The notes below the pieces were generated by a model. The model made no database searches and was not told the origin of the DNA. It saw only the letters and a list, made by a program, of their open reading frames with translations. A DNA stretch of 64,000 bases from Geobacter sp. AOG1 (lineage in GTDB: Bacteria > Desulfobacterota > Desulfuromonadia > Geobacterales > Geobacteraceae). Positions 1 through 64,000 of this stretch are shown piece by piece; within the stretch, counting starts at the first letter, position 1; every line of letters begins with the position of its first letter. The stretch covers positions 496,001 through 560,000 of the forward strand of contig NZ_BLIZ01000001.1 of assembly GCF_019972315.1 (NCBI RefSeq), read 5' to 3'. The translations under genes were made by a program, and so were the position numbers.

Positions 1-33
1 GGTCCCCTGGTCGAGGGCGAGGATGAATTTCAT
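1..33 (-). CDS. glpK: Glycerol kinase, 5' end only
   Basis: Only the first 11 codons of a leftward gene are inside the window. They read MKFILALDQGT, which matches the conserved N-terminal phosphate-binding strand of glycerol kinase (FGGY family, ILALDQGTT). A GGAGG ribosome site lies 5 bases before the ATG at 33. The enzyme phosphorylates glycerol to sn-glycerol-3-phosphate in the cytoplasm. With so few residues, another FGGY sugar kinase is possible, although ALDQGT is most typical of GlpK. Confidence 0.62.
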   Translation of the reverse strand, partial: MKFILALDQGT

Positions 34-132
34 GGTTCCTCCGCGAAAAATGGTCTGCCATCCAGTATACTTGAAGCAGTGCAAAGGGCAAAGCGTTGTC
101 TTTGCCCGGTCCGCCAAGGAGAACGACATCCC

Positions 133-1155
133 ATGCGCCCCAACTTCCACCCATCCCTCATCAACGGCCCCTTCGATGACCCGGGGGTCTATGTCGATTT
201 CCTCTTTGAGCGGCGGGCGCTCCTCTTCGACCTGGGTGATCCGGGCACCCTCACCCCCCGCAAGCTGTTGCGGGTCAGCCATGTCTTCGTCTCCCATACC
301 CACGTGGACCACTTCATCGGGTTCGACCACCTGGTGCGACTCTGCCTGGGGCGGGACAAGCGGCTCCACCTGTACGGCCCCGCCGGTTTCACCGACCGGG
401 TCGGCCACCGGCTCGCCGGCTATACCTGGAACCTGGTGCAGGACTACCCGACCGACTTCACGGTGGTGGCCACCGAACTCCATCAGGACGGCACCGCCCT
501 GACAGCAGAATTCCACTGTCTGCGCCAATTTGCCCGGGAGGCCGAACGCCGCGAAACCTTCCGCGACGGCATAATACTGGACGAGGCAGCCTTTCGGGTC
601 CGCGTCGCCTTTCTCCAGCACCGGATTCCGTCTCTCGCCTTCGCGCTGGAGGAAAAGCAGCACGTCAGCGTCAGGAAGAACCGGCTGGCGGAACGGGGAT
701 GGCGGGTCGGCCCGTGGCTTGCCGAACTGAAGCGGGCTATCCTGGCGGAGGAGGCGGACGACATTTCGTTCCGGGTCTGGTGGCGTGAGGGGGGAAGGGA
801 GCATGAGGAGTTTCACCCCCTCGGCAGGCTGAAGGAAGAGATCGTGACCATTGTCCCCGGCCAGAAGATCGCCTACGTGACCGACGCAGTCTGCACGGAG
901 GAGAACGCCGGCCGGATCGTGGAACTGTCCCGCGGTTCCGACTACCTTTTCATCGAGGCGGTGTTCCTCCATGCCGAGGCGGACCGGGCTTTTGACCGCT
1001 GTCACCTGACGGCGCGCCAGGCGGGGGAACTGGCCCGGGCTGCCGGGGTGATCAGGGTGCAGCCGTTTCATTTCTCTCCCCGCTACCAGTATGCCGAGGA
1101 AGAGGTACGGCGGGAAGTGGCAGAGGCTTTCACCGGCAGCGAAGCTAAGGAGTGA
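133..1155 (+). CDS. MBL-fold (RNase Z-like) metallo-hydrolase
   Basis: A 340-residue protein beginning at the ATG at 133, which has AAGGAG eight bases upstream; an ATG at 79 lacks a ribosome site. The N-terminal half carries the metal-binding motif SHTHVDHF (residues about 56-63), preceded by a FDLGD strand, typical of metallo-beta-lactamase-fold nucleases and hydrolases. A later histidine-containing strand (IRVQPFHFSPRY) near the C terminus fits the RNase Z-type arrangement. The middle region is longer than in tRNase Z, so the substrate cannot be named. It is divergent from the glycerol kinase gene. Confidence 0.82.
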   Translation: MRPNFHPSLINGPFDDPGVYVDFLFERRALLFDLGDPGTLTPRKLLRVSHVFVSHTHVDHFIGFDHLVRLCLGRDKRLHLYGPAGFTDRVGHRLAGYTWNLVQDYPTDFTVVATELHQDGTALTAEFHCLRQFAREAERRETFRDGIILDEAAFRVRVAFLQHRIPSLAFALEEKQHVSVRKNRLAERGWRVGPWLAELKRAILAEEADDISFRVWWREGGREHEEFHPLGRLKEEIVTIVPGQKIAYVTDAVCTEENAGRIVELSRGSDYLFIEAVFLHAEADRAFDRCHLTARQAGELARAAGVIRVQPFHFSPRYQYAEEEVRREVAEAFTGSEAKE

Positions 1156-1279
1156 GGAAGCATGTCGTACTAAGTTGCATTCTTACGTTTATTTTTGCGG
1201 ATTTTCCTCTATAATTACTCTGGCGATTTTCGCTGACTGCACGAAGTCTCGCTTGGTACCGGGAGAGGGAGATAACATC

Positions 1280-1723
1280 ATGACGTTTGCCGAACTGGAA
1301 GAGCTCTCGGCTAGTGCGATGGAGGCCATGGATGAGGGTGATACGGCGAATGCCCTCGCCTGTTTCGAGAAGTTATTGGCCGTGGAGCGCCGCCCTCTGT
1401 ACATTTCCTGTCTGGCATTCTGCGTGGCCCGGGAGCAGGGGGAGTTCAAGCGGGCCGTGTCTCTCTGCAAGAACGCCATCAAGGAGGAGCCGAAAAACGC
1501 CCAGCACTTCCTGTGGCTCGGGCGGATCCACCTGCTGGCCGGGCAGAAAAAGGATGCCATCAGGATATTCAGGATGGGTCTGCGGCATCAACGAAGTGCC
1601 GATATCCAGAAAGAACTCGATCGGCTGGGGGTAAGGAGAGATCCGCCGGTTCCCTTCCTGCGGCGGGAAAATCCGGTTAACAGGGTGCTCGGCAAAGCGC
1701 TTAAAATAATCGGCACGAGGTAA
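1280..1723 (+). CDS. Small TPR protein
   Basis: A 147-residue protein whose start is placed at the ATG at 1280, preceded by GGGAGAGGGAG. It consists of helical repeats (AMDEGDTANALACFEKLL, GEFKRAVSLCKNAIKEEP, AQHFLWLGRIHLLAGQKK) that fit about three tetratricopeptide units, followed by a basic, proline-containing tail ending near VLGKALKIIGTR. There is no signal peptide, so it is probably a cytoplasmic scaffold. The partner is unknown. The reading frame is open for 63 further codons upstream, but these look non-coding. Confidence 0.75.
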   Translation: MTFAELEELSASAMEAMDEGDTANALACFEKLLAVERRPLYISCLAFCVAREQGEFKRAVSLCKNAIKEEPKNAQHFLWLGRIHLLAGQKKDAIRIFRMGLRHQRSADIQKELDRLGVRRDPPVPFLRRENPVNRVLGKALKIIGTR

Positions 1724-1780
1724 CCAGGAGTACGTCTGGAGTGGGGGGATGTTACCGACAGGTTCCGTTCAGGGGGGAGA

Positions 1781-2182
1781 ATGATTCGCCATATTACCTT
1801 GAAGAGCCATGCCAGGACCGAGTTCATCGACATCACCGGTGACGTGAGGGAACTGGTGAAGCAGGCCGGCATCAAGAACGGGGTCATCCACCTGTTCATC
1901 CTCCACACCACCGCGGCAATCACCGTGAACGAGGGGGCCGACCCTGCGGTGCAGCGGGACATCAACGGTTTCCTCAGCAAGCTGGTCCCCAACGATCCCT
2001 ATTTCACCCACAGCGAAGGGAATTCCGACGCCCACATCAAGTCGTCACTGGTCGGCACCTCCCAGACCCTGCTGGTGGATGGGGGGAAACTGGTGCTCGG
2101 CACCTGGCAGGCGGTCTATTTCTGCGAGTTCGATGGGCCGCGGGAGCGGAAGGTCGCCGTGCGGATCGCTGCCGACGACTGA
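1781..2182 (+). CDS. YjbQ/UPF0047 family protein
   Basis: A 133-residue protein with the start at 1781 just after AGGGGGGAG. It shows the YjbQ signature: HTTAAITVNEGADPAVQRDI in the first half and NSDAHIKSSLVGTSQTL with the ending GTWQAVYFCEFDGPRERKV. E. coli YjbQ has thiamine-phosphate synthase activity in vitro, but the physiological role of the family is unsettled. The length equals the usual family length (about 130-140). It is followed by a strong bidirectional terminator. Confidence 0.9.
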   Translation: MIRHITLKSHARTEFIDITGDVRELVKQAGIKNGVIHLFILHTTAAITVNEGADPAVQRDINGFLSKLVPNDPYFTHSEGNSDAHIKSSLVGTSQTLLVDGGKLVLGTWQAVYFCEFDGPRERKVAVRIAADD

Positions 2183-2202
2183 AACGACATCCTTTCAAAC
2201 AA

Positions 2203-2228
2203 AAACGGCACCGATTCCGGTGCCGTTT
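2203..2228. terminator. Bidirectional intrinsic terminator
   Basis: A perfect 11-bp inverted repeat (AAACGGCACCG, loop ATTC, CGGTGCCGTTT) lies between the convergent yjbQ and PilZ genes. A/T runs on both sides let it act on both strands. Confidence 0.85.
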
Positions 2229-2285
2229 CCTTTCGTAGTGTCTTCAAATGGCGAGTCGTAAAGCGTTTTGACAGAACCCGCGACG

Positions 2286-2624
2286 TCAGCGGGCCATGAG
2301 CTCGTTGCACATCTGCTGGTAGGATTCTTCACCGTTGACGAACCGGGTGATCCTCACTCCCATGCCGCATTTCTTGACGATGTGAATCATCTGGGGAGGG
2401 ACCTTCTTGGCCCACATGACCCGCCCCTCAAGGTGGAGGACCTGGTCGTTGGAGACCGTCAGGATGATATTGATCTTGGTTCCCGGCGGACAGATATTGG
2501 TGGTCTTGATGAACAGCCCTTCGGGAGAAATGTCCTCCGTGAAGGCCATACGGACCGGTTCAGCCACCCCGAAGCGGAGCGCAAGCCGTTTGCGCAGTCG
2601 TATGATGTCCCGTTTCTCCGCCAT
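2286..2624 (-). CDS. PilZ domain protein
   Basis: A 112-residue single-domain protein. The c-di-GMP-binding elements of PilZ are visible: an N-terminal arginine motif (RLRKRLALR, residues 9-17) and the DxSxxG-type motif in TEDISPEGLFIKT (about 29-41), followed by beta-barrel strands including GRVMWAKK. Such stand-alone PilZ proteins act as c-di-GMP receptors. Two GGDEF proteins in this window could supply the ligand. An AT-rich stretch at 2640-2710 separates it from the start of the + strand neighbourhood and probably contains its promoter. Confidence 0.85.
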   Translation of the reverse strand: MAEKRDIIRLRKRLALRFGVAEPVRMAFTEDISPEGLFIKTTNICPPGTKINIILTVSNDQVLHLEGRVMWAKKVPPQMIHIVKKCGMGVRITRFVNGEESYQQMCNELMAR

Positions 2625-2761
2625 TTCTCCTCGCCCCCCGTTAATTAAAAGGTTAACTCAATCTATCATTATTCATGCCAATGTAAACAATTTTTTAATA
2701 TAATTATTTCCATGGGAACCGAGCAGGTAACGCTCCGGAAGAAGAACCTGAATCCGGGCTA

Positions 2762-4066
2762 TCAGGAGTTGAGGTAGTCGCCGATTTTTTCCGCCAGTGT
2801 CCGGTAGATCCGCTCGCATTCCGCCGTGTCCTTCTCCAGGAGGGTGACCCGGAATCCCTGGAGGGGGGAGTTGAAAGACGAGAGGGGGACGATGCAGATA
2901 CCGGTGTGGGCGAGAATATAGTAGACGAAGCGCTTGTCGGGCGATACGCCGGGGGCGTTGACGAGACCTTCCACCAGTTCCTTCACCTCCGGGTTGGAGA
3001 TCGGGAGACTCTGGCGGTGATTGAGAAGCCCGTCCTCGAAGGCGACCGCCATGTAGAAAGCGCCGTTGGTCCGATTGACCATGAGTCCCGGCACCTTATT
3101 CAGGAAGTTGTAGGTGATGTTGCTCGCCTTCTCGTAGCACGCCACCCGCTCCGCCAGGTAGGAGGCGTACTGGGGGTGCTGCATGATCGCCGGGATGGCC
3201 CGCTGGGGGAGGGTGGTGGAGCAGACCTCGTTCATCTTGGAGGTGAGGATGGCATTGATGTACTTCTTGAAGCGCTCGTCCCTGCCGTAGTTGTAGACCT
3301 CGGTCCAGCCACAGCGGGAGCCGGGCCAGGGAAACTCCTTGGAAATCCCCTTCATGGCGATGGCCGGCACGTCGCCGATCACGTCGGAGATGGGGACGGT
3401 ATGCTCACCGTTATAGACGATGTTGTTATAGACCTCGTCGGCGATGATGAAAAGGTCGAACTCACGGGCGATGGCGACGATTCCCCGCAGGGTATCCACG
3501 GGATAGACCATGCCGGTTGGGTTGTCCGGGTTGATGATCATGATGCCGGCGATCTGGGGATTATACTTGACGTGGTTGCGCAGGTCCTCCAGGTCCGGGT
3601 GCCAGTTGTTGGCGGGGTCGAGCCGGTAGCAGACCGGCGCGGCGTGGGCATGGGCCGCTTCGCCGAGGGAATGGGTGGTGTAGGTGGGAGAGGGGAGCAG
3701 AACGCGGGTTTCGGGTCGCAGACAGCCATATACCTTGGCGATGGCGTCCCCCAGCCCGTTGAAGAAGATGATATCATCAGGGGTAATCTGTGCCCCGCCG
3801 CGACGGTTGGTGAGATCGCAAATGAATTCCCGCGTCTCCAGCACGCCACGGGTGTGGCAGTACCCCCAACTCTCGTTGTGCATCGCCTCACGGGCTACGA
3901 TTTCCTTCATCCAGTCCGGGATAACCTCCCCCTTGACGATGGGGTCGCCGATATTCTCCCAGTTGATCTTCACGCCGTGCTTCTGGAGCTTCTCCGCAAC
4001 GTTGACGATGTTCCGGATCTCGTAGGTCAGTTCGCCCGCGCCGTGGCTTACAATGTCGCTTCGCAT
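2762..4066 (-). CDS. Class I/II aminotransferase (probable alanine aminotransferase)
   Basis: A PLP-dependent fold-type I aminotransferase of 434 residues. The start is taken at 4066, where AGGGAGGC precedes the ATG; an in-frame ATG at 4147 lies inside a terminator hairpin. Diagnostic parts are NPDNPTG (cofactor/substrate loop), IIADEVYNNIVY (Asp that binds the pyridine nitrogen), KGISKEFPWPGSRCGW with the Schiff-base lysine, and a C-terminal RVTLLEKD arginine region. The motifs alone do not fix the substrate. The upstream leader peptide, half of whose residues are alanine, argues that alanine is the product or effector, so alanine transaminase is the best guess. Confidence 0.85.
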   Translation of the reverse strand: MRSDIVSHGAGELTYEIRNIVNVAEKLQKHGVKINWENIGDPIVKGEVIPDWMKEIVAREAMHNESWGYCHTRGVLETREFICDLTNRRGGAQITPDDIIFFNGLGDAIAKVYGCLRPETRVLLPSPTYTTHSLGEAAHAHAAPVCYRLDPANNWHPDLEDLRNHVKYNPQIAGIMIINPDNPTGMVYPVDTLRGIVAIAREFDLFIIADEVYNNIVYNGEHTVPISDVIGDVPAIAMKGISKEFPWPGSRCGWTEVYNYGRDERFKKYINAILTSKMNEVCSTTLPQRAIPAIMQHPQYASYLAERVACYEKASNITYNFLNKVPGLMVNRTNGAFYMAVAFEDGLLNHRQSLPISNPEVKELVEGLVNAPGVSPDKRFVYYILAHTGICIVPLSSFNSPLQGFRVTLLEKDTAECERIYRTLAEKIGDYLNS

Positions 4067-4111
4067 GATGCCTCCCTGATGCTGTGTAATGGTGTACGGT
4101 GTCTGTGTTTC

Positions 4112-4145
4112 AAAAACAAAAAGGCCGTGGGGGGTGCCCACGGCC
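4112..4145 (-). terminator. Attenuator terminator upstream of the aminotransferase
   Basis: On the minus strand, a 9-bp perfect stem (GGCCGTGGG, loop CACCC, CCCACGGCC; 4145-4123) is followed by TTTTTGTTTTT. It lies between the end of the alanine-rich leader peptide and the aminotransferase start, the position expected for the terminator of an attenuator. The 5' arm (4147-4135, ATGGCCGTGGGCA) can instead pair with TGCCCGCCGCCAT at 4189-4177, inside the last leader codons: 12 of 13 positions pair, one as G-U, with one C-C mismatch. That would be the antiterminator. Confidence 0.82.
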
Positions 4146-4172
4146 ATTAGGTTGAAGATAAGCGGGGAGTGC

Positions 4173-4244
4173 TTACATGGCGGCGGGCAGACCTGCGGCG
4201 GAAAACGCCGCGGCGCTGATAGCTCGTGCAGATGCTGCTGCCAT
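4173..4244 (-). CDS. Alanine-rich leader peptide (attenuator)
   Basis: A 23-codon reading frame beginning MAAASARAISAAAF and ending AAM. Twelve of 23 residues are alanine, including an AAA run near each end of the first half. An AGGG sequence lies 12 bases before the ATG. An in-frame ATG at 4265 would give a 30-residue form. It lies between a promoter and an intrinsic terminator upstream of an aminotransferase. By analogy with the trp, his and leu leaders, stalling at alanine codons when charged tRNA(Ala) is scarce would favour the antiterminator. It is too small for routine gene callers. Confidence 0.8.
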   Translation of the reverse strand: MAAASARAISAAAFSAAGLPAAM

Positions 4245-4269
4245 GTTGAGTGCGATCCCTTTCATGCTG

Positions 4270-4301
4270 TTTCGAATAACACAGACGTCGAGCTAAGTCA
4301 A
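4270..4301 (-). promoter_or_regulatory. Promoter of the alanine-attenuated transcript
   Basis: On the minus strand TTGACT (4301-4296) and TATTCG are separated by 17 bases. The -35 overlaps the stop codon of the upstream SH3-like gene. Transcription would start close to the first leader ATG at 4265, which makes the internal ATG at 4244 the more likely translated start. Confidence 0.5.
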
Positions 4302-4918
4302 CGTTTTTGTGGATCAAACGTGTCGTCGATGACGATGAGGAAACGGCCGTCGACGTCCCGCCAGCGAACCCATCCGGCGGTGGCCAGGTCGATCATTGCC
4401 AGCGCCCACTCCTCCTGCAACTGGATGACGCGCATGTTGCGGGAGGAGGAAAGACTCTGCACCTCGGGTGAGGTAGACGCCGGTTCCCTCCGGAGGCTGT
4501 ACACACCCTTTTTCATGCCGGCAAACAGCCGCACCACCCGTCCTTTCAGGAAGGTCTCCCAGTCGGCATACTGCCAGTGCCGCTGGAGCTGGATCCACCC
4601 CTCCCGCCCCGCCTCATCATAGGCGATGCGTAACCATGTCCCCCTTTTTCCCTGGACTGCCACGGCCGTTTCTCCCGGAGCAGTTTTCAGCACCTGCCCC
4701 AGACTGGGGAGCTTTGCCGGCGGCAGCTCCGCCAGCCGGCCGATCCCCGGTTCCCGGTAGATAACAACGATGACGGGCTCCGATGTCTCTGTCGGCGAAG
4801 ACGAGCGGATCAGCAGGATGCCGCTTCCCGTGAACGGGCGCGGCTTGGCGGCATAGCCGGCGGAGGGGATGAGCAGGGAGAGGGAGAGGAGAACGGTAAT
4901 GATCAGACGTATCGGCAT
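4298..4918 (-). CDS. Secreted SH3-like domain protein
   Basis: A 206-residue protein with a clear N-terminal signal peptide (MPIRLIITVLLSLSLLIPSAGYAA, cleavage after AxA). The mature part has two bacterial SH3-like stretches, ETAVAVQGKRGTWLRIAYDEAGREGWIQ and VIQLQEEWALAMIDLATAGWVRWRD, each with the W-x-x-V/I and G-W pattern of cell-wall or ligand-binding SH3b domains. No enzyme motif is seen. The role is unknown, probably periplasmic or envelope-associated. It starts four bases after the stop of the WbuC-like gene, so the two are likely co-transcribed. Confidence 0.72.
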   Translation of the reverse strand: MPIRLIITVLLSLSLLIPSAGYAAKPRPFTGSGILLIRSSSPTETSEPVIVVIYREPGIGRLAELPPAKLPSLGQVLKTAPGETAVAVQGKRGTWLRIAYDEAGREGWIQLQRHWQYADWETFLKGRVVRLFAGMKKGVYSLRREPASTSPEVQSLSSSRNMRVIQLQEEWALAMIDLATAGWVRWRDVDGRFLIVIDDTFDPQKR

Positions 4919-4922
4919 CGGC

Positions 4923-5393
4923 TTACAGGATGAAGAGAGTTTTCAGACGTGCAAGGTACTCCACGCTCTCCGGCGAACCCTCTTCCGGGGCCCACGGTGC
5001 CAGTTCCTCGGCGATGAGGGGGCGGTAGGGGCCAGCCTTGGCTTCGAAGAAAACGGAGCCCGGCTCCAGGCTGAGGGCGGTGTGGTAACGGCCGTGGGGA
5101 ATGTCGACGGCGAAGGTCTCGCCGCCGGCCGCGACGACCCTGGTTTCCTTCACCCGGCCGTCATCGTCGAAAGCCACAACTCCCATTCTGCCCCGCACCA
5201 TCACCATGGATTCATCCTTATTGGGGTCGGCGTGGCGATGGGGGCGGATGTAGGTGTCCGGCTCCACGGCGTTCAGAAGCCGATGGCAGCAGGAGTCATC
5301 GGTCGGGTGGAGGTTATGGTTCTTCCGCTGCCGCGGCGAATCCTTAGCCACGGCGGAAAGGCGGTCCAGGAGTGTCTGGTCGAGATAGTTCAT
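4923..5393 (-). CDS. WbuC family cupin-fold metalloprotein
   Basis: A 156-residue cupin starting at the ATG at 5393 after GGAG. The WbuC pattern is present: RKNHNLHPTDDSCCHRLLNAVEPDTYIRPHRH, followed by K-DESMVMVRGRMGVVAFDDDG and IPHGRYHTALSLEPGSVFFE. The histidines and glutamate (HRHxxPNKDE and YHT) form the cupin metal site. WbuC-like genes are often near sugar or O-antigen genes, but here the neighbours give no such context, so the substrate is unknown. Confidence 0.82.
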   Translation of the reverse strand: MNYLDQTLLDRLSAVAKDSPRQRKNHNLHPTDDSCCHRLLNAVEPDTYIRPHRHADPNKDESMVMVRGRMGVVAFDDDGRVKETRVVAAGGETFAVDIPHGRYHTALSLEPGSVFFEAKAGPYRPLIAEELAPWAPEEGSPESVEYLARLKTLFIL

Positions 5394-5440
5394 GGGTGCT
5401 CCGGTCATCTGTAAGGGGTTCTACAAAAGCGAACTTGCCG

Positions 5441-5556
5441 TAATGCTCAAAAATGCCCGGATGCAAGGCGCCGGCGAGCGAGCAGCGGAGCATACACGGA
5501 GTATGTGAGCAGCGCAGCGAGTCGGCAACGCCGCAGACGGGCGTTTTTCAGCGTTA
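5441..5556. repeat. Gene-end hairpin element, copy 1
   Basis: A 116-base imperfect palindrome. Its arms (TAATGCTCAAAAATGCCCG and, inverted, CGGGCGTTTTTCAGCGTTA) match at 15 or more of 19 positions. It shares the internal GCAAGG...GCGGAG...CAACGC-GCAGA pattern with the elements near 10.1 kb and 37.3 kb. The right end supplies the TAA stop codon of the leftward VOC gene, and the left end finishes about 48 bases before the start of the next leftward gene. Confidence 0.75.
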
Positions 5557-5907
5557 CCCTTCAACAAGGGCGAACTGGTTGCCGTCCGGGTCCTGCACCA
5601 CCGCCATCTTCCCCCACGGCGACTTTTCCAGCGGCTCGGGAAACTTCACCCCCGCGGCGATCAGCTCCTGATACAGTTCGTCCAGGTTGCTTACCACCAG
5701 GGTGATACCGGTGTGCCGGCCAACCAGCGGCATCGCCGCCTCGTGCATGGCGAGCGCCACTCCAAGAGTGGAGGTGCTGCCGGGAAAGAACTCCATTGTA
5801 GCGACCGATTCCTGCGCCAGCGGCAGCTTCAGCTGTTCCTTGTAGAAATGGCGGGCCTTGTCCAGATCGCGGACGAAGACCACCACGTTTCTCATCTTGG
5901 TGACCAT
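5554..5907 (-). CDS. VOC (glyoxalase/bleomycin-resistance) family protein
   Basis: A 117-residue single VOC module starting at 5907 (AAGGAC seven bases upstream). It begins with the typical VVVFVRDLDKARHFYKEQLKL and ends with WGKMAVVQDPDGNQFALVE. The HTGITLVVSNLDELYQELIAAGV half supplies a second beta-alpha-beta unit, so the protein should dimerise to form the metal site. Catalytic His/Glu are not conserved enough to call a glyoxalase I, so the substrate is unknown. Confidence 0.85.
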   Translation of the reverse strand: MVTKMRNVVVFVRDLDKARHFYKEQLKLPLAQESVATMEFFPGSTSTLGVALAMHEAAMPLVGRHTGITLVVSNLDELYQELIAAGVKFPEPLEKSPWGKMAVVQDPDGNQFALVEG

Positions 5908-6003
5908 GGTGAATGTCCTTTTCTTGAGGGTTTCAGGGGAAGAAAATAGCAGAGCGGCGGACGGCTGGCAAGGGCATTTTCTGCTGCGGATTACTCGGGC
6001 AAT

Positions 6004-6027
6004 GAAAAAGCCTGCGCTGGGCAGGCC
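6004..6027 (-). terminator. Terminator of the REC-GGDEF gene
   Basis: On the minus strand GCCTGC, loop CCAGC, GCAGGC is followed by TTTTTCATT. It lies just downstream of the leftward diguanylate cyclase gene that ends at 6067. Confidence 0.75.
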
Positions 6028-6066
6028 GTTGAGAGCTTGTCACCTTCCCTGGTAGTGCCTCGGGAT

Positions 6067-6975
6067 TCAGCCGTCCACTTCAACGCGATTGCGCCCTTTT
6101 TCCTTTGCTCGATAGAGGGCCATGTCAGCGGCCTTTACCAGCGAGTTCGCGTCGAGTCTGCTGTCCGGCCTGCTCATCGAAAGGCCGAGGCTGACGGTGA
6201 CCGGAATCATTCCCTCCGGGGTATCCATGGGTTCACTGCATATACAATAGCGAAGCCGCTCTGCCAGCCCTTCGGCATCCTTCCGCTCACACCCCTGCAT
6301 CACGATCAGAAACTCCTCTCCACCGTAACGCCCCACGTAATCATAGGAGCGCATGAGGGAAAGCATCCGTTCCGACGCCAGGCGGAGCACCGCGTCCCCC
6401 ACCAGATGGCCGTAGGTGTCGTTGATCATCTTGAAATTGTCCAGATCGGCCATTATCAGGCTAACACACGTATTTTCCCGGGTTGCCCGTGCCAGTTCGT
6501 CCACGAGGATGCGATAGATTTCCGCATGGTTCCACAGCCCGGTAAGAGAGTCCCGTGAAGCCTTCGCCCGGAGTATTTCCCGTGCCGTCAGCAATTCATC
6601 CTGCAGTTCCAGGATGCGTCTGCCGGCACGCAACCGTACCCTCAGCTCGTTGTTTTTGAACGGTTTGGTTATGTAATCGTCGGCACCCGATTCCATGCCG
6701 TCGATAATATCCTGCTCCTTGTGCTGGCCGGTCAGAAGGATGATGTAGGTATAGGGTTCTTTCAGTTCCGCCCTGACCTTCCGGCAGATATCCACACCGT
6801 TCATCCCCGGCATCAGCCAGTCCAGGAGGGCAAGCCGCGGTGCATCCTCGGAAGCGAGCACCTGCCACGCCTCGTTGCCGTCCCGGGTTTCGACCACCTC
6901 GTAACCCCAACGGCACAGGTAGAGTTTCAGAAGGGTTCGAAGACTGCTATCATCTTCTGCAATCAATATCTTCAT
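6067..6975 (-). CDS. REC-GGDEF response regulator, diguanylate cyclase
   Basis: A 302-residue two-domain protein starting at 6975 (AAGGAA before the ATG). Residues 1-120 form a receiver with the acidic pair D8/D9, phospho-acceptor D52 (LALLDWLMP) and KPF. The C-terminal GGDEF domain has an intact active site YGGEEF and an RSYD inhibitory I-site five residues upstream, so it should make c-di-GMP with product inhibition. No partner kinase is adjacent. A terminator follows the gene. Confidence 0.93.
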   Translation of the reverse strand: MKILIAEDDSSLRTLLKLYLCRWGYEVVETRDGNEAWQVLASEDAPRLALLDWLMPGMNGVDICRKVRAELKEPYTYIILLTGQHKEQDIIDGMESGADDYITKPFKNNELRVRLRAGRRILELQDELLTAREILRAKASRDSLTGLWNHAEIYRILVDELARATRENTCVSLIMADLDNFKMINDTYGHLVGDAVLRLASERMLSLMRSYDYVGRYGGEEFLIVMQGCERKDAEGLAERLRYCICSEPMDTPEGMIPVTVSLGLSMSRPDSRLDANSLVKAADMALYRAKEKGRNRVEVDG

Positions 6976-7136
6976 GTTTTTCCTTGCATGATGTTCAGGT
7001 TCGGGAACAGTCGGACCTGCTTTCCCCACGTTCCCTCCGAGCCATCCGTGCTACGAATCGAGATTCCCGACAGGTCATATTTTTGTAGTTTCGCTTAATG
7101 AGATTAACACACTCAAAGCGTTGTACAATCACGGAC

Positions 7137-7168
7137 ATAAAAAAAACGCCTGAATGATGGCAGGCGTT
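7137..7168 (-). terminator. Terminator after yciH
   Basis: On the minus strand AACGCCTG, loop CCATCATT, CAGGCGTT is followed by an eight-base T run. It ends the leftward secreted-protein/yciH unit. Confidence 0.85.
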
Positions 7169-7190
7169 ATTCCGCTACTGGCCCCGATTG

Positions 7191-7562
7191 TCAGCCCCCT
7201 GCCTTTTTCACCCGGTAGCCGCGCTTCTCCAACTCGCCCACCAGCAGGTCGCGATGCTCACCCTGGATCTCGATGACGCCGTCCTTGACGGTCCCGCCGG
7301 TACCGCAGCGCCGCTTCAGCTCACCCGCCAGGGTTTTCAGCTTCTCTCCGTCCAGGGGGAGTCCGCTGATGGTGATCACCGATTTTCCCCCGCGCCCTTT
7401 GGTCTCTCGCCCCACCCGCACGATGCCGTCACCCGGCGGTGACGCCTTCGATGCGCGACAGCTGCACTTTCCCGCCGGCTGGCCGCAACCGGGGCAGATA
7501 CGCCCCTGTTCAGAGGAGTAGACAAGGCGGTAGTCATCGGACCGGCGTGTGGTCACAGCCAT
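7191..7562 (-). CDS. yciH: SUI1/YciH translation factor family protein
   Basis: A 123-residue bacterial eIF1/SUI1 homologue. The N-terminal part has a CPGCGQPAGKCSC cysteine cluster. The C-terminal SUI1 fold shows RVGRETKGRGGKSVITISGLP and LKRRCGTGGTVKDGVIEIQGEHRD. E. coli YciH can destabilise aberrant initiation complexes, but its physiological role is not settled. It begins 11 bases after the upstream secreted-protein gene, so they form one transcript. Confidence 0.9.
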   Translation of the reverse strand: MAVTTRRSDDYRLVYSSEQGRICPGCGQPAGKCSCRASKASPPGDGIVRVGRETKGRGGKSVITISGLPLDGEKLKTLAGELKRRCGTGGTVKDGVIEIQGEHRDLLVGELEKRGYRVKKAGG

Positions 7563-7572
7563 ACTCCAGTTC

Positions 7573-8025
7573 TCATTTGCACTCCACCTCTCGAATCATG
7601 TCGAGCCGCGAGTCGGGGGGGATATCCTCCCAATCGGTCTTCCCCGCCAGGTCAAACTCGGCGATGGCCTTCCCCTCCCCGTCCTGGTGCACGACCCGGG
7701 TGAGGCGGCTCTTCACCCCCTTGCAGTCGATGTCGTAGCTGAAGAAGGAAGAGGCAAGCCCTTCGTACTTTTTCACATTCCCCAGAAGTTCCAGGGTCTC
7801 CGCCTTTCCCGCCGGCAGGTAGACCAGACGGGTCACCACCCCGACCATCCCCGGCGCCGGCCTGACCACGGCCGATTTGTCGTAGGTAAAGGTGGAATGG
7901 TCCGGGATGGAATCCACTTCCACCCACGCCGGCTCTCCGCCCCGGGCGCTTCCCGCGAAGCCGGGCATCATGCCTCCCGCGAGCACCGAAAACGCCATAA
8001 TCACCATGAGTTGTCGAATAGTCAT
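7573..8025 (-). CDS. Small secreted protein, surface-adhesin E-like
   Basis: A 150-residue protein with a signal peptide (MTIRQLMVIMAFSVLAGGMMPGFAGS). The start is placed at 8025 after GGGGG; an upstream in-frame ATG at 8043 lacks a ribosome site. The mature region (WVEVDSIPDHSTFTYDKSAV, LVYLPAGKAE, FFSYDIDCKGVKSRLTRVVHQD, DWEDIPPDSRLDMIREVEC) has the WxxxxP...-YD.. and YxIDC patterns of the surface-adhesin E family, a small beta fold found in many proteobacterial secreted proteins. Function is unknown. Confidence 0.7.
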   Translation of the reverse strand: MTIRQLMVIMAFSVLAGGMMPGFAGSARGGEPAWVEVDSIPDHSTFTYDKSAVVRPAPGMVGVVTRLVYLPAGKAETLELLGNVKKYEGLASSFFSYDIDCKGVKSRLTRVVHQDGEGKAIAEFDLAGKTDWEDIPPDSRLDMIREVECK

Positions 8026-8108
8026 GTTTGTCCCCCTTTGCAATTTTCTCGTTCCAGTCTACCCCGGAATTGCCGCCGCTTCAAATCGTTCGCCGATTCT
8101 TTTATGTA

Positions 8109-8669
8109 TCAGGCGAACAGCATAGCCAGTTCGCTGCGCCACACCCAGACAAAGACCAGCAGCGTACCGTAGAGCGCTACCCCGGCAAGGCTGGAAAAGG
8201 CGACCCGTAAATCCTGGGTCGAGGGGACCGCGCCGGCCGTGCAAAGGTAGACCGCCAGGTAGAGGAACAGGGTGTGGGGCAGGTCGGCGGGAAACCAGGC
8301 GAACCAATGACGGTAGAGAAACCAGGCAAGGGGGATGAGAAGGAGCGGCGCCAGGCCGGTGGGGAAGGAGGCAAGAAGGCCGGCATTGCGGATGGTCACC
8401 GAGCCAAGGACCCAGCCGCGGCGCACCGTACCGTCAGCCAGCGTGGCGAGCCGCGGAGTCGGTATGATGCTGAAACCGGCGGGACGGCCGCCGGTAATAA
8501 AGGCGATGACCAGGTGGGAAAGCTCGTGGAGCAGGGTGGCGGGAAGGGCATAGAGTATCTGCCAGAAAGGGCCGGCGGTACCGATGCGGCCATGGACGGC
8601 GGCCAGGACAATGGCCAGAATGAGCCCGATAAAATGGCCGGTCGTCGCGTCAATACTTCCCGGGGTCAT
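8109..8669 (-). CDS. M50-like membrane metalloprotease homologue
   Basis: A 186-residue integral membrane protein with about four or five hydrophobic segments. The zinc motif HELSH ([18 protein letters not shown], near residue 48) lies in the first long segment, and a later AVPSTQDLR stretch corresponds to the second metal-ligand region of M50-type peptidases. It resembles compact site-2-protease-like proteins. The start codon overlaps the hslO stop by ATGA, implying translational coupling. The substrate is unknown. Confidence 0.75.
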
Positions 8670-9541
8670 GACAGTTCGGCAAGAAGCCGCTCCAGTTCCG
8701 CGCGTCCAAAGTGATACCGTTCCCGGCAGAATTCGCAGGTCACCTCCGCTTCCCCTTGCGTTTCAAGGAGAGAGGCCAGTTCCTCCCGGCCGAGGGAGAT
8801 GAGCACCCGCTCGATCTTCTCCCGGCTGCAGGAGCACGTAAAGGCCACCGCCCGTTTTTCCAGGGTGTCGTAGGGTATCCCCTCGAACAGCCTCTCCAGG
8901 AGCTGTTCCGGGGTTTCACCCTGGCGCAGGAGCTCTGACAGCGTGGAGAGTTCGGCAATCCGCCCCATGAGCCGATCGATGGCCGCTTCGTCCTGGGGAG
9001 GGAGGGTCTGAATCAGGAAGCCGCCGGCTGCCGCCACGCTTCCATCCGGCTCAAGGTAGACCCCCAGCCCGACCGCTGACGGCACCTGCTCCGATTCGGT
9101 CAGGTAATAGGCCAGGTCCTCGGCAATCTCGCTCGAATAGAGCTGCACCGTACCACGGTACGGTTCCTTCATCCGCAGGTCCTTGGTGACGGTGAGAAAG
9201 CCGGCCCGCCCCAGTGCCCCCGCCACGTCCAGCTTGCCATTCCTGAGGGGAAGGTCTACGGCGGGCACCCCCACGCAGCCACGCACCGAACCGTTGCTCT
9301 CCGCCTCCACGAGAATCTTCCGGATCGGCCCGCTCCCCTCGAACTTGAGCCCCACCCTCTGACCGGTCTTGAGGAGCGCCCCCATGAGCACGCCGCCGGT
9401 CAGTGCCCGTCCCAGGGCGGCCGACGCCGTGGGGAGAGTTTCATGGCGGCTGCATCCCTCCCGGACCAGTTCCGTGCTGACGCAGGCCAGAGCACGGAAG
9501 CTGCCGGACCGGCTGATGATCCGCACCAGGTAATCGCTCAC
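8666..9541 (-). CDS. hslO: Hsp33 redox-regulated chaperone
   Basis: A 291-residue Hsp33. The C-terminal redox switch is intact: FTCSCSREK (CxC) and CEFCRERY (CxxC), four cysteines that bind zinc when reduced and form disulfides under oxidative stress, turning on holdase activity in the cytoplasm. The N-terminal domain has [17 protein letters not shown] and [21 protein letters not shown]. The GTG start overlaps the stop codon of the upstream gene (GTGA), and its own stop overlaps the protease gene. Confidence 0.95.
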
Positions 9542-10083
9542 AGGCAGACCCCCAGCCGTCCCACCAGTTCACCTTCACGGAGAGAGAGTTCCTTCACGGT
9601 GAGCATGTCGGCAAGCAGCATCCCTTTCAGGCGGTAGCTGAAAAATTCGGCAAGGCGCGGCACCCTGGCCAGGTCGCAGGTAATGACGCCCTCGCGACAG
9701 GAGAGAAAGGGGATCTTTCCCACCAGGCGGGTGGTCACCCACTCAAGATCCAGTGGCTTGATCTGTTCCACCTGCAGGTAAACCTGCTTCTCCCATGTGG
9801 TAAAGGCAACTTTTTGCACCGTGAACCGGGCAGTGAACGGTATGGCAAAGGGGAGAAGCCGCTTCTTCACCTCACCGGCGATCTCGCCGTAGCCGTCGAA
9901 AAACCGGAGGGAAAGCCCCCGCAACTCCTCGTCCACGGCCAGGCTCAGGAACTCTCGCTGGAAATACTCCTCCGTCACCCGGAACTCCCGGCGCGTCATC
10001 ACTTCCTTCAGGCGCTGGTCCTTGAGCAGTTCCTTGAACGCAGGATTCTTCAACGTGTTGTTCAAGCGGTCGAAAATAGACAT
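9538..10083 (-). CDS. Conserved protein of unknown function, coupled to hslO
   Basis: A 181-residue protein starting at the ATG at 10083 (AAAGGAAAG upstream). The frame stays open for 56 codons further upstream, but that part is the repeat element. The sequence starts [14 protein letters not shown] and is rich in alternating beta strands ([34 protein letters not shown]), without a signal peptide or recognisable catalytic motif. It overlaps hslO by four bases, so a link to protein quality control is possible but only inferred from position. Confidence 0.7.
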
Positions 10084-10104
10084 GATCTTTCCTTTATTTT
10101 CATT

Positions 10105-10280
10105 GAAACGAGCAATTTTGTGCAAGGTCAAGGCGGTCAAGGGATGACGCGGAGGCACTGCGCCGCACAATTTCGCTTGCGAAATTGGACCGCGAAGGCG
10201 CTCCGCAGGAGTCGGCTGATAAGCCGAGTCACAAGGAAGCCCGAAGGCCAACGCAGAGATTGCGCAAAAGTGTTCGTTTC
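10105..10280. repeat. Gene-end hairpin element, copy 2
   Basis: A 176-base element with 21-base terminal inverted repeats (GAAACGAGCAATTTTG... and its inverse, three mismatches). It contains an internal perfect palindrome around 10170 (CAATTTCGC/GCGAAATTG) and the shared GCAAGGTCAAGGCG and CAACGCAGAGATTGCG segments seen at 37.3 kb. It starts directly after the stop codon of the leftward U32 gene and ends about 20 bases before the next leftward gene. Confidence 0.8.
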
Positions 10281-10281
10281 C

Positions 10282-12654
10282 CTATACAAGTCCCATGGTG
10301 AAGTTGAACTCCGACGTTCCCGCAATCTCCTGCCCCCGGCCGAATGCCTCCAGGATGCGGGGCCACTGATCCTGGGGAACGCCGGACAGGTCGATGATGA
10401 AGCTGGCGCACCCCATCTCCTGCAACCGCGCACGGAACCCGGTGAGGGAGAAGCGGCGGGTCGGGGTTATCACCGTCAGACCGTCCTTTACCGCCACCTC
10501 GTAGCCATCCCCCCGATCAGAGAGAACGGGGGCATCGCTCTTGACGCTCCGGATAGCAATCTTGGAGGTGATGGCGGGGACGCCGCCGTATACCAGAACC
10601 CGCCGACCGATGGGGAGGTCAGCAGCCAGGAGTGCAGCCATGTTCTCCGCATCGTCTTCGATATAAAGGGTGGCAGCAACCGCCCCCAACTCCTGCCAAC
10701 TGAGGAGCGCCTGGCTGTTGAGGGAAAAGAGCCGATAGTCGGTTGAGACCTCCACATCCAGCCCCTTGAGCAGGAGGAAATGGGAAAGGTTGGCCGCCTC
10801 GAAGCGGCGAAAGCCGGCCGCGACGATCTGTTCCACCCCCTGCCGGTAAAAAGGAAGGTCCGCTTCGAAGATGATGAAGGGAAGTCGCCAGAGCACCTGC
10901 TCTTCACGCCCCCGCAGCTTCCGGGTAAAGAGGGGCAGCTGGTGGAGGTTGGCGCGGGAGACGGGGATACTGATGACATCCACCCCCTCCCGGTGGAGGA
11001 GATGGTAATCCCGCAGATGTTCCAGGCGAAGGATGAGCTCGTTGCGCCGGGGATTCCGGACCGGCCGCGCCTTCACCAGCTCCGCCAGGGCTCCCCTCTT
11101 CGCCGCGGCGCGCCGTTTCTGCAGGTCGGGAAGCACCTGGTCCGCCAGAGACTGGTAGAATTGGCGGCGGATATCCTTGAGCCGGGCCGGCGGGATGAGC
11201 ACCGTCGGGAAGCTGGTGGCCGTGAGGTTTCGCAGTTCGAAGGGGGTGTCGCCGCTCCGGGAGAACTGGGCCTGGAGCACACTGGCCATGTCACTGGTGC
11301 GGGCCGGCTCCAGGTCGCCAAGGGGATACGCTTCGACGATCTCGCACCCCGCAACCTTTCCCGTCACCCGCATGACGTCACCATCGAGAGAGAGGTGGAG
11401 ATCGCAGGGAATCTTCCCCCTCTTCACCCCTTCCAGGCGCTTTTTGCAGGCGCTCTCGCTCATGGTAAAGGCGGTTTCCGAGGATACCTTGAACACCGTG
11501 TCTCCCACCTTGAAGGGGAAAGGGGAGACGGTGCTGACGACGGTTTTTTCCCGGACATTCTTCACCTGCTGCCTGCCGGCGAACAGCTCCTTGATGGTAA
11601 AGGCGCGCCCCGCCATGTCACTTTTGGGCTGGACCCGAATCCGGTCACCCACATGGAGGCGGTCCCGGGTTTCGAAGCTGATCCGGTCCCCCTGGATGGC
11701 GCGGATTTCGCCGAGGAAACGGCCGGTTGCCCCTTTGAGGGAAGGCGTGGCGATGTCGGTCGGCTGGTGGGAGGCGAGAAACCCCTTGGTGGGAACCCGG
11801 CCAAAGGAGAGCTTCAAGAGCTCCTTGGCCCCGGCTATCGCCTCGTCCCGCCGGTGAGAAGGTGCATCGAGAACGAGCCGGTAGGCGCCGATGACGCTCG
11901 CCACGTACTCGGCCGATTTCATGCGACCCTCTATCTTCAGGGAAGCGACCCCCGCCTCAACGAGCTGGGGGAGCATGTCGATGGAGGAAAAATCGTTGGT
12001 GGAGAAATAGTACCCCTCCTTTCCCCGGTAGGTGTACTGGCGGCGGCAGGGCTGGGCACAGCGCCCCCGGTTGCCGCTGTGGCCGCCGAGGAAGGAGGAA
12101 AAGTAGCATTGCCCCGAGATGGAGAAACAGAGGGCGCCGTGGATGAAGCACTCGATCTCGGCCGTGCTTTGCTTCGCGATGGCCGCAATCTCGTCGATAT
12201 GGAGTTCCCGTGCCAGCACCACCCGTTCGAAGCCGAGTTCCTCCAGTTGGTGGACCCCGAGGGAATTGTGGATGGTCATCTGGGTGGAAGCGTGGAGGGG
12301 GATTCCCGGGAAATGCCTGCGGATGAGGCGGGCCACCGCCAGGTCCTGGAGGATCACTCCGTCCGTTCCCATGGTTTCAAGGGCCGTCAGGGTCTCCACC
12401 AGCTGGGGAAGCTCCTGCTCCTTGACGAGCGTATTAAGGGTAACATAGACCCGGCGGGAGAGTGAATGGGCGTAGGCGGTGAGCCGCTCCATCTCGTACA
12501 GGGTGAAGTTTTTCGCCTTGGCCCGGGCTGAAAATTCTTTGAGGCCGGCGTAAACGGCATCCGCCCCTTTTTCCATGGCGGCGAAAAATGCTTCGAGTGA
12601 GCCGGCCGGAGAGAGGAGCTCCGGTTTTTTTCGTTCGGTTACGATACGTGACAT
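10282..12654 (-). CDS. Peptidase U32 family protein (with C-terminal DUF3656-type extension)
   Basis: A 790-residue protein. The U32 signature is clear near residue 165: ECFIHGALCFSISGQC, followed by the cysteine-rich CAQPCRRQY that supports an Fe-S cluster in this family. The N terminus PELLSPAGSLEAFFAAMEKGADAVYAG is the usual U32 TIM-barrel start. The long C-terminal part matches the DUF3656-containing members. Several U32 proteins, such as E. coli RlhA and TrhP, act in RNA hydroxylation rather than proteolysis, so an RNA-modification role is more likely than peptidase activity. The ATG has only a close AAGG upstream. Confidence 0.88.
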   Translation of the reverse strand: MSRIVTERKKPELLSPAGSLEAFFAAMEKGADAVYAGLKEFSARAKAKNFTLYEMERLTAYAHSLSRRVYVTLNTLVKEQELPQLVETLTALETMGTDGVILQDLAVARLIRRHFPGIPLHASTQMTIHNSLGVHQLEELGFERVVLARELHIDEIAAIAKQSTAEIECFIHGALCFSISGQCYFSSFLGGHSGNRGRCAQPCRRQYTYRGKEGYYFSTNDFSSIDMLPQLVEAGVASLKIEGRMKSAEYVASVIGAYRLVLDAPSHRRDEAIAGAKELLKLSFGRVPTKGFLASHQPTDIATPSLKGATGRFLGEIRAIQGDRISFETRDRLHVGDRIRVQPKSDMAGRAFTIKELFAGRQQVKNVREKTVVSTVSPFPFKVGDTVFKVSSETAFTMSESACKKRLEGVKRGKIPCDLHLSLDGDVMRVTGKVAGCEIVEAYPLGDLEPARTSDMASVLQAQFSRSGDTPFELRNLTATSFPTVLIPPARLKDIRRQFYQSLADQVLPDLQKRRAAAKRGALAELVKARPVRNPRRNELILRLEHLRDYHLLHREGVDVISIPVSRANLHQLPLFTRKLRGREEQVLWRLPFIIFEADLPFYRQGVEQIVAAGFRRFEAANLSHFLLLKGLDVEVSTDYRLFSLNSQALLSWQELGAVAATLYIEDDAENMAALLAADLPIGRRVLVYGGVPAITSKIAIRSVKSDAPVLSDRGDGYEVAVKDGLTVITPTRRFSLTGFRARLQEMGCASFIIDLSGVPQDQWPRILEAFGRGQEIAGTSEFNFTMGLV

Positions 12655-12760
12655 CCTTTCACACTACCCGATGCAAAAATTTGCGTCAAGTTTCATTGCC
12701 ACCGCCACGACAGGGCATTCGCTCCCGAAGCGCCCCCGGTATGATTTTATCAGACTGTGG

Positions 12761-12789
12761 CTGACAACAAGACCCTTGTTTGATAGAAT
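12761..12789 (+). promoter_or_regulatory. Promoter of the histidine kinase gene
   Basis: CTGACA (12761-12766) and TAGAAT (12784-12789) are separated by 17 bases. The spacer contains a short inverted repeat ACAAG/CTTGT. It lies about 55 bases upstream of the kinase start. Confidence 0.5.
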
Positions 12790-12845
12790 GTTTCGGGCAC
12801 TTCTGCCGTCAGACGTCAGTTTTCGTAGAATAAAGAGAGAGTGGC

Positions 12846-15023
12846 ATGAAAAAACGCTCCCCCGCCTTTGACAAACACTATGGCTCCCTGATCCCCCTCA
12901 AGATAGCCGTAATCTATGCCGTCGTAGCTGGCCTCTGGATCCTGCTTTCGGACGAGGCCCTCCAGTTGCTGTTCAAGGATCCGAACACCATCACCCGGAT
13001 TTCGATCGTCAAGGGGTGGCTGTTCACTGTCGTAACCGCCAACCTGCTCTATTTCCTCGTGTACCGCTATGTGCGTGCGCTGCAACGCAAGGACGACAAT
13101 CTGTTTGAGATCGTCCAGGGGGTATCGGCGGTTACCGGCAAGGCGTTCTTCCAGTCCCTGGTCCGGAAACTGGCGGAGCTCCTGCATGTCGATTATGTCC
13201 TGGTCGGCGAGCTGACCGGCGAAGGGCTGACGGGGGTGCGGACCATTGCCGTATTCGGCAAGGGGAACCCCATGGAGAATTTCGAGTACGACCTGGCCGG
13301 TACCCCTTGCGCAGACGTGACCACGGGAGACGGAAGGGTATGTTACCACGCGAAGGGTGCTGCACAGCAGTTTCCACAGGACCACCTGCTGGCCACCATG
13401 GGGATCGAAAGCTACCTCGGCACCCCTCTGCTGGATGGAGAGGGGAATGTCCTCGGGGTCATGGCGATTTTGAACTGCCGGCCCCTTGATGGAAAGGACG
13501 AGGCGGAGGCGATGTTCCGGATTTTTGCGGTGCGGGCCGCTGCGGAACTGGAACGGAAGAAGCGGGTGGACGAGTTGCGGGCCGCCGAAGCGCGCTACCG
13601 TATCCTGTTCGAGAGCAACCCCCACCCCATGTGGGTCTACGACCTGAAAACCCTTGCGTACCTGGCGGTGAACGAAGCAGCAGTCACCCACTACGGCTAT
13701 TCCCGGGAAGAATTCCTCGCCATGACCATCAAGGATATTCGCCCTGCCGAAGACATCCCCCGACTCCTCGACAGCATTGAACAGGTTCCCCCTGGACTTG
13801 GCCAGTCCGGGTACTGGCGACACCGGAAAAAAGATGGCATGGTGATCGACGTGGAAATCACCACTCATACGTTAACCTTCGACGGCAAGGCAGCCAAACT
13901 GGTGCTGGCCAATGACGTGACCGAGCGACGGCGGTCAGAAACCGCCCTCCTGACCCAGTTCAACCAGATCAGCACGGTTTTTGACGCTCTCAACGCCATC
14001 GTCTATGTCGCCGATATGGAGGATTACCGGCTTCTCTACATGAACAACTACGCCATCTCCCTCTTCAGCAGCGACTGGCTGGATAAGCCCTGTTATGAGA
14101 TTCTCCAGGGAGGGCAGACCAAACCCTGCGACTTCTGCACCAATGACCGACTGAAAAAGGACGGCGAACCGCTCCCCCCCTGTGTCTGGGAATTTCAGAA
14201 TACCAGGACCGGCAGATGGTACCAATGCACCGACAAGGCGATCCGTTGGATAGACGGACGGCTCGTGAGGATGGAGATCGCCGTCGACATCACCGAGCAC
14301 AAGGACCTGGAACGGCTCAAGGACGAAATGGTCTCCGCCGTAAGCCACGAAATGCGCACCCCACTGACGGCCATACTCGGTTTTACGGAATTCATGCTCG
14401 AGAATGAGGTCCCGCGGGAAGAGCAGCAGACCTATCTCGGCACCATGCAGCGTGAAATGCTGCGGCTCAACGAACTGATCGGTAATTTCCTCGATCTGCA
14501 ACGCCTCAATGCCCGGCGGCACTCCTTCGTCTTCACCCCCCTCATCATTGAGGATGTGGTAAGAGAAGCGGTCACCCTGTTTCAAACGGCGTCGGAAAAG
14601 CACCACCTCCTTATCGACTGCCCCCCCGACCTACCGAAGGTACGAGGTGACCGAGCACAGTTATATCACGTGCTCACCAACCTCATTTCCAATGCCATCA
14701 AATATTCTCCCTATGGTGGGACTGTCACCATCGGCGCACGTCTCGAAGAGGGTATGGTTGTTGTCCGGGTGCGGGACGAAGGGATAGGCATTCCGACGGA
14801 GGAACTGGAGCGGGTTTTCGAGAGGTTCTATCGTGTGGACAATACGGACCGCCGGTCCATCGGCGGGACAGGACTGGGGTTGTCCCTGGTAAGGGAAATC
14901 GTCCACGCCCACCAGGGAAGGGTCTGGGTCGAAAGCAAGCCGGGGGAGGGAAGTTCCTTTTACATCGCGCTGCCGGTGGAAGAGACGGATGCGACGGAAA
15001 CAGCGCTTTCACCAACTGCCTGA
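12846..15023 (+). CDS. Membrane sensor histidine kinase (GAF-PAS-PAS-HisKA-HATPase)
   Basis: A 725-residue kinase. Two N-terminal membrane segments (about 19-41 and 55-75) leave almost no periplasmic domain. A GAF region follows ([23 protein letters not shown]), then PAS 1 (about 240-355) and PAS 2 (about 370-480). HisKA has the phosphorylated histidine in [17 protein letters not shown], and the ATPase domain has [22 protein letters not shown] and [12 protein letters not shown] 2 carries four cysteines in [16 protein letters not shown], suggesting redox or metal sensing. No receiver is fused and no regulator is adjacent, so it is an orphan kinase. Confidence 0.92.
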
Positions 15024-15038
15024 AATCGGTACTGCCGA

Positions 15039-15539
15039 TCATTCCTGTCGAAGGGGTATCTTGCGCGGAATGCGTTGCAGGTTAGGAGCGGCGAGGGAGA
15101 GGATGTCCGTAACCGGGACTTTCCAGACGCCATCCTCCTTCACGAGGGGAAAGGCATGTTTCACGAAGCGGACCCCGAATCCTTCCGCTTCCAACCCGAC
15201 CCGCGCATTAAGGTAAACCCTTCCGTCCCCCAGCCAGACTACCTCGACATCCTGCAACTTCTCCCAGCAACAGGCCGGCACGCGACTGGCATAGACGATC
15301 CGTTCGAGGAAGGAACCACGACTGACTCCGGCAGGATAGATCATCCGCAGGGAAAGAACCTCGAACTCCTCGCCGCGCCAGAGGTCAAGGATCTCCTCAA
15401 GCCCCTGACGCGCGGCGATCTCATCGTCCATCTGGCCGGCTAGAAGCTTCGGAGCCGCCAAGAAGAAACAACAGCCTGTCAGGACCAGCAGCCATAACCA
15501 CCGTACCTGGCTGAACCGCTTATCTGGTGTTCTCCCCAT
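15039..15539 (-). CDS. Secreted protein, second member of a tandem paralogous pair
   Basis: A 166-residue protein with a signal-anchor or signal peptide near the N terminus (WLWLLVLTGCCFFLAAPKLLAG). Its mature region shares an ordered pattern with the upstream gene: EILDLWRxxxxxxL, GxSRGSFLxR, ASRVPACCWEKLQDVEV and a C-terminal VWKVPVTDILSLAA. The start at 15539 overlaps the upstream gene by 20 bases. The family is not recognised; the fold looks NTF2-like (a small alpha-beta domain measuring load or ligand), which is inference. Confidence 0.72.
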   Translation of the reverse strand: MGRTPDKRFSQVRWLWLLVLTGCCFFLAAPKLLAGQMDDEIAARQGLEEILDLWRGEEFEVLSLRMIYPAGVSRGSFLERIVYASRVPACCWEKLQDVEVVWLGDGRVYLNARVGLEAEGFGVRFVKHAFPLVKEDGVWKVPVTDILSLAAPNLQRIPRKIPLRQE

Positions 15540-16008
15540 GGTCGCTCCGATTCTTGTGCCAGTACCTCTTTCTCTTGCTGCTCGCGGCCAGGGAGGTGAT
15601 GTCCGCTTGGCTGAGACGCCAAACATCCCCCTGCTTCACCACCTTGAAGGTACGGGTGAGGTACTCGGTTCCGACCCCCTCTTCGAAACCGAGCTTTGCC
15701 CGGACCGTCGCGGTGGTCTGGTTTTTCACCGTCACCCGCACTTCCTGTACCTTGTCCCAACAACAGGTAGGCCGCCGGGTCGCTATTTGCATCTTTCTGA
15801 CGAACGTCTCTTTACTCTGCTTGCCTCCAGGAATCACCTGTTCGTAAAGATCGGCATACCGGCCGTCCCGCCACAGGTCGAGGATAGACTCCAGGTCCCG
15901 CTTCACCTCGGCCTCCACCCCACTGTCGGCGGATGCTGCCGGCAGTTCCCGCACCATCCCCGTAACACCGACAATACATGCCAGCACCACCATCACGAGT
16001 TTTACCAT
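15520..16008 (-). CDS. Secreted protein, first member of a tandem paralogous pair
   Basis: A 162-residue protein starting at 16008 (GGAGG seven bases upstream) with signal peptide MVKLVMVVLACIVGVTGMVRELPAASA. The mature part has ESILDLWRDGRYADLYEQV, SKETFVRKMQIATRRPTCCWDKVQEVRVTV and VWRLSQADITSLAASS, which align block by block with the next gene. The paired cysteines in the (P/T)xCCW motif are shared by both. The C-terminal end is basic (KRKRYWHKNRSDH). Function is unknown. Confidence 0.74.
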   Translation of the reverse strand: MVKLVMVVLACIVGVTGMVRELPAASADSGVEAEVKRDLESILDLWRDGRYADLYEQVIPGGKQSKETFVRKMQIATRRPTCCWDKVQEVRVTVKNQTTATVRAKLGFEEGVGTEYLTRTFKVVKQGDVWRLSQADITSLAASSKRKRYWHKNRSDHGENTR

Positions 16009-16087
16009 CCCCACCCTCCACGATGAATTTTTTCTCATGGTAATAAAAAGACGCCAGCAGGGCAAGCAAAATGCAGTCAGAACTGCG

Positions 16088-17107
16088 TCACAACGCACGC
16101 CCCACCGCAGGGGCAATGCGCCGCAACTGCTCCATCAGGGCGGTGAATTTCTTCGGTTTCAATGACTGGGGTCCGTCACTGGAAGCCCTTTCCGGATCGG
16201 GATGGACCTCGATGATCAGTCCGTCGGCACCGGCAGCCACGGCGGCGCAGGACATGGGAGCTACATAGTGGTAATTGCCGGTGCCATGGGAGGGATCGGC
16301 GATGACCGGCAGGTGGGTCCGCTCCTTGAGAACTGGTATGGCGGAGAGGTCGAGGGTGTTGCGAGTAGCCGTCTCGAAGGTGCGGATACCCCTCTCGCAG
16401 AGGATCACCGCCTGGTTCCCCTCGCTCATGATGTACTCGGCACTCATGAGGAATTCCTGGATGGTCATTGACATCCCCCGCTTGAGGAGGATCGGTTTCC
16501 TCAGCTGGCCGACCTTCTTGAGAAGGGCAAAGTTCTGGGCATTGCGGGCACCGATCTGGAGGATGTCGGCATACTCCGCCACCAACTCCGCCGTCTCCGG
16601 ATTCACCACCTCAGTGACTATGGGGAGTCCGGTTTCCCTCCGTGCCTTGGCAAGGAGCTTCAGGCCATCTTCCTCCAGTCCCTGGAATGAATAGGGTGAA
16701 GTCCGCGGCTTGAACGCCCCGCCGCGCAGGATATGGGCTCCGGCAGCCTTCACCGCGATGGCCGACTCGATGATCTGCGCCTCGCTCTCCACCGAGCAGG
16801 GGCCAGCCATGACAATGATCTCCGGGCCACCGATGGCAACTGTGTCACTGATGGCAATCACGCTCGACTCCTTTTTCACCTCTTTCGAGGCGAGCTTGTA
16901 GGGCTGCAGGATCGGGACGACGCTCTCCACCCCATGCATCGACTCGATGGTTTGGAGCACCAGCTTCCCCCGTTCGTCCCCTACCGCCCCGATCACGTCC
17001 CGGGTTGTGCCATGGATAACGTGGGGCTTGTACCCCAACTCCTTGATCCGCTTCAGCACCTCGTCCCGGTCCTTTTTCACTGCACCCGCCTTCATGACAA
17101 TGATCAT
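16088..17107 (-). CDS. aroF: 3-deoxy-7-phosphoheptulonate (DAHP) synthase, type I-beta
   Basis: A 339-residue enzyme that condenses PEP and erythrose-4-phosphate, the first step of aromatic amino-acid synthesis. Residues 1-70 form the ferredoxin-like regulatory domain ([13 protein letters not shown]...[15 protein letters not shown]) typical of the Thermotoga-type enzyme. The barrel has [46 protein letters not shown] and DPSHGTG. AAAGGAG precedes the ATG. An aromatic-rich leader peptide and terminator upstream indicate attenuation in addition to any allosteric control. Confidence 0.96.
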
Positions 17108-17190
17108 CTGCTGTCTCCTTTCAGAATCCCGAAACGCACAAGGCCGGAGATTTCTCCCCGGCCCTGTCGATACTGTTCCAGTATCTAGAA

Positions 17191-17230
17191 TAAGAAAAAG
17201 CCGGGGATGGATTCGTCCACCCTCGGCTTT
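17191..17230 (-). terminator. Attenuator terminator upstream of aroF
   Basis: On the minus strand AAAGCCGAGGGTGGA, loop CGAA, TCCATCCCCGGCTTT forms a 14-15 bp stem with two imperfect positions, followed by TTTTTCTTATT. It lies between the aromatic leader peptide and aroF. Just upstream a second stem can form between GGTTTGATGT (17269-17260, containing the leader stop region) and 17245-17232. The CGGCTTT within the aromatic codons can also pair with the AAAGCCG of the terminator 5' arm. Confidence 0.78.
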
Positions 17231-17257
17231 CGGTTTGATTGATGTGGTACTGCTTCC

Positions 17258-17347
17258 CTACATCAAACCCCTACCCTGGGCAGACGGCCGAAAATAAAAG
17301 CCGTACCAAAAGTAAAAGCTGAAATAGCGGAAGCTCGTAGTTACCAT
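17258..17347 (-). CDS. Aromatic-rich leader peptide (attenuator)
   Basis: A 29-codon reading frame starting MVTTSFRYFSFYFWYGF and ending GRGLM. Between residues 6 and 19 it contains six Phe, four Tyr and one Trp. It ends about 30 bases before the aroF terminator stem. The composition matches the end products of the pathway opened by aroF, as expected for a phe/tyr/trp-type attenuator. The ribosome site is weak. A short overlapping frame (MPIW) starts seven bases earlier. Confidence 0.78.
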   Translation of the reverse strand: MVTTSFRYFSFYFWYGFYFRPSAQGRGLM

Positions 17348-17377
17348 ATTGGCATACTTGCCTATTCGTCCCGTATC

Positions 17378-17383
17378 TGTCAA
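17378..17383 (-). promoter_or_regulatory. -35 box of the aroF leader transcript
   Basis: A consensus TTGACA on the minus strand lies 30 bases upstream of the aromatic leader ATG and just after the RCC1 gene stop. A -10 is less clear; AAGTAT at an 18-base spacing is the best candidate. Confidence 0.4.
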
Positions 17384-17402
17384 GAAAAAACTGCCTTCGC
17401 CC

Positions 17403-18656
17403 TTACAGTAAGGGTTTAGTGAGCAGTCCCGGAACTTTAATTGCGGTCCTGCTGTCGTATAATGGCGTGCTAGATGTCGGAACGCCGAGTTGTTCGTACT
17501 TGTTGTCGCCCCATGTCCAGACGCCACCGGAACCGTCAATGGCGATGGTGTGGTGCCCAATGGCGATGATTCTCCGGATGCCGGTCAGGGGTTGTGGCGC
17601 ATTGTTTGCGTCAAGATAGACGACCTGAACCGGCGTGCTCCTGAACCCCGTGGTAGATATGGCGTCGTTGTTCCCCAGCTGGCCAACGCCGTTGAACCCC
17701 CAACCCCAGACGGTGCCATCCGATTTCAGGGCAACGGTATGGTCGAGGCCTGCAGCGACTGCCGTCACGTTAGAAAATGGGGTCACCCCGTCCGCCATGA
17801 CGACCGGGACCGGCAACAGGCTGGAGGTAATAGTATTGTTACCCAGCTGGCCGAGGGAGTTATATCCCCAGGTCACGACGGTTCCATCCGACTTCAGGGC
17901 AACAGTGTGGCTCCCGCCGGCGGCTATCGCCGTCACTCCGGTAAGCGGCGTGCTAGCGGCATCCGTCACCACCTGCACCGGTACAACACTATTGACCGTA
18001 CTGTTGTTCCCCAACTGGCCAAGCCCGTTGTATCCCCAGGACCAGACCGTGCCATCCGGCTTCAGGGCGAGGCTGTGGCTCCCGCCGGCGGCTATGGCCG
18101 TCACGCCAGTCAGCGAGTTGACCTGCACAGGCGCAGACTGGTTTGTAGCCGTAGCGTTTCCCAACTGGCCCGACGCGTTGTATCCCCAGGACCAGACCGT
18201 GCCATCCGACTTCAAAGCAAGACTGTGCTGACCGCCACCTGCAACAGCCGTGATTCCCGTGATATTCACGACACGGACGGGGGTCGTACGGGCTGCTGTC
18301 GTCGTGTCACCCAGCTGGCCAAATCCATTGTTCCCCCAGGCCCAGGCAGTACCGTCATTGGTTACCGCAAGGGTATGGGTTCCCCCGGCCACCGCCCCCT
18401 TCACCCCGGTAGCAAGAGAGATGGTGACGGGAGTGAACCCGCCGGTGGTAGTATCGTTCCCCAGTTCCCCGTAAGAGTTGTTACCCCAGGTGAGTGCGGT
18501 GGAGTGGTTGGAGAATACCACGCTGTGGCCATAGAATATCGTTGGATTCGTAGTGGAGACGGCAACGGCAGACGAGCTTTTTCCGCAACCCGACAGCAGT
18601 GCCGTCATGAGAGAGCCCGCTAGTATCCACGAGCGGAGCCTGAAGATGGTTCTCAT
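17403..18656 (-). CDS. RCC1-repeat lipoprotein
   Basis: A 417-residue protein starting at 18656 (GAGG upstream). A lipoprotein signal ends in LLSGC, so it should be anchored in the envelope after cysteine lipidation. The rest is seven RCC1-type repeats of about 50 residues, each with the pattern GxxHTLALKSDGTVWxWGxNxxGQLGN, predicting a seven-bladed propeller like eukaryotic RCC1. Such bacterial proteins are generally assigned binding or surface roles without known ligands. The near-identical repeats are prone to recombination and misassembly. Confidence 0.9.
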   Translation of the reverse strand: MRTIFRLRSWILAGSLMTALLSGCGKSSSAVAVSTTNPTIFYGHSVVFSNHSTALTWGNNSYGELGNDTTTGGFTPVTISLATGVKGAVAGGTHTLAVTNDGTAWAWGNNGFGQLGDTTTAARTTPVRVVNITGITAVAGGGQHSLALKSDGTVWSWGYNASGQLGNATATNQSAPVQVNSLTGVTAIAAGGSHSLALKPDGTVWSWGYNGLGQLGNNSTVNSVVPVQVVTDAASTPLTGVTAIAAGGSHTVALKSDGTVVTWGYNSLGQLGNNTITSSLLPVPVVMADGVTPFSNVTAVAAGLDHTVALKSDGTVWGWGFNGVGQLGNNDAISTTGFRSTPVQVVYLDANNAPQPLTGIRRIIAIGHHTIAIDGSGGVWTWGDNKYEQLGVPTSSTPLYDSRTAIKVPGLLTKPLL

Positions 18657-18773
18657 ATATCGTCCTCTTTTCCTTGTCCGGCAAAGTAACTTCGCCTGCG
18701 GATTTAACACCAGCCGCTGCAAAAAGTCAAGCCGGCTAGGAGAAAACGGAACACCAACCACTGTCCAAACCCT

Positions 18774-18802
18774 TTGACAACATTCCCCCTTTCCGCTACC
18801 TT
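18774..18802 (+). promoter_or_regulatory. Promoter placing the DedA-like start at +1
   Basis: TTGACA (18774-18779) and TACCTT (18797-18802) are 17 bases apart. The -10 ends six bases before the ATG at 18809, and there is no ribosome site, so the transcript may be leaderless. Confidence 0.45.
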
Positions 18803-18808
18803 GACACC

Positions 18809-19270
18809 ATGCACGACCTGCTTACCAGTTACGGCTATCCGGGGCTTTTTCTGCTCAGCTTCCTTGCCGCAACCCTCATCCCCCTGGGTTCGGAGTGGCT
18901 GGTGGTGGCAATGCTTCTCGACCGGCATAATCCGTTCCTGACCGTTGCGGTCGCCACTATCGGCAACTCCCTGGGAGCCTGCACCACCTACCTTATCGGC
19001 AGGTACGGCGGACCTTGGCTGACTGAAAAAGTGCTGCACATCGACACCGCCGCTAAGATAAAGGCTGAACGCTTTTACAGCCGCTACGGCTCCTGGTCTC
19101 TCCTCATGTCCTGGCTGCCGATCGTCGGCGACCCCCTCTGCCTGGTGGGGGGAATATTGCAGATCGGGTTCCGGCGCTTTTCCGTTCTGGTTCTGACCGG
19201 CAAGCTGGCCCGCTACGCGACGGTCGCCTGGCTGACACTCGCAGGGGCAAGCATGCTGGCCCAAAGTTGA
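18809..19270 (+). CDS. DedA/YqaA-like membrane protein
   Basis: A 153-residue inner-membrane protein resembling YqaA of the DedA/SNARE-associated superfamily. It shows the typical order: YGYPGLFLLSFLAATLIPLGSEW, then GNSLGACTTYLIGRYGG, and after a cytoplasmic loop RYGSWSLLMSWLPIVGDPLCLVGGILQIGFRRF. DedA-type proteins are implicated in lipid (undecaprenyl phosphate) translocation and membrane homeostasis; small YqaA members are uncharacterised. No Shine-Dalgarno is visible before the ATG. Confidence 0.85.
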   Translation: MHDLLTSYGYPGLFLLSFLAATLIPLGSEWLVVAMLLDRHNPFLTVAVATIGNSLGACTTYLIGRYGGPWLTEKVLHIDTAAKIKAERFYSRYGSWSLLMSWLPIVGDPLCLVGGILQIGFRRFSVLVLTGKLARYATVAWLTLAGASMLAQS

Positions 19271-19354
19271 ACAAAGGATGTCGAGTAGAGGCCGTGCGGC
19301 CACACAGGAACCCTTACGTATAGATGCACTTTTTAGTCCTTCGAAAGGATATCC

Positions 19355-20656
19355 ATGATAACCAGCCGTTCCACAACCCTCCCCAACGGTCTGCGGGTGG
19401 TGGCGGTAGAAATGCCCCATCTCCACAGTGCCGAGATCGCCGTCTACCTCAAGGTCGGCGGCCGCAACGACAGCCGTACCACGGCCGGCCTCGCCCACTT
19501 CCTCGAACATATGCTGTTCCGCGGCACCTCCGAGCACCCCACCTCCCTTGAACTGGAAACCGCCTTCGAGGCCCTCGGGGGAAACGTCAATGCAGCCACC
19601 GACGAGGAATCCACCTGTTACTATACCCGCATTCATCCCCGGCATGTGGCCGAGGGATTCCGGCTCTTTTCCACCATGTTGCTCCGGCCGACCCTGGCCG
19701 GCCTTGAAGTTGAAAAGCGGATCATCACCGAGGAAGCGCTGGAAGACATCAATGAGCGGGGAGAAGAGATCAATCCCCACAATCTGGCCAGCCGCATGCT
19801 CTGGCCCGACCAGCCACTGGGGATGCCGACCATCGGCTATCTGGATACCATCGCAGGCTTCACGATCGATGAACTGCGGAGCCATTTGGCCCGCTACTAT
19901 GTGCCGTCCAACGCCGTAGTGGTTGCTGCAGGCGCCATTGAGGCCGAGCAGGTATTTGACGCCTGTGCTTCAGCTTTCTGCGACTGGCAGGGTGCGACAG
20001 CGCCCGGAGCCGAGCCCGCAACGGGGAATCAGAAGAGTGCGGCATCTTTCTTCGTCAAGGATTCGGACAGCCAGGTCCACTTGCAACTCGCCTTCCGCGG
20101 TTTTGCCCGCCAGGACCGGCGCATCATGCCGACCCGTCTGTTGAGGCGCATCCTGTGCGGAGGTGGCAGCTCCCGTCTCCATCTCGCACTGCGGGAGGAG
20201 TTGGGGATCGTCTACGCGGTGGATGCGTCCATCTCCGCCTACGAGGAAACGGGCGGCTTCGCCATAGAACTTTCCACCGCGCCCGAAAACCTCCCCCAAG
20301 CGGTCGCTCGGGTGCTGGAAGAAACGGAACGCCTCGCACGGGAGGATGTCCCCCCCCCGGAACTGGAACGGGTTCGTCAGGGATATTTTTTCGACCTTGA
20401 GTACAGCAGGGATTCCACCTACGAGATGCAGGTGCGCTACGGATGGGGAGAACTGATGGGAATGGTGCGGAATACTGAAGAGGACCGGGCCGAAGCAGCC
20501 GCCGTCGATGCAGCGACAATCCGGTCCATTGCAGGAGCCCTGTTCGCGCCGGAAAACCTCAATTTGGTTGCGGTCGGACCATGGCGTGCCGACGTAAAAC
20601 GACAGGTGGAAAAACTGGTAAAGGCCTACGCTCGGGAGTTCCCACGCACGACATAA
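19355..20656 (+). CDS. M16 family zinc metallopeptidase
   Basis: A 433-residue insulinase/processing-peptidase homologue. The inverted zinc motif HFLEHMLFRGT (HxxEH) is at about residues 50-60, with the downstream glutamate in ITEEALEDINERGEE. The second half (PTRLLRRILCGGGSSRLHLALREELGIVYAVDAS) is the non-catalytic M16 domain with the R/Y-type signature. GAAAGGATATCC precedes the ATG. It lacks a clear signal peptide, so it is probably cytoplasmic, like the PqqF/YmxG-type peptidases. Confidence 0.92.
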   Translation: MITSRSTTLPNGLRVVAVEMPHLHSAEIAVYLKVGGRNDSRTTAGLAHFLEHMLFRGTSEHPTSLELETAFEALGGNVNAATDEESTCYYTRIHPRHVAEGFRLFSTMLLRPTLAGLEVEKRIITEEALEDINERGEEINPHNLASRMLWPDQPLGMPTIGYLDTIAGFTIDELRSHLARYYVPSNAVVVAAGAIEAEQVFDACASAFCDWQGATAPGAEPATGNQKSAASFFVKDSDSQVHLQLAFRGFARQDRRIMPTRLLRRILCGGGSSRLHLALREELGIVYAVDASISAYEETGGFAIELSTAPENLPQAVARVLEETERLAREDVPPPELERVRQGYFFDLEYSRDSTYEMQVRYGWGELMGMVRNTEEDRAEAAAVDAATIRSIAGALFAPENLNLVAVGPWRADVKRQVEKLVKAYAREFPRTT

Positions 20657-20687
20657 CGCATCTGTCAGGTCGAAGTCTCGCGCCCAA

Positions 20688-22142
20688 TCAGTAGCGCTGC
20701 TCCACGATCCGCGCCGAAATTTTCCCCACTATCCCCGCAATTGCGGCCATCTCTTCCGGCGAATCCCCCTCCACCAACTTGATGTGGGTGGCATCGGCCG
20801 GGACCTGTGCAAAAGTAGGGTCCACCGCCAGCCAATCACCAGCAAAGCTCTCCGCCCAGCTGTGGTAAAGGAATCCTTTTCCGGAAACATAGACCAGCCC
20901 CGAGACGAAACGGGTCGGGATACCGGCAGCCCGTGCAAGGGAGGCGTAAAGCCGGGCATGGGATTGGCAATTCCCCTTGCGGATCGCCAGTGTCTCCAGG
21001 GGAGAGTAGCTGTCGGTCACCGCTTCCCCCACATTTGCGGCGACCCACCGCACCAGCCGGTCCACCTTGCCGCGCGGTGACTGCTCAGCGCCGATGATTT
21101 CGGGAAGCAGCCCCCGGATCTCCCGGCTGTTGGAGAGTATTCGCTCGGTTTCCTGCAGATAGACGGAATGATCCTGAACACCTGTCGTTTCCCCGGCTGT
21201 TCCAGCTCCACGCTCAACTGTCACAACTGCCCGACCGTCATCCCCTCGCACAACCGTCTGCCCGCCCCCCACCGGCAGCGTAAAACCGGCCGGCAAGGCC
21301 GCCAGCTCGACCACCAGCCGCCGCACGTCAGCCGGCCGATCGACCGGAGTGGCAACCCTGATGAGGCTAAAATCGAGGATCAGGTCGCGTTTCGCCACGG
21401 CGGACTCGGCAAGAAAACGGGCGGCACTGGCTGCATCTTCGGGCTCGGTCACGATCAGATCGTTGCGCACCGATTCCCGCACCGTATTTCCCGCGTCGTC
21501 AACCCAGACATCATTGTCCACGAAAGGGTAGAGGTCATTGCGCAGATGGATGGCCGTTCCCCCCGTGGGAAGGGGTTCCCGGCCAATGACCATTATATCC
21601 ACTGACTTGATTTTCACCGACTCAACATCCAGCACCGTCACGTGAATGGTTTTTCCCGGCGGTGTCCCCTGCAGAAGGGGGAGGAGATTCAGGGCGGCCA
21701 TGGGATAGACCGGCACTTTCGTCTTGATGAACTTCTCCTTCCGGCTCCCCGCCGTTTCGACGACCACTTTGACCCCCCTTGCGGTCCTCTCGCCGAAAAC
21801 CTGCAGGGGACTTCCGTCGATCGTCTGGGAGACGGCGAATGACTTAAGCGTCAGATCCCGCGCCACCCGGTAGCTTTCCCGAGATGATGCCTCCCGGGAA
21901 AACCCGAGCACCAGCATCTTGACACTCCCTTCGCAGGAAATGCTGTATCCTTCTGACATGGCATTGATCGCAAGACGGGAAAATCCTGTCCGCTCTCCGT
22001 TCATGCTGACACTGAACCAGCGCTCTCCGAGGGGAACCTGGGGCAGAGGTGACGTTGATGCTGCAAAAGCAACGAAGGAGGCCTGCTGAAAAATGAACAA
22101 GGCGAGGAACAGCCGGGGGATGGAACGCCAAAAAGCCTTCAT
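20688..22142 (-). CDS. Exported transglutaminase-like protein
   Basis: A 484-residue protein with a signal peptide (PRLFLALFIFQQASFVAFAAS). The C-terminal transglutaminase core has all three catalytic residues: Cys in RKGNCQSHARLYASLARAAGIPTRFVSG, His in FLYHSWAE and Asp in WLAVDPTF. The N-terminal 300 residues (RWFSVSMNGERTGFSRL...) match the long beta-rich domain often fused to such periplasmic proteases or amidases. The substrate is unknown. It is convergent with the M16 gene. Confidence 0.88.
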   Translation of the reverse strand: MKAFWRSIPRLFLALFIFQQASFVAFAASTSPLPQVPLGERWFSVSMNGERTGFSRLAINAMSEGYSISCEGSVKMLVLGFSREASSRESYRVARDLTLKSFAVSQTIDGSPLQVFGERTARGVKVVVETAGSRKEKFIKTKVPVYPMAALNLLPLLQGTPPGKTIHVTVLDVESVKIKSVDIMVIGREPLPTGGTAIHLRNDLYPFVDNDVWVDDAGNTVRESVRNDLIVTEPEDAASAARFLAESAVAKRDLILDFSLIRVATPVDRPADVRRLVVELAALPAGFTLPVGGGQTVVRGDDGRAVVTVERGAGTAGETTGVQDHSVYLQETERILSNSREIRGLLPEIIGAEQSPRGKVDRLVRWVAANVGEAVTDSYSPLETLAIRKGNCQSHARLYASLARAAGIPTRFVSGLVYVSGKGFLYHSWAESFAGDWLAVDPTFAQVPADATHIKLVEGDSPEEMAAIAGIVGKISARIVEQRY

Positions 22143-22212
22143 AGAGGGAATTCCTTACGGGTGAGGTCGGCGTCGGATGCAGGTAGCCAAAACTATTGCG
22201 AACAATTCGTGA

Positions 22213-22515
22213 TCATTCGGTAAAAATGGGTTCTTTGCTGGTTTCCGGCCGTTTTTCCCGGGAAGGGAGGTTGCACTGGTTACTCGCGGGCGCCGACTCT
22301 TCAACGCCCAGGACATGACTTTTGTTCACGAGCAGGCTGGCAAGCCTCAGGAGCTCCTGCCTGCCAGTGTCATCAAGCCGCCTGAAGTCAGCGAGGAGTT
22401 TCTGTTCTTCCAGATTCAGGTCCATAGGCTTAGCATCCTCCTCCAGCAGTATTAAGGCTTTTATACCATAATCCTGCCACCGATACAATCCGACAATAGC
22501 CGTCTGTTGTGTCAT
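22213..22515 (-). CDS. Small protein of unknown function
   Basis: A 100-residue protein; GAGG lies five bases before the ATG at 22515. An internal ATG at 22425 with GGAGGAGG upstream would give a 70-residue form. The core LNLEEQKLLADFRRLDDTGRQELLRLASLLV is an amphipathic helical pair reminiscent of small regulatory or toxin-antitoxin-associated helical domains. The C-terminal 35 residues are low-complexity. No function is assigned. Confidence 0.5.
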   Translation of the reverse strand: MTQQTAIVGLYRWQDYGIKALILLEEDAKPMDLNLEEQKLLADFRRLDDTGRQELLRLASLLVNKSHVLGVEESAPASNQCNLPSREKRPETSKEPIFTE

Positions 22516-22600
22516 TGATTCCTCATCCCAACCACACGACCACGATTGGCGGGCAATCGTTAAATATCCATAATTTTAGTTAGTTAGCCAATTTTTTCAC

Positions 22601-22628
22601 TTGTCAAACCCCAGAAGGGGAGTATAAT
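22601..22628 (+). promoter_or_regulatory. Strong sigma-70 promoter for the candidate sRNA
   Basis: TTGTCA (22601-22606) and a perfect TATAAT (22623-22628) are separated by 16 bases. The spacer carries an inverted CCCC/GGGG. Transcription should begin near 22635. Confidence 0.65.
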
Positions 22629-22634
22629 AAAATT

Positions 22635-22711
22635 ACACAGAGTTGCGAGAGTCGCGAGACTCTCATTATGCCCTAGCTGACTTGCCCTCCTAGTCGCTAG
22701 GGTGTTTTTTT
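22635..22711 (+). ncRNA. Candidate small RNA with two hairpins and an anti-Shine-Dalgarno loop
   Basis: About 77 bases between a strong promoter and a terminator. Hairpin 1 (22647-22664) is a perfect 7-bp stem closed by a GCGA tetraloop. Hairpin 2 (22671-22702) has an 11-bp stem with one bulged T and a nine-base loop TGCCCTCCT, followed by TGTTTTTTT, an intrinsic terminator. The CCCTCCT loop is complementary to the Shine-Dalgarno sequence. It could be a free sRNA or a terminated leader of the downstream regulator gene. No known RNA family was recognised. Confidence 0.6.
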
Positions 22712-22721
22712 ACCCGCGAGC

Positions 22722-22768
22722 GTGCCACATCTGGCACAGATACAGATCAGTGTGCCATTACTTGCACA
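22722..22768. promoter_or_regulatory. Two operator-like palindromes upstream of the hydrogenase-like regulator
   Basis: Sites GTGC-N8-GCAC at 22722-22737 and TGTGC-N8-GCACA at 22751-22768, with centres 30 bp apart (about three helical turns). The same palindrome occurs twice after the gene. They are likely binding sites for its Fis-type DNA-binding domain, i.e. autoregulation. Confidence 0.6.
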
Positions 22769-22791
22769 TTGCCTATTTTTAGGGTATGGTG

Positions 22792-22805
22792 GGAAAAAAA
22801 TTTGC
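22792..22805 (+). promoter_or_regulatory. Possible weak sigma-54 promoter
   Basis: A GG-N10-GC spacing (GG at 22792, GC at 22804) with TTTGCT at the -12 element but GGGAAA instead of TGGCAC at -24. It would place the start about ten bases before the regulator ATG. Confidence 0.25.
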
Positions 22806-22826
22806 TCGTTTTATTTCCGGGGGAAC

Positions 22827-25124
22827 ATGGAACCGATCGTAACCGTCAAGGACAAGTGCCGCAAATGTTACTCCTGCGTCCGCAGCTGCCCGGTCAAGGC
22901 CATCAAGGTGGACCAGAGCTATACGGACATCATTTTCGATCGCTGCATCGGCTGCGGCAACTGCCTGAGCAACTGCCCCCAGAAAGCCAAGATCGTCTGC
23001 GACAAAGTAGAGGTCACCAATCAGCTTCTCGCCTCGGGACAACGGGTCATCGCCGTGCTCGGCAGCTCGTTTCCCGCTTTTTTCCACTATGTTTCACCGG
23101 GGCAACTGGCAGCCGGCCTGAAGCGGCTCGGTTTCGCCGAAGTCCATGAAGGAGCGTACGGTGTTGAACTGATCGCGGAAAACTATGCAAGGGCCATTGA
23201 ACAGGCGCCCCATCCCCTCATTTCGTCCCATTGTCCGGCCGTCGTCGATCTGATCGAGCGGCACTACCCGAAACTTATCAAGAACCTGGTCGGCACCGTT
23301 TCCCCCATGGTGGCGATGGGGAGATTCCTCAAGGAAACCTGCGGTCCGGAAACCAAGGTCGTGTACATCAGCTCCTGCATCGCCGGCAAATTCGAAGCCC
23401 AGGCCGACGAAACCGGCGGCGCCATCGATATCGTCCTCACTTACCGGGAGCTGGAAGGAATGTTCCGCAACCGGGAAATCGGGGTTCCTTCGCTCAAGGA
23501 AGAGCCCTTTGACGGCATGGAGCCCCGCCTTGGTCGCATCTTCCCCATCTCCGAAGGGACCTTCAAGGCCTTTTCCATCGCCACCGATCCCCTGGACTGT
23601 GAGATCATCACCGCCGAGGGGGAAGCAAACGTCATGGAAATCATCCGCGACCTGGCAAGCGGCCGGATCAATCCCCGCATTGCCGATGTCAGGTTCTGCT
23701 ACGATGGCTGCATCGGCAGCCCGGGTCGCAACAAGGAACTGACCGGCCTCTACAAGCGCAACCTGGTCATCTCCCACTTCAAACGTGCCGTCCCCTACGC
23801 TACGGCTCTTCACTATCTGCACCAGCAGAAACGACCGAACCTCGCCAGAGCCTTCGTCAACAAATCGTCCAAGTTGGACGTGCCACGGGGAGATGACGTC
23901 AGGAAAATCCTCCAGAGCACCAACAAATTCACTCCGAAGGACGAGCTCGACTGCCGTGCCTGCGGTTACCGCACCTGTCGTGATTATGCGGTTGCCGTGC
24001 ATCAGGGGCTGGCCAATCTGGAAATGTGCCTCCCTTACACCCTGCAACAACTGGAAGAAGACCGCGGCCGCCTGATCCAGAAATACGAGCTGGCACGACG
24101 GGAACTGGACCAGGAGTACGGCGACGAATTCATCGTCGGCACCGACCGCAAAACCCTGGAAGTCCTCGACCTTATCAAGCAGGTCGGCCCCACCCCCACC
24201 ACCGTCCTCATCCGCGGGGAATCGGGTACCGGCAAGGAGCTCACGGCACGGGCCATCCACCGCTACAGCAAGCGGAATGACAAACCGCTCGTCACGGTCA
24301 ACTGCACAACCATCACCGACTCCCTCCTGGAAAGCGAGCTGTTCGGACACAAAAAAGGGTCTTTCACCGGCGCCATTGGGGACAAGAAAGGGCTCTTCGA
24401 GGCAGCCGACGGAGGCACCATTTTCCTCGACGAAATCGGCGACATCACACCCAAGTTGCAGGCAGAGCTTCTGCGCGTCCTCGATATGGGAGAAGTGCGG
24501 CCAGTAGGGGGAACAGCGTCCAAAAAAGTCGACATACGCCTCATCGCCGCCACCAACAAAAAGCTGGAGGAAGGGGTCCGGGAAGGGTGGTTCAGGGAGG
24601 ACCTCTACTATCGCCTCAATGTCTTCGCCGTCACCATGCCCCCCCTCCGCAGCCGGGTCGAGTCGATTCCGCTCCTCGCCCACCATTTCCTGGAAAAGGC
24701 AAGCACCAAACTGAACAAGAAGATTGTCGCCATCGAGGAGCGGGCCATCAAGGCCATGCTCCAGTATCCCTGGCCGGGAAACATTCGGGAGATGCAGAAC
24801 ATCATCGAACGGGCAGCGGTCCTGACCCACGACGACATCATCCGACTGGAGAACCTCCCCACCATCTTTACCGAAAACTACGCCGACGGCCCTGCGCTCA
24901 TCATCAACACCAAGGCATCCTTCAAGGCGGAACGGGAGCGACAGGTCACCCGAACCGAAAAACACCTCATCCAGCGCTATTTGGCCGAATCCGGCGGCAA
25001 TGTGTCAAAGGCGGCAAAACTGGCAAACATCCCCCGCAGGACGTTCTATCGTCTCCTGGACAAGTACGGACTCAAGGGACAGGGAGGCAAAGCACTGCTT
25101 TCCGAGATATCAACCACCCTTTAG
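22827..25124 (+). CDS. Ferredoxin/[FeFe]-hydrogenase-like sigma-54 activator
   Basis: A 765-residue regulator; the ATG at 22827 follows CCGGGGGAAC. Residues 1-55 hold two [4Fe-4S] ferredoxin motifs (C11-C14-C17-C21 and C40-C43-C46-C50). Residues about 60-330 resemble the H-cluster domain of [FeFe] hydrogenase, with cluster cysteines kept in SSHCP (C136), SSCIAGKFE (C184) and CYDGC (C291, C295), but the proton-transfer cysteine of TSCCP is His. A further Fe-S motif follows (C376, C379, C384, C401). The AAA+ domain has GESGTGKE, GSFTGA and the R-finger region, then a Fis-type HTH. It should activate sigma-54 promoters in response to redox state or H2; it is a sensor rather than an enzyme. Confidence 0.92.
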   Translation: MEPIVTVKDKCRKCYSCVRSCPVKAIKVDQSYTDIIFDRCIGCGNCLSNCPQKAKIVCDKVEVTNQLLASGQRVIAVLGSSFPAFFHYVSPGQLAAGLKRLGFAEVHEGAYGVELIAENYARAIEQAPHPLISSHCPAVVDLIERHYPKLIKNLVGTVSPMVAMGRFLKETCGPETKVVYISSCIAGKFEAQADETGGAIDIVLTYRELEGMFRNREIGVPSLKEEPFDGMEPRLGRIFPISEGTFKAFSIATDPLDCEIITAEGEANVMEIIRDLASGRINPRIADVRFCYDGCIGSPGRNKELTGLYKRNLVISHFKRAVPYATALHYLHQQKRPNLARAFVNKSSKLDVPRGDDVRKILQSTNKFTPKDELDCRACGYRTCRDYAVAVHQGLANLEMCLPYTLQQLEEDRGRLIQKYELARRELDQEYGDEFIVGTDRKTLEVLDLIKQVGPTPTTVLIRGESGTGKELTARAIHRYSKRNDKPLVTVNCTTITDSLLESELFGHKKGSFTGAIGDKKGLFEAADGGTIFLDEIGDITPKLQAELLRVLDMGEVRPVGGTASKKVDIRLIAATNKKLEEGVREGWFREDLYYRLNVFAVTMPPLRSRVESIPLLAHHFLEKASTKLNKKIVAIEERAIKAMLQYPWPGNIREMQNIIERAAVLTHDDIIRLENLPTIFTENYADGPALIINTKASFKAERERQVTRTEKHLIQRYLAESGGNVSKAAKLANIPRRTFYRLLDKYGLKGQGGKALLSEISTTL

Positions 25125-25162
25125 TGTGCAATCTTGGGCACACCTGTGCCACCCACGGCACA
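25125..25162. promoter_or_regulatory. Two upstream activator sites for the RHH gene
   Basis: Palindromes TGTGC-N8-GCACA at 25125-25142 and 25145-25162, with centres 20 bp apart (two helical turns). Their geometry is identical to the pair upstream of the regulator. They lie about 95-130 bp upstream of a sigma-54 promoter, the usual enhancer distance. Confidence 0.65.
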
Positions 25163-25255
25163 CACTTAACCTCCCCTCCCCACAATTAACCACATTTAAT
25201 CCTTAAATACTCCCTATTTACGGTATGTTACGAGCCAAACAGCCAATAAATAAAA

Positions 25256-25272
25256 TTGGCACGCATATGGCA
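25256..25272 (+). promoter_or_regulatory. Sigma-54 promoter of the RHH gene
   Basis: TTGGCACGCATATGGCA matches the -24/-12 consensus (TTGGCACG-N4-TTGCA) with GG-N10-GC spacing and one mismatch at the -12 box. Transcription would start near 25285, leaving a leader of about 48 bases. Confidence 0.72.
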
Positions 25273-25332
25273 TTATATGGTGTATTCGACAAAAACAAAC
25301 ACTACCAATAGGGACATACGAAGGAGGAAACA

Positions 25333-25518
25333 ATGGGCAGAATGAGAGAGAACCCCCGGTACAACGTAATTTCCATGCGAATCAGCGACGAAGAGAGAGA
25401 AACCCTCCAGATGATCATGCAATCCACCCACAAGAGCGTCTCCGACATCATGCGGGAGGCGATGGACCTTTTCAAGACCCGTATCGACGGAGATGCCATC
25501 AGCCAGCGCGCCGCTTGA
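25333..25518 (+). CDS. Ribbon-helix-helix DNA-binding protein
   Basis: A 61-residue protein with a strong AAGGAGG ribosome site. The sequence RYNVISMRISDEERETLQMIMQ is a ribbon strand followed by helix 1, and KSVSDIMREAMDLFKTRI is helix 2, the MetJ/Arc/CopG fold. It lies alone between a sigma-54 promoter and a terminator, with no toxin partner next to it, so it is probably a regulator rather than an antitoxin. It appears to be the direct output of the adjacent hydrogenase-like activator. Confidence 0.82.
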   Translation: MGRMRENPRYNVISMRISDEERETLQMIMQSTHKSVSDIMREAMDLFKTRIDGDAISQRAA

Positions 25519-25530
25519 AATGAGAACAAA

Positions 25531-25565
25531 GAAAGGGCCGCACGGCATGAGTGCGGCCCTTTCTT
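25531..25565. terminator. Bidirectional terminator between RHH gene and cysS
   Basis: AAAGGGCCGCAC, loop GGCATGA, GTGCGGCCCTTT: a 12-bp stem with flanking A and T runs, serving both convergent genes. Confidence 0.88.
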
Positions 25566-25595
25566 GTTTTCAGGCGAGATACAACGAGAATCGCT

Positions 25596-27062
25596 CTACT
25601 TCACCTTCCAGGTCGTCCCCTGGGGACCGTCCAGGAGGAGGATGCTCCGGGAGAGGAGATAATCCCGGATTTCGTCGCTTCGCGCAAAGTTCTTCGCCGC
25701 GCGAGCGGCTGCCCGCTCCTCGATGAGCTGCTCTATCTCGGCGGCTGACATCTCCATCCCCGCCACCTTTCGCCCCTTGATCCGCTCCAGATATGCGCCT
25801 GGCTCCGAGGTAAACACCCCCAGCACTTCGCCAACCCCTGCGACCGCCTTCCGCACCGCCGCAAACATGGCACGGGCGGCAACAGATTCCCCGCCGTCTT
25901 CCGTCAGCACCCGATTCACCGCCCGGATCAGTTCGAACACGATACCGAGGGACTGGGCAGTATTGAAATCATCGTCCATCGCCTGCTCGAACCGGCCCAT
26001 GAACCCGCCCAGCTTCTCGTGCAGTTCCCGCTCCGCCTCTGTCCCGGCGGGGACATCATCCCCTGCCATCTCTCCGTCAAACCGCGCTATCGCCGCCAGT
26101 GCCGAATAAATCCGTTCCAGCCCCGCCCCTGCTTCGGCCAGATTCTGGTCGGAAAAATCGAGTGGGGAACGGTAATGGGCCGAAAGGAGGAAGAAGCGGA
26201 GCACCTCCGGGTCGTATTTTTCCAGGACCTCCTTGATGGTGAAGAAGTTCCCCAGAGATTTGCTCATCTTCTCCGCATTGATGTTGACGAACCCGTTGTG
26301 CAGCCAGTATTTGACGAAAGGCTTGCCGTTGGCGGCCTCCGACTGGGCAATCTCGTTTTCGTGGTGGGGGAAGATCAGATCCTTGCCGCCGCCATGGATG
26401 TCGAAGCTCTCCCCCAGGTATTTCATGCTCATGGCCGAGCACTCGATGTGCCACCCCGGGCGCCCCTTCCCCCAAGGGGAGTCCCAGAACGGCTCCCCCG
26501 GCTTGGCTTCCTTCCAGAGTGCAAAATCCATGGGGTGTCGCTTCCGTTCGTCCACCTCGATCCGGGCACCCGCCTGCATCTCGTCCAGGTTACGCTTGGA
26601 GAGCTTCAGATAGGAATCGAACTTTTCCACGCAGAAATAGACGTCTCCCCCCGCGGGGTAGGCAAAACCCTTGTCGATGAGCCGTTGGACGATGGCGATG
26701 ATCTCGCCGATATGCTCCGTAGCCTTTGGCTCGATCGTCGGCTTGACCAGCCCCAGCCGTTCCATGTCCTCGTCGAACGCCCTGATGTAGCGTTCGGAAA
26801 TGACGTCGTAGGTCACCCCTTCCTTGTTGGCCCGGTTGATGATCTTGTCGTCGATGTCGGTGTAGTTCCGTACGTAGGTAACCGCATAGCGGGTGCGCAG
26901 ATAACGGTAGATCACGTCGAACACCACGTTGGCCCGGGCATGGCCGATGTGGCTGTGGTCGTAGACCGTGACCCCGCAGACGTACATCTTCACCTCACCC
27001 GGCGTGAGCGGGACGAACTCCTCCTTCCGGGCGGAGAGGGTGTTATAAACTCGCAATGCCAT
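25596..27062 (-). CDS. cysS: Cysteinyl-tRNA synthetase
   Basis: A 488-residue class I synthetase starting at 27062 (GAGG seven bases upstream). The zinc cysteine and HIGH motif are in [23 protein letters not shown], the other zinc ligands in WHIECSAMS and [10 protein letters not shown], and KMSKS in [12 protein letters not shown]. Length and order are standard. It lies downstream of the chemosensory operon on the same strand and is convergent with the RHH gene. Confidence 0.97.
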
Positions 27063-27194
27063 GAAAATCCTCACAGGGGAATTGACTGCCAACTCCGTTT
27101 TTTACCACAACGCTCCCCCCATGTGAAGCGATTTCCAGCCCCGACCAGACCGGCAGCGACATAGAGAGGGCTTGCGGCGAAAAGGGTTCGCAAA

Positions 27195-27566
27195 TCACCC
27201 GAGAATATCCCTGACCCTGGCAACAATCCCGTCACTGGTGAACGGTTTCCGGATGAAACCGTCGGCCCCGGACTCGGTAACCATGTGGCGCAGCTCTTCC
27301 TCACTTTTCGACGAGAGGAGAAGAATCGGGATTTCCCGGCTGAACTCCTTTTCCCGAAGCAGCTTGGCCTTCTTGTTCCCATCGAGCATGGGGAGCATGA
27401 CATCGAGGATGATCAGGTCCGGTTTGCGGGGAGAGAAGATGTAACTGTTGGCCTCGATGCCGCTGGAGGCGGTGAATACTTCGTAACCGGCCGCTTCCAG
27501 GGGGTCCTTTGCCATGACCAGCACCAGTTCGCTGTCATCTACAATGAGAATCCTTTTCTGTGCCAT
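27195..27566 (-). CDS. Single-domain CheY-like response regulator
   Basis: A 123-residue receiver with the acidic residues D10/D11, phospho-acceptor D55 (LIILDVMLP), the conserved SSK switch region and KPF lysine. It is the last gene of the chemosensory operon, two bases after cheB, so it is the probable output or phosphate sink of the CheA here. It lacks an effector domain, unlike WspR of the Pseudomonas Wsp system. Confidence 0.9.
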   Translation of the reverse strand: MAQKRILIVDDSELVLVMAKDPLEAAGYEVFTASSGIEANSYIFSPRKPDLIILDVMLPMLDGNKKAKLLREKEFSREIPILLLSSKSEEELRHMVTESGADGFIRKPFTSDGIVARVRDILG

Positions 27567-27568
27567 AT

Positions 27569-28594
27569 CTATTCCTCCGTCGAATTCGCAAACAGTTTAA
27601 TTATGGCGGCGGGGATTGTATCCAGCGGCAATACCCGATCTGCAGCCGCCAGTGAAATCGCCGCCTTGGGCATACCGAAGACCGCGCAGCTCTGTTCGTC
27701 CTGCACGATCGTCGCCCCACCTTGCTCCTTGATACTGCGCAGCCCTTGGGCACCATCCTTCCCCATGCCGGTGAGGAGAACGCCGACCACCTGCCCTCCC
27801 CGGGGGACCAGCGACGAAAACATCACATCGATGGACGGGCGACAGCAGTTGACCGGCGGTCCGTAAGTCAGCCGGACCCGCCCATCGGCCACCATCAGGT
27901 GACAGTCGGTGGGGGCAACGAGGACCAATCCTTCCTTCAGCACGTCCCCCTCGGCGGCAAGCCTCACCTTGAGCGGACATTCCCCGTCGAGCCACTGGGC
28001 AAACCCCCGGTCAAAACCGCTGGCAATGTGCTGCACGATCAGGACGGCCCCCCGGAAGTCGGCGGGGAGATTTCTGACGATGCTCATAACCGCCTTTGGC
28101 CCGCCGGTGGAGGCCCCGATAGCGAGAATCTTCCTCCCCCCTGCCAGGGGGACGGGAACCGGTTGCTCCCGGGTCCGTGACGGGCGACGTATGACCCTGA
28201 TACGTGCCAGAAGCCGGACTTTCTCTATAATGCCGGCACTAAACTCCGATGGATTGGCAAGGCCACCTCCGTCCGGCTTGCTCATGACGTCCAGGGCGCC
28301 TTTCTTGATGGCGGCAAAGGCCCGGTTCACCTCACGGTCGTCCAGGGTCCCCGACAGAACCAGGATAGGCGCCGGTGAGCCGGACATGATCTCCTCAATG
28401 GCAGCCAGGCCGTCGAGAACCGGCATCATGAGATCCATCACGATCAGGTCCGGATGCAGTTGCGCGGCAAGTTCCACCGCCTCCCGTCCGTCGGCGGCCT
28501 CCCCGACCACCCGGATGTCGCCGGTTGCGGCGAAAATATCCTTCAGGACCGCCCGCACCAAAGGCGAATCGTCTGCCAGAAGTACCTTGATCAT
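27569..28594 (-). CDS. cheB: Chemotaxis-type protein-glutamate methylesterase
   Basis: A 341-residue CheB. The receiver has D8/D9, D54 and KPD. The catalytic domain has the Ser-His-Asp triad in IGASTGGPKAV, VQHIASGF and LLTGMGKDGA. It removes methyl groups from, or deamidates, receptor glutamines as the adaptation arm that opposes CheR. About 100 non-coding bases separate it from cheA. Confidence 0.96.
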   Translation of the reverse strand: MIKVLLADDSPLVRAVLKDIFAATGDIRVVGEAADGREAVELAAQLHPDLIVMDLMMPVLDGLAAIEEIMSGSPAPILVLSGTLDDREVNRAFAAIKKGALDVMSKPDGGGLANPSEFSAGIIEKVRLLARIRVIRRPSRTREQPVPVPLAGGRKILAIGASTGGPKAVMSIVRNLPADFRGAVLIVQHIASGFDRGFAQWLDGECPLKVRLAAEGDVLKEGLVLVAPTDCHLMVADGRVRLTYGPPVNCCRPSIDVMFSSLVPRGGQVVGVLLTGMGKDGAQGLRSIKEQGGATIVQDEQSCAVFGMPKAAISLAAADRVLPLDTIPAAIIKLFANSTEE

Positions 28595-28696
28595 AAGTCC
28601 GTCACGTCCCCATTTCTCCTACCGCTCCATGGCCGACACGCGAAGCCAGGCTGTCCAACCACGACGAAAACAACATTGAAAACAGACTATCGCACT

Positions 28697-30751
28697 TCAT
28701 CCTATGAGCGACTCAACCGTGTCAAGGAGTGTCCCCTGGTCGAAACTCCCCTTGACGATGTAGGCCTGCGCCCCCGCCTCCAGCGCCTGGCGTTTGTGCT
28801 CGTCACGGGAGAGTGAAGAGACGATGATTATCGGCACCTCCCGGTAGGTGTCCAGTACCCGTAGTTGCCGAGTCAGTTCGAACCCGTTTATGCCTGGCAT
28901 CTCTACATCGGAGACCACCAGGTCGAACTGGACCCCGGCCACCTTCTCCAGCGCATCCTCTCCCGAAACCGCTACCTCCACCTGATAGCCATGGCTCACC
29001 AGGATGCTTCGTTCCATGGTTCGGGTGGTGATGGAATCGTCCACCACCAGGATGCGGCCCCGCACCCGTGCCGCCTCCTGTTCCGCGAAGGCCCCACGGA
29101 AGCCGGTAGTCGTCGCCCCCTCGGCATGAGCGAAAAGATCGGGAACGCTGAGGATCAGGGCAGGATCACCGTCCCCCAGGATCGTGGCGCCGAACACGAA
29201 GGTGACCCGCTTCATCTGGGCTCCCAATTGCTTCACCACAATCTCGCCACTCCCCAGATGGCGATCGACAGTGCAGGCAAGCAGTTGTTCCCGCAGCTTG
29301 AGAACGACCGCCGTTACCTTGCCCGTCTCCAGAAGTTCCTTCCGCGCCGGCAGCCCCAACAAGGACGACAGAGAAACCAGTGGCACCGTGGTACCGCGCA
29401 GGGCAACGACCTCCTTGCCACCCACGGTGACTATGTCCTCGCTGCGGACCTTGATGGTTTCCAGCACGTAGCTCACCGGAACGGCATAGCATTCCCCGCC
29501 GCAGGCCACGAGGAGGGCTTCGACAACTGAAAGGCTCAGGGGGAGTTGGAGGGTAATCTCGGTACAGGCGCCGACAACGCTCCGGAGGGATAGGGTCCCC
29601 TTGACCCGTTCCAGGTTTTTCTGAACCACGTCCAGGCCTACCCCCCGCCCGGAAACGTCGGTTACTATCTCGCTCGTGGAAAAACCGGGGCGCAGGGTCA
29701 GGTACAGGGACTCCTCGTCCCCCAGGAGTTCCGCCTCTTCTTTGTCAATCACCCCACGGCGCAGCGCCGCCTGCTTGATCCGGGCCGGGTCCATGCCCCG
29801 CCCGTCATCCCGGACAAGGATCTGTACGCTGTCCCCCTCGTGGCGGGCGCTGATCCTGATGGTCGCCTTCCCCGGCTTGCCGTGCCCCTTCCGCTCGTCG
29901 GGGAGCTCGATGCCGTGATCGACGGCATTGGTGAGCATGTGGAGAAACATGGGCTTCAGGCTCTCCAGAAGGACCCGGTCAAGTTCGATACCGTCACCGT
30001 CGATGGCCAGGTCTACCTCTTTCCCCTGATCCCGTGCCAGGTCCCGCACCAGCCGCTGGAATCCGTCGGTTATGGTGCGCAGGGGGAGCATGCGCAGCTC
30101 CATTGCCTCACCATGCAGTTCCTGGATGAGATAGTCGAGGTAGAGGACGTCATCCTCCAACTCCCGCTGGAACTGCCCCAGTTCCCGGAGCGACGGCGGA
30201 CCGCCGTCGCCGCGGACGAGGAACTTCAGTGAGCTTACCCTCGATTCAAGCCGCTTCTTGTTGATGATCAGTTCGCCAAGGAGGTTCACCAGGCTGTCCA
30301 GCGTCTTGACCCGGGCCCGCACCGTATCGCCGAATCCGTCTTCTTCCTTGCAGGACGGTCCCTGCATGGCGATCTCCGGCACATCCCCCCGGTCAAGGGC
30401 GGCCAGGAAATCCTCCACGACGAAGGAAGGGGGCTCCCCCTTGGCCAGGGCATCGACCAGCCGGGCCATGGCGTCACTCCCCCGCAGCAGGATGTCGATT
30501 GCCCTCTCGTCCACCTCCCGCTCCCCCTCCTCCATCTCCTTGAGCAGGTCCTCCAGGCGGTGGGCGACGTTGCTGACCCCCTCGAACCCGAGCATACGGG
30601 CCGATCCCTTGAGGGTATGGGCGTTCCGCAGCAGCTCATGAATGAGAACCTTGTTGGCCGGTTCCTTCTCCAGCCGCAAGACCCCACCCTGGAGGGACGT
30701 CAGGTGCTCGTCGGCCTCGCGGAGAAAGATGTCGAGGTACTTGCTGGACAC
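28697..30751 (-). CDS. cheA: Hybrid CheA histidine kinase with C-terminal receiver
   Basis: A 684-residue kinase starting at a GTG with GAGGAAGAGG upstream. The Hpt domain has phospho-histidine H45 in NAHTLKGSARMLG. There is no P2 (CheY-docking) domain; dimerisation, HATPase (HMLTNAVDHGIELP, RDDGRGMDP, GRGVGLDVV) and CheW-like domains follow, then a receiver (RILVVDDSITTRTMER, DLVVSDVEMPG). This architecture matches WspE and FrzE-type kinases of alternative-function systems rather than flagellar CheA. Confidence 0.95.
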   Translation of the reverse strand: MSSKYLDIFLREADEHLTSLQGGVLRLEKEPANKVLIHELLRNAHTLKGSARMLGFEGVSNVAHRLEDLLKEMEEGEREVDERAIDILLRGSDAMARLVDALAKGEPPSFVVEDFLAALDRGDVPEIAMQGPSCKEEDGFGDTVRARVKTLDSLVNLLGELIINKKRLESRVSSLKFLVRGDGGPPSLRELGQFQRELEDDVLYLDYLIQELHGEAMELRMLPLRTITDGFQRLVRDLARDQGKEVDLAIDGDGIELDRVLLESLKPMFLHMLTNAVDHGIELPDERKGHGKPGKATIRISARHEGDSVQILVRDDGRGMDPARIKQAALRRGVIDKEEAELLGDEESLYLTLRPGFSTSEIVTDVSGRGVGLDVVQKNLERVKGTLSLRSVVGACTEITLQLPLSLSVVEALLVACGGECYAVPVSYVLETIKVRSEDIVTVGGKEVVALRGTTVPLVSLSSLLGLPARKELLETGKVTAVVLKLREQLLACTVDRHLGSGEIVVKQLGAQMKRVTFVFGATILGDGDPALILSVPDLFAHAEGATTTGFRGAFAEQEAARVRGRILVVDDSITTRTMERSILVSHGYQVEVAVSGEDALEKVAGVQFDLVVSDVEMPGINGFELTRQLRVLDTYREVPIIIVSSLSRDEHKRQALEAGAQAYIVKGSFDQGTLLDTVESLIG

Positions 30752-30752
30752 G

Positions 30753-32489
30753 TTATCCCTCTTCCTCCGCCAGGTCCTTCAGTCTCTCCGTAAGCCCCAT
30801 GATCTCCCTGATGGACTGTTCGGTCTCCCGGGCGCTCCCCGCTACCTGCTGGGCTACATCCCGCACCTCCGCCATGGTTTCCGCCATCTGCTCGCAGGCC
30901 GAGGTCTGCTGCTGGGTAGAGAGGGTAATCTCCTTGGCGGAACGGGCCGTTTCTTCTACCATGCCGATAATGTTGCCAAACGACAGCTGGACCTTGTCCA
31001 CCAGGGTCGCTGCCGAATCCACTCCTTTGGTCCCCTCTTCCGTCACCATGATGGTGCTGTTGGTCGCTTTTTGAATCTCCTCGATGAGGCCCTTGATCTG
31101 CCGCGTCGCCTCAACAGTACGTTCCGCCAGGCGTCGCACCTCCTGGGCCACGATGGCAAAGCGCTTACCCGCCTCCCCGGCACCGGCAGCCTCGATGGCA
31201 GCGTTCAGCGCCAGCAGGTTCGTCTGGTCGCTGATCTCGTCGATGATCTCGACGATACCACCGATCTTCTGACTGTTGTCCCCTAGCTGCAGCATGCTGT
31301 GGGCGATGCTCTGAACCTGGCTCTTGAGATTCGCCATCCCCTCAATGGCGTTACTCACATCCCCCGTACCCGCCATGCAGCTCCGGGTGGTCTCCTCCGC
31401 CATCGACTCCACCGACTTGGCATTGTCGGTGATCTGCTTGGCAGTGATGGCGATCTCCTCGGACGTGGTAGACACCTCCTGCACCGCCGTCGCCTGCTGG
31501 GTCGCCCCCGCCGACTGCTGGGCGCTGATGGCCATCATCTCATTGGCCGAGCTGGAAAGCTGGATGATAGCCTCCTTGATGGACGCAACGAGACGGTTCG
31601 TCTTTTCGATCTCCCCCTTCAGGTTCTTGACGATGACGTTGGTCATCTTGTTGAACGCCTCGGCCAGGGTCCCGATCTCGTCGTTGCTTTCGATCGGTAT
31701 CGTTTCGTCCAGGTTGCCGTCGGCAATTCGCCGGGCCACCTGGGTCAGACGGAGGAGCGGACGGACGGTGAAGCTCACCACGAGGTAGATCGTCAGGCTC
31801 GCAACCAGAAGCATGATGAGCATGGCAACGATGATCTGGGTGCGGAGCGCGGCAATTTTCTTGTCGGTCTTTTCCATGGAAAATCCGATGCGGAATCCCC
31901 CCCAGTGCTTGCCGTTGACGAATACCGGCGCAGAGATGTCCCACATCCGTTCTCCCGTATCCCGGGAGTAGACCTGCTTGAAGAGCTCCTGTTCATTCTT
32001 GGCGGCCTTCAGCCCCACCTCGTCGTTGAACAGACGCTTGGTCCGGTTGCCTACCTTGTCCTTCTCCTTGTCCCCCGTGAGAGGTTTGGAATACTTGGTG
32101 TTATGGGTCGGGAGATAACCGTTCCGGTCCACCAGGACGGCAAAAACCACCTGGTCGTCCTTCAGGTACTCGTCCTCCAGTTCCTGGATGGTCTTGTCCA
32201 GGTAGGTATCGTATTTGGTATGGAATTTCTGCGGGTCGGTGCCGGGAATCGGCACGTAGTTCGTATCGAAGATATCCTCCGCCGTGAAGCGGCCGCTTGC
32301 GATGGCATCATCCAGAATTCGCTCCATCAGCTTGGCACCGGTCAGGGCCTCCATACGCCCCTTGGAGAGGAGTTCCTCCTCCATGGACACGCTGCGCGAC
32401 CGGACGAAGTAGACGGTAAAGATCGCCATGATGACGATCATGACCATGATGAGAATTCCGGCAATCTTGACTGACAGTTTATTGAACAT
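30753..32489 (-). CDS. Methyl-accepting chemotaxis receptor
   Basis: A 578-residue transmembrane receptor starting at 32489 (AAGGAG five bases upstream). TM1 is at about 7-29, followed by a periplasmic Cache-like sensor (about 30-190), TM2 ([24 protein letters not shown]), HAMP ([18 protein letters not shown]) and the cytoplasmic coiled coil. The conserved tip is [26 protein letters not shown]. There is no C-terminal CheR-tethering pentapeptide. It is the only receptor in this operon, so probably the dedicated input. Confidence 0.95.
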
Positions 32490-32555
32490 AATCACTCCTT
32501 ACCAAAGGGATTGCGAATGGTGAGTCTGCGAATAATGGGACATAAGAGGATCCCG

Positions 32556-33101
32556 TCAGCCATGGTCGATCACGATTTCAGGTGCCGCAAGCAGGCGCCC
32601 GATGTCGAGCAGTATCACCAGACCGTCGGAAAGCTGAAGCTGACCGCGCAGATAATCGCGCTGGGCACCGCTCAGGGATTTGACCGCCACCTCGAAGGTG
32701 TCGAGGGGAAGTGCCGCAACCCCCTTGATCGACTCGACCAGGAGGCCGGTGTGGAACTTCTCCCCCTTCACCACGATAATCCGTCCCGACGGGCCGAAGG
32801 GGAGCTGGGGGAGCCCCAGGAGAGGCCGGATATCCATGGCGGCGACAATCTCCCCCCGGAGGTTGAATACCCCGACGATCAATTCCTGCACCTTGGGGAT
32901 CTTCACCAGCCGCGGAATACGCAGCACCTCCGCCGCATGGATGGTTTCAAAGGCGTAGGTTTCCCCCCCGAGGGCGAACGTGACGCACTCCAGCTGCTCC
33001 TCTAACGCCTCCTCCACCGCTTCCAGTCCTTGCCAGTACTCATCACGCATCTCCTTGAGGATGCCATCGATGTTGTAACCGGCCCTGTTTTCCTCACCCA
33101 T
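32556..33101 (-). CDS. cheW: CheW coupling protein
   Basis: A 181-residue CheW-domain protein with an N-terminal helical extension of about 35 residues (YNIDGILKEMRDEYWQGLEAVEEALEEQL). The CheW core is typical: LECVTFALGGETYAFETIHAAEVLRI, GVFNLRGEIVAAMDIRPLLGLP and ILLDIGRLL. It links the receptor to CheA. Only one CheW is encoded here, whereas Wsp systems have two. Confidence 0.95.
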   Translation of the reverse strand: MGEENRAGYNIDGILKEMRDEYWQGLEAVEEALEEQLECVTFALGGETYAFETIHAAEVLRIPRLVKIPKVQELIVGVFNLRGEIVAAMDIRPLLGLPQLPFGPSGRIIVVKGEKFHTGLLVESIKGVAALPLDTFEVAVKSLSGAQRDYLRGQLQLSDGLVILLDIGRLLAAPEIVIDHG

Positions 33102-33131
33102 GGTCGAACTCTCCCGAAAAACGCTTTTCGT

Positions 33132-34973
33132 TTAAGCGATACGCGCCAGTTCCATCCTCACCCGCTCCATGAACACCTCCCGCGACAGCCCGCCTCCGTA
33201 AGGAACCACGTTCCCGTCGGGCGAATGTTCCAGGAGCCTGAGGCAGTTGCGGAATTCCCGCATCCCATCACGCTCCCGCCCCAGACGGAAGTAGAGCCGT
33301 CCCATGCAGTAGTGGGGCATGATGAAGTCCATGCTGAGGAGAAGTGCCTTGCGGTATTCGACCAGCGCATCCGGCAACTGCTCCTCTATTTCCAGAACCA
33401 GCCCTCGAAGGAAATAGGCCTCGGGATGGAGGTCGTTCCTCGCCAACACCTCGTCGCACAGGGCCAGCGCCTCCTGGAATTGGGCTCTGTTGGCAAAGAC
33501 GAATCCCTTCATGACCAGGGCATCCAGATGGTCGGGCTCTTGCCGCAGGACATCCGCAAGCAGCGTCTCCGCTCCGCTGAAATTCTCCGCATCGAAGAGT
33601 TCCCGGGCCTGCCGGTAAAGCTCTTCCGGCGTCGGCACCACCGCTGGCTGAGGAACCGGCACCGGCACCTTCAAGGAGCGCGGTGCTGCTGGCCGGGGGG
33701 GCAAAACCGTTTTTTTCACCGGCCGGGGCTTCTGAGGCTTCGCCGTCGGCAATGCAACCACAGCCGACGGAGACTTTTTACGGTAATAAAATCCGCTCTC
33801 CCGGCTCACCCGCTCGAACTTGGTAGAAATCTGGGAAAGGGCCTCTGCATGGCCGAGGAACAGGTGCCCTCCCGGGGCAAGGGTGGCTGCAAACTTGTCG
33901 ATAATCTGCCGGGTCGTGGCAAGGGTGAAGTAGATGGTCACGTTGCGGCAGAAAATCACATCCAGTTCCCGAAACGGGCCGTTCGGCTGGGGGAACGCAG
34001 TCGTCTGGAGATTGAGATGGGAAAACTCCACCAGCTGCTTCACCTCGTCGCGGATGAGGTAGCTGTCGCCGACCCGGTTGAAATATCGTTCCAGATACCG
34101 TGGTTCCATGGCCCGCAGGGACCAGGGGCGGTATACCCCTTCCCGGGCTCGCTGCAGCGAACGGTTGTTGATGTCCGTGGCCAGGATTCTGATGTCACGC
34201 TTGCGCCAGTCGGGAAGGGCCTCCATGATGGTCATGGCCAGGGAGTAGGGCTCCTCGCCGGTGGAACAACCGGCCGACCAGATACGGAGCGGCTTCCCGG
34301 CCAGTTCGCCGCCGACCAGTTGACGGAGGGCTTCGAAATGGGCCCGATAGCGGAAAAAGTAGGTTTCGCCGACAGTCAGATGCTGGAGGAGTTTCTGCAG
34401 CTCCTGACGGCTCTCCCCGTATTCGGTCAGGTAATCGAAGTAGTCCCGGTACGAGGCGCAGTGGATGGCGGTCATCCGGCTGGTTATCCCCCGCTCCAGG
34501 AGTTTCAGGTTGCGGCGTTCGAAATGAAGACCACTGTGGGTCAGGAGGTAGTCGCAGTAAAGACTGCTCTCCTCCTCCGTCAGATGCCCCAGCCGCGCCG
34601 GCGGTACCCGTTTGCGCCCCCCCCGTGAGAGGAGAGCCAGATTCTGGCGAAGCCGGTTCACGTCAATCGGCTTGAGAAGGAAATCGAATACATTGGGGTA
34701 TTCGTATTCCATCGCCGGGTCTGCGGAAATGACGATGATGGGAAGGCGCTCCCCCTCCTTCCCACGCTGCAGCCGCTGCACCAGATCGACGGTGGAAATC
34801 TCCGGACAACCGTCTTCGATGACCACCACGTTCGGTGCCGTCGTCTGTACCGCCCGCAGCGCTTCTTTCATGGATCCTGCAGGTATGATCTCGTGACCGT
34901 CCCGCTTGAGCAGAACGGTCAGGAAGCGCCCGAGGGCCTCATTGGTATGGACCAGAAGGATGGTACGGGGCAT
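33132..34973 (-). CDS. cheR: Receiver-like/CheR methyltransferase/TPR fusion
   Basis: A 613-residue protein starting at 34973 (GAGGAAGAGG upstream). Residues 1-120 fold like a receiver but the acidic pair is replaced (VHTN) and Glu53 stands where the phospho-Asp is expected, so it is probably a pseudo-receiver. The middle is CheR: VGETYFFRYRAHFEALR, WSAGCSTGEEPYSLAM (SAM site), ATDINNRSLQRAREG and VIFCRNVTIYF. The C-terminal third holds TPR repeats as in WspC. It methylates receptor glutamates. It is the first gene of the operon. Confidence 0.93.
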   Translation of the reverse strand: MPRTILLVHTNEALGRFLTVLLKRDGHEIIPAGSMKEALRAVQTTAPNVVVIEDGCPEISTVDLVQRLQRGKEGERLPIIVISADPAMEYEYPNVFDFLLKPIDVNRLRQNLALLSRGGRKRVPPARLGHLTEEESSLYCDYLLTHSGLHFERRNLKLLERGITSRMTAIHCASYRDYFDYLTEYGESRQELQKLLQHLTVGETYFFRYRAHFEALRQLVGGELAGKPLRIWSAGCSTGEEPYSLAMTIMEALPDWRKRDIRILATDINNRSLQRAREGVYRPWSLRAMEPRYLERYFNRVGDSYLIRDEVKQLVEFSHLNLQTTAFPQPNGPFRELDVIFCRNVTIYFTLATTRQIIDKFAATLAPGGHLFLGHAEALSQISTKFERVSRESGFYYRKKSPSAVVALPTAKPQKPRPVKKTVLPPRPAAPRSLKVPVPVPQPAVVPTPEELYRQARELFDAENFSGAETLLADVLRQEPDHLDALVMKGFVFANRAQFQEALALCDEVLARNDLHPEAYFLRGLVLEIEEQLPDALVEYRKALLLSMDFIMPHYCMGRLYFRLGRERDGMREFRNCLRLLEHSPDGNVVPYGGGLSREVFMERVRMELARIA

Positions 34974-35026
34974 GGCCTCTTCCTCTCGCCGTAACGCCAT
35001 GCATGAACGCTGTCCCTACAGGCGCG

Positions 35027-36721
35027 TCAGGCGGACTGCTGCTCCCTGCTCCAGGAATCGCGCAGGGTGGCCGTCCGGTTGAATACCGGTACGCCGGGGA
35101 CGGAATCCCGGGAATCGACCGTAAAATACCCCTGCCGCTCGAACTGGTAGTGGCTCTCCCCTGCCGCATCCGCCAGGCTCGGCTCCAGACGGACGGCGGG
35201 CAACACTTCCAGGGCGAGGGGGTTAATGAACGCCTTGTATTCCTGCCCCCCCTTGTCCGGGTTGGGAACGGAGAAGAGACGGTCGTAGAGGCGCACCTCC
35301 GCCGTCACGGCATGGTGCACCGATACCCAGTGGATAGTCCCCTTCACCTTCCGGCCGGCCGCCGGTCCGCCGGTACGGGTGTCGGGGTCATAGGTACAGC
35401 GCACTTCCACCACATCCCCGTCCCCGTCCTTCACCACTTCCGTGCATTTCACGATGTAGGCATACCGCAGCCGCACCTCCTGACCGGGGGCCATGCGGTG
35501 AAATCCCTTGACCGGTGTTTCCATGAAATCGTCCCGCTCGATATATACCTCCCGGCAAAAGGGAATCTGACGGCTCCCCAGCTCCGGACGCTGGGGGTGG
35601 TTGGCCGCCGTGAATTCCTCCACTTCCCCCTCGGGAAAGTTCACGATGACGAGCTTCAGGGGGCGAAGCACCGCCATGGCGCGCGGTGCGTTGGCATTCA
35701 GGTCGTCGCGGACGCACTCCTCGAGCACCCCCATATCGATCCAGCTGTCGCTTTTACCCACGCCAATGCGCTCGCAGAAGGTACGGATGGAGTCGGGGGT
35801 GTAGCCGCGCCGGCGGAGACCGGCAAGGGTCGGCATGCGCGGATCGTCCCAGCCGTCCACATCACCGTCCTGAACCAGCTGGAGGAGCTTCCGCTTGCTC
35901 ATCACCGTGTAGGTCAGATTGAGGCGGGCGAATTCGTACTGACGGGGGTGATAGATGCCGAGCCGGTCCAGAAACCACTCGTAGAGAGGTCGATGGGACT
36001 CGAACTCCAGGGTGCAAACGGAGTGGGTGATTCCCTCGATGGAATCGCTCTGGCCGTGGGCGTAATCGTACATCGGGTAGATGCACCAGGCATCGCCGGC
36101 ATGGGGGTGGGGAGCATGGAGGATCCGGTACATGACCGGGTCGCGCAGGTTCAGGTTCGGTGAAGCCATGTCGATCTTCGCCCGCAGCACCCGGGCGCCG
36201 TCGGCAAACTCGCCGGCCCGCATCCGCCGGAACAGGTCGAGGTTCTCTTCCACGGTGCGGTTCCGGTAGGGGCTCTCCGTTCCCGGCTCGGTCAGGGTCC
36301 CTCGATGGGCACGGATCTCTTCGGCGGTCAGATCGTCCACATAGGCGTCACCCTGCCGGATGAGCTGTTCTGCCCACTGGTAGAGTTGCTCGAAGTAGTC
36401 GGATGCGTAGTAAAGGTGCTCCCCCCAGTCGAAGCCGAGCCAGCGGACGTTCTCCTTGATGGATTCAGCATATTCGATCTCTTCCCTGGCAGGGTTGGTG
36501 TCGTCGAAACGAAGGTGGCAGCGGCCACCGAAATCCCGCGCCAGTCCGAAGTTGAGACAGATGGACTTGGCATGGCCGATATGGAGGTAACCGTTGGGTT
36601 CCGGCGGAAAGCGGGTTGCTATCGTCTTATGCCTGCCATTTTGCAGGTCATCCTCGATGATGGTGCGGATGAAGTTGGTCGTGGTTGTCTGTTTCGAAGC
36701 GTCGGTTTCGGGTGTACTCAT
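35027..36721 (-). CDS. glnS: Glutaminyl-tRNA synthetase
   Basis: A 564-residue class I synthetase of normal length. HIGH motif in [27 protein letters not shown] equivalent in [11 protein letters not shown], amino-acid binding DDTNP, and tRNA-binding stretches such as [29 protein letters not shown]. Its presence together with gatCAB implies Gln-tRNA(Gln) is made directly, leaving the amidotransferase for Asp-tRNA(Asn). Confidence 0.97.
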
Positions 36722-36745
36722 CGATTCTTCTACCTTCCAGCGAAT

Positions 36746-37219
36746 TTATTTTTCTTCCATAAGCGCCACCGCATGGGCGGCAATCCCTTCGCCCCGGCCG
36801 CAGAAGCCGAGTTCCTCGGTGGTGGTCGCCTTGACGTTGATCCGGTCCGCATCCGCGGCCAGCACCCGAGCGATGTTCTCCCGCATGGCCGGGATGTAAG
36901 GGGCGAGCTTTGGTCGCTGGGCAACGACGGTGGCATCAACATTCCCCAGCCGGTACCCCTTCCGGTCGGCGAGCCCCATCACGTGGGCCAACAGCTTGAG
37001 GCTGTCGGCCCCCTTGAACTGGGGGTCGGTATCGGGGAAGTGCCGGCCGATGTCACCCTCGCCGATGGCGCCGAGGATGGCGTCGGAGATCGCGTGCAGC
37101 AGCACATCCGCATCCGAATGCCCCAGAAGCCCCTTCTCCCAGGGGATGTCCACCCCCCCAAGAATCAGCTTCCGCCCCTCCACCAGCCGGTGCACATCAT
37201 AGCCATGACCAATGCGCAT
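36746..37219 (-). CDS. ispF: 2-C-methyl-D-erythritol 2,4-cyclodiphosphate synthase
   Basis: A 157-residue enzyme of the MEP isoprenoid pathway, starting at 37219 with GGAG six bases upstream. Metal ligands are in GHGYDVHRL and [34 protein letters not shown] and [17 protein letters not shown] are the other family signatures. It lies next to ispD, as is common, separated by a hairpin element. Confidence 0.97.
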
Positions 37220-37257
37220 ATGCGTCTCCAATGCATTTATATCCAGTATTCATGTGT

Positions 37258-37379
37258 GGTAAACGCGATTTTTTCGCAAGGTCAAGGCGATCGAAGGATT
37301 GCGCGGAGGCGTAGCAGCGCTACGCCGCACAAGCGGTCCTGAAGATCAACGCAGAGATTGCGGAAAAGGCACGTTTACC
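37258..37379. repeat. Gene-end hairpin element, copy 3
   Basis: A 122-base element with inverted ends (GGTAAACGCGATTTTTTCGCAA and, inverted, TTGCGGAAAAGGCACGTTTACC) and an internal palindrome GTAGCAGCGCTAC. It shares GCAAGGTCAAGGCGATC...GCGGAGGC and CAACGCAGAGATTGCG with copy 2. Its right end supplies the TAA stop codon of ispD. Confidence 0.8.
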
Positions 37380-38058
37380 GAAGAAATGCTTCCGCCAGAA
37401 CAAGGTCCTCCGGCGTCGTAATCTTGATATTGCGGTAATCCCCCATGACCACATGGACATCCTTCCCGAGGCGCTCCACCAGCGAGGCGTCGTCGGTCCC
37501 CAGGTATCCTTCGGCGGCGGCGATTTCGTGAGCGGCACGGATCACACCGTAGCGGAATGCCTGGGGGGTCTGGGCGAGCCAGAGCTGCTCCCGCGGCGGA
37601 GTTTCCCGGATGACCCCGTCAACGACCACCTTGACCGTGTCCTTGGCCGGCACCGCCACAAGGGCACCGTCATGTTCCTGTGCCACCCGGATCGCCTTTT
37701 TCAGCACCGACACAGGAACGAACGGCCGCACGCCATCATGGATGAGGATGACCCCGTCGTCCGGCGTCCCGTCAATGGCCCGCAACCCGTTGAGCACAGA
37801 ATGCTGCCGCTCCGCTCCGCCGGCTACGATGCCCCGCACCTTGCGGAACCCGTACCGTTCCACCACCTGCTCCCGGCAAAAGGGGATCTCCGCCTCCGGC
37901 GAAATGACGTAAATATCATCGACTTCGGGAAGAGCTTCGAATACTCCGATCGTATGGGCAACAATCGGTTTTTCGTCCAGGAGGAGGTACTGCTTGTTGA
38001 TGGCGGCACCCATCCGTTTTCCCATCCCCGCGGCGGGGATGAGCGCTATCACTTTCAT
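37375..38058 (-). CDS. ispD: 2-C-methyl-D-erythritol 4-phosphate cytidylyltransferase
   Basis: A 227-residue enzyme that attaches CMP to MEP in isoprenoid synthesis. The nucleotide-binding loop [56 protein letters not shown] and [19 protein letters not shown] are all present. Length is standard. A promoter with an inverted repeat between -35 and -10 lies about 80 bases upstream. Confidence 0.97.
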
Positions 38059-38128
38059 GAATCGGATCCCTGTCGTTGCGCCGACCAGAAATGACGCAAT
38101 ACATAAAAATCAAACAAAACTCACCCAA

Positions 38129-38157
38129 CTATAACGACCGGTTACTTTCCCGGTCAA
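38129..38157 (-). promoter_or_regulatory. ispD promoter with an internal palindrome
   Basis: On the minus strand TTGACC (38157-38152) and TTATAG (38134-38129) are 17 bases apart. A perfect inverted repeat GACCGG-N8-CCGGTC (38136-38155) fills the spacer and overlaps the -35, a likely repressor site. Confidence 0.5.
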
Positions 38158-38159
38158 TT

Positions 38160-38418
38160 AAAAAATCCCGCTTCATATAAAAAGCTGTTTTATTATACAA
38201 AATAAAACAAAAAAAACCAGCTTTTATTATCATCCCCCCCATGAATTTCACTCCGTTGCGTGGACGTATGGCAAACAAACAGGCAGTGATTTAACTGAAT
38301 TGATCAGTCTTTGGCAAAGTTCGGACGGTGTTGAAGGGAGTACGAGAAAACGCGAAGACGAAAGGGAGACGGGCAGGAGGACACCGACCCGGGATATTTC
38401 GCCATCAAGCTGCCGATG
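38160..38418. other. AT-rich non-coding region after selA
   Basis: About 260 bases without a convincing gene. The part at 38175-38225 is strongly AT-rich and can form a long hairpin (AAAAGCTG/CAGCTTTT with an inner TTTTATT/AATAAAA stem and T runs), a plausible terminator for selA. The stretch 38300-38418 has no recognisable coding or RNA feature. No selB or tRNA(Sec) is found here. Confidence 0.4.
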
Positions 38419-39801
38419 TCAAACAAGCGCTTTGAGTGCGGCAAGAAGGAGTGGAACATCAGCATCGAGGATGGTGCGGAGGTCGAGAAGGAACTCCCCT
38501 TTGGCAATTCTGCCGACAACCGGCACGGCACCGGTGCGCAGACGGGCCTCCAGCTCCTGGGGGGAAAGACCGGCCATTCGGATGGCCAGGAGGAACGTCG
38601 GCAGCTCCTGACCGGGAAGGGCTCCCCCTCCCACCTGTGAAACACCTTTCACCAGGGTGACCTCGACCGCGGCCGGAAGGTTTCGGCGCAGAAGCCGGAT
38701 GACTCGCCTCCCCTTGCCTGCCAGTTCGGCAGAAGTGACCGTGAGCATGCGCAGGGTCGGAATGGAGGCAAGGGCCTGCCGTTCGTCCCGGTACAGGGCC
38801 AGGGTCCCTTCCAGGGCCGCAAGGGTCAGTTTGTCGATTCGGAACGCCCTGAGCAGTGGATGTTTCTTCATCGGGTCGAGACACGCCTTTCGTCCGACGA
38901 TGAGCCCCGCCTGAGGACCGCCGAGGAGTTTGTCCCCACTGAAGGTGACCACGTCGATGCCTGCCCGGACGAATTCCTGGATCGTCGGCTCGCTACCCAT
39001 GCCAAACCGGGCCAAATCGATGAGGTTGCCGCTCCCCACATCCGCCATGACCGGCAGGCCATAGTCCCTGCCGAGCTCCACCAGTCGGGGTGCGGTAACC
39101 TCGGCGGTAAAGCCGATCGTGGCGAAGTTGCTGGCATGCACCTTGAGAAACAGCGCGGTTTCGGTGGTTACAGCTGCACGATAGTCGTCCGGGTGGGTCC
39201 GGTTGGTCGTACCCACTTCCCGCAGCAAGGCTCCGCTCTGCCCCATGATGTCGGGAATCCGGAATGACCCGCCGATCTCCACCAGTTCGCCGCGGGAGAC
39301 CACCACTTCCTTGCCGACGGCCATGGCTGCCAGCGCCAACATGACCGCGGCCGCATTATTGTTCACCACCAGTGCCGCTTCGGCACCGGTCAACTCACAG
39401 AGCAGCTCTTCCACATGGGAATAGCGGCTCCCACGCTCTCCTGCTTCCAGGTCGAACTCCAGGTTTGAATAGCCGTAAGCGATACGGTCAAGCTGCTCCC
39501 GAACCTTTTCCGGCAGGGGGGATCGGCCGAGGTTAGTGTGGATAACCACCCCGGTGCCGTTCACAACCCGCTTCAGGCTCAGAGACGTGTCACGCTCAAC
39601 CGCCGCAGCTATTCTGGATGCAATAGTTTCCACCGGCGGCAAAACGAATGACGTTCCTTCCATGGCTTCCCGGCGTAAAGAATCCAGGACAGTTCGCACC
39701 CCTTTGAGTACCACCGGGCGGGGGTAAGCAATCAGAATCGCCTGGACTCCGGGCCATACCAACACCTTGTCGACTTTGGGAATGTTCTTGAGAACCGACA
39801 C
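38419..39801 (-). CDS. selA: L-seryl-tRNA(Sec) selenium transferase
   Basis: A 460-residue PLP enzyme that converts Ser-tRNA(Sec) to Sec-tRNA(Sec) using selenophosphate. The start is a GTG at 39801 after GAGGAGC. Key parts are VNGTGVVIHTNLGRSPLP, EAALVVNNNAAAVMLAL, the lysine in FSGDKLLGGPQAGLIVGRK, and DVGSGNLIDL. It serves selenoproteins such as the UGA-containing thioredoxin-like gene at 44.3 kb. selB, selD and selC are not in the window. Confidence 0.96.
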   Translation of the reverse strand: MSVLKNIPKVDKVLVWPGVQAILIAYPRPVVLKGVRTVLDSLRREAMEGTSFVLPPVETIASRIAAAVERDTSLSLKRVVNGTGVVIHTNLGRSPLPEKVREQLDRIAYGYSNLEFDLEAGERGSRYSHVEELLCELTGAEAALVVNNNAAAVMLALAAMAVGKEVVVSRGELVEIGGSFRIPDIMGQSGALLREVGTTNRTHPDDYRAAVTTETALFLKVHASNFATIGFTAEVTAPRLVELGRDYGLPVMADVGSGNLIDLARFGMGSEPTIQEFVRAGIDVVTFSGDKLLGGPQAGLIVGRKACLDPMKKHPLLRAFRIDKLTLAALEGTLALYRDERQALASIPTLRMLTVTSAELAGKGRRVIRLLRRNLPAAVEVTLVKGVSQVGGGALPGQELPTFLLAIRMAGLSPQELEARLRTGAVPVVGRIAKGEFLLDLRTILDADVPLLLAALKALV

Positions 39802-40008
39802 GAAAAGCTCCTCACGGCGGGTGGTTGATCAAGGGATAGTGCTTCAGTGAATAAAACCTATAGTAAATGGCAGGAGTTCGGCTTGTCGCACCCGGTCCGG
39901 GGCGGGATTGAATGGTTAGCCGCCGGATGGCAACGGGGGATAGTGTGGTAACGTTCCACGGGAAAGGGCGACAACCCGCCAGGCATTGCCGTTGAGGACA
40001 TCCTCCGA

Positions 40009-40707
40009 TCAGATATCCATATGGAGGGCGGCCTTTCGTTCCGCTGCCTTGAGGGGCGAACTCCCCTGCATGAGCACCTTGCCGCCGTACTCCGCATTCT
40101 TGCGCACGAGCTTCTCTGCCAGATCGGCATTCCGCTTGCGGAACGCCTCGATGATCTTCTCGTGCTCCTGCACCGAGATATGCATCCGGCCGGGGAGGCT
40201 CAGGGAAGCGACGCGGAGACGCTGAAACTTGTTGAGCAGATTGGAGATCATTTCCTGGAGTTTTTCATTGTCGGACGCACGGATGAACAGATCGTGAAAA
40301 TCGTTGTGTATCTTGAAGAAGTGCCGTATGTCGCCTTCGTCCGCCATCTGCCGCAGCTTGCTGTTAATCGCGTCAAGCTTTTCAAGATCCTTGTCCAAAA
40401 GCTTTTCGCACGCACAACGTGCCGCATACCCTTCCAGTATGCTCTTTATGGCGTAAAACTCCTCCACATCACGCGGGGAAAAGGACGTCACGACCGCGCC
40501 CTTGCGGGGGATCACCGTCAAATACCCTTCCGACTCCAGTTGCCGGAAGGCCTCGCGTATCGGTGTCCGGCTGATGCCGAACTTCTCCGCTAGTTCGGGT
40601 TCTGCTACTTTCTCCCCCGGCTTCAGCCCTCCGCTCATGATGGCGTCGCGGATTGTTTCCAGTATTTTCTCCCTGAGGGTCAGGTGCTTTTCAATGCTTT
40701 TCTTCAT
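40009..40707 (-). CDS. GntR-family transcriptional regulator (FCD type)
   Basis: A 232-residue repressor or activator starting at 40707 (AAGGGGG upstream). The N-terminal winged helix is typical: LREKILETIRDAIMSGGLKPGEKVAEPELAEKFGISRTPIREAFRQLESEGYLTV. The C-terminal FCD domain has the metal/ligand pattern FHDLFIRASDN and SVQEHEKIIEAF. FCD regulators usually bind carboxylic acids. A palindromic operator overlaps its own promoter. The effector and other targets are unknown. Confidence 0.9.
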   Translation of the reverse strand: MKKSIEKHLTLREKILETIRDAIMSGGLKPGEKVAEPELAEKFGISRTPIREAFRQLESEGYLTVIPRKGAVVTSFSPRDVEEFYAIKSILEGYAARCACEKLLDKDLEKLDAINSKLRQMADEGDIRHFFKIHNDFHDLFIRASDNEKLQEMISNLLNKFQRLRVASLSLPGRMHISVQEHEKIIEAFRKRNADLAEKLVRKNAEYGGKVLMQGSSPLKAAERKAALHMDI

Positions 40708-40735
40708 AAATTCCCCCTTATGAGGATAGATGAAT

Positions 40736-40761
40736 TGTATACAGTATACATTATTTGTCAA
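40736..40761 (-). promoter_or_regulatory. Promoter and operator of the GntR gene
   Basis: On the minus strand TTGACA (40761-40756) and TACAAT are 16 bases apart. A 15-base perfect palindrome TGTATAC-A/T-GTATACA (40736-40750) covers the -10 region, the form expected for GntR-family self-repression. Confidence 0.7.
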
Positions 40762-40872
40762 GATATTCTAGCAAACCCGGCTTCCAGTCGAGTTTAAGCG
40801 CTACCGAAACCATGCAATTATCTTGAATTTTGCATCGTCCGATAGTAATCTGTTCCACCATAAAGGAGCTCC

Positions 40873-41928
40873 ATGGATCCCGTCCGGCATCTGAAAATTT
40901 CGTTCTTCGTACTCGTCCTGCTCATAACCATCGGCGTGACCGGATACATGGGGATCGAGAAGTGGAATTTTCTCGACGCCCTCTACATGACCGTCATTAC
41001 CCTGGGTACGGTGGGGTTCAGGGAAGTCCACGACCTGAGCGATGCCGGCAAGCTGTTCACCATGGGACTGATTGTGGTCGGCGTCAGCGTCCTCGGCTAC
41101 ATCGTCGGGAGCCTTGCCCAGATCATGTTCGAAGGACAGTTCCAGCGGATTATCGGGAGGAAAAAGGTGGAAAAGAAGATCGATGCCCTTCAGGATCACT
41201 ATATCATCTGCGGTTTCGGCCGCATCGGCGCCCTGATTTGCAAGGAATTCGCCGCCAAGCCCCTCCCGTTCCTGGTAATCGAAAAACACCCCGAGGTCCA
41301 CGAGAAGCTGCACCAGGAAGAGTACCTTCACATCAGGGGGGACGCCACCGAGGACGAAACCCTGCTCAGGGCAGGAATCAAGCGGGCCAAGGGACTCATC
41401 TCGGTAGTCACGTCCGACACGGAAAACGTGTATATCACCCTGACCGCACGGGGGCTCAATCCCGACCTGTTCATTCTGGCCCGTTCAGGAGAGGAAGGGT
41501 CGGAAATCAAGCTGAAGCGGGCTGGCGCAAACAAGGTGGTCTCCCCCTACGTGATCGGCGGGGGCCGCATGGCCCAGGCAATCCTTCGCCCCAATGTGGT
41601 GGACTTCATCGAGATCGCCACCGGCCGAGAACACTTGGAACTGCAGATGGAAGAAATCCTGATCCCGCCGGAGTCGAGCTTTGCCGGGGAAAACCTGGTC
41701 AGCTCCGGCTTCCGCAAGGAAACCGGCGTCATCATCATCGGCATCAAGAAAGCCGTCGGCAAGATGGTGTTCAACCCCAATCCCCACGCCAAGATGGAGG
41801 CTAACGATACCCTGATTGTTCTCGGCGAGCCGGCGGCCATCCAGAAACTGGAGCAGTTGATCAGTTGCAGCAACTGCGCAACCGACGTCATAAAAAAACA
41901 CAGGAAAGAGCCGACCCCCCATGAATGA
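40873..41928 (+). CDS. Two-TM potassium channel with RCK domains
   Basis: A 351-residue channel of the MthK/Kch type; AAAGGAG precedes the ATG. TM1 is at about 9-27, the pore helix and filter in YMTVITLGTVGF (TxGxVGF), and TM2 at GKLFTMGLIVVGVSVLGYIVGSLAQ. The RCK-N domain has a Rossmann GFGRIGALICKEF motif and RGDATEDETLLRAGI; RCK-C follows (LQMEEILIPPESSFAGENL). It lets K+ pass when ligand binds the ring. It overlaps the next gene by eight bases. Confidence 0.92.
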   Translation: MDPVRHLKISFFVLVLLITIGVTGYMGIEKWNFLDALYMTVITLGTVGFREVHDLSDAGKLFTMGLIVVGVSVLGYIVGSLAQIMFEGQFQRIIGRKKVEKKIDALQDHYIICGFGRIGALICKEFAAKPLPFLVIEKHPEVHEKLHQEEYLHIRGDATEDETLLRAGIKRAKGLISVVTSDTENVYITLTARGLNPDLFILARSGEEGSEIKLKRAGANKVVSPYVIGGGRMAQAILRPNVVDFIEIATGREHLELQMEEILIPPESSFAGENLVSSGFRKETGVIIIGIKKAVGKMVFNPNPHAKMEANDTLIVLGEPAAIQKLEQLISCSNCATDVIKKHRKEPTPHE

Positions 41929-42682
41929 TCGACTGTTCGTCCACGTTCCCTATTCATTCCTGCAACAGAACCTGGAGCTGGTACTCGCCAAAGGGGTCAA
42001 TCCGGAAGTATTCTTCTCCGGCGACATGCTCGACACCCTCATCCCCGAGGAACTGGCAGCCATCGCTGCAACCCTGGCCGGCAACGGCCTTGCAACCACC
42101 ATCCACGCACCTTTCATAGACCTGAACCCGGGCTCCGTGGAGCGGCTCATCCGCGACGTCACCCGCCACCGCTTTGCCCAGCTGCTTGGTGCAGCCGCCC
42201 ATCTCAAGCCGAGGGTTGTCGTCTTTCACCCCGGGTACGACCGCTGGCGGTACGGGGAAAGTCAGGACAAATGGCTTCAGCACAGCATCGCCACCTGGCA
42301 GGAGGTCCTCCCCCGTGCCGCGGAAATCGGCTTTACCGTGGCCGTGGAAAACATCTTCGAGGAGGAGCCGTCCACCCTTCAGGCGCTGTTCGAGGCACTT
42401 CCCCAGCTTCGGCACTGCTTTGACGTGGGACACTGGAACCTGTTCACCAAGGTGGGAATGGAGGAATGGTTTGCCACGCTGGGAAGCTTCATCGCTGAAG
42501 CCCACATCCACGACAACCATGGCCGGCGTGACGACCATGCCCCGGTCGGCGAGGGAAACATCGACTTCGCCCTTTTCTTCCGGCTCATGGCACAGTACGC
42601 CCCCCAAGCCGCCTGGACCATCGAGGCCCACAGCAAGGAGGACCTGGACCGGTCACTTACGAACATTCGAACGTTTCTGTAA
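41921..42682 (+). CDS. Xylose isomerase-like TIM-barrel protein
   Basis: A 253-residue member of the AP-endonuclease-2/sugar-phosphate-isomerase superfamily. Metal-ligand strands are visible: IHAPFIDLNPG, VVFHPGYDRWRYG, VAVENIFEEEPSTLQAL, CFDVGHWNLF, EAHIHDNHGRRDDHAPVGEGNIDF and WTIEAHSKEDL. The overlap with the channel gene implies co-transcription. It could be an isomerase or an endonuclease IV-like enzyme; the substrate is not known. Confidence 0.82.
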   Translation: MNDRLFVHVPYSFLQQNLELVLAKGVNPEVFFSGDMLDTLIPEELAAIAATLAGNGLATTIHAPFIDLNPGSVERLIRDVTRHRFAQLLGAAAHLKPRVVVFHPGYDRWRYGESQDKWLQHSIATWQEVLPRAAEIGFTVAVENIFEEEPSTLQALFEALPQLRHCFDVGHWNLFTKVGMEEWFATLGSFIAEAHIHDNHGRRDDHAPVGEGNIDFALFFRLMAQYAPQAAWTIEAHSKEDLDRSLTNIRTFL

Positions 42683-42704
42683 ACGGCATAAATTCAAATC
42701 ACAA

Positions 42705-42735
42705 AAATAAACCGGCGGGTCCTCCCCGCCGGCTG
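42705..42735 (-). terminator. Terminator of the cardiolipin-synthase-like gene
   Basis: On the minus strand CCGGCGGGG, loop AGGA, CCCGCCGG is followed by TTTATTTTTG. It also separates the convergent TIM-barrel gene. Confidence 0.8.
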
Positions 42736-42783
42736 TCTTTCCTTCCAACAATCCTATCTTCTTTTTTTTTCAATCCACACATT

Positions 42784-44217
42784 TCATAAATACGGAGAGA
42801 ACAGCTTGGCTGCGGCATCCCGCACCTTGACGGGAAGGCTGCGGGCATCCATCTCCGCCAGAGTGACCTGGTGGGAACAGGCCACGGCGGCCATGAAATA
42901 CGCCTCCAACTGGCGGGTAAAGTCGGCATCGTAGACCTCCAGGTCAAGCTCGAAATTGAGCCGGAGGCTGCGGGGGTCCATGTTCGCCGAACCGATGAGG
43001 CTCCAGACGCCATCCACCAGGAAGAGCTTGGTATGAACGAACGGTGGCGGCTGATAATAAATCTTTATCCCCAATTGCAGCAATTCCCAGAGATAGGCCC
43101 GACTGGCCCAATGAACAAAGGGAAGGTTGTTGCGGGCGGGAAGCACGAGTACCACATCGACGCCGCGCAAGGCCGTGGTGATGAGGGCGGAAACCAGGGG
43201 CCGGTCGGGAATGAAATAGGGGGTCATGATCAGAACCCGGTTGCGGGCGCAGGCAAGCGCCCCCATGATGATCCAGTGGAGTTTGCGGAACTCCTTGTCC
43301 GGGCCATCGCCGACGACCCGGGCCATGGCGTTCCCCGCTTCCATCAATGGCGGAAAATGGCTTCGATCCGCCAGCAGGTCACCGGTGGCAAAGTACCAGT
43401 CCTCCAGAAACACCCGCTGCAGATCGGCCACCACTTGTCCGTCCACCCTGAAATGCATATCCGCAACCGCCGGCGGTTTGCCGCTCCTCTCCACCAGGTG
43501 GCGGTCACCGATGTTCATCCCGCCGGTGAAGCCGATCTGGCCATCCACCACAAGGATTTTCCGGTGGTTGCGCAGGTTCACGTACCCCCCCTGGCGCAGG
43601 GGAAGAAACCTGCCGATTTTGACGCGCGACCCGCGCAGGAGACTGCGCATGGTAGGTCGGGAGTATTTTTCGCCGAGGCTGTCGATGATCACCCGCACCT
43701 CGACTCCCCGATCGGCTGCCGACTTCAGGGCGTCCGCGAACCGGCGGCCGGTGGCGTCGGAGTCGAAAATATAGGTGCTCAGGTGGATGGAACGGGTGGC
43801 CGTGTCGATGGCTGCCAGCATGGCAGGGTAGGCGGCTTCACCGTTTTTCAGGGGAAGGATGCAGTTGCCGGACAAAAGTGCGGAACTTACCAGCCGGTCG
43901 GAAAGCGCCCGCAGTTCCTGCAGGTTGGATGCTTCGAGGGGGATGTCTCCGGCCACCTGCAACTCCAGGCGGGCGGGAAAGTCGTCCCAGCCGGCAAAGA
44001 GGCGCCCGCTCTCTTGCCATTGCCGGGCCGTCCGATATATCCAGTTGACCCCCATGGTCCAGTAGAAGAACGGGCCGATTACCGGCAGGGTGATGCTGGT
44101 GACGATCCACCCCAGGGCAGAGCGGGGGTCGCGTTTCATGATCAGGGCGTGGAGCGCCGACGTGAGCGACAGCGCCACGACAAACGAGATCAGTATCCCC
44201 AGCAGAAAATGGTCCAA
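42784..44217 (-). CDS. Phospholipase D-type cardiolipin synthase-like protein
   Basis: A 477-residue membrane enzyme. The start is taken at the TTG at 44217, six bases after GGAG; a TTG at 44238 is the alternative. Two N-terminal membrane segments (FLLGILISFVVALSLTSALHALIM and WIVTSITLPVIGPFFYWTMG) precede two PLD domains with HxKxxxxD motifs: NHRKILVVDGQIGFTGGMN and VHTKLFLVDGVWSLIGSANMD. It probably joins two phosphatidylglycerols into cardiolipin at the inner membrane. Confidence 0.92.
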   Translation of the reverse strand: MDHFLLGILISFVVALSLTSALHALIMKRDPRSALGWIVTSITLPVIGPFFYWTMGVNWIYRTARQWQESGRLFAGWDDFPARLELQVAGDIPLEASNLQELRALSDRLVSSALLSGNCILPLKNGEAAYPAMLAAIDTATRSIHLSTYIFDSDATGRRFADALKSAADRGVEVRVIIDSLGEKYSRPTMRSLLRGSRVKIGRFLPLRQGGYVNLRNHRKILVVDGQIGFTGGMNIGDRHLVERSGKPPAVADMHFRVDGQVVADLQRVFLEDWYFATGDLLADRSHFPPLMEAGNAMARVVGDGPDKEFRKLHWIIMGALACARNRVLIMTPYFIPDRPLVSALITTALRGVDVVLVLPARNNLPFVHWASRAYLWELLQLGIKIYYQPPPFVHTKLFLVDGVWSLIGSANMDPRSLRLNFELDLEVYDADFTRQLEAYFMAAVACSHQVTLAEMDARSLPVKVRDAAAKLFSPYL

Positions 44218-44285
44218 ACACCCCTCCGGTGCCAACAAGCTCGTTAATTAAATAAATAGCATAACTCGTGGCAAAATACAGACAT

Positions 44286-44312
44286 AAAAACGGGGGCCAC
44301 ACTGCGCCCCCG
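44286..44312 (-). terminator. Terminator of the selenoprotein gene
   Basis: On the minus strand ACGGGGGC, loop GCAGTGTG, GCCCCCGT is followed by TTTTTATG, 27 bases after the stop codon. Confidence 0.82.
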
Positions 44313-44338
44313 TCTGCAAGACTCTGGGTAGACTCCAT

Positions 44339-44908
44339 TTATAGCAGGCTGTATGGCTCGGCCCGCTTCGCCCACTCGCTGGCCGGATAGTCAGCTGCCA
44401 GCTTTTCGTAGGCCTGCTTGAGCGCCGCAGCATCGTGACTCGCCTTGAACCGGCTCACCCCGCGGAGGTAGACCGCCTCGGGGGCAAAACCGCTCTGGGG
44501 GAAGTCGGACAGCACCCGGTCAAAATGGATGATGGCATCATTGAAATCCCCCGTATCGAAATCGGTTTTCCCCATTCCGAGGAGCAGCGAGGCGATCAGG
44601 TCGTCGGGGGGAAGGAAGCCGACGGTCCGGTGGTGCTCCTTCCCGTAAAAATCGAGAGTGATGAGGGTGGGGGTCCAGGTGAGTTTGAACTCGTCGGCCA
44701 GCGGCTTGCTGTCCGCCGGCACCCGGATCGGCACGAGGCTTGACGTGATGAAATCGAAGACCTTCACATTGGGATACGTGACCGCATCCATCTGTTTACA
44801 ACCAATTCAGCCAGGGTTGAAGAAGTCGAGCAGTATCGTCTTATGTTCGGTCCGCCCTCGGACGAGGGCACTGTTAAAATCGGTCTCCCAGTCGATGATG
44901 CTTGCCAT
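44339..44908 (-). CDS. Selenocysteine-containing thioredoxin-fold/TPR protein
   Basis: Read through the in-frame TGA at 44809-44807, this is a 189-residue protein. The ATG at 44908 has a perfect AGGAGG. Residues 1-33 (MASIIDWETDFNSALVRG..., ILLDFFNPG) form the first strand and helix of a thioredoxin fold, and the TGA (Sec34) is followed by IGC, giving a U-x-x-C redox motif. The fold continues with TPTLITLDFYGKEHHRTVGF (cis-Pro). The C-terminal 80 residues are TPR-like. A SECIS-like hairpin follows the UGA. A caller that ignores Sec would start at the ATG at 44791 and lose the active site. Confidence 0.88.
44772..44789 (-). promoter_or_regulatory. Candidate bacterial SECIS hairpin
   Basis: On the minus strand GGATGC, loop GGTCAC, GTATCC forms a six-pair stem (one G-U) whose loop begins 24 bases after the UGA. 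Outer ACA/TGT pairs can extend it across an internal loop. The GGUC in the apical loop is the SelB-recognition feature known from E. coli fdhF. Confidence 0.65.
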
Positions 44909-45029
44909 GACACTACCTCCTCTGGTTGTTTGATTGTCGGAACCGGGATCTGCCGTACGCCGGATTGTGGGTAAATCGTAGCTCACTCCCGGGCGGAGTC
45001 AAGGAGACGCGTACGGTGGGTGCTCCCCC

Positions 45030-45058
45030 TTGCAGTTTCGTCCGGCAATGATTATACT
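45030..45058 (+). promoter_or_regulatory. htpX promoter
   Basis: TTGCAG (45030-45035) and TATACT (45053-45058) are separated by 17 bases, about 58 bases before the htpX start. It reads as a housekeeping promoter; no clear heat-shock consensus was seen. Confidence 0.5.
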
Positions 45059-45115
45059 GGGCTGGTAACCGACTGTTGTCACGGGAAATTACCTGCTCAA
45101 AGGATGGACACCATT

Positions 45116-45970
45116 ATGAATACACTGAAGACGACCTTTCTCATGGCCCTGCTCACCGTGCTGCTAGTACTGGCCGGTGGCGCCATCGGCGGCAGGGGGG
45201 GAATGACGTTCGCCCTCATCATGGCGGGAGTGATGAACTTCGTCTCCTACTGGTTCTCCGACAAGATCGTCCTCGCCATGTACGGCGCCCAAGAGGTCAC
45301 CGAAGCCGAGCAACCCGAGTTCTACGGGCTGGTGCGCCAACTTGCAACACAGGCCGCCATCCCCATGCCCCGGGTCTACGTTATCCCTTCGGAGACCCCC
45401 AATGCCTTCGCCACGGGACGAAACCCGGAACATGCCGCCGTGGCGGCGACCGCCGGCATCATGCGGATACTGACCCGCGAAGAACTGATGGGAGTCATGG
45501 CCCACGAACTGACCCATGTCAGGAACCGCGACATCCTCATCTCCTCTGTCGCCGCCACCATCGCCGGCGCCATAACCTATCTGGCCCATATGGCACAATG
45601 GGCCGCGATCTTCGGCGGCGGACGCGACCGGGACGAGGAAGGGGGAGGATTCGGCCTGATCATCATGGCCATCGTCGCCCCCATAGCCGCCATGCTCATC
45701 CAGATGGCCATCTCCCGTTCCCGGGAGTTTGGCGCCGATCGGGGTGGTGCCGAAATCAGCGGCAACCCCCTCTTCCTGGCCAACGCCCTCCGCAAACTGG
45801 AGATGGCCAACCGGCAGATCCCGATGGGAGAAGCGAGCCCGGCTACGGCCCACATGTTCATCGTCAACCCCCTCACGGGGGGTGGAATCATGTCCCTCTT
45901 CTCCACCCACCCCCCCATGGAAGAGCGGGTACGGCGGCTGGAAGAGATGGCGTACGGGCCGAGAGGCTAA
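45116..45970 (+). CDS. htpX: HtpX membrane zinc metalloprotease
   Basis: A 284-residue M48 protease starting at 45116 (AAAGGATGG upstream). Two N-terminal membrane segments, then the zinc motif [12 protein letters not shown] (HExxH), two more membrane segments, and [17 protein letters not shown] with the third zinc ligand Glu. The C-terminal [20 protein letters not shown] is typical. It degrades misfolded membrane proteins. Confidence 0.96.
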
Positions 45971-46078
45971 CGCCTCAGCCCAGAAGTTCGAAGCGCGGAA
46001 GTCAGCCTGTTACCTCCCCCCTCCGCGCTATTCTCTTCCCACTTCTGTACTGCCAATATTCCGCACTGAGGAGTTAAC

Positions 46079-47425
46079 TTGACCACAACCCCGCGCCGTG
46101 CCGCCTTCGACATCCTCCTTCGCATCGAAAAGGAGCGTTCCTACGCCGACATCCTCCTCGACCACGAACTGACCCATGGAACGTTGCAGGGGCCGGACCG
46201 GGGACTCCTGACCGAACTGGTCTACGGCGTGCTCCGGCGTCAGGGAACCCTCGACCACGTCATCGACCAATTCGCCAGCCAGAAGACCGGCCGACTGGAG
46301 CGCTCCGTCCACCTCCTGCTCCGCCTCGGCATTTACCAACTCCTCTACCTCGACCGGATTCCGACCGCAGCGGCGGTCCACGCCACCGTGGAACTGGCCA
46401 AGACCCTCGCACCCCGCGCCAGCGGCTTCATCAACGCCGTGCTGCGCCAGACCGACCGGGAACGACAGAACATCCGCTTTCCCGACCCCGTGAACAAACC
46501 GGCCGCCTACCTGGCAGCCGCCTGGTCCGAACCGCCGTGGCTCACCGCCCGCTGGCTGGAACAGCTGGGGCGGGAGGAGGCGGAAGCACTGGCCAGGGCC
46601 ATGGTCGAACCGGCACCCCTCACCATTCGGGTAAATACGCTTCGGACAAGCCGTGAAGAGCTGCAGGCCCGGCTCGCCAGCGAAGGAGTCACCAGTACCC
46701 CTTGCAGATACTCGCCGGACGGGCTCAGGATCGATAGCCCTGTCGCCATCGGCAAGGTGGCAAGCTTCCAGGAGGGGCTTTGCACCGTCCAGGACGAATC
46801 GTCCCAGCTGGCAGCCATTTTCCTGGCTCCGGAACCGGAAGAGCGGATCCTCGACCTCTGCGCGGCACCCGGCGGAAAGAGCACCCACCTGGGCCAGCGC
46901 ATGGGAAACAGCGGCACCATCCTCGCCTGCGACATCGGTGTCCGCAAGCTCCGCCTGATCGAGGAGGCCGCAACACGCCTCGGCATCAGCACCATAACCA
47001 CTACCCCCGTCGACGCCACAAAACCCCTCACCGCACTCTCGGGAGAGCAATTCAACCGCATCCTGGTAGATGCCCCCTGCTCCGGACTCGGCGTCATCCG
47101 CCGCAACCCGGAGGGGAAATGGTGGAAGAACCCGGCTGACATCACCGCCCTGGCCCGGACCCAACGGGCTATCCTCCACAATGCCGCAGAGATCCTCCCG
47201 TCGGGAGGAACCCTTCTCTACGGGGTCTGCTCCACCGACCGGGAGGAAACCGACGCCGTTCTGGAGGATTTCCTTTCCGAACAGGAGGAGTTCGTGGTAG
47301 AAGATTTACGTGAGCTTTTCCCCGCTCACCGGGAACTGTTCACCGACCGGGGCTTCTTCCGGAGCTGGCCCCACCGCCACGGCATGGACGGCTTCTTCGC
47401 GGCCCGGCTAAAAAGATTATCATAG
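46079..47425 (+). CDS. rsmB: 16S rRNA m5C967 methyltransferase
   Basis: A 448-residue protein that starts at a TTG (GAGGAG six bases before). Residues 1-130 are the NusB-like domain (RRAAFDILLRIEKERSYADILLDHEL). The SAM domain has LDLCAAPGGKSTHLGQRM, the DAPCSGLGVIRRNPEGKWWK motif with a catalytic cysteine, and YGVCSTDREETDAVLEDF with the second cysteine. Confidence 0.95.
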   Translation: MTTTPRRAAFDILLRIEKERSYADILLDHELTHGTLQGPDRGLLTELVYGVLRRQGTLDHVIDQFASQKTGRLERSVHLLLRLGIYQLLYLDRIPTAAAVHATVELAKTLAPRASGFINAVLRQTDRERQNIRFPDPVNKPAAYLAAAWSEPPWLTARWLEQLGREEAEALARAMVEPAPLTIRVNTLRTSREELQARLASEGVTSTPCRYSPDGLRIDSPVAIGKVASFQEGLCTVQDESSQLAAIFLAPEPEERILDLCAAPGGKSTHLGQRMGNSGTILACDIGVRKLRLIEEAATRLGISTITTTPVDATKPLTALSGEQFNRILVDAPCSGLGVIRRNPEGKWWKNPADITALARTQRAILHNAAEILPSGGTLLYGVCSTDREETDAVLEDFLSEQEEFVVEDLRELFPAHRELFTDRGFFRSWPHRHGMDGFFAARLKRLS

Positions 47426-47455
47426 GTCTCATAGGACCTATGTTTGGAGGTTCAC

Positions 47456-48121
47456 ATGAAAAAGATCGCCCCATCCATCCTCTCCGCCGATTTCGCCCGC
47501 CTCGGCGACGAGGTGCGGGCCGTGGCGGCAGCCGGCGCCGACTATATCCATGTTGATGTCATGGACGGTCATTTCGTCCCCAACATCACCATCGGCCCAC
47601 TGGTGGTGGAAGCGGTGCGACGGGTGACCGACCTCCCCCTGGACGTGCACCTGATGATCGCCAACCCCGACCTTTACATCCCCGACTTCGCCAAGGCGGG
47701 AGCCGACATCATCGTGGTGCACGCCGAGGCGACCAACCACCTGCACCGGACCGTGCAGCTCATCAAGTCGTTCGGCAAGAAGGCCGGCGTCTCCCTGAAC
47801 CCTGCCACCCCCCTCAACATCCTTGAGTACCTACTGGAAGAGCTCGACCTGGTTTTGCTCATGACCGTCAACCCGGGGTTCGGCGGCCAGTCGTTCATCG
47901 AGGCATGCCTCCCCAAGATCCATGCCCTGCGGGGAATGCTCGACAAGCGCGGGCTGGAGACAGAACTGGAGGTGGATGGAGGGGTCAAGACCGACAACAT
48001 CGACCGCATCTCCCACGCCGGCGCCGACGTGTTCGTGGCGGGAAGCGCCGTATTCGGCAGCCCGGACTACACCTCCACGATCGCGGAACTGAAGCGGCGG
48101 GCGAAGGAACCGGTGCTTTAG
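47456..48121 (+). CDS. rpe: Ribulose-phosphate 3-epimerase
   Basis: A 221-residue TIM barrel starting at 47456 after GGAGG. Signatures [47 protein letters not shown] and [11 protein letters not shown] are complete. It interconverts ribulose- and xylulose-5-phosphate in the pentose phosphate pathway. It follows rsmB by 30 bases, probably in one operon. Confidence 0.97.
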
Positions 48122-48127
48122 AGGCAA

Positions 48128-48182
48128 TTTTGAATTTTGAGTTATGAATTTTGAATTACAATCCAAAATTCAAAATTGACAT
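48128..48182. repeat. Heptamer inverted array (TTTTGAA type)
   Basis: Four left heptamers (TTTTGAA, TTTTGAG, TTATGAA, TTTTGAA; 48128-48155) are followed by inverted heptamers TCCAAAA, TTCAAAA (48162-48175). It has the same 7-base period as the arrays at 54.6 and 58.1 kb but a different sequence. Confidence 0.7.
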
Positions 48183-48186
48183 TCCC

Positions 48187-48768
48187 ATGGACCTGAAAGA
48201 TCACATAAAGACCGCCCTGGCCGCCCACGTCCGGGTACCCATGGCCCCCGGACCGGTGCCGGCGGCGGTGCTCCTCCCCCTCTTCCTCAAACAGGGGGAA
48301 TACCACATTCTCCTCACCAAACGGACCGAGCACCTCAACCATCATCGGGGAGAGATATCGTTCCCCGGCGGAAGCGCCGACCCGGATGACACGGACCTGC
48401 TCCAGACTGCCCTGCGTGAGACCTGGGAAGAGGTGGGGATCACCCCGGAGGATGTGGAGATTCTGGGGGTGCTGGACGATTTCTACTCCATCCACAACTA
48501 CCTGGTCACCCCCTACGTCGGTCTCTTCCCCGCCGACTACCCACTCAGGATCAACGGCTGGGAGATCGAAAGGATACTGGAAGTCCCCCTCTCCCACCTG
48601 CTCCGGCCGGAGGTTTTCCGGACCGAGGACTGGAACTGGAAGGGGCGCCAGCATCCGGTCCATTTCTACACCTTCGGCAACGACGAAATCTGGGGACTCA
48701 CCGCCGCCATCCTGAAGCAGTTCCTCGACCTGGTCTTTTCCGATAGCACAAGGGATGTGGTGAAATAG
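48187..48768 (+). CDS. Nudix hydrolase (CoA pyrophosphatase-like)
   Basis: A 193-residue protein starting near the ATG at 48187; the ribosome site is weak because the repeat array lies immediately upstream. The Nudix box is GGSADPDDTDLLQTALRETWEEVGI, with Asp in place of the first Glu. The preceding LLTKRTEHLNHHRGEISFPGG is the CoA-pyrophosphatase (NudL) signature, so CoA or a derivative is the likely substrate. Confidence 0.87.
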   Translation: MDLKDHIKTALAAHVRVPMAPGPVPAAVLLPLFLKQGEYHILLTKRTEHLNHHRGEISFPGGSADPDDTDLLQTALRETWEEVGITPEDVEILGVLDDFYSIHNYLVTPYVGLFPADYPLRINGWEIERILEVPLSHLLRPEVFRTEDWNWKGRQHPVHFYTFGNDEIWGLTAAILKQFLDLVFSDSTRDVVK

Positions 48769-48789
48769 CCCTCGAAGGGGAAGGATACC

Positions 48790-49716
48790 GTGCCAACCAG
48801 CGTACTCGTCATTGATGATTCGGAAACCGTCCGCGACCAGATAATTCAGACACTGCGAAAATGTGCTCTCTTCGACCTGTACCGGCAGGCCGGAGATGGT
48901 ATCGATGGGTTCAAGGCACTCCTCGACAAGCCCGCGGACCTGGTGCTCTGCGACCTGGAGATGCCACGCATGGACGGCTTCAAGTTCATGACCCTGATGC
49001 AGACGCAGGGGGCGCTTAAGGACATCCCGGTCATCATGCTGACCGGCCGGGAAGATCTGGATCTCAAAATCCGGGGACTGGAGCAGGGGGCGTGCGATTA
49101 CGTCACCAAGCCCTTCGACGCCGGCGAACTGGTGGCGCGGGTCAAGGTGCAGCTCAAGATCAAGGCACTACAGGACGCACTGAAAAAGTCCAACGAACTC
49201 CTTACGGAACTCTCCAATACCGATCCGCTGACCGGCCTCAACAACCGGCGCTACTTTACGGAGGCCCTCGAACGGGAATTCCCGCGTTCCGTCAGGAAAA
49301 ACGAGTCATTCTCCCTGGTAATGGCCGATATCGACCATTTTAAAAAAGTCAACGACACCTACGGTCACCAGGAGGGAGATATGGTCCTGACGATGGTGGC
49401 CGCCTTCATCAGGAACCTGATCCGTCGCTACGACACCGCTGCCCGTTACGGAGGCGAGGAGTTCGTTGTGATCCTGCCGGATACCGACGCCGCCCAGGCC
49501 CTGCAGTTCGCAGAGCGGCTGAGAAAGGGGATTGAAGAGATTATCTTTTCAGGAAGGCTCCAGCCGCTTAACGTCACCATCAGCCTCGGCGTTGCGACTT
49601 TTCCTTCCCCGCGAGTCAACTCCGTCGATACCCTGCTGCGGAATGCCGACGAGGCACTCTACCGGGCAAAGAAGAACGGCCGCAACCGGGTGGAGTCACT
49701 GGAGATGAATGGTTGA
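48790..49716 (+). CDS. REC-GGDEF response regulator, diguanylate cyclase
   Basis: A 308-residue protein starting at a GTG. The receiver has D9/D10, D55 (LVLCDLEMP) and KPF; a coiled linker KIKALQDALKKSNELLTEL leads to a GGDEF domain with active site RYGGEEF and I-site RRYD five residues upstream. Its 3' end overlaps the convergent EndoIII-like gene by 21 bases. It probably makes c-di-GMP on phosphorylation; its kinase is elsewhere. Confidence 0.93.
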   Translation: MPTSVLVIDDSETVRDQIIQTLRKCALFDLYRQAGDGIDGFKALLDKPADLVLCDLEMPRMDGFKFMTLMQTQGALKDIPVIMLTGREDLDLKIRGLEQGACDYVTKPFDAGELVARVKVQLKIKALQDALKKSNELLTELSNTDPLTGLNNRRYFTEALEREFPRSVRKNESFSLVMADIDHFKKVNDTYGHQEGDMVLTMVAAFIRNLIRRYDTAARYGGEEFVVILPDTDAAQALQFAERLRKGIEEIIFSGRLQPLNVTISLGVATFPSPRVNSVDTLLRNADEALYRAKKNGRNRVESLEMNG

Positions 49717-50367
49717 AGGACAGACATGGAGGGGACAGCCGGCACAGCGGGGGCGTTTGCGGCAGTGTTCCTTGCCGTGCTGGACGATAAGGGCATGGTA
49801 TTCGTTGTAGAGACGGGGGTCGGCGGGAAGGTTGGCCATGAAGAGGGAGCGCACCGTTTCGTAGTCGGACTGCGGTTCGATGAGCTCCAGGGCCGCCAGG
49901 AGACGGATGGTGTAGCCATCCACTACAAACGTCGGCTTTTCCCCGGCATAGAGCAGGATCGAATCGCAGGTCTCCCGGCCGATTCCCGACACATCCAGCA
50001 GGTCCTCCCGCAGCTTCCGCCACTCCCCGGTGAACATCCGCTCCAGGCTCCCCCCATGATGATCGAACAGGTACGCCACGAACGCCTTCAACTGCACGCT
50101 CTTCACATTGAAAAAGCCGGAAGGACGGATCGCGTCCGCGAGCACCTCGATGGGTACGGCATGGAGCGCCTCGGGGGAGAGGAGGCCATCCCGCTTCAGG
50201 TTGGCGATGGCCTTCTCCACGTTCCGCCAGTTGGTATTCTGGGTAAGGATCGCCCCGACGCAGACCTCGAAGGGGTTCTCCGCCGGCCACCAGTGGCGGT
50301 GGCCATAGCGGGCCAGGAGGAGATCGTAGATTTCAACGAGACGTGCCGACACCTCGTTGCGCCTCAC
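49696..50367 (-). CDS. Endonuclease III-like DNA glycosylase (MagIII-like)
   Basis: A 223-residue HhH-GPD glycosylase starting at a GTG that overlaps the glnE stop. The helix-hairpin-helix is LLDVSGIGRETCDSILLYAG, where the catalytic lysine of EndoIII (GVGRKTA) is replaced by Glu, while the catalytic Asp is kept in FVVDGYTIRL. Four cysteines for a [4Fe-4S] cluster are in CRKRPRCAGCPLHVC. Loss of the lysine indicates a monofunctional glycosylase, like Helicobacter MagIII, which removes 3-methyladenine. Confidence 0.85.
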   Translation of the reverse strand: MRRNEVSARLVEIYDLLLARYGHRHWWPAENPFEVCVGAILTQNTNWRNVEKAIANLKRDGLLSPEALHAVPIEVLADAIRPSGFFNVKSVQLKAFVAYLFDHHGGSLERMFTGEWRKLREDLLDVSGIGRETCDSILLYAGEKPTFVVDGYTIRLLAALELIEPQSDYETVRSLFMANLPADPRLYNEYHALIVQHGKEHCRKRPRCAGCPLHVCPSTIHLQ

Positions 50368-53300
50368 CCCTCACTTCCACCGAGAATCCTGTCGTACACA
50401 CGCCGCACCTGTTCCGTCACCTCTTCGTAGTCCTGCATGAGGGCATCCCCCGGGTGCTTCAGCTTCGGATCGTAACCGAGGCGGCGTGCCAGCTTGTCCA
50501 GGTACTCCCGCGGCCCCCCCAGGTCGTTCATGGAGTGGTCATGAAGGATCCGCAGCCGGTTCTCCAGCCGGCGTAGGAACTTGTAGCCATGGGAGAGGAC
50601 GGCAAAATCATCCTCGCTGAGCAGACCGTCCCTCTTCATCCCTTTCAGGGCCGTAAGAGTGCTCGAACTGCGGATATCGGGATGTTCACAGCCATGCCGC
50701 AGCTGCAGGAACTGGACGATGAACTCCACGTCCACCATCCCTCCCCGGCCGGTCTTGATGTTGTAGCTCCCTTCGCTCTCCCGGGCGATCTCGTTCTCCA
50801 TCCGCATCCGGAGACGATGGATCTCCCGGCGGGCATCGTCGGTCACGCAGCTTCCGTACACCGTCTGCCGGATGATCTCTCCGATGCTCTCCTCCAGCAG
50901 TCCCCCCCCCAACACCACTCGTGCCTTGGTGAGGGCCTGGCGCTCCCAGAGCTGGGACTCCTCCCGGTGATAGTCATGGAACGATTCCAGTGACGTGACC
51001 AGCGGACCGGCGTTTCCCGACGGACGGAGCCGGGTATCGATCTTGTAGGCGTACCCCTCCCGGGTCTGGGTGGTGAGGATGGAGATGATCTTCTGGGCGA
51101 GCTTGGCGAAGTATTCGTGGTTGGTCAGCTGCTTCTCGCCGTCGGTCACCCCTTGGTGGTCGTAGATGTAGATGATGTCCAGGTCCGAATGGTAGTTGAG
51201 CTCGTATCCCCCCATCTTCCCCATGCCAACCACGGCGAAGTCCGCTTCCCGCACCACCCCGTCGGCACCGGTCCAGGTCGGCCGGCCGAACCGGGTCAGC
51301 TCCCCTTGCGCCATCCGGTGGGCGGCGGCCAGGCAGACATCGGCCAGGTTGGTGAGCTGGGTGGCGATCTCGGTCTGGCCGAGCTTGCCGTAGGTGTCGT
51401 TCATGCCGATCCGGAGGAACTCCTCGTGGCGGTAACGGCGCAGCACGTCGAGCCGTTCCTCGAAATCCTCCGCCAGTTCCAGAAGCGCCGCGAGTTCGGT
51501 CTCCATCTCCTCTCGCTCCTTTACGAAGGTGGCATAGGAGCGGGACACCATGCTGTCCAGCAGTTCCGGATGGCTGAAAAATATCTTGGAGAGAAACTCG
51601 GACATCCCGAACAGAGAGACGAGCAGCTTGAGGATCTCCCGGTTCTCCGCCAGGAGGGCATAGAAGGAAGAGCGGGAGCCGACGGCGCAGAGAAACCGCT
51701 CCAGGTTGGTCAGTGACATGTCCGGGTCGGGGGAGGCAAATATCTCCTGGAGCAGCAACGGGGCAATCTTTTCCAGGAGCCGCCGCGCCCGCTCGGTGAG
51801 ATGGGCCCGGGGAGGGCCGTCCCGCAGGAGGAGCAGGTGATCGTAGGCGGCATCGACCCTTTCGAAGCGTCGCTCCGCCAGCATGTCCTTGATGAGATCC
51901 GGATCGGCCGTCCGGTCGAAAAAAAAGTGTATCTCCGGATTCACCTCTTCTTGCAGCTTTTCGTCGCGGGAAAGGAAGAGCCCGCCGTAGATGACGGAGA
52001 CGGCGGTGCGGTGCTCTTCCAGGACCTGCCGGAATTTTTCCTGGCCATTGGCGCGCAGGTATCCACAACGACGGGCAAGCGCCCTCATCTCCTCATCCTT
52101 CCGGGGAAGGGAGTGGGTCTGGCGCTCCTGCACCACCTGGATCCGGTGCTCCACCGTACGGAGGAAGCGGTATGCTTCGCGGAGAGCGTTGTAGTCATCC
52201 TCTTTAATGATACGCGCTTCCAGCAGTGCCTCCAGTGCCTTCAGCGAATTCTTCTGGCGCAGCGCAGGGTTCTTGCCGGCATAGACCAGTTGGAGGGCCT
52301 GGATGAAGAACTCGATCTCCCGGATGCCTCCTCGGCCAAGCTTTATGTTGTACTCCCCCTCCTGGGATCGGGCGAGGGACGCATCGATCTTCTTCTTCAT
52401 CCCCATCATGTCTTCCACCAGGTTGTAGTCCAGGTACTTGCGGTAGACAAAGGGTTCGATAGCAGCCAGCAGCTGTTCGCCGAGGGGAATGGCGCCGGCC
52501 ACCGGCCGCGCCTTGAGCATGGCGGCCCGCTCCCACGACTGCCCCCACGATTCGTAGTAAACCTCTGCGGAGCGAAGCGAACAGGCCATGTCGCCGCTCT
52601 TCCCCTCCGGCCGCAGCCCCATGTCCACGCGGAACACGAAACCGTCCTCAGTCACCTGGGAAACCGCCTTGGAAACCATCTCCCCCAGCTTGACGAAGAA
52701 GGCGTGGAGGGAGATTTTTCCCTTCACCCCCCCCTGTCCGTCGGGGACGCCGGCCGTTTCACCCTTGTCGGAGGAGTAGAAGTAGATGATATCGATGTCC
52801 GAAGAAAAATTGAGTTCCCGGCCGCCGAACTTCCCCATGCCGATAACGGTCAGATCCGCCTCCCGGTCACCCTGGGGGGTCTGCATGAGCGGTACGCCGT
52901 GTTCGGCGACGAGCCGGCGCCGGGCAACCTCATAGGCCACCTGGAGGGAGGCGGCGGCCAGAGAGGAGAGTTCGTCGGTCACCTCTTCCAATGGCGCTAG
53001 TCCGTTCAGGTCCCGGGCGGCAATGCGGAGTATCTCGGCAAATTTGAAGCGGCGCAGGACCTTGAAAATGGCGTGGTAATCGTCCGTATCCCCCGCCAGG
53101 GCACGCAGGACCGAAAGGGTTTCGTCTTCGCTGCGACGGACGTCGATCTGCCGCTCATTGAAAAGCTGGTGAAAATAGACGGGATCACGAACGATGATGT
53201 TGGTAAGGAAGGGGGAAGCTCCGCAGAGGGTTATCAATTGGGCCAGCCGCTGCTTCTTGCCGCAGACGGCCAGGAGCTCATCGCGATGGACAACGGTACT

Positions 53301-53543
53301 GATCCGCTCCAGGCCGTTCAGCGCCATGTCGGGGAGTGCTGTGGCAAGTGCGGCGATAGCGACCGATTTCAGGGTATCAAGGGGGAGAACATCGGCCAGC
53401 AGGCGCAGGTTGGTGGTCGAACGAGCACCATAGGCGAATCCGTGGTTCTCCAGGAAGACGCTGAATTGCTGGTCCTTCTCCGCTGCCGGCTCGCCAGTGA
53501 AGGCCTGTTCCAGAGCGGCGGCGAATTCGGCGCTCCGGGTCAT
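50364..53543 (-). CDS. glnE: Glutamine synthetase adenylyltransferase/adenylyl-removase
   Basis: A 1059-residue bifunctional enzyme controlling glutamine synthetase by adenylylation. Two nucleotidyltransferase domains are present, each with its motif: [21 protein letters not shown] in the N-terminal half and [21 protein letters not shown] in the C-terminal half, each followed by a GlnD-UR-UTase-like helical domain ([24 protein letters not shown]). It starts inside the mtnA stop (ATGA). Confidence 0.97.
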
Positions 53544-54580
53544 TGCCCCACCAGCCGCTTCAGTTCCCGTTCGTAATCCCCCCGCACCACCCCCTTTTCG
53601 GTGATAATGCCGGTGATGTATTTGGCAGGAGTCACGTCAAAGGCGGGGTTGCGGACCTGAATCCCCTCCGGCGCTATGGGAAGGCCCTGGAGATGGGTGA
53701 CCTCCCGGGAATGGCGTTCCTCGATGGGGATGGCGTCACCACTGGCAAGGGACAGGTCAAGGGTGGAGATAGGGGCGGCCACGTAGAAGGGGATGCCGTT
53801 CTCCCTGGCCAGAACGGCTACGCTGTAGGTGCCGATTTTGTTGGCGGTGTCGCCATTGGCGGCAATCCGGTCGGCCCCCACCACACAGCAGCTGATCTCC
53901 CCCTTCTTCATGAAGTAGCCAGCCATGTTATCGGCAATGAGGGTCACCGGGATGCGGTCCTTCATCAGCTCCCATGCGGTAAGGCGCGCCCCCTGGAGCC
54001 AGGGGCGGGTCTCGTCGGCAAACACCTTGATGTTCTTCCCCGCCTCGTGGGCGGCGCGGATTACCCCGAGGGCGGTGCCGTAGCCGGCCGTGGCCAGACC
54101 GCCGGCGTTGCAGTGGGTGAGGATGGTCGCTCCCTCTTTTATGAGCGCAGCACCGTTCTTGCCGATGGCCCGGCAGATCTGCAGGTCCTCCTGCTCGATG
54201 CTGATCGCCTCGGCCTTGAGGATGGCGCGGATACTGTTCAGGTCCTTGTCCCGGTTCGCTTCGGCGACCCGCTTCATCCGCTCGATGGCCCAGAACAGGT
54301 TGACTGCCGTCGGGCGGGTGCGGGCCAGGATATCGCAGACATTGGAAAGCTGCTGATAGAACGACTCGTGGGTATCGGCGATGATCTCCCTGCTCCCCAG
54401 GGCGACCCCCATGGCTGCCGCCACGCCGATGGCGGGAGCGCCGCGGATGATCATCCCCCGGATTGCCTCCGCCACCCCCTTGAAATCGCCGTACTCGTTG
54501 TACACCTCTTCGCCGGGGAGTCGGGTCTGATCAATCATCACCACCTTGTCGTCGCGCCATTCGATCGTTCTAAAGGACAT
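53540..54580 (-). CDS. mtnA: Methylthioribose-1-phosphate isomerase
   Basis: A 346-residue enzyme of methionine salvage, starting at 54580 (GGAG seven bases upstream). Diagnostic sequences are [35 protein letters not shown] (catalytic Cys), [17 protein letters not shown] and [20 protein letters not shown] (catalytic Asp). No other methionine-salvage gene is in the window. It overlaps glnE by four bases. Confidence 0.96.
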
Positions 54581-54597
54581 CGCGTTTCTCCGTTGAA

Positions 54598-54666
54598 GTT
54601 CAAGGTTCAAGGTTCAAGGTTCAAGGTATACAACTTATGAACTTCGAACGTGGAACGCTGAACGGG
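54598..54666. repeat. Heptamer inverted array (GTTCAAG type), copy 1
   Basis: Four perfect GTTCAAG units (54598-54625), a 13-base spacer, then four heptamers that each begin GAAC (54639-54666). It can fold as a long hairpin between mtnA and gatB. Confidence 0.82.
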
Positions 54667-54669
54667 TTT

Positions 54670-56109
54670 TCACCCTTTGAGTTTCGTCAGCAGCAGGTCG
54701 TTCACCACCGCCGGGTTCGCCTTCCCCTTGGAGGCCCGCATCACCTGGCCGACGAAGAAGCCAAAGACCTTCTCCTTGCCGCCGCGGAACTCCTCCACCT
54801 GTCCCTGGTTGGCGGCGAGGATTTCGTCGATGAGCCGTTCGATTTCCCCCGTGTCCGAGACCTGGACGAGCCCTTTCTCCTCCACGATGGCCGCCGGCGC
54901 CTTTCCCGTCTGCCACATCTCCTCGAAGACGGTCTTGGCGATCTTGTTGGAAATCGTTCCCGTGTCGATGAGCTTCAGAAGCTCAGCCAGCAGGTCAGGT
55001 GTCACGGGACAGGCGGTGATGGCGAGTCCGCTGTCGTTCAAGCCGCGGGTCACCTCCCCCATCACCCAGTTGGCCACCGGCTTCGCCTGGGGATAGCGGC
55101 TGAGGCACGCCTCGAAGTAATCGGCCAGTTCCCGGGTGGCGGTCAGCACCTCCGCGTCGTAGAAGGGAAGCCCCAGTTCCGCTTGGTAGCGCTGCAGCCG
55201 GGCAGCGGGAAGCTCGGGGAGGGAGAGGCGGACGTCCTCCACCCAGTCGTCGGAGATGACCAGCGGCACCAGGTCCGGGTCGGGGAAGTAGCGGTAGTCG
55301 TGGGCCTCCTCCTTGCCGCGCATGGAGCGGGTGGTGCCGCTGTTCGGGTCGAACAGCCGCGTCTCCTGCACCACCTTACCCCCCTCCTCGATCAGCTCGA
55401 TCTGCCGCTCGATCTCGTATTCAATCGCCTGCTTGACGAATTTGAAGGAGTTGACATTCTTGATTTCCGCCCGGGTCCCGAATGTAGCGGACCCCACCGG
55501 CATCACGGAGACGTTGGCGTCACAGCGGAAGCTCCCCTCCTCCATGTTGCCGTCGCAGATCCCGAGATAGACCACGATCTGGTGGAGCTTTTTCAGGTAG
55601 GCCACCGCCTCGTCGGCGCTCCGCAGGTCCGGCTCGGAGACCACCTCCAGGAGCGGCGTGCATGCGCGGTTCAGGTCCACGCAGGAGTCGTCCCCCACGC
55701 CGGGGATGTCCGCATGGACCAGCTTCCCCGCGTCCTCCTCCATGTGGATGCGGGTGATACCTATTCTCTTCGCCTCACCCTCCACCTCGATGTCCAGGTG
55801 GCCGTTGATGCAGATGGGAAGTTCGTACTGGCTGATCTGGTACCCCTTGGGGAGGTCGGGATAGAAATAGTTCTTCCGGGCAAAGACGCTCCGGGGCGCG
55901 ATGGAGTGGTTCGTGGCAAGCCCCGCCCGGATGGCGTACTCCACCACCTTCTTGTTCAGCACCGGCAGAGCCCCGGGAAGCCCCAGGCAGACCGGGCAGG
56001 TCTGGGAGTTGGGAGCAGCGCCGAATTTTGTCGAGCAGCCGCAGAAGATCTTGCTGTTGGTGAGAAGCTGGACGTGGACTTCGAGACCGATGACGGCTTG
56101 GAATTTCAT
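54670..56109 (-). CDS. gatB: Asp/Glu-tRNA amidotransferase subunit B
   Basis: A 479-residue subunit that binds tRNA and activates the misacylated amino acid. [33 protein letters not shown] (zinc cysteines), [15 protein letters not shown] and the C-terminal YqeY-like tail helical domain ([16 protein letters not shown]) are typical. It lies downstream of gatC and gatA on the same strand. Confidence 0.97.
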
Positions 56110-56132
56110 TCTGATTCTCCGGTAAATTGAAT

Positions 56133-56189
56133 GTAGGGGCGATCCTTGTGATCGCCCGACCTCAGGGCGAATACAAGATTCGCCCCTAC
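56133..56189. repeat. GTAGGGGCG inverted repeat between gatA and gatB
   Basis: The ends GTAGGGGCGA and TCGCCCCTAC are inverted, with inner GATCGCCC/GGGCGAAT pairs, forming a hairpin of about 57 bases. Similar GTAGGGGCGA...TCGCCC repeats are widespread in bacterial intergenic regions. Confidence 0.75.
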
Positions 56190-56195
56190 CGGTAA

Positions 56196-57653
56196 TTAAA
56201 TTTTTGCCTTCTGTTTATGCCAGTCAGTCGCCTGCTCGAAGGCGTAGGCTGCCTTGATAATGCTCTCCTCGCCAAAGGGACGGCCGATAAGCTGGAGGCC
56301 GATGGGGAGACCCGACTGGCTCAGCCCTGCCGGGACAGAGACGGCGCAGGTCCCCGCCAGGTTGACCGGGATGGTGAAGATGTCCGAGAGGTACATCTGG
56401 AGCGGGTCGTTCACCTTTTCGCCGATGCGGAAGGCGGGGGTCGGTGCCACGGGGGTGAGGATGACGTCCACCGTCTCGAAGGCCTTGAGGAAGTCATGCA
56501 TGATGAGGGTGCGGACCTTCTGGGCCTTCAGGTAATAGGCGTCATAGTAGCCCGACGACAGGGCGTAGGTGCCAAGCATGATCCGCCGCTTCACTTCGGC
56601 GCCAAACCCCTCGGCGCGGCTCTTGCTGTACATGTCGAGGAGGCCCCCCTCTTCCGGACTCCGGTGGCCGAAGCGGACCCCGTCGTAGCGGGCCAGGTTG
56701 GAGCTTGCCTCGGCAGTGGCGATGAGGTAGTAGGTCGCCACGGCGTAATCGGTGTGGGAGAGGGAGATGTCCACGAACTCGGCGCCAAGCTGCCGATAGG
56801 TCGCGATGGCGGCGTCCATGGCCTTCTTAACGTCGGCGTCCAGCCCCGGTATGTGGTACTCCCGGGGGAGTCCCACCTTCAGCCCTTTCACCTCGGGGAC
56901 GAGGGCTTTCGTGTAGTCGGGAACCGGCCGGTCGACGCTGGTGGAGTCCTTCGGGTCGTGGCCGGCCACCGCACCGAGCATGATGGCGGCATCCCGCACG
57001 TCCCGGGTCACCGGGCCCACCTGGTCCAGAGATGAGGCGTAGGCGATGACGCCGTAGCGGGAGACCCGGCCGTAGGTCGGCTTGAGCCCTACGCAGCCGC
57101 AGTGGGAGGCAGGCTGACGGATGGAGCCACCGGTGTCCGTGCCCAGCGTCGCCGTCGCCTGCCGGGCGGCGATGGCTGCGGCGGAACCGCCGGAGGAGCC
57201 GCCGGGGATGCAGGCCAGGTCCCACGGGTTTTTCGTGGAGCCGAAGGCGCTCGACTCGCAGGAGGAACCCATGGCGAATTCGTCCTGGTTCAGCTTTCCG
57301 ACGAGCACCGCTCCCCGCTCCCGGAGCCTTTCCCAGCTTGTGGCGTCGTAGGGAGGAACGAAGTTGGCGAGGATCTTCGAGCCGCAGGTGGTCTTCACCC
57401 CTTTGGTAAGGAAGATGTCCTTGAGCGCCACGGGAATACCGGTCAGGACATCCATGGTCCCGGCGGCGATCCGTTTGTCCGCCTCGCGGGCGGCAGCCAG
57501 AGCCTCGTCGGCCGTCACGGTGATGAAGGCGCCGACCTTCTGGTCAGTCGCCTCGATCCGGGCGAGGAGCGCGTTCGTCGCCTCGACGGAGGAGACCTCC
57601 TTCCTCTTCAGCTTCTCGTGCAGCTCGTGCAATGTCAATTCGTGCAATTCCAT
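56196..57653 (-). CDS. gatA: Asp/Glu-tRNA amidotransferase subunit A
   Basis: A 485-residue amidase-signature subunit starting at 57653 (GGAG upstream). The Lys-Ser-Ser triad is in [24 protein letters not shown] and [11 protein letters not shown]. It releases ammonia from glutamine for the GatB step. The upstream 120 bases keep the frame open but look like intergenic filler. Confidence 0.97.
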
Positions 57654-57768
57654 ATCAAAATCTCCAGAAGCAGATGGGACGCGGATCAAAGCGAAAAAAA
57701 CCGGATTGGTTCCGAAAAAATCCGCCGTTTTCAGATGGTTTCGTCTTTTCCGCGTTCCATTGTTTGTA

Positions 57769-58056
57769 TTATTCAATCACCTTCGGCACCCGGAAGAACC
57801 CTTCAACCCGTGACGGCGCGTTGGCCAGGGCGTTGTCGATGCCGATGGACGGGGTCGCCACATCCTCCCGGAAGGAGTTCTCCATGGGGACGGCATGGGC
57901 TGTCGGGACAATGCCAGCGGTGTCCAGCTCGTTCAGTTTGTCCACATAGGCAAGGATGGCGTCCATCTGGCCGGTGAAGGTAGCCGCTTCCTCGTCGGTC
58001 AGTTCCAGACGGGCCAGTTTCGCCACGTGTTCCACGTCGGCGCGGGTTATTTTCAT
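57769..58056 (-). CDS. gatC: Asp/Glu-tRNA amidotransferase subunit C
   Basis: A 95-residue stabilising subunit starting at 58056 (GGAG upstream). [40 protein letters not shown] and the ending REDVATPS...FFRVPKVIE are typical. First gene of the gatCAB group, with about 115 bases before gatA. Confidence 0.95.
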
Positions 58057-58130
58057 GGGGGTCTCCAATGGGGGGGAAAATCGTAACAGAGGGGTGTATT
58101 TTTAGCATGAAAGGGGGGAAAAGGCAACGC

Positions 58131-58202
58131 GTTCAAAGTTCAAAGTTCCGGGTTCAAGGTTTGCTTTTAACTTCGAACATTGAACGTTGAACCTTGAACG
58201 GT
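58131..58202. repeat. Heptamer inverted array (GTTCnnn type), copy 2
   Basis: Four heptamers beginning GTTC (58131-58158) and four beginning GAAC (58175-58202), separated by 16 bases. The 4 + 4 architecture is the same as at 54.6 kb. It lies between gatC and the end of the helicase gene. Confidence 0.82.
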
Positions 58203-58204
58203 CG

Positions 58205-60454
58205 TCATACCCTTTCCAGTCCGGCGAAGCGGACGAGGAGCTTTTTGGGGCCGACGGAGTTGAACCAGACGATCACCTTCTGCTCGTCGCCGCGCCCTTC
58301 GACCTTCCGGATGACGCCGACCCCGAACTTGCCGTGGCGCACCTTCATTCCGAGCCAGACCCCTTCCTCAGGCTCGTCGTCGGGTACCATCCGCACCTCG
58401 TTGTCCAGTTCCGGTGCCAGCTCCGCCTCGAACACCGCCGCCAGATTGTGCCCGACCGGCTCCCTACTTGCGGCACTCGGTTTTGCATGGATCCCGAGTC
58501 CCGAGTCCCGAGTCCCGAGTCCCGAAAAAGCAGGTTGAAACTCCTCCTCCAAATCCAGCAGCTCCCGCGGAATATCGTCCAGAAACCGGGAGGGAGGATT
58601 GTACTGCTCCTGGCCGAATATCCGCCGCCGCCGGGCGTTGGAAAGGAAGAGCCGTTCCCGCGCCCTCGTCATCCCCACGTAGCAGAGGCGGCGCTCCTCC
58701 TCCATCTGCTCGGGGTCGTCCAGCGCCCGGACGTGGGGGAAGAGCCGCTCCTCCATGCCGATGATGAAGACCAGCGGAAACTCCAGCCCCTTGGCCGAGT
58801 GGAGGGTCATGAGGGTCGCCGACTCCTGTCCCTTCTCCCCACGTTCCAGGTCAGAAATGAGGGCAACTTGCTCCAGGAAGGCGGCAAGAGACTTCTCCTC
58901 GCTCGTCCGCTCGAATTCAGTCAGGGCCGATACAAGCTCCTGAAGGTTGGCGAGCCGGTCCTCCGCTTCGTCGCTTCGCTCCTCCTGGAGTTTGGTGGCG
59001 TACCCCGTATCCTGGATGATTCTCGTTGCCAGATCGGCCAGGGAGAGGGTGGCGACCAGGCCCTGGAACCGCTCCAGTAAATCGACGAAGCTGGCGATCT
59101 TCCCCCGGGGGCCGCTGGCCAGAAGCCCGCCCGCGGCCGCCTCCTGGAGGGCATCGTAAAAGATGAGCCCCCTGCGGGCCGCCATCTCCGCGATCTTGTC
59201 CACGGTGGCGGCGCCGATCCCCCGCGCCGGGGTGTTGATGATCCGCTTCAGGGCGATCTCATCGGCAGGATTGACGAGCACCTTCAGGTAGGCGAGGATG
59301 TCCTTGATCTCCAGCCGCTCGTAGAACCTCATCCCCCCCACCATGTGATAGGGAATGCCGTCGGCCACCATGGCATCCTCCACCACGCGGGACTGGGCAT
59401 TGGTCCGGTAGAAAACCGCCACTCCCCGCAGGTCGCCCCCCTGGCGCACGTACTGTTCAATCTCCCGGCAGACGAAACGCGCCTCCCCCCGCTCGTCCTC
59501 CAGCCGACGGCAGACGATCCGTTCACCCTCCGGATTATCGGTCCAGAGGGTCTTGGGCTTGCGCCCCCGGTTCCGGGCAACCACCTTGCCGGCGGCGGCG
59601 AGGATGGTCCGGGTGGAGCGGTAGTTCTGCTCCAGCTTCACCACCTTCACACCGGGAAAGTCCTTTTCGAAGTCGAGGATGTTCCGGATGTCGGCCCCCC
59701 GCCAGCGGTAGATGGACTGGTCGTCGTCACCCACCACGCAGAGGTTGCGCCGTTCCCCCGCCAGCAGACGCACGAGCCGGTACTGGACCGGGTTGGTATC
59801 CTGGTATTCGTCCACCAGGATCCAGCGGTACCGGTCCCGGTACCGCGCCAGCACGTCCGGATGCTCGTCGAAGAGGCGTACCGTCAGGAGCACCAAGTCG
59901 CCGAAGTCGAGGGCGTTGCACTTCCGAAGCCGTTCCTGGTAGGCACCATAGACCTTGGCCAGCTTCTCCGCGTAGAGATCGCCGGAAGGAACATCCTCGG
60001 GGAGTTGGCCGGCATTCTTGCAGTCGTCGATGGCGGCGGAGAGGGTTTTGACCGGGAACCGCTTGTCATCGAGCCCCATCTGGGCAACGATCTCTTTGAG
60101 AAGCTTCTCGCTGTCCTTGTCGTCGTAAATGGCAAAGCTGCTGTCGTAGCCGAGATGGTGGATTTCCCGGCGCAGGATGCGGGCACAGGCGGAGTGGAAG
60201 GTGGAGATGAGGGGAAGTTCGCCGCCCCCCAGAAGCCGCTCCACCCGCTCCCTCATCTCCCCCGCCGCCTTGTTGGTGAAGGTGACCGCCAGGATCTGCC
60301 AGGGAGGGATGCCGCGTTCGGTGACCAGGTGAACGATCCGGTGGACAATCACCCGGGTCTTGCCGGAGCCGGCCCCCGCCAGGATCAGGAGCGGCCCCTC
60401 ACCGTGGAGGACCGCCTCCTTCTGGGGGGGATTGAGATTATGGAGGAGTTTCAT
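58205..60454 (-). CDS. pcrA: UvrD/PcrA-type ATP-dependent DNA helicase
   Basis: A 749-residue superfamily 1A 3'-5' helicase starting at 60454 (AAGGACG upstream). Motifs: NPPQKEAV (Q), AGAGSGKT (I), TFTNKAAGEMRERV (Ia), DEYQDTNPVQY (II), VVGDDDQSIYRWRGAD (III), QNYRST (IV), LMTLHSAKGLEFPLVF (V) and VGMTRARERL (VI). The C-terminal region contains an in-frame heptamer repeat insertion near residues 640-652. It acts in repair and in displacing proteins from DNA. pcrA versus uvrD cannot be settled by sequence alone. Confidence 0.94.
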   Translation of the reverse strand: MKLLHNLNPPQKEAVLHGEGPLLILAGAGSGKTRVIVHRIVHLVTERGIPPWQILAVTFTNKAAGEMRERVERLLGGGELPLISTFHSACARILRREIHHLGYDSSFAIYDDKDSEKLLKEIVAQMGLDDKRFPVKTLSAAIDDCKNAGQLPEDVPSGDLYAEKLAKVYGAYQERLRKCNALDFGDLVLLTVRLFDEHPDVLARYRDRYRWILVDEYQDTNPVQYRLVRLLAGERRNLCVVGDDDQSIYRWRGADIRNILDFEKDFPGVKVVKLEQNYRSTRTILAAAGKVVARNRGRKPKTLWTDNPEGERIVCRRLEDERGEARFVCREIEQYVRQGGDLRGVAVFYRTNAQSRVVEDAMVADGIPYHMVGGMRFYERLEIKDILAYLKVLVNPADEIALKRIINTPARGIGAATVDKIAEMAARRGLIFYDALQEAAAGGLLASGPRGKIASFVDLLERFQGLVATLSLADLATRIIQDTGYATKLQEERSDEAEDRLANLQELVSALTEFERTSEEKSLAAFLEQVALISDLERGEKGQESATLMTLHSAKGLEFPLVFIIGMEERLFPHVRALDDPEQMEEERRLCYVGMTRARERLFLSNARRRRIFGQEQYNPPSRFLDDIPRELLDLEEEFQPAFSGLGTRDSGLGIHAKPSAASREPVGHNLAAVFEAELAPELDNEVRMVPDDEPEEGVWLGMKVRHGKFGVGVIRKVEGRGDEQKVIVWFNSVGPKKLLVRFAGLERV
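58493..58525. repeat. Heptamer tandem repeat inside the helicase gene
   Basis: CCCGAGT is repeated 4.7 times on the + strand. On the coding strand it encodes SGLGTRDSGLG in the linker before the C-terminal domain. Because three heptamers equal 21 bases, units of three leave the frame unchanged. Confidence 0.88.
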
Positions 60455-60578
60455 CAGACGTCCTTCAGGGGTATCGGTACGTAGGCGGAAATGGGAAACT
60501 AACTGTAAGATTTTTGCGGTGGCAAGGCAAGGCCTTTTCTGTGTTCCGGCAAAGACGGTCTGATCCCGGTATCGCGGC

Positions 60579-61043
60579 TCAAGACAGAAAGGAAACAGGG
60601 GAAAATGGCGATACCGGCAACAGCCAGACGCAGGGCACCATCCCGTAGTTCCAGGACAGGCAGAGTCGGCGGTAGCCGGAGAAGAGCAGTGCTTCATCGC
60701 CGCACTGCAGGATGATCGGCGCCGGGAGTGTCAGTGTGCCGAGGCGTTGCAGCGACTCCTCCATCAGAGAATAGTTTCTGCGGTAGCCCCGTTTGGCCTT
60801 GGCCAGATAGCGGGCATAGTCGTCGTAGCTACTATAGGAAAGCTCTACCGGCACCCCATTGATCAGGCCCGCGCGGGGATAGGCCACCAGTCGCCCGGCA
60901 TCAAAACCGGACAGAATTTGGTCCCAGCCAATGTTGTGGCGCAGGTAGAAGCCCTGTTTTTCGGGGTGATTTGAAAACTCCCACCGTTCGGAGGCAATGT
61001 CCGGTTTAACCCACTCAATAGTAAGATTTGAGGTAGAAAGCAT
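60579..61043 (-). CDS. ParB-like-nuclease-fold-like protein of unknown function
   Basis: A 154-residue protein. The C-terminal half (LGTLTLPAPIILQCGDEALLFSGYRRLCLSWNYGMVPCVWLLPV) looks like the ParB/Srx N-terminal motif, where a GERR-like GYRR box binds nucleotide, but the match is partial. Codon use and GC are lower than in neighbours, suggesting acquisition. There is no obvious ribosome site, and it may be translated from a longer transcript with the small frame upstream. Confidence 0.5.
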   Translation of the reverse strand: MLSTSNLTIEWVKPDIASERWEFSNHPEKQGFYLRHNIGWDQILSGFDAGRLVAYPRAGLINGVPVELSYSSYDDYARYLAKAKRGYRRNYSLMEESLQRLGTLTLPAPIILQCGDEALLFSGYRRLCLSWNYGMVPCVWLLPVSPFSPVSFLS

Positions 61044-61044
61044 C

Positions 61045-61251
61045 TCAGTTTGCCTTTGTACAACGTTGTTTTCCAGCTATATATGGGTGTTCCTTTAAAA
61101 TAAACAACTGGTGGTTGCTCTTTGCTCGACTGATCAATCCGAACAAAAGCCTCTGTATCTTTTCCTCAAGCTTGCAATCTTGGGCAACCCCCTCCCGCAA
61201 TCTTTTTCGCTCCTGACTCACGGCGCTGTAGTCGGCCAGAACAATAAGCAT
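61045..61251 (-). CDS. Possible small reading frame upstream of the ParB-like gene
   Basis: A 68-codon frame ending two bases before the start of the next leftward gene. The predicted product is basic and helical (VSQERKRLREGVAQDCKLEEKIQRLLFGLIS) with no recognised family. No convincing ribosome site is present. It may be spurious. The surrounding 61044-61460 region is lower in GC and otherwise holds only the promoter of the rightward secreted-protein gene. Confidence 0.25.
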   Translation of the reverse strand: MLIVLADYSAVSQERKRLREGVAQDCKLEEKIQRLLFGLISRAKSNHQLFILKEHPYIAGKQRCTKAN

Positions 61252-61460
61252 AGTCGATCATGCTTTCCCGCTTGTGCTTATCAAAGATAGCCGAGGAGGC
61301 TGCTCCAGGGATAATGAAGAAGCTTCTACCCCTCTTTCCCTTCCCGGAGTTATACTATAACTAAAGAAACAAATATACGATTTAGGTCTGCGGTTTGCAC
61401 AACCGGGATACGCGGGAAAGAGGGGTAGATTCACGTATCCGCCCGAAAGGGGGAGCAGAT

Positions 61461-62363
61461 ATGAAAGCACGGTCGTTAAGAAGTCTATGTATCTTCATTT
61501 TCAGCCTGATGCTTGCCTCCATACCGATAATGGCATGGGCAGACGCTGGACAGACAAAAGCCACCCCGCCCCCAGTCACCCAACCCTTAACAAGTGAAGG
61601 CATTTTGGCAGTGAATCTGGTGGCAGCGCTGGGGGTAAGCTCCACTAACGACGTTATCGAAGCGGAGACCGCGCTGGGAGACATCGGTATTACACCACGT
61701 AATGGCTGGATTGCTGACTACCCCGTGACGCCCGATATCGTAACAGAAGTGCGGCAATCGATTGCGACTGCGGCTGAGAGCAAGACGCTGTCATACTCGC
61801 GGGAAGACGCCCTGAAACGGTTCGACGAAACCATCACCGGCATTGGGTTGATGGTGAGACCATACAGTGGCGAATCCGCCATGGATAATCCGGTCAACTG
61901 CGAAACCTATCCGAATCCGGCAACGATCATCACTACCTATAACGCCGAAGGGCCGCCGATCGTCACGTATTATTGCCCGCCAGCGGATTATTACGCTCTG
62001 TATGCCTGGGTGCCCTACCCGTTCTGGTGGAGTGATTTCTGGTTCCCTGGCTTCTTCATTCTGCGGGATTTCCATAGACACGTATTCATCCATAACCACT
62101 TCGTGCTTTTTTCCAACCACTTCAACGACATCAGGCGGCACCACGTGTTTCGGATTGACGCTGTGGATAGATTCCGTGGCAGAACTTTCGCAGGGATTGG
62201 GGTAAAAAATTCTCGTAACTTCATTTCAACAGGGGTACCGCGTAGCGAACGGACTATTTTCAATCCTCCGCGCGGAATGATAATCCGTTCGGGTCCTGCC
62301 ACAAGAGGGCCTATGCCAATGAGCGCGCCTACTATGCGAGGCGGTGGTGGCAGCAGAAGGTAG
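61461..62363 (+). CDS. Secreted protein of unknown function
   Basis: A 300-residue protein starting at 61461 (GGGGGAG upstream), with signal peptide SLCIFIFSLMLASIPIMAWADA. The middle is unusually rich in aromatic residues and histidine (YYALYAWVPYPFWWSDFWFPGFFILRDFHRHVFIHNHFVLFSNHF), and the C-terminal tail is Gly/Arg/Met-rich (PMPMSAPTMRGGGGSRR). The His-rich segment might bind metal. No family was recognised. A strong terminator follows. Confidence 0.75.
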   Translation: MKARSLRSLCIFIFSLMLASIPIMAWADAGQTKATPPPVTQPLTSEGILAVNLVAALGVSSTNDVIEAETALGDIGITPRNGWIADYPVTPDIVTEVRQSIATAAESKTLSYSREDALKRFDETITGIGLMVRPYSGESAMDNPVNCETYPNPATIITTYNAEGPPIVTYYCPPADYYALYAWVPYPFWWSDFWFPGFFILRDFHRHVFIHNHFVLFSNHFNDIRRHHVFRIDAVDRFRGRTFAGIGVKNSRNFISTGVPRSERTIFNPPRGMIIRSGPATRGPMPMSAPTMRGGGGSRR

Positions 62364-62441
62364 CAGTCACGGAGACATTACCGGCTACCTGCCTCTCCGC
62401 AAAGAGGAAAAATCGAGGTGAAGGTGAATCTCGCAAATATG

Positions 62442-62471
62442 AAAAGGCTGCCAGCGATCTGGCAGCCTTTT
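62442..62471. terminator. Bidirectional terminator before glmS
   Basis: AAAAGGCTGCCAG, loop CGAT, CTGGCAGCCTTTT: a 13-bp perfect stem between the rightward secreted-protein gene and the leftward glmS, with A/T runs on both sides. Confidence 0.88.
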
Positions 62472-62551
62472 CAGTATTTAACTTTATATCCAGTATCCGA
62501 CTTCATTTTTCAGTCTACGACTTTATTATTATTTTTCCTGAGTAGGTGCGA

Positions 62552-64000
62552 CTACTCCACCGTCACACTCTTAGCCAGGTTGCGCGGCTGATCCACGTCG
62601 GTCCCCTTGAGGACGGCCACGTGATAGGCGAGGAGCTGGAGCGGAATCGACAGGAGGATAGGGGTCAGGTCCTCACCGGCGGAGGGAACTTCGAGGACTT
62701 CTTCGGCCTTTGCCCTGATCTCCACATCACCCTTCGAGCAGATGGCAATCACGCGCCCCCCCCGGGCAATGACCTCTTCCATGTTGGAGACCACCTTTTC
62801 GTAGGTACTGTTCTTCGGGACCAGCATCACTACCGGCATCTCCTCGTCGATGAGTGCGATGGGTCCGTGCTTCATCTCGCCGGCGGGATACCCCTCGGCG
62901 TGGATGTAGGAAATCTCCTTGAGCTTGAGCGCACCCTCGAGGGCAATGGGATAGTTGTTGCCGCGGCCGAGATAGAGGAAATCGCGGGCGTTCATGTAGC
63001 GCTTGGCAACCTTCTCCACCTCCGGATTCAGTTCCAGCGACTTTTCCAGCAGCCCGGGAACCTTGACCAGCGACGCGATCATCGACTGCCCCTTTCCCTT
63101 GTCGATCCGGCCGATTGAGCGCCCGAATTTTATGGTGAACAGGTAGAGGGCGACGAGTTGGGTCACGAACGCCTTGGTCGATGCCACACCGATCTCCGGC
63201 CCTGCGTGGGTATAGAGGACGCCGTGGGCCTCGCGGGCAATGGAGGAATCGACCACGTTGCAGATGGCGGCGGTCTTCGCCCCCAGGTTCTTGGCCTCGC
63301 GGAGTGCTGCCAGAGTGTCGGCGGTCTCCCCCGACTGGGAGATGACAAGGAGCAAGGTCTTCCCGTCGATGACCGGCTTGCGGTAGCGGAATTCCGAGGC
63401 GATATCAACTTCCACGGGGATGCGGCAGTGCTCCTCGATCAGGAACTTGCCGACCAGGGCCGAATGCCACGAGGTACCGCAGGCGACGATGCAGACTCTG
63501 GCAACATCCTTCAGCTCGGCGGCGGAGAGCTTCATCTCTTCCAGCAGCACGTCCCCCTCTTCCTCGAGGAGTCGGCCGGTTATGGTGTCCTGCACCGCCC
63601 GGGGCTGCTCGAAGATCTCCTTGAGCATGAAGTGCTTGTAGCCACCCTTTTCCGCCATGAGGGGGGACCAGTCGATGTGGCGCGGCTTCTTGGCGAGCGG
63701 TTCCCCGGCCACGGTGGAAAAGGCGGGTGTGCCGTCGCGGAAGATGGCCATTTCACCGTCTTCCATGAAGACCATCTCCCGGGTATGGGCAAGGATGGCT
63801 GGGATGTCCGAGGCGACGAAGTACTCCCCCTCTCCGAGCCCGACCACCATGGGGGAACCCTGTTTGGCGGCGATGAGGGTCCCCGGCTCCTTTTCGCAGA
63901 GGATGCAGACCGCGTAGGCACCCCTGAGCTCCTGGAGAGCCCGGCGGGCGGCCGTTTCGAAGTTGCCGCTCTCCTTCAGCCGCTCGTCGATGAGGTGGGA
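62552..64000 (-). CDS. glmS: Glutamine-fructose-6-phosphate aminotransferase, C-terminal part
   Basis: The 3' 1449 bases of a leftward gene that continues beyond the window edge; about 125 N-terminal residues, including the catalytic Cys2, are missing. What is visible includes the end of the glutaminase domain ([39 protein letters not shown]), two SIS sugar-isomerase domains ([80 protein letters not shown]) and the C-terminal [13 protein letters not shown]. It makes glucosamine-6-phosphate for cell-wall synthesis. Confidence 0.96.

Follow-up and report, generated by a model that had tools for sequence, protein, structure and literature searches.

A predicted UxxC selenoprotein with a thioredoxin-like domain and a short TPR tail in Geobacter and its relatives

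Described thioredoxin-like selenoproteins and the Geobacter gene

Two selenoproteins of the thioredoxin type were listed in 2006 for Geobacter metallireducens and G. uraniumreducens, namely a thioredoxin and a thiol:disulfide interchange protein, while the list for G. sulfurreducens in the same survey gave the thioredoxin only, with the interchange protein absent (PMC1794560). A thioredoxin gene containing TGA, GSU3446, is also listed for G. sulfurreducens (PMC1914089). The interchange protein appears in the GOS survey as Trx-like 2 (thiol disulfide interchange protein, cd02953) with a UxxC motif, and the columns of the survey table that appear to count Sec and Cys forms give 22 and 2,098, respectively, for the broad domain (PMC2398784). 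In a 2026 review the interchange protein is assigned to PF13098, again with UxxC, and WP_011366075.1 is the published example (PMC13188914).

The gene described here was found on the minus strand of a window of 64,000 nucleotides (the whole stretch analysed) from Geobacter sp. AOG1. It has 189 codons with a single in-frame TGA, at codon 34, and ends with TAA. The sequence-only reading had proposed that read-through of the TGA at 44809–44807 joins a 33-residue N terminus, led by its own AGGAGG, to a 155-residue C terminus and places selenocysteine (Sec) at the first redox position of U-I-G-C. The coordinates were exact, and codon 34 aligns with the Cys of relatives. The read-through product comprises 33 residues ending in NPG, then U and a further 155 residues, with the motif PGUIGCKQM. 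A GGAGG sequence upstream of the ATG was also found in the four relatives compared with the window gene. The features of the gene are as follows.

44339–44908, minus strand: predicted selenoprotein gene, 189 codons plus TAA (ATG at 44908–44906, TAA at 44341–44339), for which relatives were searched
44807–44809, minus strand: predicted Sec-UGA codon, residue 34, first redox position of UIGC (TGA in 105 of 136 distinct relatives)
44798–44800, minus strand: codon 37, presumed resolving Cys of UxxC (Cys in all 105 relatives with TGA and in 23 of the 31 others)
44916–44921, minus strand: AGGAGG ribosome-binding site, 7 nt before the ATG
44585–44905, minus strand: thioredoxin domain, residues 2–108, DsbD-gamma-like (PF13098, E 1e-8; DsbD gamma profile, E ~1e-12)
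44357–44608, minus strand: C-terminal TPR segment, residues 101–184, five predicted helices (TPR_6; pLDDT 77–93 at residues 111–180)

The product shares UxxC, PF13098 and the occurrence of Sec in Geobacter with the interchange-protein selenoprotein, which is also recorded with Sec in Syntrophus (PMC1794560; PMC2398784; PMC13188914). Its Thioredoxin_2 (PF13098) match scored 35.9 bits against a cut-off of 27 and, together with UIGC, agrees with the published description. To judge from domain and motif, the window gene is very probably a member of this already predicted family, and the family is probably not new. The portions of the published accounts that deal with the interchange protein do not mention a TPR tail, whereas the window gene has one (TPR_6, 27.7 bits, cut-off 26.3). 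The present analysis adds the TPR tail, the distribution of the Sec form across the phylum and a single replacement of Sec by Cys, in the Geomonas lineage. A search of the open-access literature found no paper joining Geobacter, selenocysteine, thioredoxin and TPR, and none joining Geomonas with selenocysteine.

The gamma domain of DsbD is periplasmic, forms part of a membrane protein and carries Cys. A profile built from 17 members of the window gene's family matched DsbD gamma chains (PDB 2fwe, 1uc7, 4ip6) over residues 2–108 with E ~1e-12, as well as a putative disulphide isomerase (2kuc, E 2e-14) and the TPR of CpoB (E 2e-9). Unlike DsbD gamma, the window protein has Sec and a TPR tail and lacks a visible signal peptide. 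The best NCBIfam match was TsoB (NF045694), a selenoprotein resembling a rhodanese/DsbD fusion, at 33.7 bits. This match reached the end of the profile, but it was far below the cut-off of 805 bits and covered only positions 457–567 of 572.

The host genome contains a second candidate selenoprotein of the thioredoxin type (L109, C1:1141661-1141957), with WUPHC, an in-frame TGA and a PF00085 match. Its TGA, like that of the window gene, takes the first redox position in the thioredoxin domain, but it is a single-domain PF00085 protein in which no TPR was seen. As this protein is separate from the window gene, it fits the thioredoxin entry of 2006. A further locus (C1:1672100, L003) was rejected as a selenoprotein; it encodes a CIPC thioredoxin and the TGA is its own terminal stop. 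Among PF13098 matches, an internal TGA was found in one of eight in the host genome, the window gene itself, and in one of 11 in genome G033, the orthologue.

Decoding of the in-frame TGA

Relatives were sought at three levels. In the 48 genomes of the family, an orthologue was found in 39, with the TGA form in 19 and a non-TGA form in 20 (G006, G010–G028), and none was found in the remaining nine (G002, G004, G039–G045). One of the TGA forms, in G032, gave a match split into two parts, suggestive of a frameshift. At the order level, 50 of 141 genomes had a match at E<=1e-15, and at the phylum level at least 148 of 395 had one at E<=1e-10, many of them to the thioredoxin part only. With 68 further matches added, nearly all near-full-length, 181 sequences covering codon 34 were available among the matches listed. 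Removal of 45 that repeated the same DNA or had fewer than 131 aligned residues left 136 distinct sequences. Sec members made up most of the seeds, and the search was confined to one phylum, apart from a pattern scan that returned 5 loci.

Codon 34 was TGA in 105 of these, TGC in 22, TGT in seven, and GTG and GAG in one each, while neither TAA nor TAG occurred in any of the 136. The commonest motifs were UIGC (84) and ULGC (11). Full-length homologues of both kinds, with Cys (29) and with TGA (105), thus exist, as a search suggested by the sequence-only reading was to establish. Since TGA is found at the same codon in so many distinct relatives and is never replaced by TAA or TAG, a decaying gene is excluded, as is the sequencing error turning TGC or TGT into TGA that the same reading had named as a possible refutation.

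Several observations were made on individual relatives. A subfamily with FW(F/Y)(D/K)GUxGC (L160, L165, L170, L171, L175, L183–L185, L047, L146 and L147; eight of the 11 from family f34) has a strong hairpin, GAATACG-GGTC-CGTATTC, past the UGA. G036 has two copies, an ordinary one and L047. Genomes with two or three copies, all TGA, include G446 (twice on C10, where the copies are about 6 kb apart, and once on C2) and G372 (C135 and C74). The gene in L004 (JAJZUQ010000006.1, titled Deltaproteobacteria bacterium) is 92 percent identical to the window gene; the record places this contig in the Myxococcota, a placement that is probably wrong.

The sequence-only reading had also pointed to a hairpin with a GGUC loop 24 bases after the UGA. 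It was found at 44789–44772, with the first G as the 24th base and the GUCA loop beginning at the 25th nucleotide.

44772–44789, minus strand: bacterial SECIS-like hairpin with a 7-bp stem and a GUCA loop, GGATGCG-GTCA-CGTATCC (published constraints and recoding test)

Published rules for bacterial SECIS elements, as set out in the 2026 review, call for a loop of 3–9 nt, a stem of 4–16 bp, a G in the first two loop positions, a spacing of 16–37 nt and an MFE of -7.5 or below (PMC13188914). The window hairpin, with its 7 bp, GUCA loop, 24-nt spacer and MFE of -12.8 kcal/mol, lies within all of them. Because the protein itself is conserved across the hairpin region, stability was compared with that of synonymous recodings sampled according to codon usage in nine window genes (2000 for the window gene, 200 for each relative). 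Only two of the 2000 were as stable as the window hairpin, and the recoding mean was -4.1, so that the predicted SECIS element passed both examinations. Compared with dinucleotide shuffles, the hairpin stood out only modestly (z -1.94; 10 of 200 shuffles were as stable). Searches of Rfam found no family matching the hairpin. Elsewhere in the window an atoC RNA (RF01733) was found at 22621–22709 on the plus strand, at 88 bits.

In the relatives, p<=0.05 in the recoding test was reached by 60 of the 105 Sec sequences, with 45 falling short of it, and by none of the 29 Cys sequences. At +30, 101 of 105 Sec sequences have a codon with G in its third position, whether for Thr, Ala, Pro, Ser or Val, versus five of 29 Cys sequences, in which the codon is mostly ACC (16). 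A looser search that applied the loop and spacing rules found a stem of at least 6 bp in all 105 Sec sequences and in 11 of the 29 Cys sequences; with stems allowed to be as short as the published 4 bp, 25 of the 29 Cys sequences pass too, many registers having been tried and the MFE rule left off for the relatives.

The main stem class included 85 Sec sequences, 59 of them distinct. Among these 59, pair 22–35 was AU in 39, GC in 17 and GU in three, and pair 23–34 was UA in 55, AU in three and GU in one, these being counts of sequences and not of independent events. The innermost of the seven pairs of the window stem was kept in 29 of the 59 and not in the other 30. Two more classes, of nine and seven sequences, had a shifted register, and four of the 105 Sec sequences fell outside all three classes. 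When 3' arms were exchanged among the 70 distinct Sec hairpins, the best-paired fraction fell from 0.913 to 0.859 (highest of 500 exchanges, 0.876), a small drop because most Sec hairpins are alike. The same fraction was 0.644 for the 23 distinct Cys sequences.

Under the standard code the TGA splits the frame in two, and an internal ATG (44791) opens an ORF of 150 residues, as would be expected if the TGA were a real stop in a pseudogene, or one that separates a 33-residue peptide from a C-terminal protein with its own start. This can be set aside with near certainty, given the pattern of codon 34 in the relatives and the full-length Cys versions described above. In addition, pN/pS against the four relatives was low on both sides of the TGA (0.21–0.28 before it and 0.07–0.23 after it), and both sides therefore look selected as protein. 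Inspection by eye found no Shine-Dalgarno-like sequence upstream of the internal ATG, and the RNA is constrained over and above what the protein accounts for.

The genes required for selenocysteine insertion were examined in the window, in the host genome and across the family.

38419–39801, minus strand: selA, selenocysteine synthase (TIGR00474, 613.8 bits, cut-off 267.9)

The host genome also has selB (341.2 bits, cut-off 242.25) and a tRNA-Sec (RF01852, 74.7 bits, gathering score 47), for which ARAGORN agrees and gives the anticodon tca. Among the 48 family genomes, selA was over the cut-off in 44 and selB in 43; for the 19 with the TGA form the numbers were 18 and 16. The selB misses in this set were in G005, G031 and G032, assemblies that are 70–84 percent complete. 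G046 has the TGA form and selB but gave no match to selA, and its assembly is rated 100 percent complete; an assembly gap may be the reason. An earlier remark that selA lies about 5 kb away holds for the window as far as distance goes (4.5 kb), but no functional linkage follows from it. A selA gene was found less than 8 kb from the gene in six genomes examined (G000, G003, G007, G035, G036, G037) and was not within 8 kb in others, for example G008, G029, G033, G034, G038 and G047.

That a near-cognate tRNA reads the UGA as an ordinary residue rather than Sec is hardly credible with tRNA-Sec, SelA and SelB all encoded in the genome, TGA exchanging with Cys codons at a redox position and the hairpin signal missing from the Cys forms. 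The window gene very likely encodes a selenoprotein in which UGA-34 is read as Sec. From the sequence, SelB carrying GTP and Sec-tRNA, and held by the hairpin 24 nt downstream, would decode this codon as selenocysteine.

Probable replacement of selenocysteine by cysteine

A maximum-likelihood tree was built from 137 distinct proteins and rooted at the midpoint; its bootstrap had not converged completely, and several of the terminal branches are long. The 20 Cys sequences from genera g5 and g6, including Geomonas silvestris and G. limicola, formed one clade (100/100) nested among Sec sequences, with successive forks supported at 96/79, 98/85, 98/90, 100/91 and 97/90. This nesting indicates that Cys replaced Sec once in the Geomonas lineage, unless the root lies within the family. 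The 20 genomes of the clade retain both selA and selB; in the family-level count, the 20 genomes with Cys all had both genes over the cut-off. The G. silvestris hairpin region has a 5' arm still identical to that of the window gene and a broken 3' arm, which looks like the remnant of a SECIS element. In the table of the 2006 survey, if its columns are identified from the totals (33 and 15), this family appears to have one Cys-to-Sec event and no Sec-to-Cys event (PMC1794560).

The other Cys or degenerate sequences were L186, within family f34, L192, on a long branch, and a distant clade of nine from f64, of which eight have lost the second Cys. In these eight (L194, L199, L200, L202–L206), two lack both redox residues, and they are possibly non-redox descendants.

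Domain architecture and possible function

No signal peptide was seen in the product on inspection by eye, and on this basis it is taken as probably cytosolic. An AlphaFold2 model from an alignment of six sequences had confident helices at about residues 111–180 and pLDDT below 50 for residues 1–99, so that the model, poor before residue 100, did not confirm the thioredoxin fold. Foldseek returned nothing at E<=0.001, the best matches being the TPRs of YbgF and BamD at E 0.004. In the alignment of 17 members the TPR tail has several invariant residues, and near-invariant residues include E144, A145, L163 and W179.

The neighbourhood was examined by clustering ORFs of at least 90 residues from 20 wide loci and the window with BLASTP. 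Apart from the window gene and its antisense or shadow ORFs, no neighbour family was found in more than three of the 21 loci, and nothing in them hinted at a substrate. The ORFs next to the window gene have counterparts mainly in G033, and one channel-like ORF has a counterpart also in L220. The flanks of the gene contain two weak signals.

44288–44315, minus strand: terminator-like stem-loop past the stop codon (weak; one found, 1.0 expected in shuffles)
44975–45002, minus strand: upstream promoter-like hexamer pair (weak; one found, 0.5 expected in shuffles)

The gene thus seems to stand alone, with weak promoter- and terminator-like flanks and without a recurring partner gene.

We lean towards reading the product as a Sec-dependent thiol-disulfide reductase that would owe its partner specificity to the TPR tail. 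The UxxC motif and the thioredoxin-type domain suggest that selenolate-34 would attack a disulfide or other oxidised thiol of the substrate and that Cys37 would then resolve the mixed selenenyl-sulfide, while the short TPR tail would probably bind a partner or client protein and so confer specificity.

A gene that stands alone, with no recurring partner, is also what might be seen for a general-purpose thioredoxin that reduces many proteins and whose TPR tail has no special meaning. We give this possibility limited weight, as near-invariant residues in the tail speak against it and the host already has a second, classical thioredoxin in the WUPHC protein.

The other comparison that must be weighed is with CnoX (YbbN) of Escherichia coli, which likewise has an N-terminal thioredoxin domain followed by a C-terminal TPR. 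By analogy, the TPR of the window protein might hold unfolded clients and pass them to GroEL/ES, with Sec as the redox centre. The order of the domains agrees with this, as does the conservation of the tail, and CnoX of Caulobacter is reported to retain CXXC and to act as an oxidoreductase (PMC8129009; PMC6282202). However, E. coli CnoX, as described, has SXXC and a longer TPR belonging to other families, and profile comparison revealed no relation to the window protein. The TPR_19 and TPR_20 domains present in E. coli CnoX had no match in the window protein at E<=1, and hhalign with CnoX, over 71 columns, gave a probability of 1.2 percent. The TPR part of the window protein has roughly half the length of that in CnoX, and among solved TPRs the YbgF- and BamD-like ones come nearest. 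Membership of CnoX was rejected for want of TPR_19/TPR_20 and of any whole-length sequence relation, and a chaperedoxin role of the CnoX kind is improbable. We regard as a long shot the related idea of a small selenocysteine chaperedoxin, in which the TPR would hold oxidised or unfolded clients while the Sec/Cys pair reduces them; the thioredoxin-plus-TPR design would then have arisen a second time, independently of CnoX, and in this phylum would have been retained mostly in the Sec form.

For the partner-specific reductase that we favour, as for any gene of this type, annotation that treats the TGA as a stop would split the gene or lose it. In most selenoprotein families, according to the 2006 survey, Sec forms are far fewer than Cys forms (PMC1794560). 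Contrary to that rule, Sec is the common state here, in 105 of 136 near-full-length distinct sequences, a statement that applies only to the TPR-bearing group within one phylum. Geobacter, with Sec, and Geomonas, with Cys, make a natural pair for asking what benefit Sec brings to the enzyme.
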